Of a stretch of DNA of 45,494 bases, positions 1 through 45,494 are shown piece by piece. Numbering within the stretch: position 1 is the stretch's first letter; every line of letters begins with the position of its first letter. Source of the DNA: Candidatus Amunia macphersoniae (GTDB lineage: Bacteria > Chloroflexota > Dormibacteria > Aeolococcales > Aeolococcaceae); contig JAEKNN010000058.1 of NCBI GenBank assembly GCA_016464795.1, positions 64,966 through 110,459 of the forward strand. The letters are read 5' to 3'. The notes under the pieces were generated by a model. The model saw nothing but the letters and a program-made list of their open reading frames with translations. It searched no databases and was not told the DNA's origin. The position numbers and the translations under genes were made by a program.

Positions 1-351
1 GGCGGCGACGTGCGAGGTACGACGGTACTCCTCGCGGGCGAGGATGTTGCTGAGATGCACCTCCACCACCGGGCCGGTGAAACCACGCAGCGCGTCGGCC
101 AGTGCCAGGCTGGTGTGGGCCAGCGCGCCGGGGTTGATGACGCAGGCCTGGCAGCGACCGGTCTCCTCCTCGATGAGGTCGATGAGCGTGCCTTCGTGGT
201 TGCTCTGCTCGAAGCGAAGGTCCACGCCGAGCGCGACAGCCTGCGCTTGCAGGTCATTCTCGATCTCGGCGAGGGTGGTGGTGCCGTAGATCTCCGGTTG
301 GCGGCGGCCGAGGCTGCCCAGGTTGGGTCCGTTCAGCACCAGGATCCTCAT
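1..351 (-). CDS. aroQ: 3-dehydroquinate dehydratase, type II (3' end cut by window edge)
   Basis: This is the first 117 residues of a type II dehydroquinase, which dehydrates 3-dehydroquinate to 3-dehydroshikimate in the cytosolic shikimate pathway. It opens MRILVLNGPNLGSLGRR and continues into PEIYG, which supplies the catalytic Arg and Tyr region. It then has QSNHEG, INPGALAHTSLAL and VEVHLSN, all hallmarks of the family. The usual family NLN is NLG here. Family members are about 145-150 residues, so roughly 30 residues lie beyond position 1. The ATG at 351-349 overlaps the aroKB stop as ATGA, so translation is probably coupled to the upstream gene. It is the last visible gene of the aro operon. 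Confidence 0.95.
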   Translation of the reverse strand, partial: MRILVLNGPNLGSLGRRQPEIYGTTTLAEIENDLQAQAVALGVDLRFEQSNHEGTLIDLIEEETGRCQACVINPGALAHTSLALADALRGFTGPVVEVHLSNILAREEYRRTSHVAA

Positions 352-1931
352 CGCACCAGCGCCTCACTGAGCGCGGCACCGACCGCCTCACCCTCGACGA
401 CGATGCCGGTCACCGGCTCACCCCGATCGCGGAGCAGCACCCAGCGCGGCACCCCGGCCCGCGCCTTCTTGTCGCTGCCCAGCTCGGCCACGATGTCAGC
501 CGCCGCCAGCGCCGGCCGCACCGTTAGGGTGCAGGCGTCGAGGAGGTCATCCTGATGCTCGATGACAGACGGCGGACATCCTGATTGGGCGACGCTGAGC
601 TCGCCGGCGACACGCATCCCGAATGCCACCGCCTCGCCGTGATCGAGGCCGCTGCCCAGCCCGGTCAGGGCTTCCACCGCATGGCCCACAGTGTGCCCGT
701 AGTTCAGGATGGCGCGCCGGCCGCTCTCCCGTTCGTCACCTGCCACCACCTCGGCCTTGAGCGCGCAGCAACCGCGGACCAGCTCCGCCAGCGCCTTGGG
801 GTCGCGGGCCAGCGCCGCGGTCAGCCGGTCATCGACCAGCTCAGCGAGGCCGCCGCCGCCGACCATCGAGGACTTCACCACCTCAGCGAAGGCTGACCGA
901 AAGCTGCGATCGCTGAGCGTGTCCAGGACGTCGGTGTCGCAGAGCACCGCCCGGGGCTGCCAGAACACCCCGGCCAGGTTCTTGCCCCGACGGAGGTTCA
1001 CGGCGGTCTTGCCGCCGACGGCGCTGTCGACCATGGCGAGCAGCGTCGTGGGCACCCCCAGCCAGGCCACCCCGCGCAGATAGGTGGCCGCGACCAGGCC
1101 GGCCACGTCGCCGATGCTGCCGCCGCCCACGGCGATGATGCAGTCGTCGCGGTCCAGCCCGGCGTCGCTGCATCGCTCCAGCAGATGTCCGGCGACCGCC
1201 CACTGCTTGGCCTGCTCACCGCCAGGCAGCGACACCACGGTCACGGTCACGCGATCGCCGCGCAGCGCCGTTGCGATCACCTCAGCAGTGGCGGCAACCG
1301 CCTGGTCGGCGATGAGCACCACCCGGCGGGCGCTGACCGGCAGGTGCTCGCCGACCTGCTCGCGCAGTCCCGGGGCCACGCGGACCAGGTAGGGGTGCGG
1401 GGTGGCCACCCGCACCGCGCCGGAGACCGCGCCGGCAATCCGCTCGACGACGTCGCCGGGGCAAAGTCCGTCAACCGCCACGCGCAGCTGGGCGTGGCCG
1501 TGAGCATGGGCGCGGGCCACGCGGAGGTGGTGCAGGGCGTCCGCCGGCGCCCCCGCCAGCAACGGTCGGTCGACCGCAGCCGGGCCGAGGTGGTCGAGCA
1601 GGACGGCATCGCTGGCGTCCAGGAAGACGACGGTCGCATGCCTGGCGAGGATCTCGACGGCACCCGGCTGCGCCACCATGCCCCCACCGCCGGCGATGAC
1701 CAGCGGCCGCTGCGATCCTAGAGCCCTCTCCATGGCTGCTCGCTCCTCGGCGCGGAACCTCTGCTCACCGAGCTCGTCGAAGGCGCGCTGCGCGGACATC
1801 TGCAGGTGCCGCTCCACCTCCGTGTCGACGTCGACCGCCTCACGGCCCAGCCGCGCCGCCAGCAGCGGCGCCACCGTGCTCTTGCCGCTCCCCGGCATCC
1901 CCACCAGCACGATGTGGCCGAGAGCGCTCAT
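348..1931 (-). CDS. aroKB: Bifunctional shikimate kinase / 3-dehydroquinate synthase fusion
   Basis: This is one 527-residue protein carrying two non-consecutive steps of the shikimate pathway. Residues 1-170 are shikimate kinase: P-loop GMPGSGKST at 11-19, the DVD shikimate-binding acids at 34-36, Arg60 in the FR motif, the GGGG stretch at 81-84 and the lid motif DRPLL at 121-125. Residues from about 175 onward are dehydroquinate synthase: GGGSIGDVAG at 269-278, PTTLLAMVDSAVGGKTAVN at 294-312, and metal ligands Glu350, His413 (GHTVGH) and His431 (HGEAV). AroKB fusions of this order are known, for example in Thermotoga. The ATG at 1931 overlaps the aroC stop by 4 nt (ATGA). Both active sites look complete, so both activities are expected. 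Confidence 0.96.
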   Translation of the reverse strand: MSALGHIVLVGMPGSGKSTVAPLLAARLGREAVDVDTEVERHLQMSAQRAFDELGEQRFRAEERAAMERALGSQRPLVIAGGGGMVAQPGAVEILARHATVVFLDASDAVLLDHLGPAAVDRPLLAGAPADALHHLRVARAHAHGHAQLRVAVDGLCPGDVVERIAGAVSGAVRVATPHPYLVRVAPGLREQVGEHLPVSARRVVLIADQAVAATAEVIATALRGDRVTVTVVSLPGGEQAKQWAVAGHLLERCSDAGLDRDDCIIAVGGGSIGDVAGLVAATYLRGVAWLGVPTTLLAMVDSAVGGKTAVNLRRGKNLAGVFWQPRAVLCDTDVLDTLSDRSFRSAFAEVVKSSMVGGGGLAELVDDRLTAALARDPKALAELVRGCCALKAEVVAGDERESGRRAILNYGHTVGHAVEALTGLGSGLDHGEAVAFGMRVAGELSVAQSGCPPSVIEHQDDLLDACTLTVRPALAAADIVAELGSDKKARAGVPRWVLLRDRGEPVTGIVVEGEAVGAALSEALVR

Positions 1932-3079
1932 CGCAGCCGCCCCAGCATGGCCCGGTATCCCTCGAGGTTGCGGCGCAGCTCGCTGACCGAGTCCGCGCCG
2001 AACTTCTCGAGCACCGCATCCGCGAGGACCAGCGCCAGCATCGCCTCGGCGACCACCGCGCCCGCGGGCACCACGCAGATGTCACTGCGCTCGTAATGAG
2101 CGTTGGTCTCTTCGCCGGTGTGCACATCGACGCTGCGCAATGGGGTCAACAAGGTCGAGATCGGCTTGAAGTGCACGCGCGCCCACACGTCCTCACCGTT
2201 GCTGACCCCGCCGGACAGGCCACCCTGGCGGTTGCTGAGGTGGCGGAAGCCCCCCTCTCTGGTGAACGAGGGTCGGTCATGAACCCTCGAGCCGGTGCTC
2301 GCTGCCGCCACCGCCGCGTCGCCGAGCTCGACGCCCTTGACCGAGGGGATGCTGCACATCGCCTGGGCGATGCGGCCGTCGAGCCGGCGATCCCACTGCA
2401 CGTAGCTGCCAAGTCCGGCCACAACGTCGTGGCCGGTCACCACCGCTGTGCCTCCGATGGTGTCACCGTCAGACCGGGCAGCGTCGATGGCCGCAACCAT
2501 CAGCTGAGCAGCCGCCGGATCGGCACAGCGCACCGGTGACTCCTCGACGGCGTTCTGGTCGACAGGGCTGTCCGGCGCCACCACCTCGCCGATGCGCACC
2601 ACGTGTGAGCTGATCGTGGTCCCCGCAACCCTCAGCAGGGCCTTGGCAACGGCGCCGGCGGCAACCCGGGCTGCGGTCTCGCGCGCCGAGGCTCGCTCGA
2701 GCACGTCGCGCGCGTCGTCGAGGTCGTACTTGAGGATGCCTGCCAGATCGGCGTGTCCGGGCCGCACCCGGGTGACCTGCTTGCGGGTGAAGCCGTCGGC
2801 CGTCACCTGCATCGGTCCCTTCCAGTTGTCCCAGTCCGCGTTGAGCACCACCAGCGCGATCGGTGAGCCCAAGGTGCGCCCACCTCGAACGCCGGCGGTG
2901 ATCTGGGCGGTGTCATTCTCGATCTGCTGGCGCTTGCCCCGGCCGTGGCCGCCCTGGCGACGGCGCAGGTCGGGGTCGAGGTCGCGCGCAGCATCGACCT
3001 CCAACCCGGCGGGCACGCCGTCGAGGATCACTGTCAGCTGCGGGCCGTGGGACTCGCCGGAGGTGAGGAATCTCAACAC
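1928..3079 (-). CDS. aroC: Chorismate synthase
   Basis: This 383-residue enzyme makes chorismate from EPSP with reduced FMN, the last common step before aromatic amino acids and folate. The family signatures are all present: GESHG at residues 8-12, RPGHADLAG, RASARETAARVAAG, SNRQGGLSGGVSNGE and, near the C-terminus, ERSDICVVPAGAVVAEAM. Length is normal for the family. The chosen start is GTG at 3079, followed by TTG. The upstream prepilin-peptidase-like gene stops 4 nt before it. Its own stop overlaps the aroKB ATG, so aroC, aroKB and aroQ form a tightly coupled block. Confidence 0.97.
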   Translation of the reverse strand: MLRFLTSGESHGPQLTVILDGVPAGLEVDAARDLDPDLRRRQGGHGRGKRQQIENDTAQITAGVRGGRTLGSPIALVVLNADWDNWKGPMQVTADGFTRKQVTRVRPGHADLAGILKYDLDDARDVLERASARETAARVAAGAVAKALLRVAGTTISSHVVRIGEVVAPDSPVDQNAVEESPVRCADPAAAQLMVAAIDAARSDGDTIGGTAVVTGHDVVAGLGSYVQWDRRLDGRIAQAMCSIPSVKGVELGDAAVAAASTGSRVHDRPSFTREGGFRHLSNRQGGLSGGVSNGEDVWARVHFKPISTLLTPLRSVDVHTGEETNAHYERSDICVVPAGAVVAEAMLALVLADAVLEKFGADSVSELRRNLEGYRAMLGRLR

Positions 3080-3083
3080 CCTG

Positions 3084-3836
3084 TCATGGTCCCTGGTAGA
3101 GGATCAGTGCGGCGCCGGCACACAGGAAGGGCCCGTAGGGGATCGGATCCTTGAGGCTGCGCAGGCGCAGGACAAGCAACAGGAGAGCCACCGCACCGCC
3201 GAGGAAGACCGCGTAGATGACCGCGTACACGGCACCGATGTGGTCGTAGTCCAGGCTGATGCCGCAGGTGGCGCCCAGGAGCGCGCCCAGCTTGGCGTCA
3301 CCCAGGCCGATGCTGCCGCGCGACACCAGGTTCTGGATCCAGAAGAAGAGCCAGACGGCGATGCCGCCGGCCACGGCGCTCCAGATGGTGAGACCGGGCG
3401 ACAGCACCGACAACGCGAGCGCGACCACGATCGTGGGGTAGGTGACGCGGTTGAGGATCAATCGATGCTTGACGTCGAAGCCGACGATCTGGACGAACAC
3501 CGCGACCCACAGGAGGTGGATGACCAGGCCACGGCCGAGCCCCTCGTGCGCCGCAAAGACGGCGAAGCCAATGGCTGCAAGGAGCGGACAGAGGATGCGC
3601 TCGATCCAGCTCCAGCCATAGGTCTCCACCGGCCATGGCTCGGTGACGGGAGCCTCCTCCCCCGCCGCCACTGCGGCGCTGGTTGCCTCGGCGAGCTCGC
3701 GCTCATATGCCTCCCGGTCCTCGCGATCCTCGACCTCGAGGCCCTCGATGCGCTCGAGCACCACCGAGAGCCACCCTGCGCCCAGGCCGACCACGGCACC
3801 GACCGGGGCGGCGACAGCGGCCGCGACCGCGCTCAT
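3084..3836 (-). CDS. Prepilin-peptidase-like (GXGD) integral membrane aspartyl protease
   Basis: This 250-residue multi-pass membrane protein belongs to the type IV prepilin peptidase A24 family. The two catalytic aspartates are visible: Asp121 in GFDVKHRLI and Asp180 in the GXGD motif GLGDAKLG. The C-terminal PYGPF also fits the family. The N-terminal segment GAGWLSVVLERI (19-30) resembles the family GSFLNVVIxRLP region. The canonical N-methylation domain with two CxxC pairs is missing, however, and residues 31-75 are an acidic, Ala/Glu-rich loop instead. The enzyme may therefore cleave without methylating. No pilin or secretion ATPase gene is in the window. The ATG at 3836 overlaps the aroE stop (ATGA), so it is co-expressed with the aro genes. 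A TadV/CpaA-like role is an alternative. Confidence 0.85.
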   Translation of the reverse strand: MSAVAAAVAAPVGAVVGLGAGWLSVVLERIEGLEVEDREDREAYERELAEATSAAVAAGEEAPVTEPWPVETYGWSWIERILCPLLAAIGFAVFAAHEGLGRGLVIHLLWVAVFVQIVGFDVKHRLILNRVTYPTIVVALALSVLSPGLTIWSAVAGGIAVWLFFWIQNLVSRGSIGLGDAKLGALLGATCGISLDYDHIGAVYAVIYAVFLGGAVALLLLVLRLRSLKDPIPYGPFLCAGAALILYQGP

Positions 3837-4675
3837 CCCGACAGCGCCTCGTCGAGGGCCGCCCTGGCGACGTCGTATGGCGGTTCGTCGCCGGTCCACC
3901 GGTTGAAGCTCAGCATGCCCTGGTGCAGGAGCATCTCCACCCCGTCGCAGCTGCGCAGCCCGGCCTCGTGCGAGGCCGCGACCAGGTCGACGGGCCGGGG
4001 GCGGTAGCGCACGTCGGCGACCGTACACGACCCATGCAAACGCGCGGGGGTGAACGGCAGGGCGGGGAGTCCCGCCGAGGTGGCGTTGACGATGATCGCG
4101 GCGGTTGCCAGCTGACGCTCGAGGTAGTCTTCGTCCCAGAGCGCCACGGCGAGCTCGCAGGGGAGGGCGTCCGCGACCCGATCGATGAGCGCCCGCGCCA
4201 TGTTGATGCGTCGCGCCACCACTGCGATGCGCATCACCGGTGCACGACTCAGCGCCAGCAGAACCGCTGCCGCGGCGCCTCCAGCGCCGATCACCAGCGC
4301 GCGGCTGTCCGGCAACGGCCACATGCGGTTGACGCTCAGTCCCATCTCGAAACCCGCGGCATCGGTGTTGCCACCGATCAGACGACCGTCGGGGGTGACG
4401 GTGATGGTGTTGATGGCTCCGATGCGCTCTGCATCCCCCTCCAGTTGGTCGCAGACGGCGGCCAGCGCGTACTTGTAGGGGATGGTGACGTTGGCACCCT
4501 GCCAGCGACCGCTGCGCAGGTCGTGGAGGACAGATGGAAGGCCGGCGGCACCCACGTCCACGATGTCGTACGACCCCTCGCGGTCACTGGCGAGCAGGGC
4601 CGCCTGATGCATGGCCCGGCTCGGTGAGGCGGCTATGCCCTCGCCGATCAGGCAGAGACGGAGCTCACTGCGCAC
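3833..4675 (-). CDS. aroE: Shikimate dehydrogenase
   Basis: This 280-residue NADP-dependent enzyme reduces 3-dehydroshikimate to shikimate. The shikimate site is seen in AASPS (15-19), the catalytic Lys68 in NVTIPYK, Asn89 in INT and Asp105 in GNTDAAGF. The nucleotide fold has GAGGAAAAV. The C-terminal GVEMLLHQG and the preceding VADVRYRP fit the family. The start is GTG at 4675, placed directly against the mltG stop (0-nt gap). The cofactor-discriminating NRT motif of many AroE proteins reads ARRINM here, so cofactor preference is not certain. Confidence 0.95.
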   Translation of the reverse strand: MRSELRLCLIGEGIAASPSRAMHQAALLASDREGSYDIVDVGAAGLPSVLHDLRSGRWQGANVTIPYKYALAAVCDQLEGDAERIGAINTITVTPDGRLIGGNTDAAGFEMGLSVNRMWPLPDSRALVIGAGGAAAAVLLALSRAPVMRIAVVARRINMARALIDRVADALPCELAVALWDEDYLERQLATAAIIVNATSAGLPALPFTPARLHGSCTVADVRYRPRPVDLVAASHEAGLRSCDGVEMLLHQGMLSFNRWTGDEPPYDVARAALDEALSG

Positions 4676-5716
4676 CTACGAACCGCACGGTGTGCCGAGG
4701 TACTTGGCAATCTGCTGCTCGTGCTCCTGCTCGGTCACGCTGTAGTGATTGTGGCCGCTGCAGTCCGAAACGAAGAACAGGTCGGCTGTCCGTGCCGGAT
4801 GCGCTGCCGCATTGATGCTGCTGGCGCCGGGGTTGGCGATCGGCGTCGGTGGTAGGCCGGCATGAAGGTAGGTGTTGTAGGGAGTGTCCATGGCCAGTTG
4901 CTGGGCCGAGAGCGCGCCACCGCTGATGCCGAGCCCGTAGGTGACTGTGGAGTCGAGTTGCAGGCGCATCCCGGCGCCGAGCCGGTTGTCGACAACGCCG
5001 GCGACCAGGGGACGGTCGACCTCGAACTTCGCCTCGCGCTCGGCGATGGAGGCGATGGTCACCGTCGAGTAGAGCTGCTGCGGCGACAGACCGGTCAGCA
5101 CCGGCATGGCCTTGTTGGCGAAGTCGGTCAGCTGCATCTGCACGATGTCGTGCGCTGTCGAGCCCTGGGGGACTGTGTAGGTGTCCGGGAAGAGAAAGCC
5201 CTCGAGGGAGGCGCCGCTCGGGCGGCCCGCCAGGAAGGGCTCGTTGAAGGTCCCATGGGCGACCTCGGCCATGTAATGGTCAGCCGTGATGCCCAGACCG
5301 GCGGCAGCGACCCTGTGGCCCATCTGTGCTGCGGTCAGTCCCTCGGTGAGCAGCAGCTGGCGCGTCCGTGCCTGCGGTGCACCCTCGAGACGTTGCACCA
5401 CGTAGCTGGCGCTCATCGAGTCGTCGAGCACGAACTGGCCGGCGACGAGCTTGGACCCCAGCCCCTGCAGGCGCGCGTACCACCCGAACCAGAACGAGCT
5501 GCGGATCAGCCCGTGGCCGGCCAGATCGGTGACCAGCGTGTCGAGCGACTCACCGTCGCGCACGGTGATGGTGACAGCTGCGCTCGAGGTTGCGGCCGGT
5601 GGGTCCAGCTGGGAGCGACCATAGAGGAGAGTGCCACCACCGGCGACCGCGAGCAACACCAGCACGCCGATGATCGCGAACACGACACCGGCTCGGCCGC
5701 GTTGACCTCCTCTCAC
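4676..5716 (-). CDS. mltG: Endolytic murein transglycosylase MltG
   Basis: This 346-residue bitopic membrane protein cleaves nascent glycan strands and sets their length. A membrane anchor spans residues 10-32, followed by a LysM-like segment (about 48-110). The catalytic YceG domain follows, with LEGFLFPDTY at 171-180, the proposed catalytic Glu226 in ASIAERE, LQLDSTVTYGLG, PYNTYLHAGLPPTPI and a terminal HNHYSVT. Family members usually read ASIVEKE, so Ala replaces Val and Arg replaces Lys, while the Glu is kept. The start is GTG at 5716, overlapping the ruvX stop by 4 nt (GTGA). The mltG-ruvX pair is common near alaS in Gram-positive-type genomes. Confidence 0.95.
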   Translation of the reverse strand: MRGGQRGRAGVVFAIIGVLVLLAVAGGGTLLYGRSQLDPPAATSSAAVTITVRDGESLDTLVTDLAGHGLIRSSFWFGWYARLQGLGSKLVAGQFVLDDSMSASYVVQRLEGAPQARTRQLLLTEGLTAAQMGHRVAAAGLGITADHYMAEVAHGTFNEPFLAGRPSGASLEGFLFPDTYTVPQGSTAHDIVQMQLTDFANKAMPVLTGLSPQQLYSTVTIASIAEREAKFEVDRPLVAGVVDNRLGAGMRLQLDSTVTYGLGISGGALSAQQLAMDTPYNTYLHAGLPPTPIANPGASSINAAAHPARTADLFFVSDCSGHNHYSVTEQEHEQQIAKYLGTPCGS

Positions 5717-6147
5717 CGCGCCGCCCGCAGGGTGGCGCGCGAGTCAAGCCAGCTCTGCAGCAGCAATGATGCCGCCACAGCGTCGATGTGGCGGCGACGT
5801 TGGGCGCGCCGTTCCCCGGCGGCGATCAAGCCGCGTTCCGCGGCTGCCGTGGTGAAGCGCTCGTCCCACATCTCAACCGGGAGCCCGGTGCGGCGGCGCA
5901 GTTGCTCGGCAAGACCACGGGCATCGGCAGCCGAATCGCCCTCGCTGCCGTCCAGTCTCCGAGGCAGCCCCACCACCAGGCATTCCGGCAAGCGCTCGCT
6001 GATGATCCCCTCCACCTCACGCAGCAATCGAGCTTGGGGCTGGCGGGGAACGGTGCGCAGCGGAGTCGCGATGGTGCCGGTCTCATCACTGCCTGCGAAC
6101 CCGACCCGGACCGTGCCCACGTCGACACCAAGGGCCGGCGTGGTCAC
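5713..6147 (-). CDS. ruvX: Holliday junction resolvase-like / pre-16S rRNA nuclease YqgF
   Basis: This 144-residue RNase H-fold nuclease belongs to the YqgF/RuvX family, which has been linked to 16S rRNA 5'-end processing and to Holliday junction resolution. Visible motifs are GVDVGTVRVGFAGSD at the N-terminus (first catalytic Asp), VVGLPRRLDGSEG in the middle, DERFTTAAAE (second acidic site) and the C-terminal HIDAVAASLLLQSWL. Length is typical. It starts with GTG at 6147, overlapping the stop of the upstream bitopic protein gene by 4 nt (GTGA). It lies between alaS and mltG, a widely conserved neighbourhood. Confidence 0.95.
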   Translation of the reverse strand: MTTPALGVDVGTVRVGFAGSDETGTIATPLRTVPRQPQARLLREVEGIISERLPECLVVGLPRRLDGSEGDSAADARGLAEQLRRRTGLPVEMWDERFTTAAAERGLIAAGERRAQRRRHIDAVAASLLLQSWLDSRATLRAAR

Positions 6148-7799
6148 GGGCCGCCGGGCGTCTGGGCCACAACTGCCTCGTCGATCTGGATGCGGCTGGA
6201 GAAGAACGGCAACCAGAAGAACGGTATTGGGCCCTGCGAGATGGCCACGTTCTGCACGTGGTTGAGGCGGTGCTGGATCACGTTGCGGGCGTCACCCGCG
6301 CTTTTGCCCGTGATCTGAGCCTTGAGCGCGTTGGTATCGATGGTGGGGCGCGAGAAGCTGGTGCACTGGATGCTCAGCACCACGGTGCCGTCGTCGACCG
6401 CCTGGGTGACCGCGGGCTTGGTGCAGTTGATCGAGTCAGTGGCCAGTGAGTCACCGTGGGCCACCTGCTGTTGCAGATCGGCGTTGACATCGTTGGTGAT
6501 GTCCCCGGGGCTGTAGATCGCGGCCTTGCCGTTACAGGCCACCGTCTCCTGGGTCGGGGTGAACACAGCATTGACGGCGGGCAGGGGCGGCGTGACCGTG
6601 CAGGCCACGGTGGTGCCGTTGCCGCCGGGGTCCTTGGCGAAGGTCTTTCCCGCTGCCTTGCTCTGCATGTCCTGGTTCACCTGCGCGGTGAGCGTCTGGT
6701 TGCTCTGGGTGACCTGGTTGTTCCAGCCGTTGACATCACCCGAGCTGGCAACCGTGTTGTTCTTGGCATCCGCACCGCCGGTGGCGGCGGTGGGGTTGGT
6801 CGAGGTGATGTCGCTCGGGCGACAAATCGCCGCATACGGCTGACCCGGGTTACAGGGATTCATCGGCCACTGAGTGATCGTGTTCGCGGCGACGTTGCCC
6901 TTTGCCTCGGCAGCTCGCTCTTGGACCGGGATCGGGTTGGATGGAGTTCCGTACTGTTGTCCGGCGCTGGGTGGAGGAAGGATCACCGTCACGGCTTGGG
7001 TGGAAAAAAACTGGATCGGTGGGTTGTCCTGGGTATCGAATTCCGTGTTTGCGGGGATGCTTGACGAGGCACCCGCCGGCAAGTCCGTGGCGAGCACGAT
7101 CTGGCTGGTCGCCTTGGCTGCCGGATTTTGCTGTTGACCCGTCGGCGTGGCCATGAACTGCGCCGACTGAGTGCTGCTCACCACTGCGGTCACGATGTGG
7201 TCTGCCTGGCCGGCGTTGGCGGGGTCAGCGCCGCCCTGGATGGTGGGGTTGATCGACAGGGGCGTGCCGGCGAGAGTGATCGTCACCGTGGCGGACGGGA
7301 CCACCACAAAGAACAGGATCAGACCGAGCACCACCAGGCCGGCCAGCGCGAAGTACAGAGGTCGGCGGCGGCCGCCCACGCCCGGGCGCGCGGCGGCCAG
7401 CCCCGCGCCCGGCGACACCGTGGCCGATGAAGGGGGTGGCGCCGGCGGGGCAGGAGGCGCCGTCGCGCCCGCGACAACGCCCCAGGCACCGCCCGCGAGC
7501 CCATCGTCACCGTGAGGTCGGACCGTCTGGATGCCACGCTCGTAGGCTGGCACCGATGCGTACGTGGGCAGGCCGCCGACCCGGGAGAGCTCCTGGAGGT
7601 GTGGGTCGCCACTGACGATCGACACCGTCTTGCCCGCGCGGGCGCCGAGCTGGCGCAGCAGCCGAACGTTGAGCGGCGTCTGCAGACCGTGAGCACCGCT
7701 GCCCAGGACGAGGGCAACCTCGGAGTCGTCCGAGCCGCGCACCTTGTCGATGAGGTCGACGATCTCGTCGCCCTGCTCGCCGTAGATCACCTGGGGCAT
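6144..7799 (-). CDS. Bitopic membrane protein with baseplate-J-like outer region
   Basis: This 551-residue protein of unknown function has three parts. Residues 1-90 form a small cytosolic alpha/beta domain (EVALVLGSGAHGLQ, VRLLRQLG, TVSIVSGDPHLQEL). A Pro/Ala/Gly-rich linker (about 108-145) leads to a single membrane helix at 149-167. The outer region contains a segment resembling the baseplate J / gp47-like fold (LPAGASSSIPANTEFDT, then FFSTQAVTV), with paired cysteines in spacer regions, and ends with WLPFFSSRIQI. From memory, proteins of this build occur in Patescibacteria and some Terrabacteria, often near FtsA- or PilM-like ATPases; I cannot verify that here. It sits 2 nt downstream of the FtsA-like gene, so a complex between the two is a reasonable inference. 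Confidence 0.7.
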   Translation of the reverse strand: MPQVIYGEQGDEIVDLIDKVRGSDDSEVALVLGSGAHGLQTPLNVRLLRQLGARAGKTVSIVSGDPHLQELSRVGGLPTYASVPAYERGIQTVRPHGDDGLAGGAWGVVAGATAPPAPPAPPPSSATVSPGAGLAAARPGVGGRRRPLYFALAGLVVLGLILFFVVVPSATVTITLAGTPLSINPTIQGGADPANAGQADHIVTAVVSSTQSAQFMATPTGQQQNPAAKATSQIVLATDLPAGASSSIPANTEFDTQDNPPIQFFSTQAVTVILPPPSAGQQYGTPSNPIPVQERAAEAKGNVAANTITQWPMNPCNPGQPYAAICRPSDITSTNPTAATGGADAKNNTVASSGDVNGWNNQVTQSNQTLTAQVNQDMQSKAAGKTFAKDPGGNGTTVACTVTPPLPAVNAVFTPTQETVACNGKAAIYSPGDITNDVNADLQQQVAHGDSLATDSINCTKPAVTQAVDDGTVVLSIQCTSFSRPTIDTNALKAQITGKSAGDARNVIQHRLNHVQNVAISQGPIPFFWLPFFSSRIQIDEAVVAQTPGGP

Positions 7800-7801
7800 G
7801 G

Positions 7802-9067
7802 CTACACCTTCATCGTCTTGAGGACTCGGCGCATCAGGCCGCCCAGTGGCTGGTCGGCGTCGTCCTCGATCGAGATGGCGTGGTGGGCCAGCCCCATCGG
7901 GGTGACGTCCTGACTGCCCACCAGCAGACCTGTGCTGTCGAAGACGCGGTGCACGTCATTTGGCCCCAGCACTCGAACGGCCGGCGCGTGCCTCATCCGC
8001 AGAGACTGCGCCCAGTCGAGCGCGCTCAGCTGCTGGGCGACCTCAGGAAGGGCGGCACCGCCGCCGGCCAGGTAGATGCTGGCCGGCAGCTGCTCGCCGC
8101 CGGTCAGCTCCTCGAGGGTGAGCGACACACCCTGCGCCAGCACCTCGGCCGTCGGGGTCAACGCCTGGTGGGCGAGCGCGCGCTGCTCGGGGGCGAGGCG
8201 GCCCTCGCCGTGCGAGACCTTGTAGCGCTCGGCCTCTCCCATCGAGACCTGCAGCTCGCCGGCCAGGCGCTTGGTGAACGACCGACCCCCGAGCGCGAAC
8301 ATCCGAGTTGCCTCGATCCCGCCGTTGCGCACCAGGGCCACGTCGGTGGTGCCGCCCCCGATGTCCACGAAGATGCCGCCGCGCTCCTCGATGTCCTCGG
8401 TGTTGCAGCCGCGCGCCAGCGCATACGGTTCGGCGACGGTGGCCACCACCTCGAGGTCGAGCTCCTGGGCGATGGTCTGGAGGGCGCCGACGTGGTGCAG
8501 CGGCGCGAACGTGTTGAAGACGGTGATGTCAACAACGTTTCCCTGGAAGTCGATGGGGTTGGTCACCGCATACCCGTCGATGCGCACCGAGGTGATCGTG
8601 CTGTGGACCAGCTTGACGTTGACCTCGGCGACCCCCAGCTCGTGCGACATCTGGCGCACCGCTTCCTTGAGAGCACGCCGTTGGACCGCCTGCAGAGCGG
8701 TGGCGAGGTCCGCCTGGGTGATCCGAGCCTGGGGCTGCGGCCGCGGCATGGTCATGCTGGTGCTGAAGCCGCGGACCTGCTCACCGGCGATGCCCATGAC
8801 GGCCTGTCCGGGCACCACCTCGCACATGTCCTCGGCTTCGGTGAGCGCCCTGTCGCAGTTGTCGATCACCGACTGGATGTCGGCGACGGCTCCGCCCTGC
8901 ATGTCGCTGAGCGCCTGACGGATGCGCGAGGCGCCGATGATGATGCCCTTGTCCTCCTCGCGCTTGACGATCAGCGCCTTGACGAACTCGGTGCCGATGT
9001 CGAGGACTGTGTAGTGGGTGTTGAACTCAGCGCGGCGGCGGAGCAGGGAGAACTTGCGCTTGCTCAT
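7802..9067 (-). CDS. FtsA/PilM-like actin-fold ATPase
   Basis: This 421-residue protein has the actin/Hsp70 ATPase core of the FtsA/PilM/MreB superfamily. Phosphate-1 motif VLDIGTEFVK lies at 21-30, an SHS2-like insertion at about 85-190, phosphate-2 motif VDIGGGTTDVAL at 234-245, and the adenosine motif YLAGGGAALP at 332-341. The last residues (GGLMRRVLKTMKV) form a basic amphipathic tail like the membrane-targeting helix of FtsA. It is not evidently the cell-division ftsA, because no ftsZ, ftsQ or mur gene is nearby. Its ATG overlaps the alaS stop (ATGA), and the bitopic baseplate-J-like protein follows at once. A scaffold that links the membrane protein to cytosolic filaments is plausible but unproven. 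Confidence 0.85.
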   Translation of the reverse strand: MSKRKFSLLRRRAEFNTHYTVLDIGTEFVKALIVKREEDKGIIIGASRIRQALSDMQGGAVADIQSVIDNCDRALTEAEDMCEVVPGQAVMGIAGEQVRGFSTSMTMPRPQPQARITQADLATALQAVQRRALKEAVRQMSHELGVAEVNVKLVHSTITSVRIDGYAVTNPIDFQGNVVDITVFNTFAPLHHVGALQTIAQELDLEVVATVAEPYALARGCNTEDIEERGGIFVDIGGGTTDVALVRNGGIEATRMFALGGRSFTKRLAGELQVSMGEAERYKVSHGEGRLAPEQRALAHQALTPTAEVLAQGVSLTLEELTGGEQLPASIYLAGGGAALPEVAQQLSALDWAQSLRMRHAPAVRVLGPNDVHRVFDSTGLLVGSQDVTPMGLAHHAISIEDDADQPLGGLMRRVLKTMKV

Positions 9068-11676
9068 GGCTCATCTCCGCCGGCCTGCCGTCGCACCGTG
9101 TCGCGGATGCCGGAGAGGGCGCTCTGCCGCTGCACGAGGTCCTTGATGCCGCCCCGACCGAAGCCGGCATGGCCACCCCCCTTGGCGCCCATCAGCTGGG
9201 CGGCCGCCTTCGCCAGGTCGCCGGCGCGGATGTGGCGCGCCTGCGCCGCCGGGCCGACCTTGATGGCGAAGGTGTCACGGCCCATCACCACGGCCACCCC
9301 ATCGCCACCAAGCTGTTCGGCGAAGAGGCGGTCGATGACGTCGACGATGGCCTGCGCGTCGGCGTCGGACTCGACCAGCAGCACCGCGTAGGCGACGCCC
9401 CCGAGATCCTCCACCTTCGATGGCACCGCCGGCAGCGCCAGGCCGCCACCGCGACGCCTTGCCTCCTCGAGCTCCTTGGCGCCGCGGCGCACCTGCTCCT
9501 GGAGGCCGGCGACCCGCTCGGGCACCTCGGCCGGCCGTGCACGCAGGGCGCGGGCGGCGCTGAGCAGCGCCTCACCGGTCTCCTGCCAGCGCCGCTCCGC
9601 AGCCTCGCCCGCCACCATCTCGATGCGGCGCACGCCCTGGCCGATGCTGCTCTCTCCCACGATGATGGCGGCGCCGACATCGCCGGTGCGGTTCACATGA
9701 GTACCCCCGCAGAGCTCGCGCGACCAGCCTCCGAAGTCGACCACGCGAACACTCTCGGTGTACTTCTCGTCGATCAGCGCGATGGCGCCGCTCGCCTTTG
9801 CCTCCGACAGCGGCATCTGGTCGACGCTGCGTCGCAGGTTGGCTCGGATGTTGTGGTTGACCCGCGCCTCGATGTCGCGGAGCTCGTCGCGGGTCAGCGC
9901 GCGGTTGAACGAGAAGTCGAAGGTGCTGTGCTCGGGCCCCACGTAGGAGCCCCGCTGCACGATCCCGGCGCCGAGCACCTCGCGCAGGGCCTGGTTGAGG
10001 AAGTGGGTGGCGCTGTGGTGGCGTGCCACCCGGCTGCGGCGGTCGGCGTCGACGACGGCCCGGACGGCGATTCCGGTGGCGAGCGTTCCCTCCTCGACGC
10101 GCACCGAGTGGAGACGGGCGCCGCCGGCATGGGTGGTGCCGAGCACACTGGCCCGTCCGCCCTCGAAGCGCAGCTCCCCGATGTCCCCGACCTGGCCGCC
10201 GGCCTCCGCGTAGAAGGGGCTGGTGTCCAGGATCACGACGTCCGCGAGGCCAGCCTCCACGGCCTCGGTCTCCTCCGAGCCGCCGATGCGCACCACGGCG
10301 GCGTCGGCCTCGAGCGTGTCGTAGCCGACGAACCGCGTGTCGGGGAGCTGAGGGCCGCCCTCGAAGCCCACCTGCAGGTGGGCGGCACGGCTGCGCGCGC
10401 GTTGCGCGGCCATGGCGGCGTCGAAGCCCGCGCGGTCGACGGCCACCCCCCGCTCGGCGGCCATCTCGGCCGTCACCTCGATGGGCAGACCGTAGGTGTC
10501 ATGGAGCCGGAATGCCTCGTCTCCGGGGATGGTTGCGGACCCTGTGTCGAGCAGGACCGCGAGCCGGTCAGTGCCCGCGTCCAGGGTTCGTGTGAACGCC
10601 TCCTCCTCGGTCCCGAGGGTGCTCTCGACGAGCTCGCGGTTCTCGGCGATCTCAGGGTAGACGTCACCCATGATCGCCATCACCGCGGCCACGCCGGGGA
10701 CCAGGCCGCCGCGGAGGCCGACGCGCCTGCCGTGGACCAGGGCACGCCGGATCAGGCGACGGAGCACGTAGCCCCGGGCTTCGTTGCCCGGCACCACCCC
10801 ATCGGCGATCAGGAAGGTCGCCGCTCGGACGTGGTCGGCGAGCACGTGCAGGCCGGCCACCCGCTGCGAACCGGGAACCGCACCGCTGCGGGCTGCAAAG
10901 TTGGCGACGATGTCGCGGAACAGGTCGGTCTCGTAGTTGCTCCGCACCCCTTGGACGACGGCCACCAGCCGGTCGAGCCCCAAACCAGTGTCGACAGTTG
11001 GCTTGGGCAGTGGGGTTCTCCGGCCCGTCTCGTCCTGGTCGAACTCCATGAACACCAGGTTCCAGATCTCCACCCAGCGGTCGCCGGCACACTCATCGTC
11101 GGGGCGGCAGTTGGCGCGTCCGCACGAGCAGCGCCCCCCCCAGTCCCAGTAGATCTCGCTGTCGTAGCCGCAGGGACCGGTAGGCCCCGCCTGCCACCAA
11201 TTGTCGGTCAGCCGGGCGATGTGATCCCCAGGCACCCCGACCTCCCGCCAGATTCGCTCTGATTCGGCATCCTCGGGATAGATGCTGGGCCACAGTCGGG
11301 CCGCATCGAGGCCGTAGCCCTCGGTGAGGAGAGTCCACGCAAGCCTGATCGCGTCCTCTTTGAAGTAGTCCCCGATCGACCAGTTGCCGAGCATCTCGAA
11401 GAAGGTCTGATGAGTGGCATCACCGACCTCGGCGATGTCGTCCCACCGCAGCCCCTGTCCGCGAAAGCACTTCTGGCACGAGGCCAGCCGCGGGGACGGC
11501 GGGGTCAGCTCACCGGTGATGTATCGCTTGAGAGGCACCATCCCGGCCACGGTGAAGAGCAGGGACGGATCGTCATGCGTGATCAGTGACGCGCTCGGCA
11601 GACGATGGTGTCCGTGGTCTTCGAAGTAGGTGAGAAAGCGTTCCCGGATCTCGTAGCTGCGCAAACGACAGTCCAT
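9064..11676 (-). CDS. alaS: Alanyl-tRNA synthetase
   Basis: This 870-residue class II synthetase charges tRNA-Ala and edits mischarged Ser/Gly-tRNA-Ala. The catalytic core starts at once (YEIRERFLTYFEDHGH, then FFEMLGNWSIGDYF). The editing site has HSATH and CGGTH zinc-binding motifs, and the C-terminal DHHA1-type C-Ala domain ends in GAKGGGHAGFGRGG. A Cys-rich insert (CSCGRANC) is as in other AlaRS. I chose ATG at 11676 because conserved sequence begins there; a longer open frame continues 20 codons upstream but reads as low-complexity, non-conserved sequence. A -10-like box lies 60 nt upstream. alaS heads the long coupled operon that runs into mltG and the aro genes. Confidence 0.97.
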   Translation of the reverse strand: MDCRLRSYEIRERFLTYFEDHGHHRLPSASLITHDDPSLLFTVAGMVPLKRYITGELTPPSPRLASCQKCFRGQGLRWDDIAEVGDATHQTFFEMLGNWSIGDYFKEDAIRLAWTLLTEGYGLDAARLWPSIYPEDAESERIWREVGVPGDHIARLTDNWWQAGPTGPCGYDSEIYWDWGGRCSCGRANCRPDDECAGDRWVEIWNLVFMEFDQDETGRRTPLPKPTVDTGLGLDRLVAVVQGVRSNYETDLFRDIVANFAARSGAVPGSQRVAGLHVLADHVRAATFLIADGVVPGNEARGYVLRRLIRRALVHGRRVGLRGGLVPGVAAVMAIMGDVYPEIAENRELVESTLGTEEEAFTRTLDAGTDRLAVLLDTGSATIPGDEAFRLHDTYGLPIEVTAEMAAERGVAVDRAGFDAAMAAQRARSRAAHLQVGFEGGPQLPDTRFVGYDTLEADAAVVRIGGSEETEAVEAGLADVVILDTSPFYAEAGGQVGDIGELRFEGGRASVLGTTHAGGARLHSVRVEEGTLATGIAVRAVVDADRRSRVARHHSATHFLNQALREVLGAGIVQRGSYVGPEHSTFDFSFNRALTRDELRDIEARVNHNIRANLRRSVDQMPLSEAKASGAIALIDEKYTESVRVVDFGGWSRELCGGTHVNRTGDVGAAIIVGESSIGQGVRRIEMVAGEAAERRWQETGEALLSAARALRARPAEVPERVAGLQEQVRRGAKELEEARRRGGGLALPAVPSKVEDLGGVAYAVLLVESDADAQAIVDVIDRLFAEQLGGDGVAVVMGRDTFAIKVGPAAQARHIRAGDLAKAAAQLMGAKGGGHAGFGRGGIKDLVQRQSALSGIRDTVRRQAGGDEP

Positions 11677-11735
11677 TTGTGTGCGGCGTGTGTGCGGCCC
11701 GGGCACGACCCCATGGCTGCGGGGAAATCGCCCCA

Positions 11736-11741
11736 ATTGTA
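11736..11741 (-). promoter_or_regulatory. Candidate -10 box for the alaS operon
   Basis: The minus strand reads TACAAT here, close to the TATAAT consensus, inside the 96-nt gap between the sigma gene and alaS. A start point about 7 nt downstream would give a leader of roughly 50 nt. I see no good -35 at the usual distance. No T-box-like specifier structure fits in so short a leader. Confidence 0.4.
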
Positions 11742-11772
11742 ACCGGTCCCTGCGAATACGCCCGCTTGCCGG

Positions 11773-12624
11773 TCACACGGTGGCCGCGTCTCCCATCTTC
11801 CGGCGGAGGTGCTCGACGGCCGCTCGCTGCAGGCGTGAGACGTGCATCTGCGATATCCCCAGGCGCTTGGCGACCTCGGTCTGAGGGAGCTCGTCGACGA
11901 AGCGCAGGGCCATGATCTCCCGCTCGCGGGGATTGAGGTGGGCCATCGCCTGCTCGAGGATCGAGCGCATCTCCACTCGATCGAGGTTGCTGTCCTCCGC
12001 GCCCAGCCGGTCACCGATGGTGGCGATCTCGTCAGTGCGGCCGCCCGGTGATGCCTCGAGTGACAGGGTGTGTTGCGCCGGTGACACCTCGAGTGCGGCT
12101 AGCACCTCCTCGGGCTCGAGCCCCAGCCTCTGGCCGATCTCTGTAATGGTCGGGGACCGCCCCAGCTCGCCGCTCAGCTGCTGGGAGGCGGCGTTGACCC
12201 GGAGCAGGTTCTCCTGAAGGCGGCGCGGCACTCGCACTGCCCACGAGCGGTCACGGAAGTACCGGCGGATCTCCCCCATGATGGTGGGGGTGGCAAAGGT
12301 GCTGAACTCGTTCTCGAGCGAGGGATCGAACCGCTCGATGGCGTTGATCAGCCCCAGGAAGCCCACCTGCTCGATGTCCTCGAGCGGCTCACCCCGATTG
12401 GCGAAGCGGCGCGCGATGAAGTGGACGAGGTCAGAGTTGAGCTCCACCAGACGCTCGCGGACGTCGGGGTCGTGACGCTCGCGATAGTCGCGCAGCAGCT
12501 GGCGCACCAGATCGCGACGCGCGCTCGGCACCGCCTTGGCGATGGTTCGGACGCGCGCTGTGCTCTCTGGCTTCGCGGGGCTCTCCGTCCTGGGCACCCC
12601 GGCGTCCGGGGGCAGGAGCGTCAA
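11773..12624 (-). CDS. RNA polymerase sigma factor, SigB/SigF/SigG family
   Basis: This 283-residue group 3 sigma-70 protein resembles SigB/SigF stress or sporulation factors. Region 2 spans about 55-128 (DLVHFIARRFANRG, EDIEQVGFLGLINAIERFDP, FSTFATPTIMGEIRRYFRD), region 3 about 135-200 (PRRLQEN, then ITEIGQRLGL), and region 4 about 222-278 (LNPREREIMALRF, then QTEVAKRLGISQMHVSRLQR). No large region 1.1 is present. The start is taken as TTG at 12624, overlapping the stop of the RsbW-like gene (TTGA); GTG at 12597 is an alternative. Gene order and overlap indicate co-translation with its probable anti-sigma partner. A promoter of sigma-B type in front of the pair suggests self-activation. Confidence 0.93.
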   Translation of the reverse strand: MTLLPPDAGVPRTESPAKPESTARVRTIAKAVPSARRDLVRQLLRDYRERHDPDVRERLVELNSDLVHFIARRFANRGEPLEDIEQVGFLGLINAIERFDPSLENEFSTFATPTIMGEIRRYFRDRSWAVRVPRRLQENLLRVNAASQQLSGELGRSPTITEIGQRLGLEPEEVLAALEVSPAQHTLSLEASPGGRTDEIATIGDRLGAEDSNLDRVEMRSILEQAMAHLNPREREIMALRFVDELPQTEVAKRLGISQMHVSRLQRAAVEHLRRKMGDAATV

Positions 12625-13079
12625 GATGCTTTGTATTTCGTCAGCCGGACACGCAGACCGCCGGTGCGCTCGTCGACCCTGTAGCTGTGGTCGTCGACGA
12701 ACAGCCCCATGAGCCGCAGCGCCAGGTCGGTGGCGGCGGCCACCTCCTGCCGCTCGCGCTCAACCGCCTGGGCCACCACACGGCGTCTGGCTGCGGCCGC
12801 CTCGGCCACCACCTGACGGGTGCAGCTGCTTTGAACCTGCACCTCGAGGCGTTCGGCCTCGACGGTGAAGCTCAGCCGGATCTGTCCCACCCCGGCGCCG
12901 CCAACCCGCGTGGTGCAGGCGATGGCATTCTCGCACGCCTGGGCGACAGCGATGGTGAGGTCGTGCACCGCCTCGACGTCGAAACCCGCGACCGCGGCGA
13001 AGGCCGAGGCGGCGCGCTTGGCGACGACTATGTAGGCGGGGTCGGCCGGCAGACGGAGCTCGGACGTGGTCTGTGTCAT
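12621..13079 (-). CDS. RsbW-like anti-sigma factor with degenerate ATP-binding motifs
   Basis: This 152-residue protein has an HATPase_c-type fold like RsbW/SpoIIAB. The N-terminal part matches the family (LPADPAYIVVAKRAASAFA, then VAQACENAI with the N-box Asn51). The G1 box (DxGxG) is not visible: the expected strand reads VQVQSSCTRQ, followed by a long Ala/Arg/Glu helix (about 88-115). The G2 glycines are also missing from DLALRLMGLFVDD. It may bind the sigma factor without acting as a kinase. I chose ATG at 13079 because homology begins there and a sigma-B-type promoter ends 12 nt before it, implying an almost leaderless mRNA. It is directly coupled to the downstream sigma gene. Confidence 0.8.
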   Translation of the reverse strand: MTQTTSELRLPADPAYIVVAKRAASAFAAVAGFDVEAVHDLTIAVAQACENAIACTTRVGGAGVGQIRLSFTVEAERLEVQVQSSCTRQVVAEAAAARRRVVAQAVERERQEVAAATDLALRLMGLFVDDHSYRVDERTGGLRVRLTKYKAS

Positions 13080-13091
13080 CCCGGTTGAGAA

Positions 13092-13117
13092 ATACCCCTT
13101 GTCAGCGCTTGTCAAAC
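13092..13117 (-). promoter_or_regulatory. Sigma-B/sigma-F-type promoter of the anti-sigma/sigma operon
   Basis: On the minus strand GTTTGA (13117-13112) is followed after exactly 14 nt by GGGTAT (13097-13092). This closely matches the known sigma-B/sigma-F family promoter pattern, GTTT with a 12-16 nt spacer and GGGTA(A/T). It lies 12 nt before the ATG of the RsbW-like gene and overlaps the 3' end of the preceding 63-residue reading frame. Because the operon encodes a SigB/SigF-like factor, positive autoregulation is the natural reading. Confidence 0.65.
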
Positions 13118-13293
13118 TGCCCTGCGTCGGATCGTGCCAGGAGACGCTCGGCCGTTGCCCGGCCCTCGGCGATGGCGTCGTCGATGTCCCGGCCGAGCTG
13201 TCGGCGCGGGACAGCGCCGCCACGCCAGTAGACAGCCGCGCCCGCCACGGCGGCGACTGCGAGAAGCGCGGATCGACCGGTCGGGAAACGCAC
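13102..13293 (-). CDS. Small membrane-anchored protein, unknown function
   Basis: This is a 63-residue open frame starting GTG at 13293. It has a hydrophobic, probably membrane-spanning segment at about residues 8-23 (SALLAVAAVAGAAVYW) and a charged helical tail (RDIDDAIAEGRATAERLLA). The shape, a short anchor plus an amphipathic helix, looks like a real small protein rather than a shadow frame, and no other gene competes for the stretch. I do not recognise a family. It lies between another small membrane protein and the RsbW-like gene, all in one direction, so it may belong to the same stress regulon. The sigma-B-type promoter overlaps its last codons. Confidence 0.5.
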   Translation of the reverse strand: MRFPTGRSALLAVAAVAGAAVYWRGGAVPRRQLGRDIDDAIAEGRATAERLLARSDAGQFDKR

Positions 13294-13322
13294 GAGGCTT
13301 CTCCGTGGCTGGTGAGCCCCGA

Positions 13323-13586
13323 TTATCGACGACCCAGCCGTCGCGGAGCGGCAAGCACCAGTCCGGCCGCTTCGACAGCGGCGATCCCGGCGGCGTCAGC
13401 GATCGGGTGCACCACCCCGACCGCAGGGCCGCCATGGCCGCCCAGCGCCACCAGCTCCGCGCCGAGCAGGCCGGCCGCAGCGCAGACGACGGCCAGTGGA
13501 TAGTTGCCGCGTCGGGGCACGAGCACGCGAGTTGCCTGGGCTCCGATGGCAACGATCAGCGCGGCGAGGAGGATGCCAGGGCTCAC
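13323..13586 (-). CDS. Small hydrophobic membrane protein, GlsB/YeaQ-like topology
   Basis: This is an 87-residue frame starting GTG at 13586, with three hydrophobic segments at about 3-20, 30-48 and 60-79. A short basic, Pro-containing turn (VLVPRRGNYP) follows the first helix. That layout, size and Gly/Ala-rich helices recall the GlsB/YeaQ/YmgE transglycosylase-associated family of stress-linked membrane proteins, but the resemblance is weak. It is the first gene after a 473-nt gap and lies upstream of the small anchored protein and the sigma operon. No clear promoter or ribosome-binding site was found. Confidence 0.5.
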   Translation of the reverse strand: MSPGILLAALIVAIGAQATRVLVPRRGNYPLAVVCAAAGLLGAELVALGGHGGPAVGVVHPIADAAGIAAVEAAGLVLAAPRRLGRR

Positions 13587-14059
13587 CGCTCAGAGAGACA
13601 GTGGAGTAAGGCGGAGGTTGATGACCCATGCATCCACCTATCCTCGCCGATCTCGGCGTCGGCTTCTGCGCGCGCTCGGTCATGCATGGATCGATGCACT
13701 CCCTGGTGTGCTCGGCGCCTCCTTGACCTCGCCGGTCGATGCGGCGCCTGGGACACCAACTTCCGCCCCACTCCAGTAGAGGACACTCGTGGGCAGCGGT
13801 GGCGAGCGCCGATCAGGCTGCTCACGTGGCCCCCGGCGGCCGCGCCATCCCCGGGGCTGAGCCCGAGTAACCAGGTGGGATCCCGCACGGCGCCTTCCCC
13901 CATCCACGCGCACGTTGCGGAGGCTCGAGGTCCGGCGAGCGATATGAGGTTCCCGATGCGTTTGATGTTGGTCCAGCCGCATGGTGAGACGGCAGCGACC
14001 AGCCGGGTGCCGCGTGCGATCCTACCGCACAGCTGCCGGGATCAACCCTCGCGGACTTG
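13587..14059. other. 473-nt stretch without a recognisable gene
   Basis: This lies between the aspS stop and the 87-residue membrane protein gene. Open frames here on either strand look like random high-GC sequence. There is no tRNA T-arm, no tmRNA or RNase P RNA core motif, and no clean terminator. Small features only: a 5-bp hairpin (GTGCG/CGCAC) around a TAGGAT box near 14020-14035 on the minus strand, which could be a -10 element, and an 8-bp inverted repeat CCATGCAT/ATGCATGG (13626-13633 and 13682-13689). It may hold the promoter of the small-membrane-protein operon or a small RNA. Confidence 0.5.
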
Positions 14060-15847
14060 TCACGTTTGTGTTGCCGGGGGCGTCGGGCTCACGGTCAGGC
14101 CGAGCTCGGCGAGCTGGGCCACGTCCACCGGGGCGGGCGCGCCGGTCATCGGCTCCTGCGCCTGCTGGTTCTTCGGGAAGGCGAGGACATCGCGAATGTT
14201 CTCCTCGCCGAGCCCCTCCATGACCAGGCGCTCGATTCCCGCCGCGAAACCGCCGTGCGGGGGGACACCGTACTGGAACGCCTCGAGCAGGAATCCGAAC
14301 TTTCCCTCCGCGGTCTGCGCGTCGATGCCCATGACTGCGAAGACGCGTTCCTGGATCGCCGGATCGGTGATCCGGATGCTGCCGCTGCCCAGCTCGCGAC
14401 CGTTGAGCACGATGTCGTAGGCACGCGACCTGATCCGCAGGGGCTCGCTCTCGAGCAGGTCCACGTCGTCGGCGTGGAGCATGGTGAAGGGGTGGTGCAG
14501 CGGGGTCACCTCACCGGTCTCCTGGTCACGCTCGAACATCGGGAACTCGGTGACCCAGATCATCGCCATCTTTTCCGGGTCGGCCATCGCTCGCTCCCGG
14601 GCGAGCTGGTTGCGCAGCGCGCCCAGCGACGCGGCCACCACCGGGGGGCGGTCAGCGACCATCAGGACCGCATCACCCACAGCCGCGCCGGCGATCTCAC
14701 CGATGGCGGCCAGCTCCGCCTCGCTGAAGAACTTGGCGATCCCGCCCTGCCAGCCGTCCTGGCGGTGCCAGAGGTAGGCGAGGCCGCGCGCCCTGAAGGT
14801 GCGCACCACCTCGGTGAGCCTGCCCTCGATGTCGCTGCGGCTGAGGTCGGCGCCCCCGGGGACGGCGATTCCCTTGACCACACCTCCGCCGGCCACGGCG
14901 TCGGCGAAGACGCGGAAGCTGCTGCCGCGTACGGCGTCGGTCAGGTCGCGAAGCTCCATGCCAAAGCGCACGTCGGGCTTGTCGACACCGTAGCGATCCA
15001 TCGCCTGGTGCCAGGTCAGCCGCGGGAACGGGGTGACGATGGTTCCGCGGAAGCCACTCGCCGACCAGGCCGAGGAGATGGCGCGTTCGAGGACGGCGAA
15101 GACGTCCTCCTCGTCGACGAACGACATCTCGATATCGAGCTGGGTGAACTCCGGCTGGCGATCGGCGCGAAGATCCTCGTCGCGCATGCAGCGGGCGATC
15201 TGGAAGTACCTGTCGAGGCCCGCCACCATGCACAGCTGCTTGTAGAGCTGAGGCGATTGAGGGAGGGCGTAGAAGCTCCCGGGTTGCAGCCGGCTGGGCA
15301 CCAGGTAGTCGCGGGCCCCCTCGGGGGTGGCGCGGATCATCATCGGGGTCTCGATCTCGGTGAAGCCCATCTCGCCCATGACCGAGCGCAGATGGGATAT
15401 GAAACGCGCCCGGCTGCGCAGGTTGCGCTGCAGGCGTGGCCTGCGCAGGTCGAGGTAGCGATGACGCAGGCGCAGCGCCTCCTCCACCTCGGTGTCCTCA
15501 TTGATCGGGAATGGCGGTGTCCTGGCGATCGACAGCACCTGGCATTCGTCCGCGTACATCTCCACCTCACCGGTGTCGCGGCGCGGGTTGACGTTGTGCG
15601 GGTCGCGGGTGCGCAGCTGGCCGCGCACTCGGAGCACGTACTCGAGCCGAACCGCGTGTGCGGCCTGGTGTGCCGCAGCCGCCGTCTGCGGGTTGATGAC
15701 CACCTGCAGGATGCCCGTGTGGTCGCGCAGGTCGAGGAAGATCAGGCCGCCGTGGTCGCGCCGTCGATCCACCCAGCCAAAGATGGTCATCGTCTCGCCG
15801 GCGTCGGCGGCGCGCGGGAGGCCACAGCCGGTGCGCTCGACTGTCAT
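14060..15847 (-). CDS. aspS: Aspartyl-tRNA synthetase, bacterial type (probably non-discriminating)
   Basis: This 595-residue class II synthetase has an N-terminal OB-fold (FGWVDRRRDHGGLIFLDLRD), catalytic motifs (LRHRYLDLRRP, FYALPQSPQLYKQ, FQIARCMRDEDLRADRQPEFTQ in parts), the bacterial GAD insertion and the C-terminal motif 3 region (GFAAGIERLVM). His32 follows Asp31 in RRRDHGG. In studied bacterial AspRS, His at this place goes with the non-discriminating form, which also charges tRNA-Asn, and Leu with the discriminating form. This would imply GatCAB-dependent Asn-tRNA synthesis. The ATG at 15847 overlaps the hisS stop (ATGA), so hisS-aspS form an operon. Confidence 0.96.
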   Translation of the reverse strand: MTVERTGCGLPRAADAGETMTIFGWVDRRRDHGGLIFLDLRDHTGILQVVINPQTAAAAHQAAHAVRLEYVLRVRGQLRTRDPHNVNPRRDTGEVEMYADECQVLSIARTPPFPINEDTEVEEALRLRHRYLDLRRPRLQRNLRSRARFISHLRSVMGEMGFTEIETPMMIRATPEGARDYLVPSRLQPGSFYALPQSPQLYKQLCMVAGLDRYFQIARCMRDEDLRADRQPEFTQLDIEMSFVDEEDVFAVLERAISSAWSASGFRGTIVTPFPRLTWHQAMDRYGVDKPDVRFGMELRDLTDAVRGSSFRVFADAVAGGGVVKGIAVPGGADLSRSDIEGRLTEVVRTFRARGLAYLWHRQDGWQGGIAKFFSEAELAAIGEIAGAAVGDAVLMVADRPPVVAASLGALRNQLARERAMADPEKMAMIWVTEFPMFERDQETGEVTPLHHPFTMLHADDVDLLESEPLRIRSRAYDIVLNGRELGSGSIRITDPAIQERVFAVMGIDAQTAEGKFGFLLEAFQYGVPPHGGFAAGIERLVMEGLGEENIRDVLAFPKNQQAQEPMTGAPAPVDVAQLAELGLTVSPTPPATQT

Positions 15848-17115
15848 GTGCGCGGGTCCTGCGCCGCCGCCAACAGCTCCGCCGATACCGCGTCGAGCAC
15901 GCGGTCGGAGGTGGTGACCTGTTGCTGGCGGGTGCGCAGGTTGCGCAACACCAGGCCCTCGTCCATACCGACGAGCAACGCCAGCGTGGCGTCCGAGCGA
16001 CCGGCATCACGCAACTTCCTGTCGAGGCGCCGGTCGCTGACGTCGCTGACCACCGAGGTCCGGTCGCGCAGTTGTCGGGCGAGCGTGCGGGCTGTCGCTG
16101 CTGATTCCTCGCCGACTGTGCAGATCACCACCTGCGCAGGCGGTCCTGCGCGCGGAGCGATCCCCTGGTCGACAGCCACCGTCAACAGCCGCTCGACGCC
16201 GAGCGCATGTCCCACACCAGGGGTCGGCGCGAACCCCAGCTGCTCGGCGAGGCCGTCGTAGCGGCCGCCCCCGCCGAGCGCGTTCTGGGCGCCGGCCAGC
16301 GAGGTGTGCCAGAACTCGAATGCGGTGTGTGCGTAGTAGTCGAGCCCGCGCACCAGCCGCTGGTTGTGGGTGAAGGGGATCTCCGCATCGCCGAGGTGCC
16401 CTGTCACTGCGGCGAAATGCTCGCGGCTGGGCGCGCTGAGGTGGTCGCCGAGCAGGGGCGCGTTCTCGACGTGGTGCGCGTCCTTCTTGCAATCGAGAAG
16501 CCGTAGCGGGTTCACGTCGAGGCGGCGGCGGCAGTCCTCGCACAGCGAGTCGCGCAGAGGCGTGTAGTACGCCAGCAGCGACTGTCGGTAGCCAAGCCGG
16601 TCGTCCTTGTCGCCGAGCGTGTTGAGCTGGAGGCTGACACCGTCGATCCCGAGGTCGGCGATGAACCGCCACGCCACCTCGATGACCTCAGCGTCACAGC
16701 CGGGATCGCGCTCGCCGATCACCTCGACGCCCACCTGAGCGTGTTGGCGCAGCCGCCCAGCCTGGGGACGGTCATACCTGAACATCGGCATCGCGTAATG
16801 CACGCGCACCGGGCGCCAGCGCTGGTCGAGGTGGGCGCCGAGCACCGCCCTGACCACCGGCGCGGTCCCTTCTGGGCGCAGCGTCACCGAACGCCCACCC
16901 CGATCGGTGAAGGTGTACATCTCCTTGTCGACGATGTCGGTCCCACTGCCCACACCACGAGCGAACAGCTCGGTGGACTCGAAGATCGGCGTGTCGATCA
17001 GCTGATACCCGAACCGCGCCGCAACCGCCGCGTGCGCCCGGTGCAGCCACTCCCACGCCGGCGCCTCGTCAGGGAGCAGGTCCTTGGTTCCACGTGGCGG
17101 AGCGATCGGCGTCAT
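15844..17115 (-). CDS. hisS: Histidyl-tRNA synthetase
   Basis: This 423-residue class II synthetase charges tRNA-His. It begins with PPRGTKDLLPDE and has LRPEGTAPVVRA, motif 2 MFRYDRPQAGRLRQ, the His-specific RLVRGLDYYAHTAFEF and GGGGRYDGL, then a C-terminal anticodon-binding domain (about 325-420). Two CxxC-like cysteines (CEDC) occur in the insertion domain. It starts ATG at 17115 with a TACACT box ending 9 nt upstream, so the mRNA is probably leaderless. aspS follows with a 4-nt overlap, an order common in Gram-positive-type bacteria. Confidence 0.97.
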   Translation of the reverse strand: MTPIAPPRGTKDLLPDEAPAWEWLHRAHAAVAARFGYQLIDTPIFESTELFARGVGSGTDIVDKEMYTFTDRGGRSVTLRPEGTAPVVRAVLGAHLDQRWRPVRVHYAMPMFRYDRPQAGRLRQHAQVGVEVIGERDPGCDAEVIEVAWRFIADLGIDGVSLQLNTLGDKDDRLGYRQSLLAYYTPLRDSLCEDCRRRLDVNPLRLLDCKKDAHHVENAPLLGDHLSAPSREHFAAVTGHLGDAEIPFTHNQRLVRGLDYYAHTAFEFWHTSLAGAQNALGGGGRYDGLAEQLGFAPTPGVGHALGVERLLTVAVDQGIAPRAGPPAQVVICTVGEESAATARTLARQLRDRTSVVSDVSDRRLDRKLRDAGRSDATLALLVGMDEGLVLRNLRTRQQQVTTSDRVLDAVSAELLAAAQDPRT

Positions 17116-17124
17116 AGCCGCCCG

Positions 17125-17130
17125 AGTGTA
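17125..17130 (-). promoter_or_regulatory. -10 box of hisS-aspS, leaderless type
   Basis: The minus strand reads TACACT, with 9 nt between it and the hisS ATG. A start point 7-9 nt downstream of the box would fall at or next to the ATG. No Shine-Dalgarno sequence lies in that space. Confidence 0.5.
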
Positions 17131-17226
17131 CCGGGGGCGGCGGAAGACATCGCTCCGGGGACGGTGCCTCTTCTAGGACCCGTCGTTGGGGCCCGTCGTC
17201 CATGCCGTCTTGCCGTCGACCTCCCG

Positions 17227-19365
17227 TCAGACGGCTTCCCGGGCAACAGTGTGGACGTCGCGCACCCCCTCCAGCCGCTCGAGCAGCCTGCTCAGCTGGG
17301 TGAGGTTGGCGATCTCGACGATGGTGGAGATCACCGCCGTGCGGTCGTCGTAGACCTGCACGTCAGCGCCGGAGAGATTGATCTTGGATTCGGCGATGAC
17401 CGCCGCGATGTCACGCAGCAGCCCGGTGCGATCCCAGGCCTCGATCTTGATGTTGACCGGGTACACCTGCAGGTTGCCGCGCTCCCACTCCACCTCGACG
17501 ATTCGATCCGGGTCGGCCGCGTTGCGCACATTGGCGCAGTCGTCGCGATGCACGGTGACGCCCTTGCCCCGGGTGATGTAGCCGCGAATACTGTCCCCGG
17601 CCACCGGCTTGCAGCACTGCGCCAGGGTGGTGAGCATGTCGGTCATGCCGTGCACGCGGACGTGCCCGCTGACCGCGGCAGCATGGCTGGTGAGGGGGAT
17701 CCCCAGCACCGTCGCCTCACTGGCCTCGGGCGACTCGCGGTCGCTGAACCGGAGCACGACGCCACGGGCGCTGACATCACCGTAGCCGACGGCGGCGAGG
17801 AAGTCGTCGATCGTCGTGAACTTGAAATCCTCGGCAAGCTCGAGCAGGCGATCCTCCTTGAGGGAGCTCAGCGCGTGCTGCCGGAGCCGGCGGAACTCCT
17901 TGTCCAGCTGCTCGCGGCCCTTCTGGACGTTCTCCTCGCGGCGTTCCTTCTTGAACCAGCTGCGGATCTTCTCGCGGGCGCTGCTGGTCTTGACGAAGTT
18001 CAACCAGTCGCGGCTCGGCGCATGGGCGCCCTTGGTGGTGAGCACGTCGACGATGTCGCCGTTCTGGAGACGGTAGTCCAGGGGCACCATGCGGCTGTTG
18101 ACCTTGGCTCCGATGCAGTGATGGCCGACGTCGGTGTGGATGCGGTAGGCGAAGTCGACCGGCGTGCTGCCCATCGGCAGCGAGCGCACATCGCCCTTGG
18201 GCGTGAAGACGAAGACCTCGTCCTGGAAGATGTCCACCTTGACGGTGTCGACGAAGGCCTCGGCGTCGAGGACCTCCTTCTGCCAGTCCATCAGCAGGCG
18301 GAGCCAGCCGTAGCGCTCGTCGAACCGGGTCTGCTGCGCACCCTCCTTGTAGTGCCAGTGCGCGGCAATGCCGTACTCGGCGGTGCTGTGCATCTCGTCG
18401 GTGCGAATCTGCACCTCCATCGGCTCGCCGGTGTGCGACACGACAGTGGTGTGCAGCGACTGGTAGCCGTTGCCCTTGGGCATGGCGATGTAGTCCTTGA
18501 AGCGGCCGGGGATCGGCTTCCACAGCGAGTGGACGGTGCCCAGGGCGCCGTAGCAGTCCTTGATGTTCTCCACCAGGATGCGCAGCGCGATCAGGTCGTA
18601 GATCTCATCGAACTCCTTGTGGGAGCGTTCCATCTTGTCGTGGATGCTGAAGATGTGCTTGGGGCGGCCCGAGATCTCAGCGGTGATCCCGAGCCGCTCG
18701 AACTCACGCTCGAGGATCTCGGTGATGTCCCTGATGAAGGTGCCGCGCTCCTGCGCCACCTTGTTGAGCTTGGCGGCGACGGCGTGATAGTTGTCGGGGT
18801 CGAGCTGGGCGAAGGCAAGGTCCTCGAGCTCCCCCTTGATCTGCCAGATCCCCAATCGGTGCGCCAGCGGGGCATAGATATCCAGGGTCTCTCGTGAGAT
18901 GCGCAGCCGCCGTTCCTCGGTGTGGGCGCCGACGGTGCGCATGTTGTGGAGCCGGTCACCGAGCTTGATGAGCACCACCCGGATGTCCTCGGCCATGGCC
19001 ACCAGCATCTTGCGGATGTTCTCGGCCTGCGCCTGCTCACGGGTGTGGACGTGGATCTTGCCGAGCTTGGTGACCCCGTCGACCAGCTTGGCCACGTGGC
19101 CGCCGAACTCCTCGCTGAGCTGCTCGCGGCTGACATCGGTGTCCTCGACGGTGTCGTGCAACAGCGCCGCGACCAGCGTGTCCGCATCCAGCCCGAGGTC
19201 GGCGAGGATCCCGGCAACCGCCAGCGGGTGGGTGACGTACGGCTCCCCGCTGAGTCGCGCCTGCCCGTCGTGGGCACGCACCGCGAGGTCATAGGCGCGC
19301 TGCAGAACCTCGCGTTCCTCCTCGCGAAGGTACGCCGTCTTGGAGAGGAGCTCGTCGATCGCCAT
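17227..19365 (-). CDS. rel: Bifunctional (p)ppGpp synthetase/hydrolase Rel
   Basis: This 712-residue RSH protein makes and degrades the alarmone (p)ppGpp. Its HD hydrolase domain is intact (His46, His70-Asp71 in LLHDTVEDT, Asp137 in KLGDRLHNMR). The synthetase domain (about 230-340) has GRPKHIFSIHDKM and the loop RFKD at 288-291. RxKD is the form found in bifunctional enzymes, while monofunctional RelA has ExDD. A TGS domain and a Cys-containing CC region with TLAQCCKPVAGD follow, then a C-terminal ACT domain. Start codons at 19365 and 19377 are both possible; a TACCAT box sits 10 nt before the former, and conserved sequence begins about there. It lies alone between proS and hisS. Confidence 0.95.
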   Translation of the reverse strand: MAIDELLSKTAYLREEEREVLQRAYDLAVRAHDGQARLSGEPYVTHPLAVAGILADLGLDADTLVAALLHDTVEDTDVSREQLSEEFGGHVAKLVDGVTKLGKIHVHTREQAQAENIRKMLVAMAEDIRVVLIKLGDRLHNMRTVGAHTEERRLRISRETLDIYAPLAHRLGIWQIKGELEDLAFAQLDPDNYHAVAAKLNKVAQERGTFIRDITEILEREFERLGITAEISGRPKHIFSIHDKMERSHKEFDEIYDLIALRILVENIKDCYGALGTVHSLWKPIPGRFKDYIAMPKGNGYQSLHTTVVSHTGEPMEVQIRTDEMHSTAEYGIAAHWHYKEGAQQTRFDERYGWLRLLMDWQKEVLDAEAFVDTVKVDIFQDEVFVFTPKGDVRSLPMGSTPVDFAYRIHTDVGHHCIGAKVNSRMVPLDYRLQNGDIVDVLTTKGAHAPSRDWLNFVKTSSAREKIRSWFKKERREENVQKGREQLDKEFRRLRQHALSSLKEDRLLELAEDFKFTTIDDFLAAVGYGDVSARGVVLRFSDRESPEASEATVLGIPLTSHAAAVSGHVRVHGMTDMLTTLAQCCKPVAGDSIRGYITRGKGVTVHRDDCANVRNAADPDRIVEVEWERGNLQVYPVNIKIEAWDRTGLLRDIAAVIAESKINLSGADVQVYDDRTAVISTIVEIANLTQLSRLLERLEGVRDVHTVAREAV

Positions 19366-19375
19366 CTCCTTGACC

Positions 19376-19381
19376 ATGGTA
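19376..19381 (-). promoter_or_regulatory. Weak candidate -10 box for rel
   Basis: The minus strand reads TACCAT, 10 nt before the ATG at 19365 and overlapping the alternative ATG at 19377. It fits the TANNNT pattern seen at other operon heads in this window, but the position relative to two possible starts leaves it ambiguous. Confidence 0.3.
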
Positions 19382-19459
19382 CCCGCGAACGGGGATTCCA
19401 ATGTGCCGCGAGCTGTCACACCGGCGGCAGCGCAGGCAGCTCGCTGGTCGCGGCGGTGA

Positions 19460-20911
19460 TCAGTAGGCTCGAGCCATCAGGGCCACGAACTCCGCGGGCT
19501 CCCGGCAGGCCACGCAGGGCGCGCCGTCGGAGCTGCGGTCCGAGCGGAGATTGCGAATGGTGAGGGCATGCACTGATGCCTTGACCGCCTGCTCGCATTC
19601 CGCCCGGTTGCAGAAGGGCCCGCTGGCAAACACAGGCTGCTCGGTGAATGCCGCGACCAGGTCGTCGAGCGTCTGCACGTCGACACTTCGCTGGTCGAGC
19701 AGCCCCTGCGCCCGCGCGCGCATGGCCAGCTGGACCTCGTCGAGCAACGACTGCAGCCGCGCCCCGAGACCCTCAAGCGGCACCACCGTCTGCTCGCCGT
19801 CGAATCGACGTACCAGGGTCACGTTGCCCTCCACCAGATCCTTGGCGCCGACGGTGATCCGCACGGGCACGCCGCGCAGCTCCCAGTGGGCGAACTTCTC
19901 ACCTGGGCGCATCGCCTCGCGCCTGTCGACGCGCACCCGGACGTCGGCGGGAACCTCGCGTTCGATGCGCGAGCACGCCTCGTCGATGCGGGCAGCCTCA
20001 TCGTCATCGCTGCGCGTGATCGGCACCACCACCACCTGGATCGGCGCCACGCGTGGGGGGATGACCAGGCCGGCCTCATCACCGTGAGCCATGATCAGGC
20101 CGCCGATGATCCTGGTCGACAGCCCCCACGACGTCTGGAAGGGATGCTGGAGGGCGTTGTCACGGTCGCTGTACCTGATGCCGTAGGCGGTTGTGAAGTT
20201 CTGGGCGAGATGGTGCGATGTGCCCGCCTGTAGAGCCCACCCGTCGGACATCATCGCCTCGATGCTCAACGTGTAGCGGGCGCCGGCGAACTTCTCGGAC
20301 TCGGTCTTGCGGCCCTTGATGACGGGCATGGCGAGCCACTCCTCGGCGAGCTCGCGATAGCAGTCGAGCATGGTGTCGACCTCGGCCGCGGCCTCCTCGT
20401 CGGTGGCGTGGAAGGTGTGCCCCTCCTGCCAGAGGAACTCGGCGGTGCGCAGGAACAGTCGGGTGCGCTTCTCCCACCGGGCGACGTTGCACCACTGGTT
20501 GATGAGCACAGGAAGATCACGCCAGGAGTGGATCCAGTCCGCGTACATCGAGCAGATGATGGTCTCGCTGGTGGGCCGGATCGCCAGGCGCTCCTCCAGC
20601 TGCCTGGTGCCGCCCTGGGTCACCCAGAACACCTCAGGTGCGAATCCCTCGACGTGCTCAGCCTCCTTGGCCAGGTAGCTCTCCGGGATCAGCAGCGGGA
20701 AATACATGTTCTCGTGGCCGGTGCGCTTGATCATCGCGTCCAGGGCGTCACGCGTCCGCTCCCAGAGGGCGTAGCCGTAGGGGCGAATCACCATGCAGCC
20801 CTTGACCGGCGCGTAGTCCGCAAGCTCGGCGCGGCGGACCACGTCGACATACCAGCGGTCGAAGTCCTCGCTCTTGGAGGCGATCTGCTTGCCGCTGCGC
20901 GCGCCGGCCAT
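19460..20911 (-). CDS. proS: Prolyl-tRNA synthetase, archaeal/eukaryal type
   Basis: This 483-residue class II synthetase charges tRNA-Pro. It is the short form without the bacterial INS editing domain: the N-terminus SEDFDRWYVDVVRRAELADY, then GCMVIRPYGYALWE, RPTSETIICSMYADWI, RTAEFLWQEGHTFHAT and QTSWGLSTR match the archaeal/eukaryal-type subgroup found in some bacteria. The C-terminal extension has a possible zinc site (FCNRAECE ... CVACREP) and ends in Tyr, a conserved terminal residue of this subgroup. I chose ATG at 20911 because homology starts there and a TATACT box ends 8 nt upstream. It is separate from the opu operon, whose hairpin terminator precedes it. Confidence 0.95.
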   Translation of the reverse strand: MAGARSGKQIASKSEDFDRWYVDVVRRAELADYAPVKGCMVIRPYGYALWERTRDALDAMIKRTGHENMYFPLLIPESYLAKEAEHVEGFAPEVFWVTQGGTRQLEERLAIRPTSETIICSMYADWIHSWRDLPVLINQWCNVARWEKRTRLFLRTAEFLWQEGHTFHATDEEAAAEVDTMLDCYRELAEEWLAMPVIKGRKTESEKFAGARYTLSIEAMMSDGWALQAGTSHHLAQNFTTAYGIRYSDRDNALQHPFQTSWGLSTRIIGGLIMAHGDEAGLVIPPRVAPIQVVVVPITRSDDDEAARIDEACSRIEREVPADVRVRVDRREAMRPGEKFAHWELRGVPVRITVGAKDLVEGNVTLVRRFDGEQTVVPLEGLGARLQSLLDEVQLAMRARAQGLLDQRSVDVQTLDDLVAAFTEQPVFASGPFCNRAECEQAVKASVHALTIRNLRSDRSSDGAPCVACREPAEFVALMARAY

Positions 20912-20919
20912 GGCGGCGG

Positions 20920-20925
20920 AGTATA
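20920..20925 (-). promoter_or_regulatory. -10 box of proS, leaderless type
   Basis: The minus strand reads TATACT, a near-perfect -10 element, separated from the proS ATG by 8 nt of GC-only sequence with no ribosome-binding site. Transcription would begin at or within a base or two of the ATG. Confidence 0.6.
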
Positions 20926-20979
20926 GGCAGCGAACGTCTTCCCGCCGACCGGCGCTCCAAACAATCAGCCGACGATTGC

Positions 20980-21017
20980 GGCGGCGAGGGCGAAGCCACG
21001 GGCTCACCCCCGCCGCC
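20980..21017 (-). terminator. Terminator-like hairpin after the OpuC-like operon
   Basis: Downstream of the binding-protein stop, the minus strand can form a 13-bp stem: GGCGGCGGGGGTG (21017-21005) with CGCCCTCGCCGCC (20992-20980), including two G-U pairs and a 12-nt loop. A second short stem, CAATC/GATTG (20978-20962), follows and ends in TTT. There is no long U-tract, so this is either a weak intrinsic terminator or a stabilising 3' end. Confidence 0.5.
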
Positions 21018-21038
21018 ACTGCGCTGGTGCTCGGGAGG

Positions 21039-22049
21039 CTAGTGCGAGGCCAGGTAGTCGCCGAACTTCGAGAGAGTGTCCCCGAAGGTGGCTGCATCGG
21101 TGGCCTTGATGGCGATCCCGTTGGTGTCGGTGAACTTGGTCTCGGCCGTCCAGCAGAGCCCGTTGGCCGCATCCTTCTGGGCGACGAAGGTGAAGGCCTC
21201 GTCGAGGCCATTGGGGAAGGATCCCGCGGCCAGCCCGAGATAGTCAGTCAACTCCGTACCTGTGTACTGCCAGAGCATGTCGATGGTGCCGCCCTGCAGC
21301 GCCTGGCCCACCGCCTTGTCCTTGGCCTGGAAGGTGTAGTCGACTGTGAAGCCGTGGGCCTCGAGCACCAGCTTGGTCATGGTCGCCAGCAGCTGCTCTT
21401 CGGCGAAGCCCTTGCTGCCGATGCTCACGTGGGCTCCTCCGCCGGAGGATCCGGATGCGGCGGGGCAGCCGCTGCCCGAGCCGTTGGTGCCGCCGCCACC
21501 GCTGAAGCTGGAGGCGAGGAAGCCGTTCTGGGTCAACCATGCCTGGGCCACGTCGGAGACCTTCATGTTCTGGATCTCGACCTGGGCGTTGAGGGAGACC
21601 ATGGTGTTGGTGTCGAGCTTGGCAGCGACCGGGGCCATCAGGTTGGCGATCGCCGGGTACTTCTGCAGCACGGTCTGACGCACCACCAGGCCGACGTTGT
21701 CAGGTGGGAAGAGGTTCTTGTCGTCCTTCAGAACGTACAGCTTGTTGGCCTGGATGCCCGAGTCGGTGGTGAACACCTCTCCGGCCGTGCATTGTCCATT
21801 GCCGATGCTCTTCTCGGCCGTGTTGCCGATGTCGACATAGGTTGGCTTGCTGAACGCGGCGTTGTAGGTCTTGGCGAGCCCGGGCAGACCGTCTGCCCTG
21901 GTCCTGAACTCCGACAGGATGCAGACCTTGATCGACGAGGTGGCCGGCCCACTCCCTCCGTTGCTGTTGCTGGGTGTGCTTCCACCGCCGCAGGCGCTGA
22001 CAGCGCCGGGAACTACCAGCAACATCGCTGCAATTGCTTTCCGGTTCAT
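21039..22049 (-). CDS. OpuC/ProX-like solute-binding lipoprotein, circularly permuted
   Basis: This 336-residue protein should capture glycine betaine, choline or a related osmolyte for the adjacent ABC transporter. It has a signal peptide with lipobox VSAC (Cys20), so it is a lipoprotein. The order of its halves is swapped. Residues 39-178 match the usual C-terminal half (SEFRTRADGLPGLAKTY, FTTDSGIQANKLYVLKDD, FPPDNVGLVVR, VAQAWLTQNGFL). Residues 206-336 match the usual N-terminal half (VSIGSKGFAEEQLL, LQGGTIDMLWQYTGTEL). A Gly/Ser linker (about 179-205) containing GSGCPAASGSSGGG joins them. ATG at 22049 is preceded by GGAGAGGAAG, a good ribosome-binding site, which decides the start over an ATG-like frame upstream. 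It is the last gene of the transporter operon. Confidence 0.9.
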   Translation of the reverse strand: MNRKAIAAMLLVVPGAVSACGGGSTPSNSNGGSGPATSSIKVCILSEFRTRADGLPGLAKTYNAAFSKPTYVDIGNTAEKSIGNGQCTAGEVFTTDSGIQANKLYVLKDDKNLFPPDNVGLVVRQTVLQKYPAIANLMAPVAAKLDTNTMVSLNAQVEIQNMKVSDVAQAWLTQNGFLASSFSGGGGTNGSGSGCPAASGSSGGGAHVSIGSKGFAEEQLLATMTKLVLEAHGFTVDYTFQAKDKAVGQALQGGTIDMLWQYTGTELTDYLGLAAGSFPNGLDEAFTFVAQKDAANGLCWTAETKFTDTNGIAIKATDAATFGDTLSKFGDYLASH

Positions 22050-22065
22050 CGTGACTTCCTCTCCA

Positions 22066-22824
22066 TTACGTGCTGATCCGTCGTGGGACAACGATGCGCT
22101 CCACCAGTGAAAGCGCCCAGTCGGCGAGCAGTGCGAGAGCGGCCACCATGACGGCCCCCACGAAGATGATGCGATTGGAAATGTTGATGCCCGATGCGAT
22201 CACCACGCCGAGGCCGCCGCCGCCAATGAAGCTTCCGAGGGTCGCCGTGCCGATGATCAACACCAGGGAGGTGCGCAGTCCGGCCAGGATCAACGGCGAC
22301 GCCAGTGGCAGCTGCACCCGGATCAATGCCTGAGCGCGGGTCATCCCCATGCCCCGCGCCGCCTCCACAGCCGCCGGATCGACCCCCTGGATGCCCGCCA
22401 CCGTGTTGCGAAGCACCGGCAGGGTTCCGTATGCGACCAGGGCGATGACTGTCGGCTCCACACCGAGGCCGAGGAAGGCATACAGCAGCACCAGGAAGCC
22501 GATGCCGGGCACGGCCTGGCCGAGGTTTGCCAACAGGAAAACAGGGATCCGAACGCGCCTCCCCGCACCCGCGATGGCGACGCCGACCGGGACCCCGATG
22601 GCCGCCACCAGCGCGAACGACAGGCCACTGAGGTAGAGGTGTTCGACCAGCCTGCCGAGCAGGAAGTCCTGGGTGAGGACCTGATCGTCGGCGAGCGAGC
22701 CGCTGATGCTTCGGTAGATCGCGTAGGACACGGCCAGGCCCGCTGCCACAGCGATGGGGACGGCGAAGAGGCGCACCCGCTCGACATCCAGGTGCCGGGT
22801 GCGAGTGCTGACCACCTGGCTCAC
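22066..22824 (-). CDS. OpuC-like ABC transporter permease (second)
   Basis: This 252-residue inner-membrane permease belongs to the OpuCB/OpuCD-type family for compatible solutes. About six hydrophobic segments are visible, with the cytosolic EAA loop VEAARGMGMTRAQALIRVQLP at about 153-173 (only parts quoted; Glu-Ala-Ala then Gly) that docks on the ATPase. It has a short charged N-terminal extension before the first helix. It starts GTG at 22824, overlapping the ATPase stop by 4 nt (GTGA). It pairs with the similar permease at the head of the operon, so the channel is probably a heterodimer. Confidence 0.92.
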   Translation of the reverse strand: MSQVVSTRTRHLDVERVRLFAVPIAVAAGLAVSYAIYRSISGSLADDQVLTQDFLLGRLVEHLYLSGLSFALVAAIGVPVGVAIAGAGRRVRIPVFLLANLGQAVPGIGFLVLLYAFLGLGVEPTVIALVAYGTLPVLRNTVAGIQGVDPAAVEAARGMGMTRAQALIRVQLPLASPLILAGLRTSLVLIIGTATLGSFIGGGGLGVVIASGINISNRIIFVGAVMVAALALLADWALSLVERIVVPRRIST

Positions 22825-23759
22825 TGCGATGCCCGCCGGATGGTGTCTGCGTCCACCACCCCGAGCGTCGTGCCTCCCTCGACCACCAGGACGCGCCCGT
22901 CGCGGGCGCGGAGCACGGCGTCGAGCGCATCTCGGAGGGTGACATCGGCGTCGACCCTCTCGGCAGGGGAACGCTCGCCGTCGAGCCCGGCGAGCTCGAT
23001 GTCGCGAACCTTGATGAGCGAGAGCCGACGCACCATCCGGCCCTCGCCGAGGAAGTCGGCCACGAAGGAGGACGCCGGCCTGGCCAAGAGTTGGGCAGGC
23101 GTCGCGTACTGCTCGAGAGTGCCCCCGCGCGAGAAGAGTGCCACCCTATCTCCGAGCCGGATGGCCTCGTCGATGTCATGGGTGACGAAGACGATGGTCT
23201 TGCGGACCACCTGCTGGAGGCGGAGCAACTCGTTCTGCAGCCGTTCGCGCGCGATCGGGTCGATGGCACCGAAGGGCTCGTCCATCAACAGAATGTTGGG
23301 GTTGACGCCGAGGGCCCGAGCGACACCGACGCGCTGTCGCTCGCCGCCGCTGAGCTCGGCGGGCAGGCGTCTGGCGTAATCGGCCGCGGGCAGCCCGACC
23401 AGGTCGAGGAGCTCGTCGACGCGCGCGGCGATGCGCGGCTTGTCCCAGCCGGCGAGGCGTGGAACTGTGGCCACGTTCTCGGCGACCGTGTAGTGCGGGA
23501 ACAGGCCGACCTGCTGAATGACGTACCCGATGGAGCGGCGCAGCTCGTTGATGTCGACGGAGGCGGTGTCGGTGTCGTCGATGTGGATGGTTCCGGAGGT
23601 GGGTTCGATCAGGCGGCTGATCATCTTCAGAGAGGTCGTCTTGCCACACCCAGACGGACCAACGAACATGACGATCTCGCCGGAGGGGACCTCCAGAGAG
23701 AGCTCGCGAACCGCCTCGGTGCTCCCGTATCGCTTGGTGACTCGATCGAACGTGATCAC
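22821..23759 (-). CDS. OpuC-like ABC transporter ATPase with CBS segment
   Basis: This 312-residue ATPase powers the compatible-solute importer. Walker A GPSGCGKT is at 34-41, signature LSGGE at 136-140, Walker B ILLMDEP at 156-162 and the switch His194 in THD. The C-terminal part (about 240-310) has a single CBS-like unit (VTLRDALDAVLRARDGRVLVV, in two parts of the motif). Characterised OpuCA/OpuAA proteins carry two CBS units that sense ionic strength, so this one is short of one. It starts GTG at 23759, overlapping the upstream permease stop (GTGA). Confidence 0.93.
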   Translation of the reverse strand: MITFDRVTKRYGSTEAVRELSLEVPSGEIVMFVGPSGCGKTTSLKMISRLIEPTSGTIHIDDTDTASVDINELRRSIGYVIQQVGLFPHYTVAENVATVPRLAGWDKPRIAARVDELLDLVGLPAADYARRLPAELSGGERQRVGVARALGVNPNILLMDEPFGAIDPIARERLQNELLRLQQVVRKTIVFVTHDIDEAIRLGDRVALFSRGGTLEQYATPAQLLARPASSFVADFLGEGRMVRRLSLIKVRDIELAGLDGERSPAERVDADVTLRDALDAVLRARDGRVLVVEGGTTLGVVDADTIRRASQ

Positions 23760-24406
23760 GTCGCCGCCACCGCGACTCGTCCCTTGGACAGCCCCCGCTG
23801 GGCGGCCGCGAGCACGACGTCGGCAACGATGCCGATGAGCGCAACCGGAAGGACCCCGGCAAGCACCTGCTCGAGGGTGCCTGTGTCGCGCGTCAGAGCT
23901 GCGAAGATCGGCTGACCCAGGTCGTTGGCGCCCACGGCCGCGCCCACGGTCGCGATGGCGACCACCATCACCGTGGCCTGCCGGAGACCCGCCAGGATCA
24001 CCGGCACTGCCAGCGGCAGCTCGACGCGGGCCAGCACCTGCAGGCTGGTCATGCCCATTCCCCGGGCGGCCTCGGCGACGGCTGCATCGACGGCCACGAT
24101 CCCCTCTCGGGTATTGCGCACGATCGGCAGCAGCGCGTACAGGATGAGGCCGACGATCACCGGGGGGTCGCCAAGACCGACCCAGATCGACAGCAGTCCG
24201 AACAGCGCGAAGCTCGGCACCGTCAGGATGATGCTCGTCAGCGCAAGGATGAAGGCGGCGAAACGGTCGGATCGCGCGGCCACGATGCCGAGCAGCAGGC
24301 CAGCGGCCGCGGCCACCAGGACGCAGATGCCCACGATCTTGAGGTGGTCGAGCACCTGGGGCCTGAGGGTGTCCCAATTGTCGACGATATACCGGAGGGT
24401 GCTCAT
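23756..24406 (-). CDS. OpuC-like ABC transporter permease (first)
   Basis: This 216-residue permease heads the transporter operon. It has five to six membrane helices and the EAA loop AEAARGMGMTSLQVLARVELP, closely resembling the loop of the second permease, which suggests an old duplication. The ATG at 24406 was chosen because conserved sequence (STLRYIVDNWDTLRPQVLDHL) starts there; a longer frame extends upstream as Arg-rich, unconserved sequence. A TATAAA box lies about 70 nt upstream. No clear regulator gene is adjacent. Confidence 0.92.
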   Translation of the reverse strand: MSTLRYIVDNWDTLRPQVLDHLKIVGICVLVAAAAGLLLGIVAARSDRFAAFILALTSIILTVPSFALFGLLSIWVGLGDPPVIVGLILYALLPIVRNTREGIVAVDAAVAEAARGMGMTSLQVLARVELPLAVPVILAGLRQATVMVVAIATVGAAVGANDLGQPIFAALTRDTGTLEQVLAGVLPVALIGIVADVVLAAAQRGLSKGRVAVAAT

Positions 24407-24474
24407 TGAGAGTCGCCCTCGCGGTGTGGCGGCCAGTGCTCTGTCGCGGGAGCCCGCCTGCACCCGCACTGCCG

Positions 24475-24480
24475 TTTATA
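24475..24480 (-). promoter_or_regulatory. Candidate -10 box of the OpuC-like operon
   Basis: The minus strand reads TATAAA between ispG and the first permease gene. A start point about 7 nt downstream would give a leader of about 60 nt, which contains a weak GAGG. It lacks a recognisable -35 and does not match the sigma-B pattern found near the sigma gene. Confidence 0.4.
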
Positions 24481-24534
24481 GAGCATTGAGGGATCAGATG
24501 CACCGCTGCCCGGCGGGGCCGGCCTCGAGGGCGG

Positions 24535-25725
24535 CTAAACGGTCGCCAGCGGAAGCCCCTTGAGGGCCGTCGACCCGTCCTCGACGGCATCGCCCAGCCC
24601 GGTCGGCAGCGGCTCACCGGCGGCGATCAACCGGGCATCCTCGGCGGCGATGGCCCGCAGCTCGGTGATCAATCGGTCGATCAGCTCCTCCTGGGGGAGT
24701 GAGGCGATCACCTTGCCGCCACGGTAGAGGATGCCCTTCTGGCGACCGCCGGCGATGCCGATGTCGGCGTGCATGCCCTCGCCGGGCCCGTTGACCACGC
24801 AGCCCATCACCGACACGTTGATGGTGCGGCGCACCTCGCGAAGCGCTGCCTCGACCCGGGCGACCATGGGGAACATGTCGATCTCCAGCCGGCCGCAGGT
24901 CGGACAGGCGATCAGGTTGGGCCCACTCCCCTGCTCGCTGAGGTTCTGGAGGATTTGACGGCCCACCCGGACCTCGTCCTCGGGTTCGCCGACCAGGGAC
25001 ACGCGGATGGTGTCGCCGATGCCCTCAGCGAGGAGGATGCCGATGCCCATGGCGCTCTTGACGCTGCCGGACTCCACGGGGCCGGCCTCGGTGAGGCCGA
25101 GGTGCAGCGGGTAGCGGTTGCCCAGCGCTGCGAACTTGCGGTTGACGGCCACGTTGGTGAGCACGTCACTGGCCTTCAGCGACACCTTGATGTTGCGAAA
25201 GTCGAGGTCTTCGAGGATGCGGATGTGGCCGAGCGCCGCCTCCACCATGCGCCCGGCGGTCTCCTCGATGCTGGCCCCGCGGCCGCGCTCCAGGTCCTTG
25301 CGCTGGGGGATGCTGCCGCTGTTGACGCCGATCCGGATGGGAACACTGCGCGCTCCCGCCTCGCGGGCGATGTCGCGCACCTTGGTGGGGTCGGTGATGT
25401 TGCCGGGGTTGAGGCGCAGGCAGGCGATGCCCGCCTCGAGCGCGCGCAGCGCCAGGGGAGCGTCGTAGTGAACGTCGGCGATCACCGGGATCGGTGACTG
25501 CCTGACGATCTCGCGCAGCGCGACGCCGGCGTCCTGGGTGTCGCACGTCACCCGGATGATGTCGGCGCCGGCCTTGGCTGCCCGCTCGATCTGGGCCAGG
25601 GTGGCGACCACGTCCTCGGTCTGGGTCTTGGTCATGGTCTGCACCGAGATCGGGGCGGCGCCGCCAATCACCACACCGCCGACGTTGACGGGAACGGTGG
25701 GCCTGCGGGAGGTCGTGCTGCTCAT
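24535..25725 (-). CDS. ispG: 4-hydroxy-3-methylbut-2-enyl diphosphate synthase (GcpE)
   Basis: This 396-residue iron-sulfur enzyme converts MEcPP to HMBPP in the non-mevalonate isoprenoid pathway. The TIM-barrel part has PISVQTMTKTQTEDV, IRVTCDT, VIADVHYD and LRLNPGNI. The C-terminal [4Fe-4S] domain has CPTCGR and MGCVVNGPGE, giving the three cluster cysteines and the adjacent Glu. It is the single-barrel bacterial form of normal length. The ATG at 25725 overlaps the rseP stop (ATGA). It closes the dxr-rseP-ispG trio, a conserved cluster in many bacteria, which together with uppS and cdsA ties isoprenoid supply to cell-envelope synthesis. Confidence 0.97.
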   Translation of the reverse strand: MSSTTSRRPTVPVNVGGVVIGGAAPISVQTMTKTQTEDVVATLAQIERAAKAGADIIRVTCDTQDAGVALREIVRQSPIPVIADVHYDAPLALRALEAGIACLRLNPGNITDPTKVRDIAREAGARSVPIRIGVNSGSIPQRKDLERGRGASIEETAGRMVEAALGHIRILEDLDFRNIKVSLKASDVLTNVAVNRKFAALGNRYPLHLGLTEAGPVESGSVKSAMGIGILLAEGIGDTIRVSLVGEPEDEVRVGRQILQNLSEQGSGPNLIACPTCGRLEIDMFPMVARVEAALREVRRTINVSVMGCVVNGPGEGMHADIGIAGGRQKGILYRGGKVIASLPQEELIDRLITELRAIAAEDARLIAAGEPLPTGLGDAVEDGSTALKGLPLATV

Positions 25726-27131
25726 CCGGACCTGCCCACGTCGCCGATGGTGACATAGATCAGGAAGACCACCACCAGGGCGAGCCCGGCCGCGTAGATC
25801 ATCGCTTCGCGCCGCGGGTTGAGACGGCGGCGGCGAACTGCCTCGAGGAGGATCAGAACCGCCTTGCCGCCGTCGAGGAACGGGATCGGCAGCACGTTGA
25901 CCAGACCCAGGTTCATGCTCACAAAGGCGATCCAGTACGCCAGCGACCTGCTCCCCTGATGGGTCGCGGTGACCGTCGCCTTGACGATGCCGACCGGCCC
26001 GGACAGCCCCTGCGGACCGTTGAGGCCGCCACTCTTGGGATTGCTGACGATGCTGGCGATCCCGCTGTAGGTGCTGGTGATGAACGAGGGGATCTGACCG
26101 AACCCGTCCCCCAGGGAGGCGGTGAGCGACTCGCCGTCGTAGTTGGGTGACACACCCAGCCGCCAGGCCGCCCGGACGGCCCCGTCGGCTCCGCTGCCGT
26201 CGGTGATCCCGCTGACAGCGAGGTTGGAGTAGCTGGCTCCCCGGGTTCCGTCCTGGTTGATCACGAACCCCGAGACCACCAGGCTGGTGCCCGCCAGCAG
26301 CTGCGCGCCAGGGCCGCCGCGCTCGAGGCCGACCGCCGAGATGCCCGCGCCGAGCAACCGTGCCGGGTCACCGGATGGGACCGGCTGACCATTGATGGCG
26401 GTGACCACGAACTCCGCACCCACCGGCAGCGAGGCCACGTCGGTCACCCCGGTGCCACGACCAGATGGTCCCGGGGTGATCGTTCCCGCCCCACCGGGAG
26501 CGGGCGTGGGTGCGGCCGCCGGCGTCACCCCGTTGACGATGATCAGAGAGGGCTTGATGGTCACCGAGCGGGTCGCTCCGCCACTCGAGTACACCACCAT
26601 CATCGGCCGTCCCTGGGCCTTGGCCGTCGCCGTGTGGAGGTCGCTGGAGACCGCCGCAGAGGTGTCGTGACGGATCGCCTGTCCATCGACGGTGATGATC
26701 ACGTCGCCGTCGCGCAGGCCGGCGAGCTGGGCTGCCGCGCCGGGCTGCACCCGGGAGCTGTTGGGCAGAGCAAAGATGACTGTGAACAGCAGCCCCGCGA
26801 AGATCATGTTGGCCGCGATGCCCGCCAGGATGGTGGCCAGCCGCTTGGGGATGGAGGCTCGGTAGAAGTTGCGCTCGCCCGCATCCGCCTCCCCCTCGAG
26901 GCCGAGCATGCCGGCCATGCGCACGTACCCGCCGGCCGGGAGGATGCGCAGTGAGTAGGTGGTCTCACCGAGCTTCTTGGCGGCCAGCCGGGGTCCGAAA
27001 CCGACGGAGAACTCGTCGACGCGCACCCCGCTCAGCTTGGCGAGCACGAAGTGGCCACCCTCGTGGACCAGAACCACGACCAGGAGCACCAGGATGACGG
27101 CGCCGACGATGGTCAGGACGTCCAGGATCAT
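25722..27131 (-). CDS. rseP: Site-2 zinc metalloprotease RseP/RasP family
   Basis: This 469-residue intramembrane protease cuts membrane proteins such as anti-sigma factors within the bilayer. The zinc motif HEGGH lies at 23-27 in the first helix, and the third ligand Asp420 sits in PIPFLDGG. A PDZ domain (about 125-200, AGLRDGDVIITVDGQ) follows the second helix. Between it and the last helices is a Pro/Gly/Ala-rich insertion (about 205-250), which makes the protein longer than many homologues. The ATG at 27131 overlaps the dxr stop (ATGA). Substrates cannot be told from the sequence. Confidence 0.95.
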   Translation of the reverse strand: MILDVLTIVGAVILVLLVVVLVHEGGHFVLAKLSGVRVDEFSVGFGPRLAAKKLGETTYSLRILPAGGYVRMAGMLGLEGEADAGERNFYRASIPKRLATILAGIAANMIFAGLLFTVIFALPNSSRVQPGAAAQLAGLRDGDVIITVDGQAIRHDTSAAVSSDLHTATAKAQGRPMMVVYSSGGATRSVTIKPSLIIVNGVTPAAAPTPAPGGAGTITPGPSGRGTGVTDVASLPVGAEFVVTAINGQPVPSGDPARLLGAGISAVGLERGGPGAQLLAGTSLVVSGFVINQDGTRGASYSNLAVSGITDGSGADGAVRAAWRLGVSPNYDGESLTASLGDGFGQIPSFITSTYSGIASIVSNPKSGGLNGPQGLSGPVGIVKATVTATHQGSRSLAYWIAFVSMNLGLVNVLPIPFLDGGKAVLILLEAVRRRRLNPRREAMIYAAGLALVVVFLIYVTIGDVGRSG

Positions 27132-28306
27132 GCGCGCGCTCCCGTCGCTGCGCCCACCTGCTCGCCGGCGTGCTGTCGCGCCCAGGCATCGGCCTCGAGG
27201 ATGTCGGCCACCGAGGGTGCCGCCGTCGGCGGTGCCGCACCGACCGTTTCCGCCACCAGTGGCACGATCTCGTCGAACCTGAGGCGATGGTCCAGGAACG
27301 CGGCCACCGCGATCTCGTTGGCGGCGTTGAGCACCGCCGGAGCCACCCCGCCCGTCTCACCCGCGGAACGGGCCAGTGCCACAGCCGGAAAGCGGGCGTC
27401 GTCGACCTCGAAGAAGGCGAGCGAACTGGTGTCGGTCAACTGCACGGGTGGCGCGATGTCTGGCAGGCGCTCGCCATCGGCGATGGCCAGCGCGATCGGG
27501 ACCCGCATGTCGGGAACCCCAAGCTGCGCGATGGTGGCTCCGTCGACGAACTCGACCATCGAGTGCACGATGCTCGGCGGGTGGATGAGGACACCGACTC
27601 GCGAGTAGGGCACGTCGAAGAGGAAATGCGCCTCGATGATCTCCAGCCCCTTGTTCATCATCGTGGCCGAGTCGATGGTCACCTTCGGGCCCATGCTCCA
27701 GGTGGGGTGGCGCAGTGCCTCGGCCACCGAGATGGTCGCGAAGGTGCCCGGCTCGCGCTCGCGGAATGGCCCACCGCTGGCGGTCAGCACCAGGCGGCGC
27801 ACCGACGTCGGCCGCTCACCCCGCAGGCACTGCCAGAGCGCGCTGTGCTCACTATCGACGGGCAGGATCCGCGCCCCCCGGGAGCGGGCCCGGTCGCGGA
27901 CCAGCTCGCCCGCCATCACCAGGACCTCCTTGGTGGCGGTCGCGATGGTGCGGCCGGCGTCCAGCGCAGCCAGGGTCGGCGACAACGCGGCCGCGCCGGG
28001 GATGGCCACGCAGACAACATCGGACTCCATCGCCGCGATCTCGCAGGCAGCGTCCATGCCGGCCCCGACCCCGTCGGGGCACCGTTGCCCAGCGGGCGCC
28101 GTGGCGAGCGCGCCGCGACCAACCCGCAAGCGACGCATCACCTCCTGCAGCCCGGTCGCATCGCTGCCCGCCACCACCCCCACCAGCTCGAACCGGTCAG
28201 GGAACCGATCGATGACGTCGCAGCACTGGCGGCCGATCGACCCGGTGGCGCCCAGGAGGACGACCCGACGGCGGCCCCCGGCTGCCGGGCCTGAGGTGTG
28301 TCTCAC
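27128..28306 (-). CDS. dxr: 1-deoxy-D-xylulose 5-phosphate reductoisomerase
   Basis: This 392-residue enzyme forms MEP from DXP with NADPH, the committed step of the non-mevalonate pathway and the fosmidomycin target. The NADPH fold has GATGSIG at 19-25. The metal and substrate region has PVDSEHSALWQ, TASGGPF, KVTIDSATMMNKGLE and a His-rich loop. The family motif HPQSxVHS reads HPPSIVHS here, so Pro replaces Gln. The start is GTG at 28306, the only in-frame choice before conserved sequence. It follows cdsA after 36 nt and overlaps rseP by 4 nt. Confidence 0.96.
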   Translation of the reverse strand: MRHTSGPAAGGRRRVVLLGATGSIGRQCCDVIDRFPDRFELVGVVAGSDATGLQEVMRRLRVGRGALATAPAGQRCPDGVGAGMDAACEIAAMESDVVCVAIPGAAALSPTLAALDAGRTIATATKEVLVMAGELVRDRARSRGARILPVDSEHSALWQCLRGERPTSVRRLVLTASGGPFREREPGTFATISVAEALRHPTWSMGPKVTIDSATMMNKGLEIIEAHFLFDVPYSRVGVLIHPPSIVHSMVEFVDGATIAQLGVPDMRVPIALAIADGERLPDIAPPVQLTDTSSLAFFEVDDARFPAVALARSAGETGGVAPAVLNAANEIAVAAFLDHRLRFDEIVPLVAETVGAAPPTAAPSVADILEADAWARQHAGEQVGAATGARA

Positions 28307-28342
28307 CGTCTCATTCTCGGTGAAGCCGTTCCTGCTGAGGCC

Positions 28343-29173
28343 TCATCCGAGCGAGATCAGCCTGTAGAAGCAGTAGACGGCGGGCGCCACCAGGATCAGG
28401 CTGTCGAGCCGGTCGAGCAGGCCGCCGTGCCCGGGGATCAGGCGGCTGGAGTCCTTGGCGCCCCCCTGGCGCTTGAGGGCCGATTCCGCCAGGTCTCCTG
28501 TCTGCGCCACCACGGCTACCACGCCGCCCTCGAGGGCGCCGAGCCACGGTGAGAGGCCCAGAAGGACAGGCGCGAGCACCGCCGCGATGACGATCGCACC
28601 CAGGAGGCCGGCGACGGCGCCCTCCACCGATTTCCGTGGGGACAGCTGGGGAAAGAAACGGTGACGTCCCAGCGCACTGCCCGCCAGGTAGGCGCCGGTG
28701 TCGCAGACGATGACCGCGGCGATGGGAACGGCCACCGCCGCGATGCCGAAGCCGTGGTCACCGTGCCGCCAGGTGAGCAGCGCGACGTAGAAGCCCAGCG
28801 AAAATCCGATGTAGATGGCACCGGTCACCGCGGCCATCCACCCGCGCCACGACACCTGCGCGATCACGATCCCGGCCAGGCCGGCGACGAGGGCACCACC
28901 CAGGCCGATGTCGAGCGCCGGGGGCGACCCCGGGACGGCATATCGGATCGCCAGCCAGACGCACAGCGGCAGCAGGAGCCAGCGTGGCGGTGGTGCGTCG
29001 AGCCTGCCCGCGAGCCCCGCGAACTCCCACGCGCCCACCGCGGCGGCCGCTGCCACCACGGCGACGAACAGCCCCCCGCCGACGGCAACCGCGACGGCGA
29101 CCATGAGCAGCAGCAGCACACCCGAGAGCACACGCACCCTGAAGCTCGAGCGCCCCGCGGTCGACGCAGCCAC
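28343..29173 (-). CDS. cdsA: Phosphatidate cytidylyltransferase
   Basis: This is a multi-pass membrane enzyme of about 276 residues that makes CDP-diacylglycerol from phosphatidate and CTP for phospholipid synthesis. The family signature is clear near the C-terminus: CDTGAYLAGSALGRHRFF, SPRKSVEG, then GDLAESALKRQGGAKDSS and the GHGGLLDRLDS loop. Seven or more hydrophobic helices precede and include these. The start is uncertain: I took GTG at 29173, shortly before the first basic segment and helix. A CTG overlapping the uppS stop (29218) is also possible. Confidence 0.93.
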   Translation of the reverse strand: MAASTAGRSSFRVRVLSGVLLLLMVAVAVAVGGGLFVAVVAAAAAVGAWEFAGLAGRLDAPPPRWLLLPLCVWLAIRYAVPGSPPALDIGLGGALVAGLAGIVIAQVSWRGWMAAVTGAIYIGFSLGFYVALLTWRHGDHGFGIAAVAVPIAAVIVCDTGAYLAGSALGRHRFFPQLSPRKSVEGAVAGLLGAIVIAAVLAPVLLGLSPWLGALEGGVVAVVAQTGDLAESALKRQGGAKDSSRLIPGHGGLLDRLDSLILVAPAVYCFYRLISLG

Positions 29174-29214
29174 AGTCTGGTCGGTGCGGGCGTGACCTGC
29201 GACTGCAGGACCGC

Positions 29215-30021
29215 TCAGAGGCCGGCCGGCGCCCGCAGCGCCTCCTCCAGCATCGCCGGAGGCTCGGGCACGGCCCCGAAGCGGCGGTCGCGCCGCGCAT
29301 ACGCGGCCAGCGCCCCCGCGATCTCGTGCGGACCGAAGTCCGGCCACAGCGTCGGGGTCACGTAGATCTCGGCGTATGCCGACTGCCAGAGCATGAAGTT
29401 GCTGATGCGCATCTCACCAGCGGTGCGGATGATCAGGTCGGGGTCGGGCAGTCCAGACGTGTAGAGAGCACCGCCGAGGGTCTCGGTGGTGAGCGTGGTC
29501 AGGTCGATGCCGCGCTCGGCCAGGTCGCGGACGGCGGACACGATCTCGTTGCGGCCACCGTAGTTGATGGCGACGTTGAGGATCGCCCTGGTGTTGGCGC
29601 TGGTGAGCTCCTCAGCACGACCCACCTTGGCCTGGAGTCGAGGGCTGAGCTGGTCGCGGTCGCCGATGGTGCGGATCTGGATGCCCTCGGCGTGCATCTG
29701 ACTGACCTCGGAGTCCAGCGTGTCGCCGAACAGCTGCATCAGCGCGGTCACCTCATGACGCGGTCGCGACCAGTTCTCGGTGCTGAACGCGTAGAGGGTG
29801 AGGATATGAACGCCCGCCTGGTGGCAGGACTCCATCACCGGCCGGATCGCCCTCACCCCCGAGCGGTGCCCGGCGACGCGGGGCAGGTGACGTCCGCGCG
29901 CCCAGCGACCGTTGCCATCCATGATGATGCCGACGTGACGGGGCAACTCCGGGTTGGACGGCTCGGGGATGGCGGCGGGGTGTGGCGGTCGCTGCATGCT
30001 GTGTACTGAACGCCTCGTCAT
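29215..30021 (-). CDS. uppS: Undecaprenyl diphosphate synthase (cis-prenyltransferase)
   Basis: This enzyme of about 268 residues extends farnesyl diphosphate to the C55 lipid carrier used for peptidoglycan. The motifs are HVGIIMDGNGRWA with catalytic Asp35, GHRSG, TLYAFSTENWSRP, NVAINYGGRNEI, and PDLIIRTAGEMRISNF. The usual RTSGE reads RTAGE here. ATG at 30021 gives 268 residues; ATG at 29997 would remove eight non-conserved residues and is equally possible. It lies between frr (32-nt gap) and cdsA. Confidence 0.95.
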   Translation of the reverse strand: MTRRSVHSMQRPPHPAAIPEPSNPELPRHVGIIMDGNGRWARGRHLPRVAGHRSGVRAIRPVMESCHQAGVHILTLYAFSTENWSRPRHEVTALMQLFGDTLDSEVSQMHAEGIQIRTIGDRDQLSPRLQAKVGRAEELTSANTRAILNVAINYGGRNEIVSAVRDLAERGIDLTTLTTETLGGALYTSGLPDPDLIIRTAGEMRISNFMLWQSAYAEIYVTPTLWPDFGPHEIAGALAAYARRDRRFGAVPEPPAMLEEALRAPAGL

Positions 30022-30053
30022 CTGGGCCGGTTTCGCCCTGCGAGTGGTCGAGG

Positions 30054-30647
30054 TCAGACCTCGAGGATGTCAGCCTCCTTCTTCTGGGTGAGATCGTCAA
30101 CTCTGCCGACGAAGCTATCGGTGATGCGCTGCACCTCAGTGATGTTGCGCTCGATCTCGTCCTTGGAGACGTGCCCATCCTTCTCCAGCTTGCGCAGGTG
30201 GTCGACCTCGTCGCGACGGATGTTGCGCACCGAGATCCTCGCCTCTTCGGCCTTCTGCTTGACCAGCTTGGCGAACTCGCGGCGGCGCTCCTCGGTCAAC
30301 GGCGGGATGGCGATGCGGATCACCTGGCCGTCGTTGCTCGGGTTCAGCCCCAGCTCGCTCTTCTGCAGGGCCTTCTCGATGGCCTGGATCGAGCTCCGGT
30401 CGTAGGGCTGGATGAGCAGCAATCGCGCTTCGGGCGCGGTGATCCCAGCGATGGTCTGCAATGGCGTGGGGGCACCGTAATAGTCGACCTGGACGCGATC
30501 GATCAACGACGGCGTGGCCCGCCCGGTGCGAATGCCTCCGAGCTCCTTGTGCAGCGCCTCGAGGCTCTTCTCCATGCGGACCTCGGCCTCGAGAAGACGT
30601 TCCTGGATCTGTTCTTGCGAGTCCTCCGAGCGGGTGCGGTCGCTCAC
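30054..30647 (-). CDS. frr: Ribosome recycling factor
   Basis: This 197-residue factor splits post-termination ribosomes together with EF-G. The three-helix bundle and small beta domain are recognisable: [52 protein letters not shown] and [16 protein letters not shown]. The start is GTG at 30647, overlapping the pyrH stop (GTGA). pyrH-frr adjacency is conserved across bacteria. An N-terminal acidic tail of about ten residues precedes the core helix and is slightly longer than in most homologues. Confidence 0.97.
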
Positions 30648-31408
30648 GATCCCTCTCCCTGGAAGTCGACACGAGTGCCGATGTCCTCGCCGAGCACGAC
30701 GCGCTCGATGCTGCCTTCCGCGAGCAGGTTGAAGACGATGATGGGCATGCCGTTGTCCATGCACAGCGTCAGGGCGGTGTTGTCCATCACCTCGAGGTGG
30801 CGATTGAGCACGTCCATGTAGGACAGGTGATGAAGCCGTGTGGCTGCGGGGTCCTTGAGCGGATCGGCGGTGTAGATCCCGTCCACCTTGGTGGCCTTGA
30901 GGAGCACATCGGCACCGATCTCAGCTGCCCGCAGCGCCGCGGTCGTGTCGGTGGTGAAGAAGGGGTTTCCCGTGCCCGCGGCCAGGATCACCACCCGACC
31001 CTTCTCGAGGTGGCGGATGGCTCGCCGGGGGATGAAGGGCTCGGCGACCTGCTGCATGGCGATCGCCGATTGCACGCGGGTCTGCAGGTCGAGGCGCTCC
31101 AGGGCGTCGCGCAGGGCGAGCGCATTGATCACCGTGGCCAGCATGCCCATGTAGTCGGCGGCGACCCGGTCCAGCCCCTCAGTGCTCGCCTGGACCCCTC
31201 GGACGATGTTGCCGCCGCCGATCACGACAGCCACCTCCACACCGCGCGCGTGGACCTTGCCGATCTCCTGGGCGATCCGGCGCACCGTGCCGTGGTGGAT
31301 GCCGAAGGTCGATTGATGACCGAGCAGGGCTTCGCCACTGAGCTTGAGGATGATCCTCGAGTAGATCGGACCAGGCTCCTCGGTCTCGACGAGGCCGGTC
31401 CCGGCCAC
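30644..31408 (-). CDS. pyrH: Uridylate kinase
   Basis: This 254-residue UMP kinase of the amino-acid-kinase fold makes UDP for nucleotide and cell-wall precursor supply. Visible motifs are [57 protein letters not shown] and [15 protein letters not shown]. The start is GTG at 31408 with GGGAG about 10 nt upstream. A short N-terminal extension (about 15 residues) precedes the conserved core. It follows tsf after 23 nt and overlaps frr by 4 nt. Confidence 0.97.
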
Positions 31409-31431
31409 GCTCGTGGCTCCCGCGCTCTCGA

Positions 31432-32103
31432 TCAGGTCTGCGACGGCGCGGCGCCGTCCCCCGCTGCCGGCTCACTGCCGCCGGCCACCGCCGACGGCTC
31501 ACCCACCTGGAACCGGGCGAACCTGGCCACGGTGATGTTCTCGTGAAGCTTGCCGACGGCGTCGCTGATCAGCTGACTGACCTTCTTCTTGCCCTTCTCG
31601 TCGCGGACGTAGGGCTGGTCGAGCAGACATATCTCCGAGAAGAAGGCATCGAGCTTGCCCTCGATGATCTTGTCCTGGATGTTCTCGGGTTTGTCAGCCA
31701 CCTGGGTGCGGAAGACCGCCCGCTCGCGATCGACGATCACCGGAGGGACGTCCTCCCGGCGGACGTACTGCGGGGCGCGTCCGGCCACCTGAAGCGCCAG
31801 CTCTTTGGCCAGCTGCCTGAAGTCGTCGGTCTTGGCGACGAAGTCGGTCTCGCAGTTGACCTCGACCAGCACCCCAAGCTTTTGGCCGGAGGCCCCGCCG
31901 CCATGGACGTAGGACTCGACGACGCCCTCGTTGGTGGAACGCCCCGCCTTGTCAGCTGCTCGCGCCAGGCCCTTGGCGCGCAGCCAGTCCTTGGCCTTCT
32001 CGACGTTCCCATCGCTCTCGGTGAGGGCGCGCTTGCAGTCCATCATGCCCGCCCCGGTGAGCTCGCGCAGCTGCTTGACTTGCACAGCGCTGATCTCGGC
32101 CAT
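31432..32103 (-). CDS. tsf: Elongation factor Ts
   Basis: This 223-residue nucleotide-exchange factor for EF-Tu has the N-terminal UBA-like domain ([19 protein letters not shown]) and the core [10 protein letters not shown]. It is shorter than the E. coli protein (283 residues) and nearer the short Thermus-type form. The C-terminal tail ([16 protein letters not shown]) is low-complexity. Start: ATG at 32103, overlapping the rpsB stop as TGATG; an adjoining GTG at 32106 is a second option. rpsB-tsf is a classic operon. Confidence 0.97.
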
Positions 32104-32960
32104 CACGGTGCCTCCGGCTGGGCGCCCGCGGTCGCGAACTCCTCGACAGCGACCTTCGGGGTGCCATCCTCGTTGTCGGTCTCCGCCGCCGTCTGCGCGG
32201 CCGCCTGCTCGGCGACCTCGCGCTCCTGACGCTCGCGGTTGGCAATCTCCTCCTGCTCGCGCAGCTCGCGCTCTCCGAGCAGCCGCTCGCCCTCAACGAT
32301 CGCGTCGGTGACTGTGTTGACGATCAGCTTGCAAGAACGGATCGCGTCGTCGTTGCCCGGGATCACGTGCTGGATCTCGTTGGGGTCGCAGTTGGTGTCG
32401 ACGATGGCCACGATGGGGATGCCCAGCTTGTTCGCCTCGCTGACGGCCAGCCGCTCCTTCTTGCAGTCGATGACGAAGAGCGCGCCCGGCAGCCGCTTCA
32501 TGTCGACCATCCCCGAGAAGTTGGCCTCGAGACGGTCCAGATCATCGCGGTGGACGTTAGCCTCCTTGGTGCTCATCCTCTCGAAGTCACCCTTCTCCTG
32601 CATCGAGCGGAGCTCGAGCAGCCGGCGCAGGCGGCGCTGGATGACCGGGAAATTGGTGAGCATGCCGCCCATCCAGCGATGGGTCACATAGTGCTGGCCG
32701 CTGCGCTCGCAGCCATCCCTGATCGCATCCTGGGCCTGCTTCTTGGTGCCGACGAACAGCACCTTGTCGCCGTCGGCGACCAGCTGGCGCAGGAAGGCGG
32801 TGGCTTCATCGAGGTGCTTCTGCGTCTGCACCAGGTCGATGATGTGAACGCCATTGCGGGCTGTGAAGATGTACGGGCGCATCTGCGGGTTCCACCGGCT
32901 GGTCTGGTGGCCGAAGTGGACCCCGGCCTCGAGCAGCTGGCGGAGGGTTGTCGCCGGCAT
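32103..32960 (-). CDS. rpsB: Ribosomal protein uS2
   Basis: This 285-residue small-subunit protein opens with TLRQLLEAGVHFGHQTSRWNP (parts), then has IIDLVQTQKHL, GTKKQAQDAI, RWMGGMLTNF and PIVAIVDTNCDP. The last 60 residues are a Glu/Ala/Gln-rich tail beyond the usual core. ATG at 32960 is preceded by a strong GAGGAGG ribosome-binding site at 32974-32968 with 7-nt spacing. The leader upstream is long and structured, and two copies of a 33-bp repeat lie beyond the -10 box. S2 regulates its own operon in some bacteria. Confidence 0.97.
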   Translation of the reverse strand: MPATTLRQLLEAGVHFGHQTSRWNPQMRPYIFTARNGVHIIDLVQTQKHLDEATAFLRQLVADGDKVLFVGTKKQAQDAIRDGCERSGQHYVTHRWMGGMLTNFPVIQRRLRRLLELRSMQEKGDFERMSTKEANVHRDDLDRLEANFSGMVDMKRLPGALFVIDCKKERLAVSEANKLGIPIVAIVDTNCDPNEIQHVIPGNDDAIRSCKLIVNTVTDAIVEGERLLGERELREQEEIANRERQEREVAEQAAAQTAAETDNEDGTPKVAVEEFATAGAQPEAP

Positions 32961-33010
32961 GGGCGTGCCTCCTCGTGTTTGGTGTGTTCCTCCGCCTCGG
33001 ATGAACCGCC

Positions 33011-33053
33011 GGCCACGACCCTGCGCAGCAGGGCACCCGTGGGCGGCGTGGCC
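33011..33053 (-). promoter_or_regulatory. Structured leader element of rpsB-tsf
   Basis: Within the rpsB 5' untranslated region, GGCCACG (33053-33047, read on the minus strand as GGCCACG) pairs with CGTGGCC (33017-33011), giving a 7-bp closing stem. Inside it CCCTGC (33033-33028) pairs with GCAGGG (33024-33019) around a 3-nt loop. The fold sits about 50 nt before the start codon. An S2-binding autoregulatory leader is a reasonable guess, since such leaders exist for rpsB elsewhere, but the family cannot be assigned by eye. Confidence 0.45.
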
Positions 33054-33074
33054 CAGGCGTGTGTGATGTGGTCG

Positions 33075-33080
33075 ATCTTA
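33075..33080 (-). promoter_or_regulatory. Candidate -10 box of rpsB-tsf
   Basis: The minus strand reads TAAGAT. The expected -35 position falls inside the nearer copy of the 33-bp repeat. A start point near 33068 would give a leader of about 108 nt containing the stem-loop and the strong ribosome-binding site. Confidence 0.5.
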
Positions 33081-33093
33081 GCAGGGCATGTCG

Positions 33094-33126
33094 AAGCATC
33101 CCGTCGCGGATGCGACAGCGGCGCGC
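33094..33126. repeat. 33-bp tandem repeat, copy 1 (promoter-proximal)
   Basis: This is an exact copy of 33135-33167. Each unit contains GCATCC-CGTCGC-GGATGC, a 6-bp inverted repeat with a 6-nt spacer. The overlapping GTCGC-GGAT-GCGAC is an alternative hairpin. The unit lies directly upstream of the rpsB -10 box, covering its -35 region. Confidence 0.85.
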
Positions 33127-33134
33127 GAGGTGGA

Positions 33135-33167
33135 AAGCATCCCGTCGCGGATGCGACAGCGGCGCGC
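33135..33167. repeat. 33-bp tandem repeat, copy 2
   Basis: This is identical over 33 bp to 33094-33126. The period between the copies is 41 bp, about four helical turns, so a protein dimer bound to the inverted repeat in each copy would lie on the same DNA face. The copies are followed by GC-rich sequence and then the hairpins behind hslU. Confidence 0.85.
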
Positions 33168-33191
33168 CAGGCGCGCCGAGGAGTGGGGTGT

Positions 33192-33218
33192 ATGAGCTCG
33201 AATTCATTTCGAGCTCAT
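33192..33218. terminator. Perfect 11-bp hairpin downstream of hslU
   Basis: ATGAGCTCGAA (33192-33202) and TTCGAGCTCAT (33208-33218) form a perfect 11-bp stem with a 5-nt loop. It directly follows the 9-bp hairpin next to the hslU stop. No T-run follows on the minus strand, so it is a non-canonical terminator or an mRNA 3'-end stabiliser. Confidence 0.5.
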
Positions 33219-33220
33219 GA

Positions 33221-33243
33221 GGGGCGAGGATCTGCCTCGCCCC
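33221..33243. terminator. 9-bp GC-rich hairpin immediately after hslU
   Basis: GGGGCGAGG (33221-33229) and CCTCGCCCC (33235-33243) form a perfect 9-bp stem with a 5-nt loop, starting 3 nt after the hslU stop codon. With the neighbouring hairpin it makes a tandem structure that probably ends or protects the topA-hslV-hslU transcript. Confidence 0.55.
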
Positions 33244-33245
33244 TG

Positions 33246-34844
33246 CTAAAGCACGTACTTGCGCAGGTCGTCGTTGCGGACCAGGTCGGCGAGACGCGAG
33301 CTGACGTAGTCGGCGTCGACCTCCACCGGGTCCTCGGTGTAGTCCTCAGCCCGGAAGGAGATCTCCTCGAGGATCTTCTCGAGGATGGTGAACAGGCGCC
33401 TGGCGCCGATGTTCTCGTCCTGCTCGTTGACGGCGTACGCCTGGCGCGCGATCTCGGTGATGCCCGCAGGGCTGAAGCGCAGGTCGACCCCCTCGGTGCC
33501 CAGGAGCGCCGTGTACTGCTTGGTCAGCGCGTTGCTCGGCTCGACCAGGATGCGCTCCAGGTCGCCCTGGGACAGGCTGCTCAGCTCCACGCGGATCGGA
33601 AAGCGGCCCTGCATCTCGGGGATCAGGTCGTTGGGCCGCGACATCGTGAAGGCACCCGCGGCGATGAACAGCAGGTGGTCCGTGTGCACCGGCCCATACC
33701 TGGTGTTGACAGTCGATCCCTCGAGCAGGGGCAGCAGGTCACGCTGCACGCCCTCGCCGCTGACGTCCGGGCCGTGCTCGCTGTGCTGGCCGCAGATCTT
33801 GTCGACCTCGTCGATGAACACGATGCCGTCGTCCTCGACGTCGCGAATGGCCTCGTCATAGATGCGGTCCATGTCGATGAGGCGATCGGTCTCCTCCTCG
33901 ACAAGAACGGTGCGCGCATCCGCGACAGCCATTCTCTTGCTCCGCTTGCGCGGCGGCGCCATCTGCGAGAAGAAGTCGGAGAGAGAGGTGCCCACCTCCT
34001 CGAGGCCGGTTCCGGCGAAGCCTTCGAAGGCGGGTTGAAACGGCTCCTCGATCTCGATCTCGATCAGCCTGTCCTCGAGCTGGCGGGCGTTCAACCGGCG
34101 CTCCATCCGGCGACGGATGGTGCGCTGGCGACGCTGCCGGGACACGTCGTCGTCCCCACTCGCCGGAGCGCCCGGCTCGACGTCGCTCTGGCCACCACGT
34201 GGTCGCGGCTGGGCGCGCTCCTCGGTCTCGACGAGCGTGTCGAGGATCCGTGTGGTGGCCGCCTCGCGGGCGCGCTCCTCGACCTCGGCGATGCGACCGT
34301 TGTGGACCTCGGTGATGGTCTGCTCGAGCAGGTCGCGCACTATCGATTCGACGTCACGGCCGACGTACCCGACCTCGGTGAACTTGGTCGCCTCCACCTT
34401 GAGGAACGGCGAGTTGGTGAGTCGCGCCAGCCGGCGGGCGATCTCGGTCTTGCCGACCCCGGTGGGGCCGATCATCAGGATGTTCTTGGGCAGCACCTCC
34501 TCGCGCATCTCGTCGCTGAGACGCTGCCGCCGAACCCGGTTGCGGAGCGCGATCGCCACCGCCCGCTTGGCCGCCTGCTGGCCGATGATGTAGCCGTCGA
34601 GGCGGTGCACGATCTCGGCAGGGAGCAGTTCCTCGGAGCGCTCGGGAGCAGGGGCGGCCTCCGGCGCGGTTGCTGCGCGACCGGCAGGCGAGGAGGCCGT
34701 CTCCAGATCTGCGCCACCCGTCGACGAGCCGTTCTGAGCTGTGGCAGCGGCCTCGGGGACGTCGAAGAGCGCCCCCTGCTCCACAGCGGCGTCCTCCTCG
34801 CCGGCCGCAGGCGCGGGAGTCTCGGCAGCGATGGGATCGCTCAC
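33246..34844 (-). CDS. hslU: HslU (ClpY) ATPase of the HslUV protease, with N-terminal extension
   Basis: This 532-residue AAA+ unfoldase feeds HslV. The canonical protein begins at about residue 71 ([16 protein letters not shown]), then Walker [11 protein letters not shown], pore motif GYVGRD, a highly charged I-domain and Walker [10 protein letters not shown]. It ends in DLRKYVL, matching the HslV-activating C-terminus. The first 70 residues are an Ala/Glu/Pro-rich extension not found in typical HslU proteins (about 440-460 residues). GTG at 34844 overlaps the hslV stop (GTGA), which supports the long form; there is no good internal start near the canonical N-terminus. Confidence 0.95.
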
Positions 34845-35398
34845 GGTTGGTCTGCTCGCCGGGTGGGCAGCGTCTCGACGGAGATCGTGTCGTTGGTGTA
34901 GATGCACAGCTGGGCGGCGATCTGCAGCGCCTTGCGCGCCACCTCGGTGGCGGGGAGATCGGTGTTCTCCACCAGGGCGCGGGCTGCTGCGTGGGCGAAG
35001 GGGCCGCCACTGCCGATGGCGGTGATGTCGTTGTCGGGCTCGATGATCTCACCCTCGCCGCTGAGCACCAGCAGACGCTCATCGTCAGCCGCGATCAGCA
35101 TCGCCTCGAGATGGCGCAGGTACTTGTCGGTGCGCCATTCCTTGCTGAGACCGACGGCAGCACGCAGGAGGTTGCCCTGGTGCTTCTCGAGGTGCTGTTC
35201 GAACTTGTCGAACAGGGTGAAGGCGTCGGCGATCGAGCCGGCGAAGCCGACCACCACGCGCTCGTTGTACAGCCGCCGCACCTTGACGGCGCGATGCTTC
35301 ATGACCACGTCGCCGACCGTCACCTGGCCGTCCCCGGCGATGGCCACCTCGCCGCCGCTCTTGACGGCGACGATGGTGGTGGCATGGATGACGCTCAC
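34841..35398 (-). CDS. hslV: HslV (ClpQ) peptidase subunit
   Basis: This 185-residue proteasome-like peptidase forms the core of HslUV. The N-terminus reads [12 protein letters not shown], so a six-residue leader precedes the catalytic Thr7, which aligns with Thr1 of mature HslV. Lys34 then matches the conserved active-site Lys, in [17 protein letters not shown] and AAARAL follow as in the family. The start is GTG at 35398, overlapping the topA stop (GTGA). topA-hslV-hslU is a recurrent gene order, as in the topA-xerC-hslVU-codY cluster of Firmicutes. Confidence 0.96.
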
Positions 35399-37758
35399 GT
35401 GGCCGCCGCCTTCTCCCCCACTGTCTTGGCCGGTTTCGGCGGGCGGTACTTGCAGCCCGGGTAGCCGGAGCAGCTCACGAAGGGCCCGAACCGGCCCTGC
35501 CGCTTGACCAGCGGTTGGCCGCAGTCGGGACAGGTCTCTCCGGTCGGCTCTGCGGCGGCAGCGGAACCACCGGTGGCCGCCTGGTTGGACCCGGGCTGGA
35601 TGAACTTGCACGAGGGGTAGCCCGTGCAGCCAACGAAGCTGCCCCGGCGCCCGCTGCGCCGGGCCAGCGGCTTGCCGCAGTCAGGGCAGGAACCGAGCGC
35701 CTCGGCAGGGGCGGCGGGACTCCCCTCACCGTCAGCACCGGCTGCGGGCGCGTCACCCTTGATGTACCGGCACGTCGGATAGCCGGAGCAGCCCACGAAG
35801 GGTCCGCGCCGTCCCTGGCGCAGAACCAGGGGCTTGCCGCATTGCGGGCAGGCCTCGCCGGTGGGCTCGGCGGCTGCCTTACGGTCCTTGATGTAGTCGC
35901 AGTCGGGGTACCGCGAACAGCCCGTGAACTCGCCGAACTTGCCCTCGCGGACCACCAGGTTGCCCTCTGCGCACTGCGGGCAGACCTCGCCGGTGTCGCG
36001 AGCGGGGATCTTGACCCTCTCCATGCTGGTCTCGGCCCTGCTCAGCGTGACCGCGAACGGGTCGTACCACTCACGGAGGGTCGGCTCGTACTGGCGCGTG
36101 CCCTCCTCGATCCCATCCAGGCGCTTCTCCATCTCGGCGGTGAAGGCGATGTCGACGATCTCGGGAAAGTGCTCGCGGAGCACGCCGTCGACAGTCTTGC
36201 CGAGCTCGGTGGGATGGAGGCGTCGCTCCTCCTGGCGCACGTAGTTGCGCTCCTCGATCACCTCGATGGTCGGCGCGTAGGTCGATGGCCGGCCGATGCC
36301 GCGTTCCTCGAGCTCCTTGATCAGCGAGGCCTCGGTGTAGCGCGGGGGCGGCTGGGTGAAGTGCTGTTCGCGTCGGAAGTCCACCACCGGCAACCGCTCG
36401 CCATTGTCGAGGCCCGGCAGGGTGTTCTCATCGCGGTCCCTCTCCTCGTCCCGTTTCCAGACCCGCTGGAACCCGTCGAAGGTCAGCACCGAGCCGGTGG
36501 CGCGAAAGAGGTAGTCGCCGCCCGACAGCGAGACCCGGGTGTTGAGGAATCGAGCCGGCGCCATCTGGCTGGCGACGAAGCGGCGCCAGATCAGGTCGTA
36601 GAGCCGGAACTGGGCGGGATCGAGCTGGTCGCGAACGGAGTCGGGGGTGCGCCCAACCTCGGTTGGTCGGATCGCCTCGTGCGCATCCTGCACGTTGCCC
36701 CCGGCGGCACGCTGCCGCGCAGCCCCGGTGCGCACGTACTGCTTGCCGAACTCCGCGCTGATGTGCTCGGTCGCCTGGCTCTTGGCGGTGTCGCTGATTC
36801 GCGTGGAGTCGGTTCGCATGTAGGTGATCAGGCCGACAGGGCCCGCGCCGGCCAGCTCCAGCCCCTCGTACAGCTGCTGGGCAAGGCTCATGGTCCGCCG
36901 TGGCGAGAACCGCAAGCGCGTGCTGGCGTCCTGCTGCAGAGTGCTGGTGGTGTACGGGATGGGCGCCTGGCGCGACGTCTGGCGACTGTCGACCGCTTCG
37001 ACGCCGAAGAGCGGCGTGGCCGGGGTCGGCTTGCCGTCCGCGTCGATCCCCAGCGCCTGGGCAACGGCGCTCGCCTCCGCCTCGGTTCCCAGCTCCAGCT
37101 TGTCGACATCTGCGGCGGGGGTGTCGCCCTTCTTGCCGACCAGCCGTGCCGGAAAGGTTGACGCCCCCTTCTGCAGGATGGCGTCGACAGTCCACGACTC
37201 CTTGGTGACGAAGGCATCGATCTCGTTTTCGCGATCGACGACCAGGCGCACGGCCACCGATTGCACCCGCCCCGCCGAGAGGCCTGTGCGAACCTTGCGC
37301 CAGAGCAACGGGCTGAGCTTGTAGCCGACCAGCCTGTCGATGACCCGGCGTGCTTCCTGCGCGGAGACCAGGCCACGGTCGATCTTTCGGGGGTCCGCAA
37401 GAGCCGCGTCCACCGCGCCCTTGGTGATCTCGTGGAACACCACGCGATCCGGGTCCTCGAGCTTCAGCGCCTGGGCGATGTGCCACGCGATCGCCTCGCC
37501 CTCGCGGTCGGGGTCGGCCGCCAGAAGGGTGCTGTCGGCCTTCCTGGACGCGGCTTGCAGCTCCTTGATCTGCTTCTCCTTGCCCTTGATGACCTGATAC
37601 TCGGGCACGAAGCCACCATCGATGTCGACGCCGATCTTCGACTTGGGCAGGTCGCGGACGTGCCCCATCGACGCCTTGACGGTGTACCCCGAGCCAAGAA
37701 ACTTGGCCAGGGTGCGGGCCTTGGAGGGGGACTCGACGATGATCAGACGATTGGGCAT
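35395..37758 (-). CDS. topA: DNA topoisomerase I, type IA
   Basis: This 787-residue enzyme relaxes negative supercoils. The TOPRIM domain has [15 protein letters not shown] (Glu9) and [13 protein letters not shown]. The catalytic Tyr313 sits in [10 protein letters not shown], and [13 protein letters not shown] is conserved. The C-terminus has four tandem topoisomerase zinc ribbons, each CPxC ... CSxYPxC, with the last ending [11 protein letters not shown]. Four such fingers are within the family range. I chose ATG at 37758 because the conserved [13 protein letters not shown] starts there and a TACCCT box lies 7 nt upstream; a TTG six codons earlier is less likely. Confidence 0.97.
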
Positions 37759-37765
37759 GTCATTG

Positions 37766-37771
37766 AGGGTA
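37766..37771 (-). promoter_or_regulatory. -10 box of topA-hslV-hslU, leaderless type
   Basis: The minus strand reads TACCCT with 7 nt to the topA ATG and no ribosome-binding site between them. It fits the TANNNT/leaderless pattern of other operon heads here. Confidence 0.5.
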
Positions 37772-37860
37772 CGCAAGAAGGCGCGGCGGCGGTGGCCTGG
37801 GGCCGGCCGATGATAGCAACGGGGTTGGCGACGATCCCGGCGGGGACTGGCCGGGGCTGA

Positions 37861-38778
37861 TCAGAAGGTACGCGCAACTCGCCCTCCGCAAACATCGGTG
37901 ATCGCGCCCCGCAGGCTGAGGCTGGTCAGGGCCGCCATCAGGTCTGCCGCGGGCAGGTCGAGGACGGCTGCGAGATCGTCGGGGTGGACCGGGTCGGCAC
38001 CGATGCCGTCGAGGACGCGACGCAGCACCGAGTCCTCCCCCGGGTCATCGGGCGCCGCGCGAGCGGCCGACCCACCTGGCGGCGGCGGGCCGCTGCGCGC
38101 GACCAGCGCCCGGCTCAGGGCTGGCACTGACTCGAAGAGGTCACCGATCTCGAGGAAGGGCCTGGCACCGTCGCGAATCAGCAAATTGCTGCCCCGCGAG
38201 CTGGCGTTGCGGATGGAGCCAGGCACCGCGAGAACCTCCCGACCCAGGTCCGCGGCCCACCGGGCGGTGCTGAGGGCTCCGCTCTTCTCGGACGCCTCGA
38301 CGACGATCACCGCCTCGGCCAGCGCAGCGATGATCCGGTTGCGTCGGGGGAATCGCCAGGTGTCCGGAGGGGCATCGCCTCCGTCCTCGGACACCACACA
38401 GCCGCTCTCGGCGATCAAGTTGCGCAGTGGGAGGTGCTCGCGGGGATAGCAGAGGTCGATGCCACAGCCGAGCACCGCCACCGTGCATCCGCGCCCGTCG
38501 AGCGCGCCTCGGTGCGACGCGGCGTCGATGCCCCGAGCCAGGCCGCTGACGACCACGATGCCGGCGACGGCGAGCTGGAAGCCGATGTCGCGGGCGCTGA
38601 GCAGCCCTCCCGGTGTGGGCCGCCGCGACCCCACCACCGCCACCGCGGCAGCTCCCGGGCTGGGGAGGGCGCCGCGCACCCAGAGCTGGTGGGGTGGGCT
38701 GTGGAGGTGCTCCAGGCGCGCCGGCCAGGAAGCCTCCCCGCGGGGCACGCGCCACGCCCCGGGTGGGTCGGCAGTCAT
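37861..38778 (-). CDS. dprA: DNA-processing protein DprA (Smf)
   Basis: This 305-residue protein loads RecA onto incoming single-stranded DNA during natural transformation. The Rossmann-like core has VVGSRRPTPGG, SGLARGIDAASHRGAL, VAVLGCGIDLCYPREH, FPRRNRII and VEASEKSGALSTA. A C-terminal winged-helix-like segment (about 240-305, HPDDLAAVLDLPAADLMAAL) follows a Pro/Gly-rich linker, as in the longer DprA forms. The ATG at 38778 overlaps the comM stop (ATGA). Coupling with comM suggests a competence-related unit, though both genes are also widespread in bacteria not known to be competent. Confidence 0.95.
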   Translation of the reverse strand: MTADPPGAWRVPRGEASWPARLEHLHSPPHQLWVRGALPSPGAAAVAVVGSRRPTPGGLLSARDIGFQLAVAGIVVVSGLARGIDAASHRGALDGRGCTVAVLGCGIDLCYPREHLPLRNLIAESGCVVSEDGGDAPPDTWRFPRRNRIIAALAEAVIVVEASEKSGALSTARWAADLGREVLAVPGSIRNASSRGSNLLIRDGARPFLEIGDLFESVPALSRALVARSGPPPPGGSAARAAPDDPGEDSVLRRVLDGIGADPVHPDDLAAVLDLPAADLMAALTSLSLRGAITDVCGGRVARTF

Positions 38779-40286
38779 CTCGCCTGCTCACCGCGGAAGG
38801 CCAGCGCCTCGGCGACGTCCGGCTCCCCCACCACCGTCGCGGCCCGCAGGTCGGCGATGGTGCGCGCCATTCGGAGCACGCGAAAATAGCCGCGGGCACT
38901 GAGCTGCAGGCGCTCGCCGGCGAGCGCGAGCAGGCGCGTGGCAGCGGCCGTTGGGGCGGCCAGCTCCTGGAGAGCCCTGCCCTCGAGCGCCGAGTTGTGG
39001 CGGGCGCGGCGCCAGCCCCCGTTGCGCACCGCCTGCACGGCCCGCGCCGCCTCCACCCGGGCGCGAATGGTGTGCGACGACTCTCCGGCGGGGGCTTCGA
39101 AGAGGTCGTTGAAGCGCTGTCGGGGCACGTGGACAACCAGATCGATGCGGTCCCGGATGGGACCGCTGAGCCGGCCCACGTAACCGGCCAGGGTGGGTGC
39201 GGTGCACGAGCAGCCACGCTCGTCACCCAGGTGGCCACAGGGACAGGGGTTGGCCGCGGCGACGAGCACGAAGTCGGCGGGGAAGACCACCCCACCGCGC
39301 GAGCGCACCAGGCTCACCGCGCGTTCCTCCAGCGGCTGGCGGAGCGCTTCCAGATGGGTGCGCGGGAACTCGCAGACCTCGTCGAGGAAGAGCACGCCGT
39401 GGTGCGCCAGGCTGATCTCCCCGGGCTGGGCCAGTCCGCTCCCGCCGCCGATCAGGCCGGCCCGCGAGACCGAGTGGTGCGGCGCCCGAAACGGTGGTCG
39501 TGTCGAGGTCGGTGGCCTCTCGCGCAGCGCTCCACGCAGCGAGTACACCGCGGCGACGTCGAGCGACTGATCGCTGGTCAGGTCAGGAAGCAGCGAGCAG
39601 AAGGCGCGGGCCAGCATCGTCTTCCCACTGCCAGGCGGACCCAGCATCAACAGGTTGTGGCCACCTGCGGCAGCAATCTCCAGGGCTCGCTTGGCGGTTG
39701 CCTGGCCGCGAACTGTGGCCATGTCAGCAAGGTCCCCGCACACCGCCACCGGGGAACCGGGAGGAGTTGCTGCGAGCGGCGCGCTGCCATCGAGGTGGGC
39801 GACGCAGCGCTGCAACGAGGACACCCCAACAACCTCCAGCGATTCGACGAGGGCCGCCTCTTCGGCGTTCTCGGCAGCGACGACCAGCTGGCGCACCCCG
39901 GCAGCGCGCAGGCAGCGAGCCATCGGCAGCACCCCGGTGACCGGTCGCACCGAACCATCGAGCGCCAACTCGCCGATGAAGCCGCGCCCATCCAGGCGCA
40001 GCGCCGGGTTGCCGATCATCAGCACCGCCACCGCGATGGGAAGGTCGAACCCGGTGCCCTCCTTGGGCACCTCCGCAGGCGCCAGGTTGACGGTCAGCCG
40101 GCGCGAGGGAAAGGTGTAGCCGGCATTGTTGATGGCCGCGCGGACCCGCTCGCGTGCCTCCTGGATGGCGCGGTCGGTGAGGCCGACGACTGTGAAGTTG
40201 GGCAGTCCGTTGGCGATGTCGGCCTCGACGATGACCGGCACCCCGGCGAGGCCCCGGACACTGCAGGCGACAGCACGAGCAAGCAC
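38775..40286 (-). CDS. comM: ComM/YifB AAA+ ATPase (Mg-chelatase-like)
   Basis: This 503-residue hexameric helicase aids branch migration in natural transformation (ComM) and is also called YifB. The N-terminal ChlI-like domain has GLPNFTVVGLTDRAIQEARERV (parts) and LTVNLAPAEVPKEG. Walker A GPPGSGKT is at 216-223, Walker B VLFLDEV follows, and a Cys-rich stretch (NPCPCGHLG, CSCT) fits the family zinc site. The C-terminal region ends with ARTIADLRAA and AEALAFR. It starts GTG at 40286, 6 nt after a TACAAT box, so the mRNA would be leaderless with a GTG start. It is divergent from the DoxX-like gene. Confidence 0.95.
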   Translation of the reverse strand: MLARAVACSVRGLAGVPVIVEADIANGLPNFTVVGLTDRAIQEARERVRAAINNAGYTFPSRRLTVNLAPAEVPKEGTGFDLPIAVAVLMIGNPALRLDGRGFIGELALDGSVRPVTGVLPMARCLRAAGVRQLVVAAENAEEAALVESLEVVGVSSLQRCVAHLDGSAPLAATPPGSPVAVCGDLADMATVRGQATAKRALEIAAAGGHNLLMLGPPGSGKTMLARAFCSLLPDLTSDQSLDVAAVYSLRGALRERPPTSTRPPFRAPHHSVSRAGLIGGGSGLAQPGEISLAHHGVLFLDEVCEFPRTHLEALRQPLEERAVSLVRSRGGVVFPADFVLVAAANPCPCGHLGDERGCSCTAPTLAGYVGRLSGPIRDRIDLVVHVPRQRFNDLFEAPAGESSHTIRARVEAARAVQAVRNGGWRRARHNSALEGRALQELAAPTAAATRLLALAGERLQLSARGYFRVLRMARTIADLRAATVVGEPDVAEALAFRGEQAR

Positions 40287-40292
40287 AACAGG

Positions 40293-40298
40293 ATTGTA
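40293..40298 (-). promoter_or_regulatory. -10 box of comM-dprA, leaderless type
   Basis: The minus strand reads TACAAT, one base from consensus, followed by 6 nt and the GTG start of comM. It shares an 86-nt intergenic space with the divergent box of the DoxX-like gene. Confidence 0.6.
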
Positions 40299-40359
40299 GT
40301 ACCACTGGTGTGTAGCATGCGGCTCGCTCTGTGACGGACCTCCAAGCCCGACCTGAGCG

Positions 40360-40365
40360 TACGCT
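40360..40365 (+). promoter_or_regulatory. -10 box of the DoxX-like gene, leaderless type
   Basis: The plus strand reads TACGCT, then 7 nt, then the ATG at 40373. The same hexamer stands before ylxM on the minus strand. No ribosome-binding site is present, so a leaderless message is likely. Confidence 0.5.
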
Positions 40366-40372
40366 GACGTCG

Positions 40373-40804
40373 ATGACCGTCCGACGTCGCCTCTCGCTGT
40401 ACGGGCTCAGCGTCCTGATCGGCGGGTCGGGGCTCCTCCACCTGCTGATGCCGGCTCCGTATCGCCGCATCGTCCCGGCGCCACTGTCGTCATGGCGGGC
40501 CGAGGTTGTCATCGTCAGCGGGCTCGCCGAGATCGTCTGCGCTTGCCTGTTGCTCCTGCCCCGCACCCGCCGTCTCGGCGCCATCGCCACAGTCGTGCTG
40601 CTGGTCGCCGTCTTTCCGGCCAACCTCCAGATGGCGTTGGACGGAGGCTACAGCGACGCCGGCTTCCCGGCCAACAGTGCCGCCGCCGCGTGGCTGCGCC
40701 TGCCGCTGCAGCTGCCGTTGATCCTCTGGGCGCTGAGCTTCCGCCTCCAGCCGGAGACGGAGAAGGCCAGCCATCTCGAGGCAACCGGGAGGGGCCGTGG
40801 GTAA
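40373..40804 (+). CDS. DoxX-family membrane protein
   Basis: This is a 143-residue four-helix membrane protein and the only plus-strand gene. The DoxX features are GGSGLLHLLMPAPYRRIVP near the N-terminus, SGLAEIVCACLLLLPRTRR in the middle and VAVFPANLQMAL, with a last helix ending in ALSFRL. The family includes predicted quinol-oxidase-associated or oxidoreductase membrane proteins, but most members have no known function. ATG at 40373 fits the first helix and the TACGCT box 7 nt upstream; an upstream GTG would add 14 unconserved residues. It converges with yraN, with 6 nt between the stops and no terminator between them. Confidence 0.85.
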   Translation: MTVRRRLSLYGLSVLIGGSGLLHLLMPAPYRRIVPAPLSSWRAEVVIVSGLAEIVCACLLLLPRTRRLGAIATVVLLVAVFPANLQMALDGGYSDAGFPANSAAAAWLRLPLQLPLILWALSFRLQPETEKASHLEATGRGRG

Positions 40805-40810
40805 GCGCCC

Positions 40811-41173
40811 TCAGCTGTCGGAGACGGCGTCCCTGATGTGCTCGCAGCGAGTGACCGCGAGATGGTTGTCCAGGAGCAGGCCGAGGACGTCGATACGGCA
40901 GGGCTGCTTCTGGCGCCTGGTCGCTGACCGGTAGGTCTCCAGCAGCAGTCTCAACTTCTGCCGCTTGCGCGCGTCCACGGCCTCCTCGGGAAGTCCGAAT
41001 GCCACCCCGCGCCGGGCCTTGACCTCGACGATGACCAGCGTCTCGCCGTCCTCGGCCACGATGTCGATCTGGCCGATCCGGCTGCGCCAGTCACGCGCCA
41101 GGATGCGAAATCCCTGATCCTTGAGGTGATTGAGGGCCGCGTTCTCTCCGGCGTGCCCCACCCGCTCGCGCAA
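40811..41173 (-). CDS. YraN/UPF0102 family endonuclease-like protein
   Basis: This is a protein of about 120 residues with the restriction-endonuclease-like core of UPF0102/YraN. It has VGHAGENAALNHLKDQGFRIL, GQIDIVAEDGETLVIVEVKAR and KRQKLRLLLETY (in parts). The family motif GEID reads GQID here, so the first acidic residue of the presumed nuclease site is Gln. The EVK part is intact. No ATG is available: TTG at 41173 or GTG at 41161 would both include the conserved part, so the start is uncertain. It lies downstream of rplS (43-nt gap). The function in vivo is unknown. Confidence 0.8.
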   Translation of the reverse strand: MRERVGHAGENAALNHLKDQGFRILARDWRSRIGQIDIVAEDGETLVIVEVKARRGVAFGLPEEAVDARKRQKLRLLLETYRSATRRQKQPCRIDVLGLLLDNHLAVTRCEHIRDAVSDS

Positions 41174-41216
41174 CGGGCGTGCCGGCGGGAGCGCCTCCGG
41201 GGCGCGCCGGGCGTGG

Positions 41217-41752
<536 letters not shown>

Positions 41753-41756
<4 letters not shown>

Positions 41757-42460
41757 TCGTTTCCTCCGGGAATCGCGCGCAACCGTACCAGATCGGGTCG
41801 GCGACGCCGGGTCTGTTCATCACTCTGTTGACGGCGCCAGGCGGCGATCGCTGCATGGTCGCCACTGCGCAGCACCGCGGGAACCTCGCGGCCCTCGAAA
41901 GCAGCCGGACGGGTGTAGAGCGGTGGCTCCAACCCGCCTGCTGTGGTGCTGCTGAAGGTCTCCTCGACAAGCGACTCAGGTGACCCCACCACCCCCGGCA
42001 CCAGCCGGGCTGTGGCCTCGATCACCGTCATCGCCGCCACCTCGCCGCCGCTGAGCACGTAGTCGCCGACCGACAGCTCATCGCCGATCTCCTCTCTTGC
42101 GCGCTCATCGACGCCCTGATAGCGCCCGCAGACGAGCAACAGCGCCGGCTCGCCGACAAGCTCCCGGGCCACGTCCTGGGTGAACACTCGACCCTGCGGG
42201 GACAGCAGGATGGTGCGCACTCCCGGAATCTCCGCACGGAGCGCGCGGATCGCGTGCGCGATCGGCTCGGGCTTCAGGACCATGCCGGCACCTCCGCCGA
42301 ACTGCATGTCGTCAACCTGGCGATGACGGTTGCCGCTGTGCTCACGCAGATCGTGCACGTGCAGGTGAACCGCACCGGAGGCCAACGCGCGGCCCACCAC
42401 GCCAACGCCCAGGGGCCCGGGAAAGACCGAGGGAAAGATGGTGAGGACGTCGAAGCGCAT
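41753..42460 (-). CDS. trmD: tRNA (guanine-37-N1) methyltransferase
   Basis: This 235-residue SAM-dependent enzyme methylates G37 next to the anticodon and prevents frameshifting. The trefoil-knot signatures are [39 protein letters not shown] and [11 protein letters not shown]. The usual DDxPYGGG reads [11 protein letters not shown] at 42460 overlaps the rimM stop as TGATG. An open frame continues upstream, but it runs through rimM in another reading frame. Confidence 0.97.
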
Positions 42461-42999
42461 CAGCCCTCGTCCTCCGGCCAGGGCGTCAGCACGATCACCC
42501 CGCCGTCGAGGTCCACCGAGCGGACCCATTCGCGCACCAGCGGGTACCGACGCACCGCGGCATCGGCGCCGACCACCAGGAGATCGCTCGACGGTTGCTC
42601 CTCGACATCGAGAACGACGCCGAGGGCAAGCCCGTCCGCCGACACCGCGCGAAGCCCAACCAGCTGCCACACGAACCACTCGTCAGTCCCGAGCCGGCGC
42701 GCGTCGGCGGGCGGAACGCAGAGGTAGTCGCCGCTCAGCGTCGCCGCCTGCTCACGAGTGGGCAGCTGCTCGAAGGCGAGCAGCACCTCGTCCCCGTCCA
42801 GCGGACGTGACGACGCCACGGTGAGCTGCTGGTGGCCGCGTTCGCCCACCAGCGCCGTTCCCGGGGCAAAACGTTCCAGGCGTCCGCCGAGGGTCTGAAC
42901 CCGCACCTCGCCGCGGACGCCGTGAACGCGGCGCACGTGGGCGACACGCACCAGCGCCGGCGCTGCCACCTCGGCCGCGGCCGAGGTGCTCTCAGGCAT
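42460..42999 (-). CDS. rimM: Ribosome maturation factor RimM
   Basis: This 179-residue factor helps 16S rRNA processing and binds S19. It has the N-terminal RimM domain (LVRVAHVRRVHGVRGEVRV) and a C-terminal PRC-barrel domain (EWFVWQLVGL, then LGVVLDVEEQPSSDLLVV). ATG at 42999 is chosen because the upstream frame runs inside khpA and is not conserved. It overlaps the khpA stop by 8 nt. The gene order khpA-rimM-trmD-rplS is typical. Confidence 0.93.
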   Translation of the reverse strand: MPESTSAAAEVAAPALVRVAHVRRVHGVRGEVRVQTLGGRLERFAPGTALVGERGHQQLTVASSRPLDGDEVLLAFEQLPTREQAATLSGDYLCVPPADARRLGTDEWFVWQLVGLRAVSADGLALGVVLDVEEQPSSDLLVVGADAAVRRYPLVREWVRSVDLDGGVIVLTPWPEDEG

Positions 43000-43246
43000 G
43001 ACGCCCACCGTCGGCGAGCTCCACCTGCACGCGCTCGTGCTTGCGGAGTCCCGCGGCGCGCACCACCGCACGAATCGCCTCGATGTTTCGGCCGCCCTTG
43101 CCGATCACCTTCCCCATGTCCTCGTCCGCGACGCTCACCTCGACGATGGTGGTGCGTCCGCGCGGCACGGCGCTGACGTTGACAGCGCTCTTGTTGGCAA
43201 CGATGTGCTCGGTGATGAAGCGGGTGAGGTCGGCGTAGTCGGTCAC
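42992..43246 (-). CDS. khpA: KH-domain RNA-binding protein KhpA
   Basis: This small 84-residue protein has one KH domain: [18 protein letters not shown], then [15 protein letters not shown] with the GxxG loop. KhpA (YlqC) often works with KhpB in RNA binding and cell-size control. It starts GTG at 43246, overlapping the rpsP stop (GTGA). Its position after rpsP is conserved in Gram-positive-type bacteria. Confidence 0.94.
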
Positions 43247-43635
43247 GACCCCGTCTCCTCCTCCCCCGCCGGCTCGTCCTCGACAGCGGGCTCGGTGTCG
43301 ACGGCATCGACCTCCTCGCTGGCTCCTGGGGTCTCCGACCCCGCGGCGGCGGTTGGTTCGCCACCAGGTGCAGGCGTGAACACGCGAGGCACCTTGGCGA
43401 GGATGCCTTCGCGCACCAGCAGGGCACGCGCCGCGTCGCTGGGCCGGGCGCCCTTTCTCATCCACTCGTGCACCTTGTCGACATCGACCTGCACCTTCGC
43501 CGGCTCGGTCAACGGGTCGTAATAGCCGAGCAACTCAATGAACCGGCCATCGCGAGGGCTGCGCGAGTCAGCCACGACGAGCCGGTAGAACGGCCGCTTC
43601 TTCGCGCCCATCCTCTTCAGGCGGATCTTGACCAC
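43243..43635 (-). CDS. rpsP: Ribosomal protein bS16, with C-terminal extension
   Basis: This 130-residue small-subunit protein has its core in residues 1-85: [23 protein letters not shown] (in parts), [12 protein letters not shown] and [17 protein letters not shown]. The remaining 45 residues are an acidic tail ([24 protein letters not shown] in parts), well beyond the usual 80-90 residue length. The start is GTG at 43635, set by the strong AAAGGAG ribosome-binding site at 43647-43641, 5 nt upstream. A longer frame upstream lacks homology. Confidence 0.96.
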
Positions 43636-43666
43636 GACGTCTCCTTTCTCTGGGTGGCGCTGCCCG

Positions 43667-45055
43667 CTACAGCGGAAGCTGACTGGTGTCGATGTTGCGC
43701 AGCTGCTTGAGCATCCGCGCCTTGCCACGCATGCCCTTGGCGCCCTTGCCGCCGGCACCGAGCATCTTCATCATCGCCTGCATCTGATCGAAGCCCTTGA
43801 GCAGCTTGTTGACCTCGGCGATCGAGGAGCCGCTGCCGGCGGCGATGCGCTTGCGGCGCGAACCCTTGATCACCTCGGGGTGACGGCGTTCCTGGGTAGT
43901 CATGGAGAGAACTATCGCCTCCATCCGTGCCAGGTCCTTCTCGCCGGGGATCGCGCCGCCCTGCTGCTGCGCCTGGGCGAGCAGCTTCTTGCCCCCCGGC
44001 ATCATCCCGAAGACTCCTTCCAGCGGCCCCATCTTGCGCACCTGGCGCATCTGCTCCAGCCAGTCCTGCATGGTCAGCTTGCCTGCGAAGGAGCGCTCCA
44101 GCATCTCCTCGGCATGCGCCTGGTCGACGTTCTCCTGGGCCCGCTCGATGAGCGTGAGAATGTCGCCCATGCCGAGGATTCGCGACGCCATGCGGTCGGG
44201 AGCGAACGCCTCGAACTCCGACACCTTCTCGCCGATGCCGCAGTACAGGATTGGCTTGCCGATCGCCTCGCGCATCGACAGCGCGGCGCCGCCCCTGGCG
44301 TCACCGTCCAGCTTGGTGAGGATCACGCCCTCGACACCGACAGCCTCCTCGAACGCCCTGGCGACGTTGACCGCCTCCTGGCCGGTCATGGCGTCGACCA
44401 CCAGCACTGTGTCGTGGACCTCGACCGTGCGGCGAACCTCGGTGAGCTCGTCGAGCATCACCTGGTCGATCTGCAGGCGGCCGGCGGTGTCGAGGATGAC
44501 CACGTCGCAGTTGAGCCGTTTGGCTTCGTCGACGCCGCGGCGGCACAGCTCGGGAGGTTTGGCTCTCCCGTCAGGCATGGCAACCGGGATCTGGTTGTCC
44601 TTGCCCAGGCGCTCAAGCTGCAGAGCCGCGGCCGGCCGGTAGGTGTCGGCGGCGACCAGCAGCGGGCGGTGGCCTTCCTTGCGCACCGCCAGCGCCAGCT
44701 TGGCGGCGGTGGTCGTCTTGCCGGAGCCCTGCAATCCCAGCAGCATCACCACAGTTGGAGGCTGAGGCTGGTAGCGCAGCTTGCGCTGCTCACCGCCGAG
44801 CAGGGCGGTGAGCTCGTCGTTGACGATCTTGACGATGTTCTGCCCCGGGGTCAGCGACTCCAGCACCTCGGTCTGGACCGCTCGCTCACGGATGCGCTCG
44901 ACGAAGGCCCGGGCGACCTTGAAGTTGACGTCGGCTTCGAGCAGGGCCAGGCGCACCTCGCGCAACCCGGCCTCGACGTCCTCCTTGCTCAGCTTGCCCT
45001 TGCCAGAGAACCGCTTGAAGACGTCGCCGAGGCGATCGGACAGGGAGTCGAACAT
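43667..45055 (-). CDS. ffh: Signal recognition particle protein Ffh
   Basis: This 462-residue SRP54 GTPase targets membrane proteins with SRP RNA. The N domain (1-95) is followed by the G domain (G1 [14 protein letters not shown] at 106-119, then DTAGRLQ and [12 protein letters not shown]) and the Met-rich M domain (about 310-450, [11 protein letters not shown], then [12 protein letters not shown], the RNA-binding loop). The C-terminus ([18 protein letters not shown]) is short. ATG at 45055 overlaps the ylxM stop as TGATG. The ylxM-ffh-rpsP order is conserved. Confidence 0.98.
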
Positions 45056-45390
45056 CAGGGTGTCCTCCGCTCCAGCAGGTCAACCCGAGACCGCAGCCGC
45101 GCCTCCAGCGCGTCGCGTCGTCGCAGCTCCTCGGCGAGCCCGAGCCGCGCCTCGAGATGCTCGAGCTGCGCGATCGCCCGGCGAACCAGGTCGTGCGCGC
45201 CGCTGCGCGTGCAGGCGAGGTGCTCGGCCAGCTCGGTGATCGACCAGTCCTCGTCCAGATGGAGGCGGCACGCCTCGCGCTGATGGTCGGTGAGCACACC
45301 TCCATACACATCGAGCAGGCGCTGGTGGCGCGCGTTCTCGTCGGCGTCCGTGGCCGGCGCCGGCGGCGCCGTCGGGTGTGTCAAGGGCAA
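45055..45390 (-). CDS. YlxM-family putative HTH protein
   Basis: This 111-residue protein has an N-terminal extension of about 24 residues, then the YlxM-like HTH region: LLDVYGGVLTDHQREACRLHL, DWSITELAEHLACTRSGAHDLVRRA (in parts) and a coiled C-terminal helix. YlxM has a predicted helix-turn-helix fold and is almost always adjacent to ffh; its function is unclear, perhaps modulating SRP. No ATG is available: TTG at 45390 starts 9 nt after a TACGCT box, and TTG at 45384 is an alternative. Confidence 0.8.
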   Translation of the reverse strand: MPLTHPTAPPAPATDADENARHQRLLDVYGGVLTDHQREACRLHLDEDWSITELAEHLACTRSGAHDLVRRAIAQLEHLEARLGLAEELRRRDALEARLRSRVDLLERRTP

Positions 45391-45399
45391 AGCCTTGAC

Positions 45400-45405
45400 A
45401 GCGTA
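45400..45405 (-). promoter_or_regulatory. -10 box of ylxM-ffh, leaderless type
   Basis: The minus strand reads TACGCT, the same hexamer as at 40360-40365, with 9 nt to the TTG at 45390. No ribosome-binding site lies in between. A start point 7-9 nt downstream would make the mRNA leaderless. Confidence 0.4.
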
Positions 45406-45494
45406 TCAGCCTAGTGACGCGCGGCGCGCTGCACTGATGTGGAAGTTTTTTTCAAGGGGGGCGAGGGCGGGGAGCGCCGCCGAGGTCAGAGAGC

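What the first reader, a model, noticed from the sequence alone, without database searches (positions are those of the whole stretch)
21039..22049. Circularly permuted OpuC-type solute-binding lipoprotein
The usual family order is N-half (GSKxFTEQ, YTGT) followed by C-half (DGLPGL, TTDxxI, VLxDD, FPP). Here the order is reversed in a single frame: signal peptide and Cys20, then the C-half (39-178), then a Gly/Ser linker, then the N-half (206-336). The linker segment GSGCPAASGSSGGG looks like the mature N-terminus of a lipoprotein, as if two tandem binding-protein genes fused and complementary halves were lost. The gene sits in an intact permease-ATPase-permease operon and has a good ribosome-binding site, so it is probably functional. 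I know of no described natural permutation in this family.
Basis: partly seen in the sequence, partly recalled or inferred. Interest (0 to 1): 0.85.

Follow-up and report, generated by a model that had tools for sequence, protein, structure and literature searches.

The report
Repeatedly permuted ABC solute-binding lipoprotein
In a bacterium related to Candidatus Aeolococcus, a predicted lipoprotein that likely captures solutes for a neighbouring ABC importer has its two halves encoded in swapped order, and because family trees place the same swap in several separate lineages of relatives, this rearrangement of a protein fold likely arose repeatedly.

The parts
21039..22049 (-). Circularly permuted solute-binding lipoprotein gene (336 aa)
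21990..22049 (-). Signal peptide and lipobox, residues 1-20 (VSA-C20)
   Evidence: read from the sequence; C20 invariant in 60 aligned permuted proteins
21516..21935 (-). Family C-half, residues 39-178, now first
   Evidence: PF04069 positions 114-257 at residues 39-174; OsmF profile to residue 178
21435..21515 (-). Gly/Ser linker, residues 179-205, joining the old C- and N-termini; holds C195, the conserved second Cys
   Evidence: aligns with the post-lipobox tail of canonical relatives; a Cys in this stretch in 53 of 53 permuted subfamily-A rows counted
21042..21434 (-). Family N-half, residues 206-336, now last; ends at YLASH, where canonical proteins continue into the C-half
   Evidence: PF04069 positions 2-108; junctions
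22055..22064 (-). Ribosome-binding site GGAGAGGAAG, 5 nt before the ATG
   Evidence: read from the sequence
22066..22824 (-). Permease 2
   Evidence: PF00528, 86.1 bits
22821..23759 (-). ATPase, ProV type (GTG start at 23759 is my reading)
   Evidence: PF00005 127.4 bits; TIGR01186 304.1 bits, under its cut-off of 326.6
23756..24469 (-). Permease 1
   Evidence: PF00528, 85.7 bits

Best explanation
The gene encodes a predicted lipoprotein whose two PF04069 halves stand in C-half, linker, N-half order: a circular permutation of the OpuC/OsmF-type solute-binding fold that is predicted to form the usual two lobes, would serve the ABC importer encoded next to it, and likely arose several times independently among relatives. 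Shown: order, operon, close canonical relatives in the same operon slot, separate placement of permuted groups in trees. Predicted: the fold. Inferred: (1) The cut lies in lobe 2, in the loop between the helix ending YLASH and the strand starting VCILSEF; both lobe-to-lobe crossings (around D308-N310 and D117 by alignment) stay covalently intact, so closure on ligand should be unchanged. (2) The old termini, both in lobe 1, are joined by the former N-terminal tail, whose C195 probably forms a disulfide with C299. (3) The lipid anchor moves from lobe 1 to lobe 2. (4) At gene level: tandem duplication and in-frame fusion, then loss of the first N-half and the last C-half. The ligand is unknown and probably not a quaternary amine.
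Against: No assay. Three of the five subfamily-A groups rest on one or two metagenome proteins (P0043, P0174, P0178+P0190). The subgroups were named after the tree was seen, which the AU test does not allow for; the g11-P0043 union is rejected only at p 0.034, not safe after ten tests. Trees cannot tell gains from reversions: canonical P0247 falls inside a permuted clade with weak support; it was left out of the joint tree. P0283 with P0287, and G232 with G420, are not separable (p 0.233 and 0.43). Starred branches force only 4 changes in the N-half tree and 3 in the C-half tree. The signal peptide of L030 is nearest (95%) to canonical genes of its own genus whose halves are only about 55-67% alike, a sign of mixed segment histories. 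dN/dS is 0.50-0.70 between the two permuted genera with no larger dS, so dS is near saturation and the ratio is rough.
Confidence: 0.8

Rival explanations
1. One ancient permutation, spread by horizontal transfer and later overwritten by gene conversion with local canonical genes, so that it only looks recurrent.
For: Same cut loop in the groups compared; a nearly identical g11-type gene sits in a genome of another family (G090), though that contig may be misbinned; the signal peptide of L030 and its halves point to different canonical relatives.
Against: N-half and C-half each separately give 5 and 6 order changes, so both halves would need replacing each time. In 3 of 5 subfamily-A groups (g11, P0043, P0174) the best signal-peptide match is also among the best half matches; in g1 and P0178/P0190 it is not.
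Confidence: 0.15
2. Fewer gains plus several reversions from permuted to canonical order.
For: Canonical P0247 and the canonical clade beside P0283/P0287 could be reversions.
Against: Each reversion is itself a second permutation, so the number of order changes stays the same. All 27 solved F-III sequences listed are canonical, and 64 of 76 genomes of the class with PF04069 showed no reversed copy.
Confidence: 0.2
3. A decaying fusion remnant of two broken genes with no function.
For: Nothing beyond the odd order.
Against: Open frame, intact lipobox, ribosome-binding site, dN/dS 0.15-0.23, invariant motif residues, sole PF04069 gene found in the genome.
Confidence: 0.03

Closest known systems
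B. subtilis OpuAC (PDB 2B4L)
   Same: Same Pfam family name, same C-half-first order, best full-length structural match of both permuted models; lipid-anchored (PMC2861598, passage)
   Different: No sequence match to our protein (absent from the 27 hits; 14% identity on structure); permuted against L. lactis OpuAC, so a separate event in another branch
Canonical OpuCC/OsmF/EgtUC (cluster F-III)
   Same: Each half matches by sequence
   Different: N-half first in the 27 solved sequences listed; the aromatic cage Y341/Y419/Y443 of EgtUC (PMC9732360, passage) is N310, A78 (or E79, alignments differ) and D117 here
Treponema TpMglB-2 (Tp0684), 'Type Ic' binding proteins
   Same: Circularly permuted, lipid-anchored ABC solute-binding protein shown to bind its ligand (PMC4990184, passages)
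   Different: Cluster B sugar-binding fold, different cut, reported as one topological sub-class
Glycine-betaine-binding permutation set of CPSARST (2B4L, 1R9L, 1SW1)
   Same: Permutation inside the glycine-betaine-binding proteins published in 2008 (PMC2395249, section 11)
   Different: Distant structures, under 24% identity; no recent or repeated events described in that section

Membership tests
Pfam PF04069 OpuAC superfamily | Profile score above the curated cut-off | tested here: met
   136.2 against 21.2 bits
OpuC/OsmF-type (cluster F-III) binding protein | Best sequence matches among F-III proteins | tested here: met
   EgtUC, OpuBC/OpuCC, OsmF, A. fulgidus ProX (cluster of EgtUC, OpuBC, OpuCC and AfProX from PMC9732360; of OsmF recalled)
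OpuC/OsmF-type (cluster F-III) binding protein | N-half before C-half | tested here: not met
OpuC/OsmF-type (cluster F-III) binding protein | Aromatic cage (EgtUC Y341, Y419, Y443) | tested here: not met
   Columns hold N310, A78/E79 and D117. Mapped through the motifs NNTY and FPPY of 6uru and Lmo1422, 4z7e; EgtUC itself was not aligned residue by residue, and the middle position is uncertain by one residue. Same in canonical relatives
OsmF (NCBIfam NF049931) | Equivalog cut-off 400 bits | tested here: not met
   99.1 bits
Permuted OpuAC topology (B. subtilis type) | Sequential full-length match to 2B4L/2B4M | tested here: met
Permuted OpuAC topology (B. subtilis type) | Common descent with B. 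subtilis OpuAC after the permutation | tested here: not met
   Closest relatives are canonical; no hit to 2B4L; 2B4L's relative 3L6G is canonical. OpuAC was not placed in a tree with our proteins
ABC-importer lipoprotein | Lipobox and cognate permease/ATPase | tested here: met
   sequence, operon; lipidation itself not testable
Glycine-betaine transporter | Binds and imports betaine | not testable with these tools
   needs an assay; cage loss argues against

The most novel reading that the evidence does not exclude
A single loop in lobe 2 of this solute-binding fold is a repeatedly used topological switch: in one phylum the same circular permutation has been fixed about eight times, each time in place in the transporter operon, because it moves the lipid anchor from lobe 1 to lobe 2 and changes how the binding protein is presented to its importer.
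Probability: 0.35. Interest if true: 0.8.

Novelty: new variant of a known kind. Interest (0 to 1): 0.62.

Why it matters
The natural circular permutations in the papers I saw are between distant proteins. Here permuted and unpermuted proteins with up to about 85% identity per half exist side by side among relatives, and in the window's family they hold the same operon slot. That makes the open question of how permutations arise, and whether they are neutral or selected, directly testable, and gives natural designs for permuted binding proteins and sensors. It also warns that 'osmoprotectant/betaine' labels on this branch rest on homology alone.

Tried and rejected
P0232 (383 aa, N-C-N) looked like the missing intermediate; a sliding comparison shows canonical-type sequence on the left and 100% identity to L030 on the right from about residue 256, with the switch in a stretch that fits both: probable assembly chimera, dropped. 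P0117 (511 aa) looks like a frameshifted copy running into proS; dropped. Tandem binding-protein genes: one binding-protein match in each of the 18 regions. A Cys-as-second-lipobox reading of the linker: rejected. Out-of-phylum look in 72,556 plasmid records: 530 with a match, none with one place covering 80% or more of the permuted query (20 of 530 listed); this does not exclude permuted genes with diverged halves, and I did not sort those records by order. Foldseek gave canonical F-III structures low scores in sequence order, as expected for a permutation. Papers: in the listings of searches and the passages I opened I saw no permutation described in this branch or in Dormiibacterota; most subscription papers are not held. 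PMC2395249: section 11 whole plus passages. PMC10087775, PMC4990184, PMC9732360, PMC2861598: passages only.

Rows dropped: P0052, P0246, P0248, P0250, P0254 and L094_G064 (short halves) from trees and residue counts; P0232; L026_G003 (long branch) and the L028 outgroup from the AU test and the 41-row tree; P0247 from the joint tree. Searches began from permuted queries and list only the best 120 hits, so permuted proteins are over-represented (101 of 324 distinct proteins). The match list is cut, so permuted genes split into two matches may be missed there.

Full report
WHAT IS THERE. The gene at 21039-22049(-) is a single open frame of 336 aa. It carries a signal peptide with lipobox VSA-C20, then the PF04069 C-half (profile 114-257 at residues 39-174), a Gly/Ser-rich linker, then the PF04069 N-half (profile 2-108). 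It lies 16 nt after permease 2, in a permease-ATPase-permease-SBP operon between ispG and proS. It is the only PF04069 gene found in its genome, which is about 91% complete. The nearest named relatives are MAGs of Candidatus Dormiibacterota (some titled Chloroflexi), one of them Candidatus Aeolococcus gillhamiae, whose contig has the same length and match as G002:C119, a genome of the window's genus.

RECENT AND RECURRENT. In the family of the window, canonical relatives match each half at roughly 50-80% identity. In 12 of 13 subfamily-A regions, permuted or canonical, the binding-protein gene stands beside permease 2; the 13th contig is too short to tell. In a scan of 110 genomes of the class, 76 had PF04069; I count reversed order in 12 of those 76 (G000, G001, G002, G013, G018, G050, G056, G060, G064, G072, G090, G093, order checked on ORFs), of which G090 may be a misbinned contig. 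In a draw of 400 genomes of the phylum, 158 matched; nine gave a full-length single-frame match to the permuted model, two of them (G232, G420) from another class (list cut). Both were confirmed as C-N by half-profiles, while the 18 other regions fetched with them were N-C.

Trees were built on N- and C-halves set in one order. Subfamily A: 36 permuted of 89 representatives need 6 order changes, 5 forced by starred branches; a single permuted clade is rejected, p-AU 3.5e-48 (36 against 51 rows). A careful tree of 41 rows (10 permuted) needs 5, with 5 at both the 5% and 95% points of the bootstrap trees and 5 forced; the N-half alone needs 5 (4 forced) and the C-half alone 6 (3 forced). All ten unions of two of the five groups are rejected, with p from 8.7e-9 to 0.034, the weakest being g11 with P0043; the groups were named after the tree was seen. 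Subfamily B: 24 permuted of 64 representatives need 3 changes (2 forced), one clade rejected at p 0.00087. In a careful tree 9 permuted of 28 rows need 4 (bootstrap 3-5, 3 forced); the L030 group is separable from P0283 (p 3.0e-5) and from P0287 (p 3.2e-4), but those two are not separable from each other (p 0.233). With other classes added, 11 permuted of 48 rows need 6 changes (bootstrap 5-6, 3 forced); G232 and G420 are separable from the P0283/P0287 set but not from each other (p 0.43). They were not tested against L030 or subfamily A by AU; a fully supported branch parts them from subfamily B. One joint quick tree of all (21 permuted of 71 rows, P0247 left out) needs 9 changes, 7 forced. 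Five, two and one make eight groups; seven if the weakest test is not trusted. These are order changes: some may be reversions, and canonical P0247 sits inside a permuted clade with weak support.

JUNCTIONS. In the groups compared the protein ends where canonical ones run on into the C-half: canonical P0031 YLASHPGTKICILSEF; the window protein ends YLASH and starts the C-half at KVCILSEF. In subfamily B: canonical P0247 LSDLSSVASQMTLGG; permuted L030 ends LSDLAGTA and starts PIASKMTLGG. G232 and G420 end ISDLAKPAS and ISDLAKPAP and start IASQMALGG and IASQLSLAG. The linker of subfamily A repeats the canonical tail around its second Cys: P0043 linker TSNCPAGSGSSGSGAHVSIGSK against canonical P0181 ATCPAGSGSDGGGAHVSIGSK. 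That Cys (C195 here) is present in 53 of 53 permuted subfamily-A rows and tracks C299: of 8 canonical rows without C299, 6 lack the tail Cys; of 161 with C299, 3 lack it (two of these are proteins under 275 aa and one lies at a contig end, so they may be truncated). A C195-C299 disulfide is inferred.

SIGNAL PEPTIDES. In g11, P0043 and P0174 the best canonical signal-peptide match is also among the best half matches; in g1 and P0178/P0190 it is not. The signal peptide of L030 is 95% identical to canonical genes of its own genus whose halves are much less alike, while its halves are nearest P0247 and P0249. So segment histories are not uniform, and some recombination cannot be excluded.

WHERE THE CUT LIES. 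EgtUC residues N339, Y341 and Y443 lie in the two interdomain linkers (PMC9732360, passage). Through the motifs NNTY and FPPY they correspond to D308, N310 and D117 (EgtUC itself was not aligned residue by residue). Two predicted helices, 316-322 and 326-335, follow D308-N310, so the cut is by inference after the first crossing, inside lobe 2, and both crossings stay intact. The lipid anchor would then hang on lobe 2 instead of lobe 1. The Treponema authors suggested that tethering may drive such changes (PMC4990184, passage); a link to selection here is speculation.

FUNCTION. D308 and D117 are invariant and N310 nearly so (D in one canonical subfamily-B row) in both arrangements over 363 rows, as E47, R51, F215, E217 and Y262 nearly are. 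These motifs therefore survive the permutation, but the tyrosine cage is gone, so a quaternary amine is an unlikely ligand. dN/dS among the three permuted genus members is 0.15-0.23, and 0.35 between the two g11 members, which fits a working protein; between the genera it is 0.50-0.70 with saturated dS. Binding and transport are untested.

VERDICT. The claim that no natural permutation is described in the family is wrong. The stronger finding is that the same permutation recurs in close relatives.

Noticed in passing
L045 (G003:C57), 8515-11759 against ispG/proS: In a fourth genome of the genus the whole operon lies between ispG and proS but inverted, with a canonical binding protein only about 49-58% identical per half: likely local operon inversion or replacement.
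   Followed up: partly
L091 / L041 (G090:C136): A g11-type permuted gene nearly identical to that of G018 in a MAG of another family; both records come from the same CF_ MAG series: misbinned contig or recent transfer.
   Followed up: partly
P0232: N-C-N protein made of a canonical-type left part and a right part identical to L030; probable assembly chimera.
   Followed up: yes
P0248, P0250: Permuted subfamily-B proteins with about 32 residues missing from the C-half; maybe degraded genes or assembly errors.
   Followed up: no
window 21039-22049 and the subfamily A and B relatives counted: Aromatic cage for quaternary amines replaced by conserved D-x-N and D: a transporter branch of unknown ligand labelled as osmoprotectant.
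   Followed up: partly
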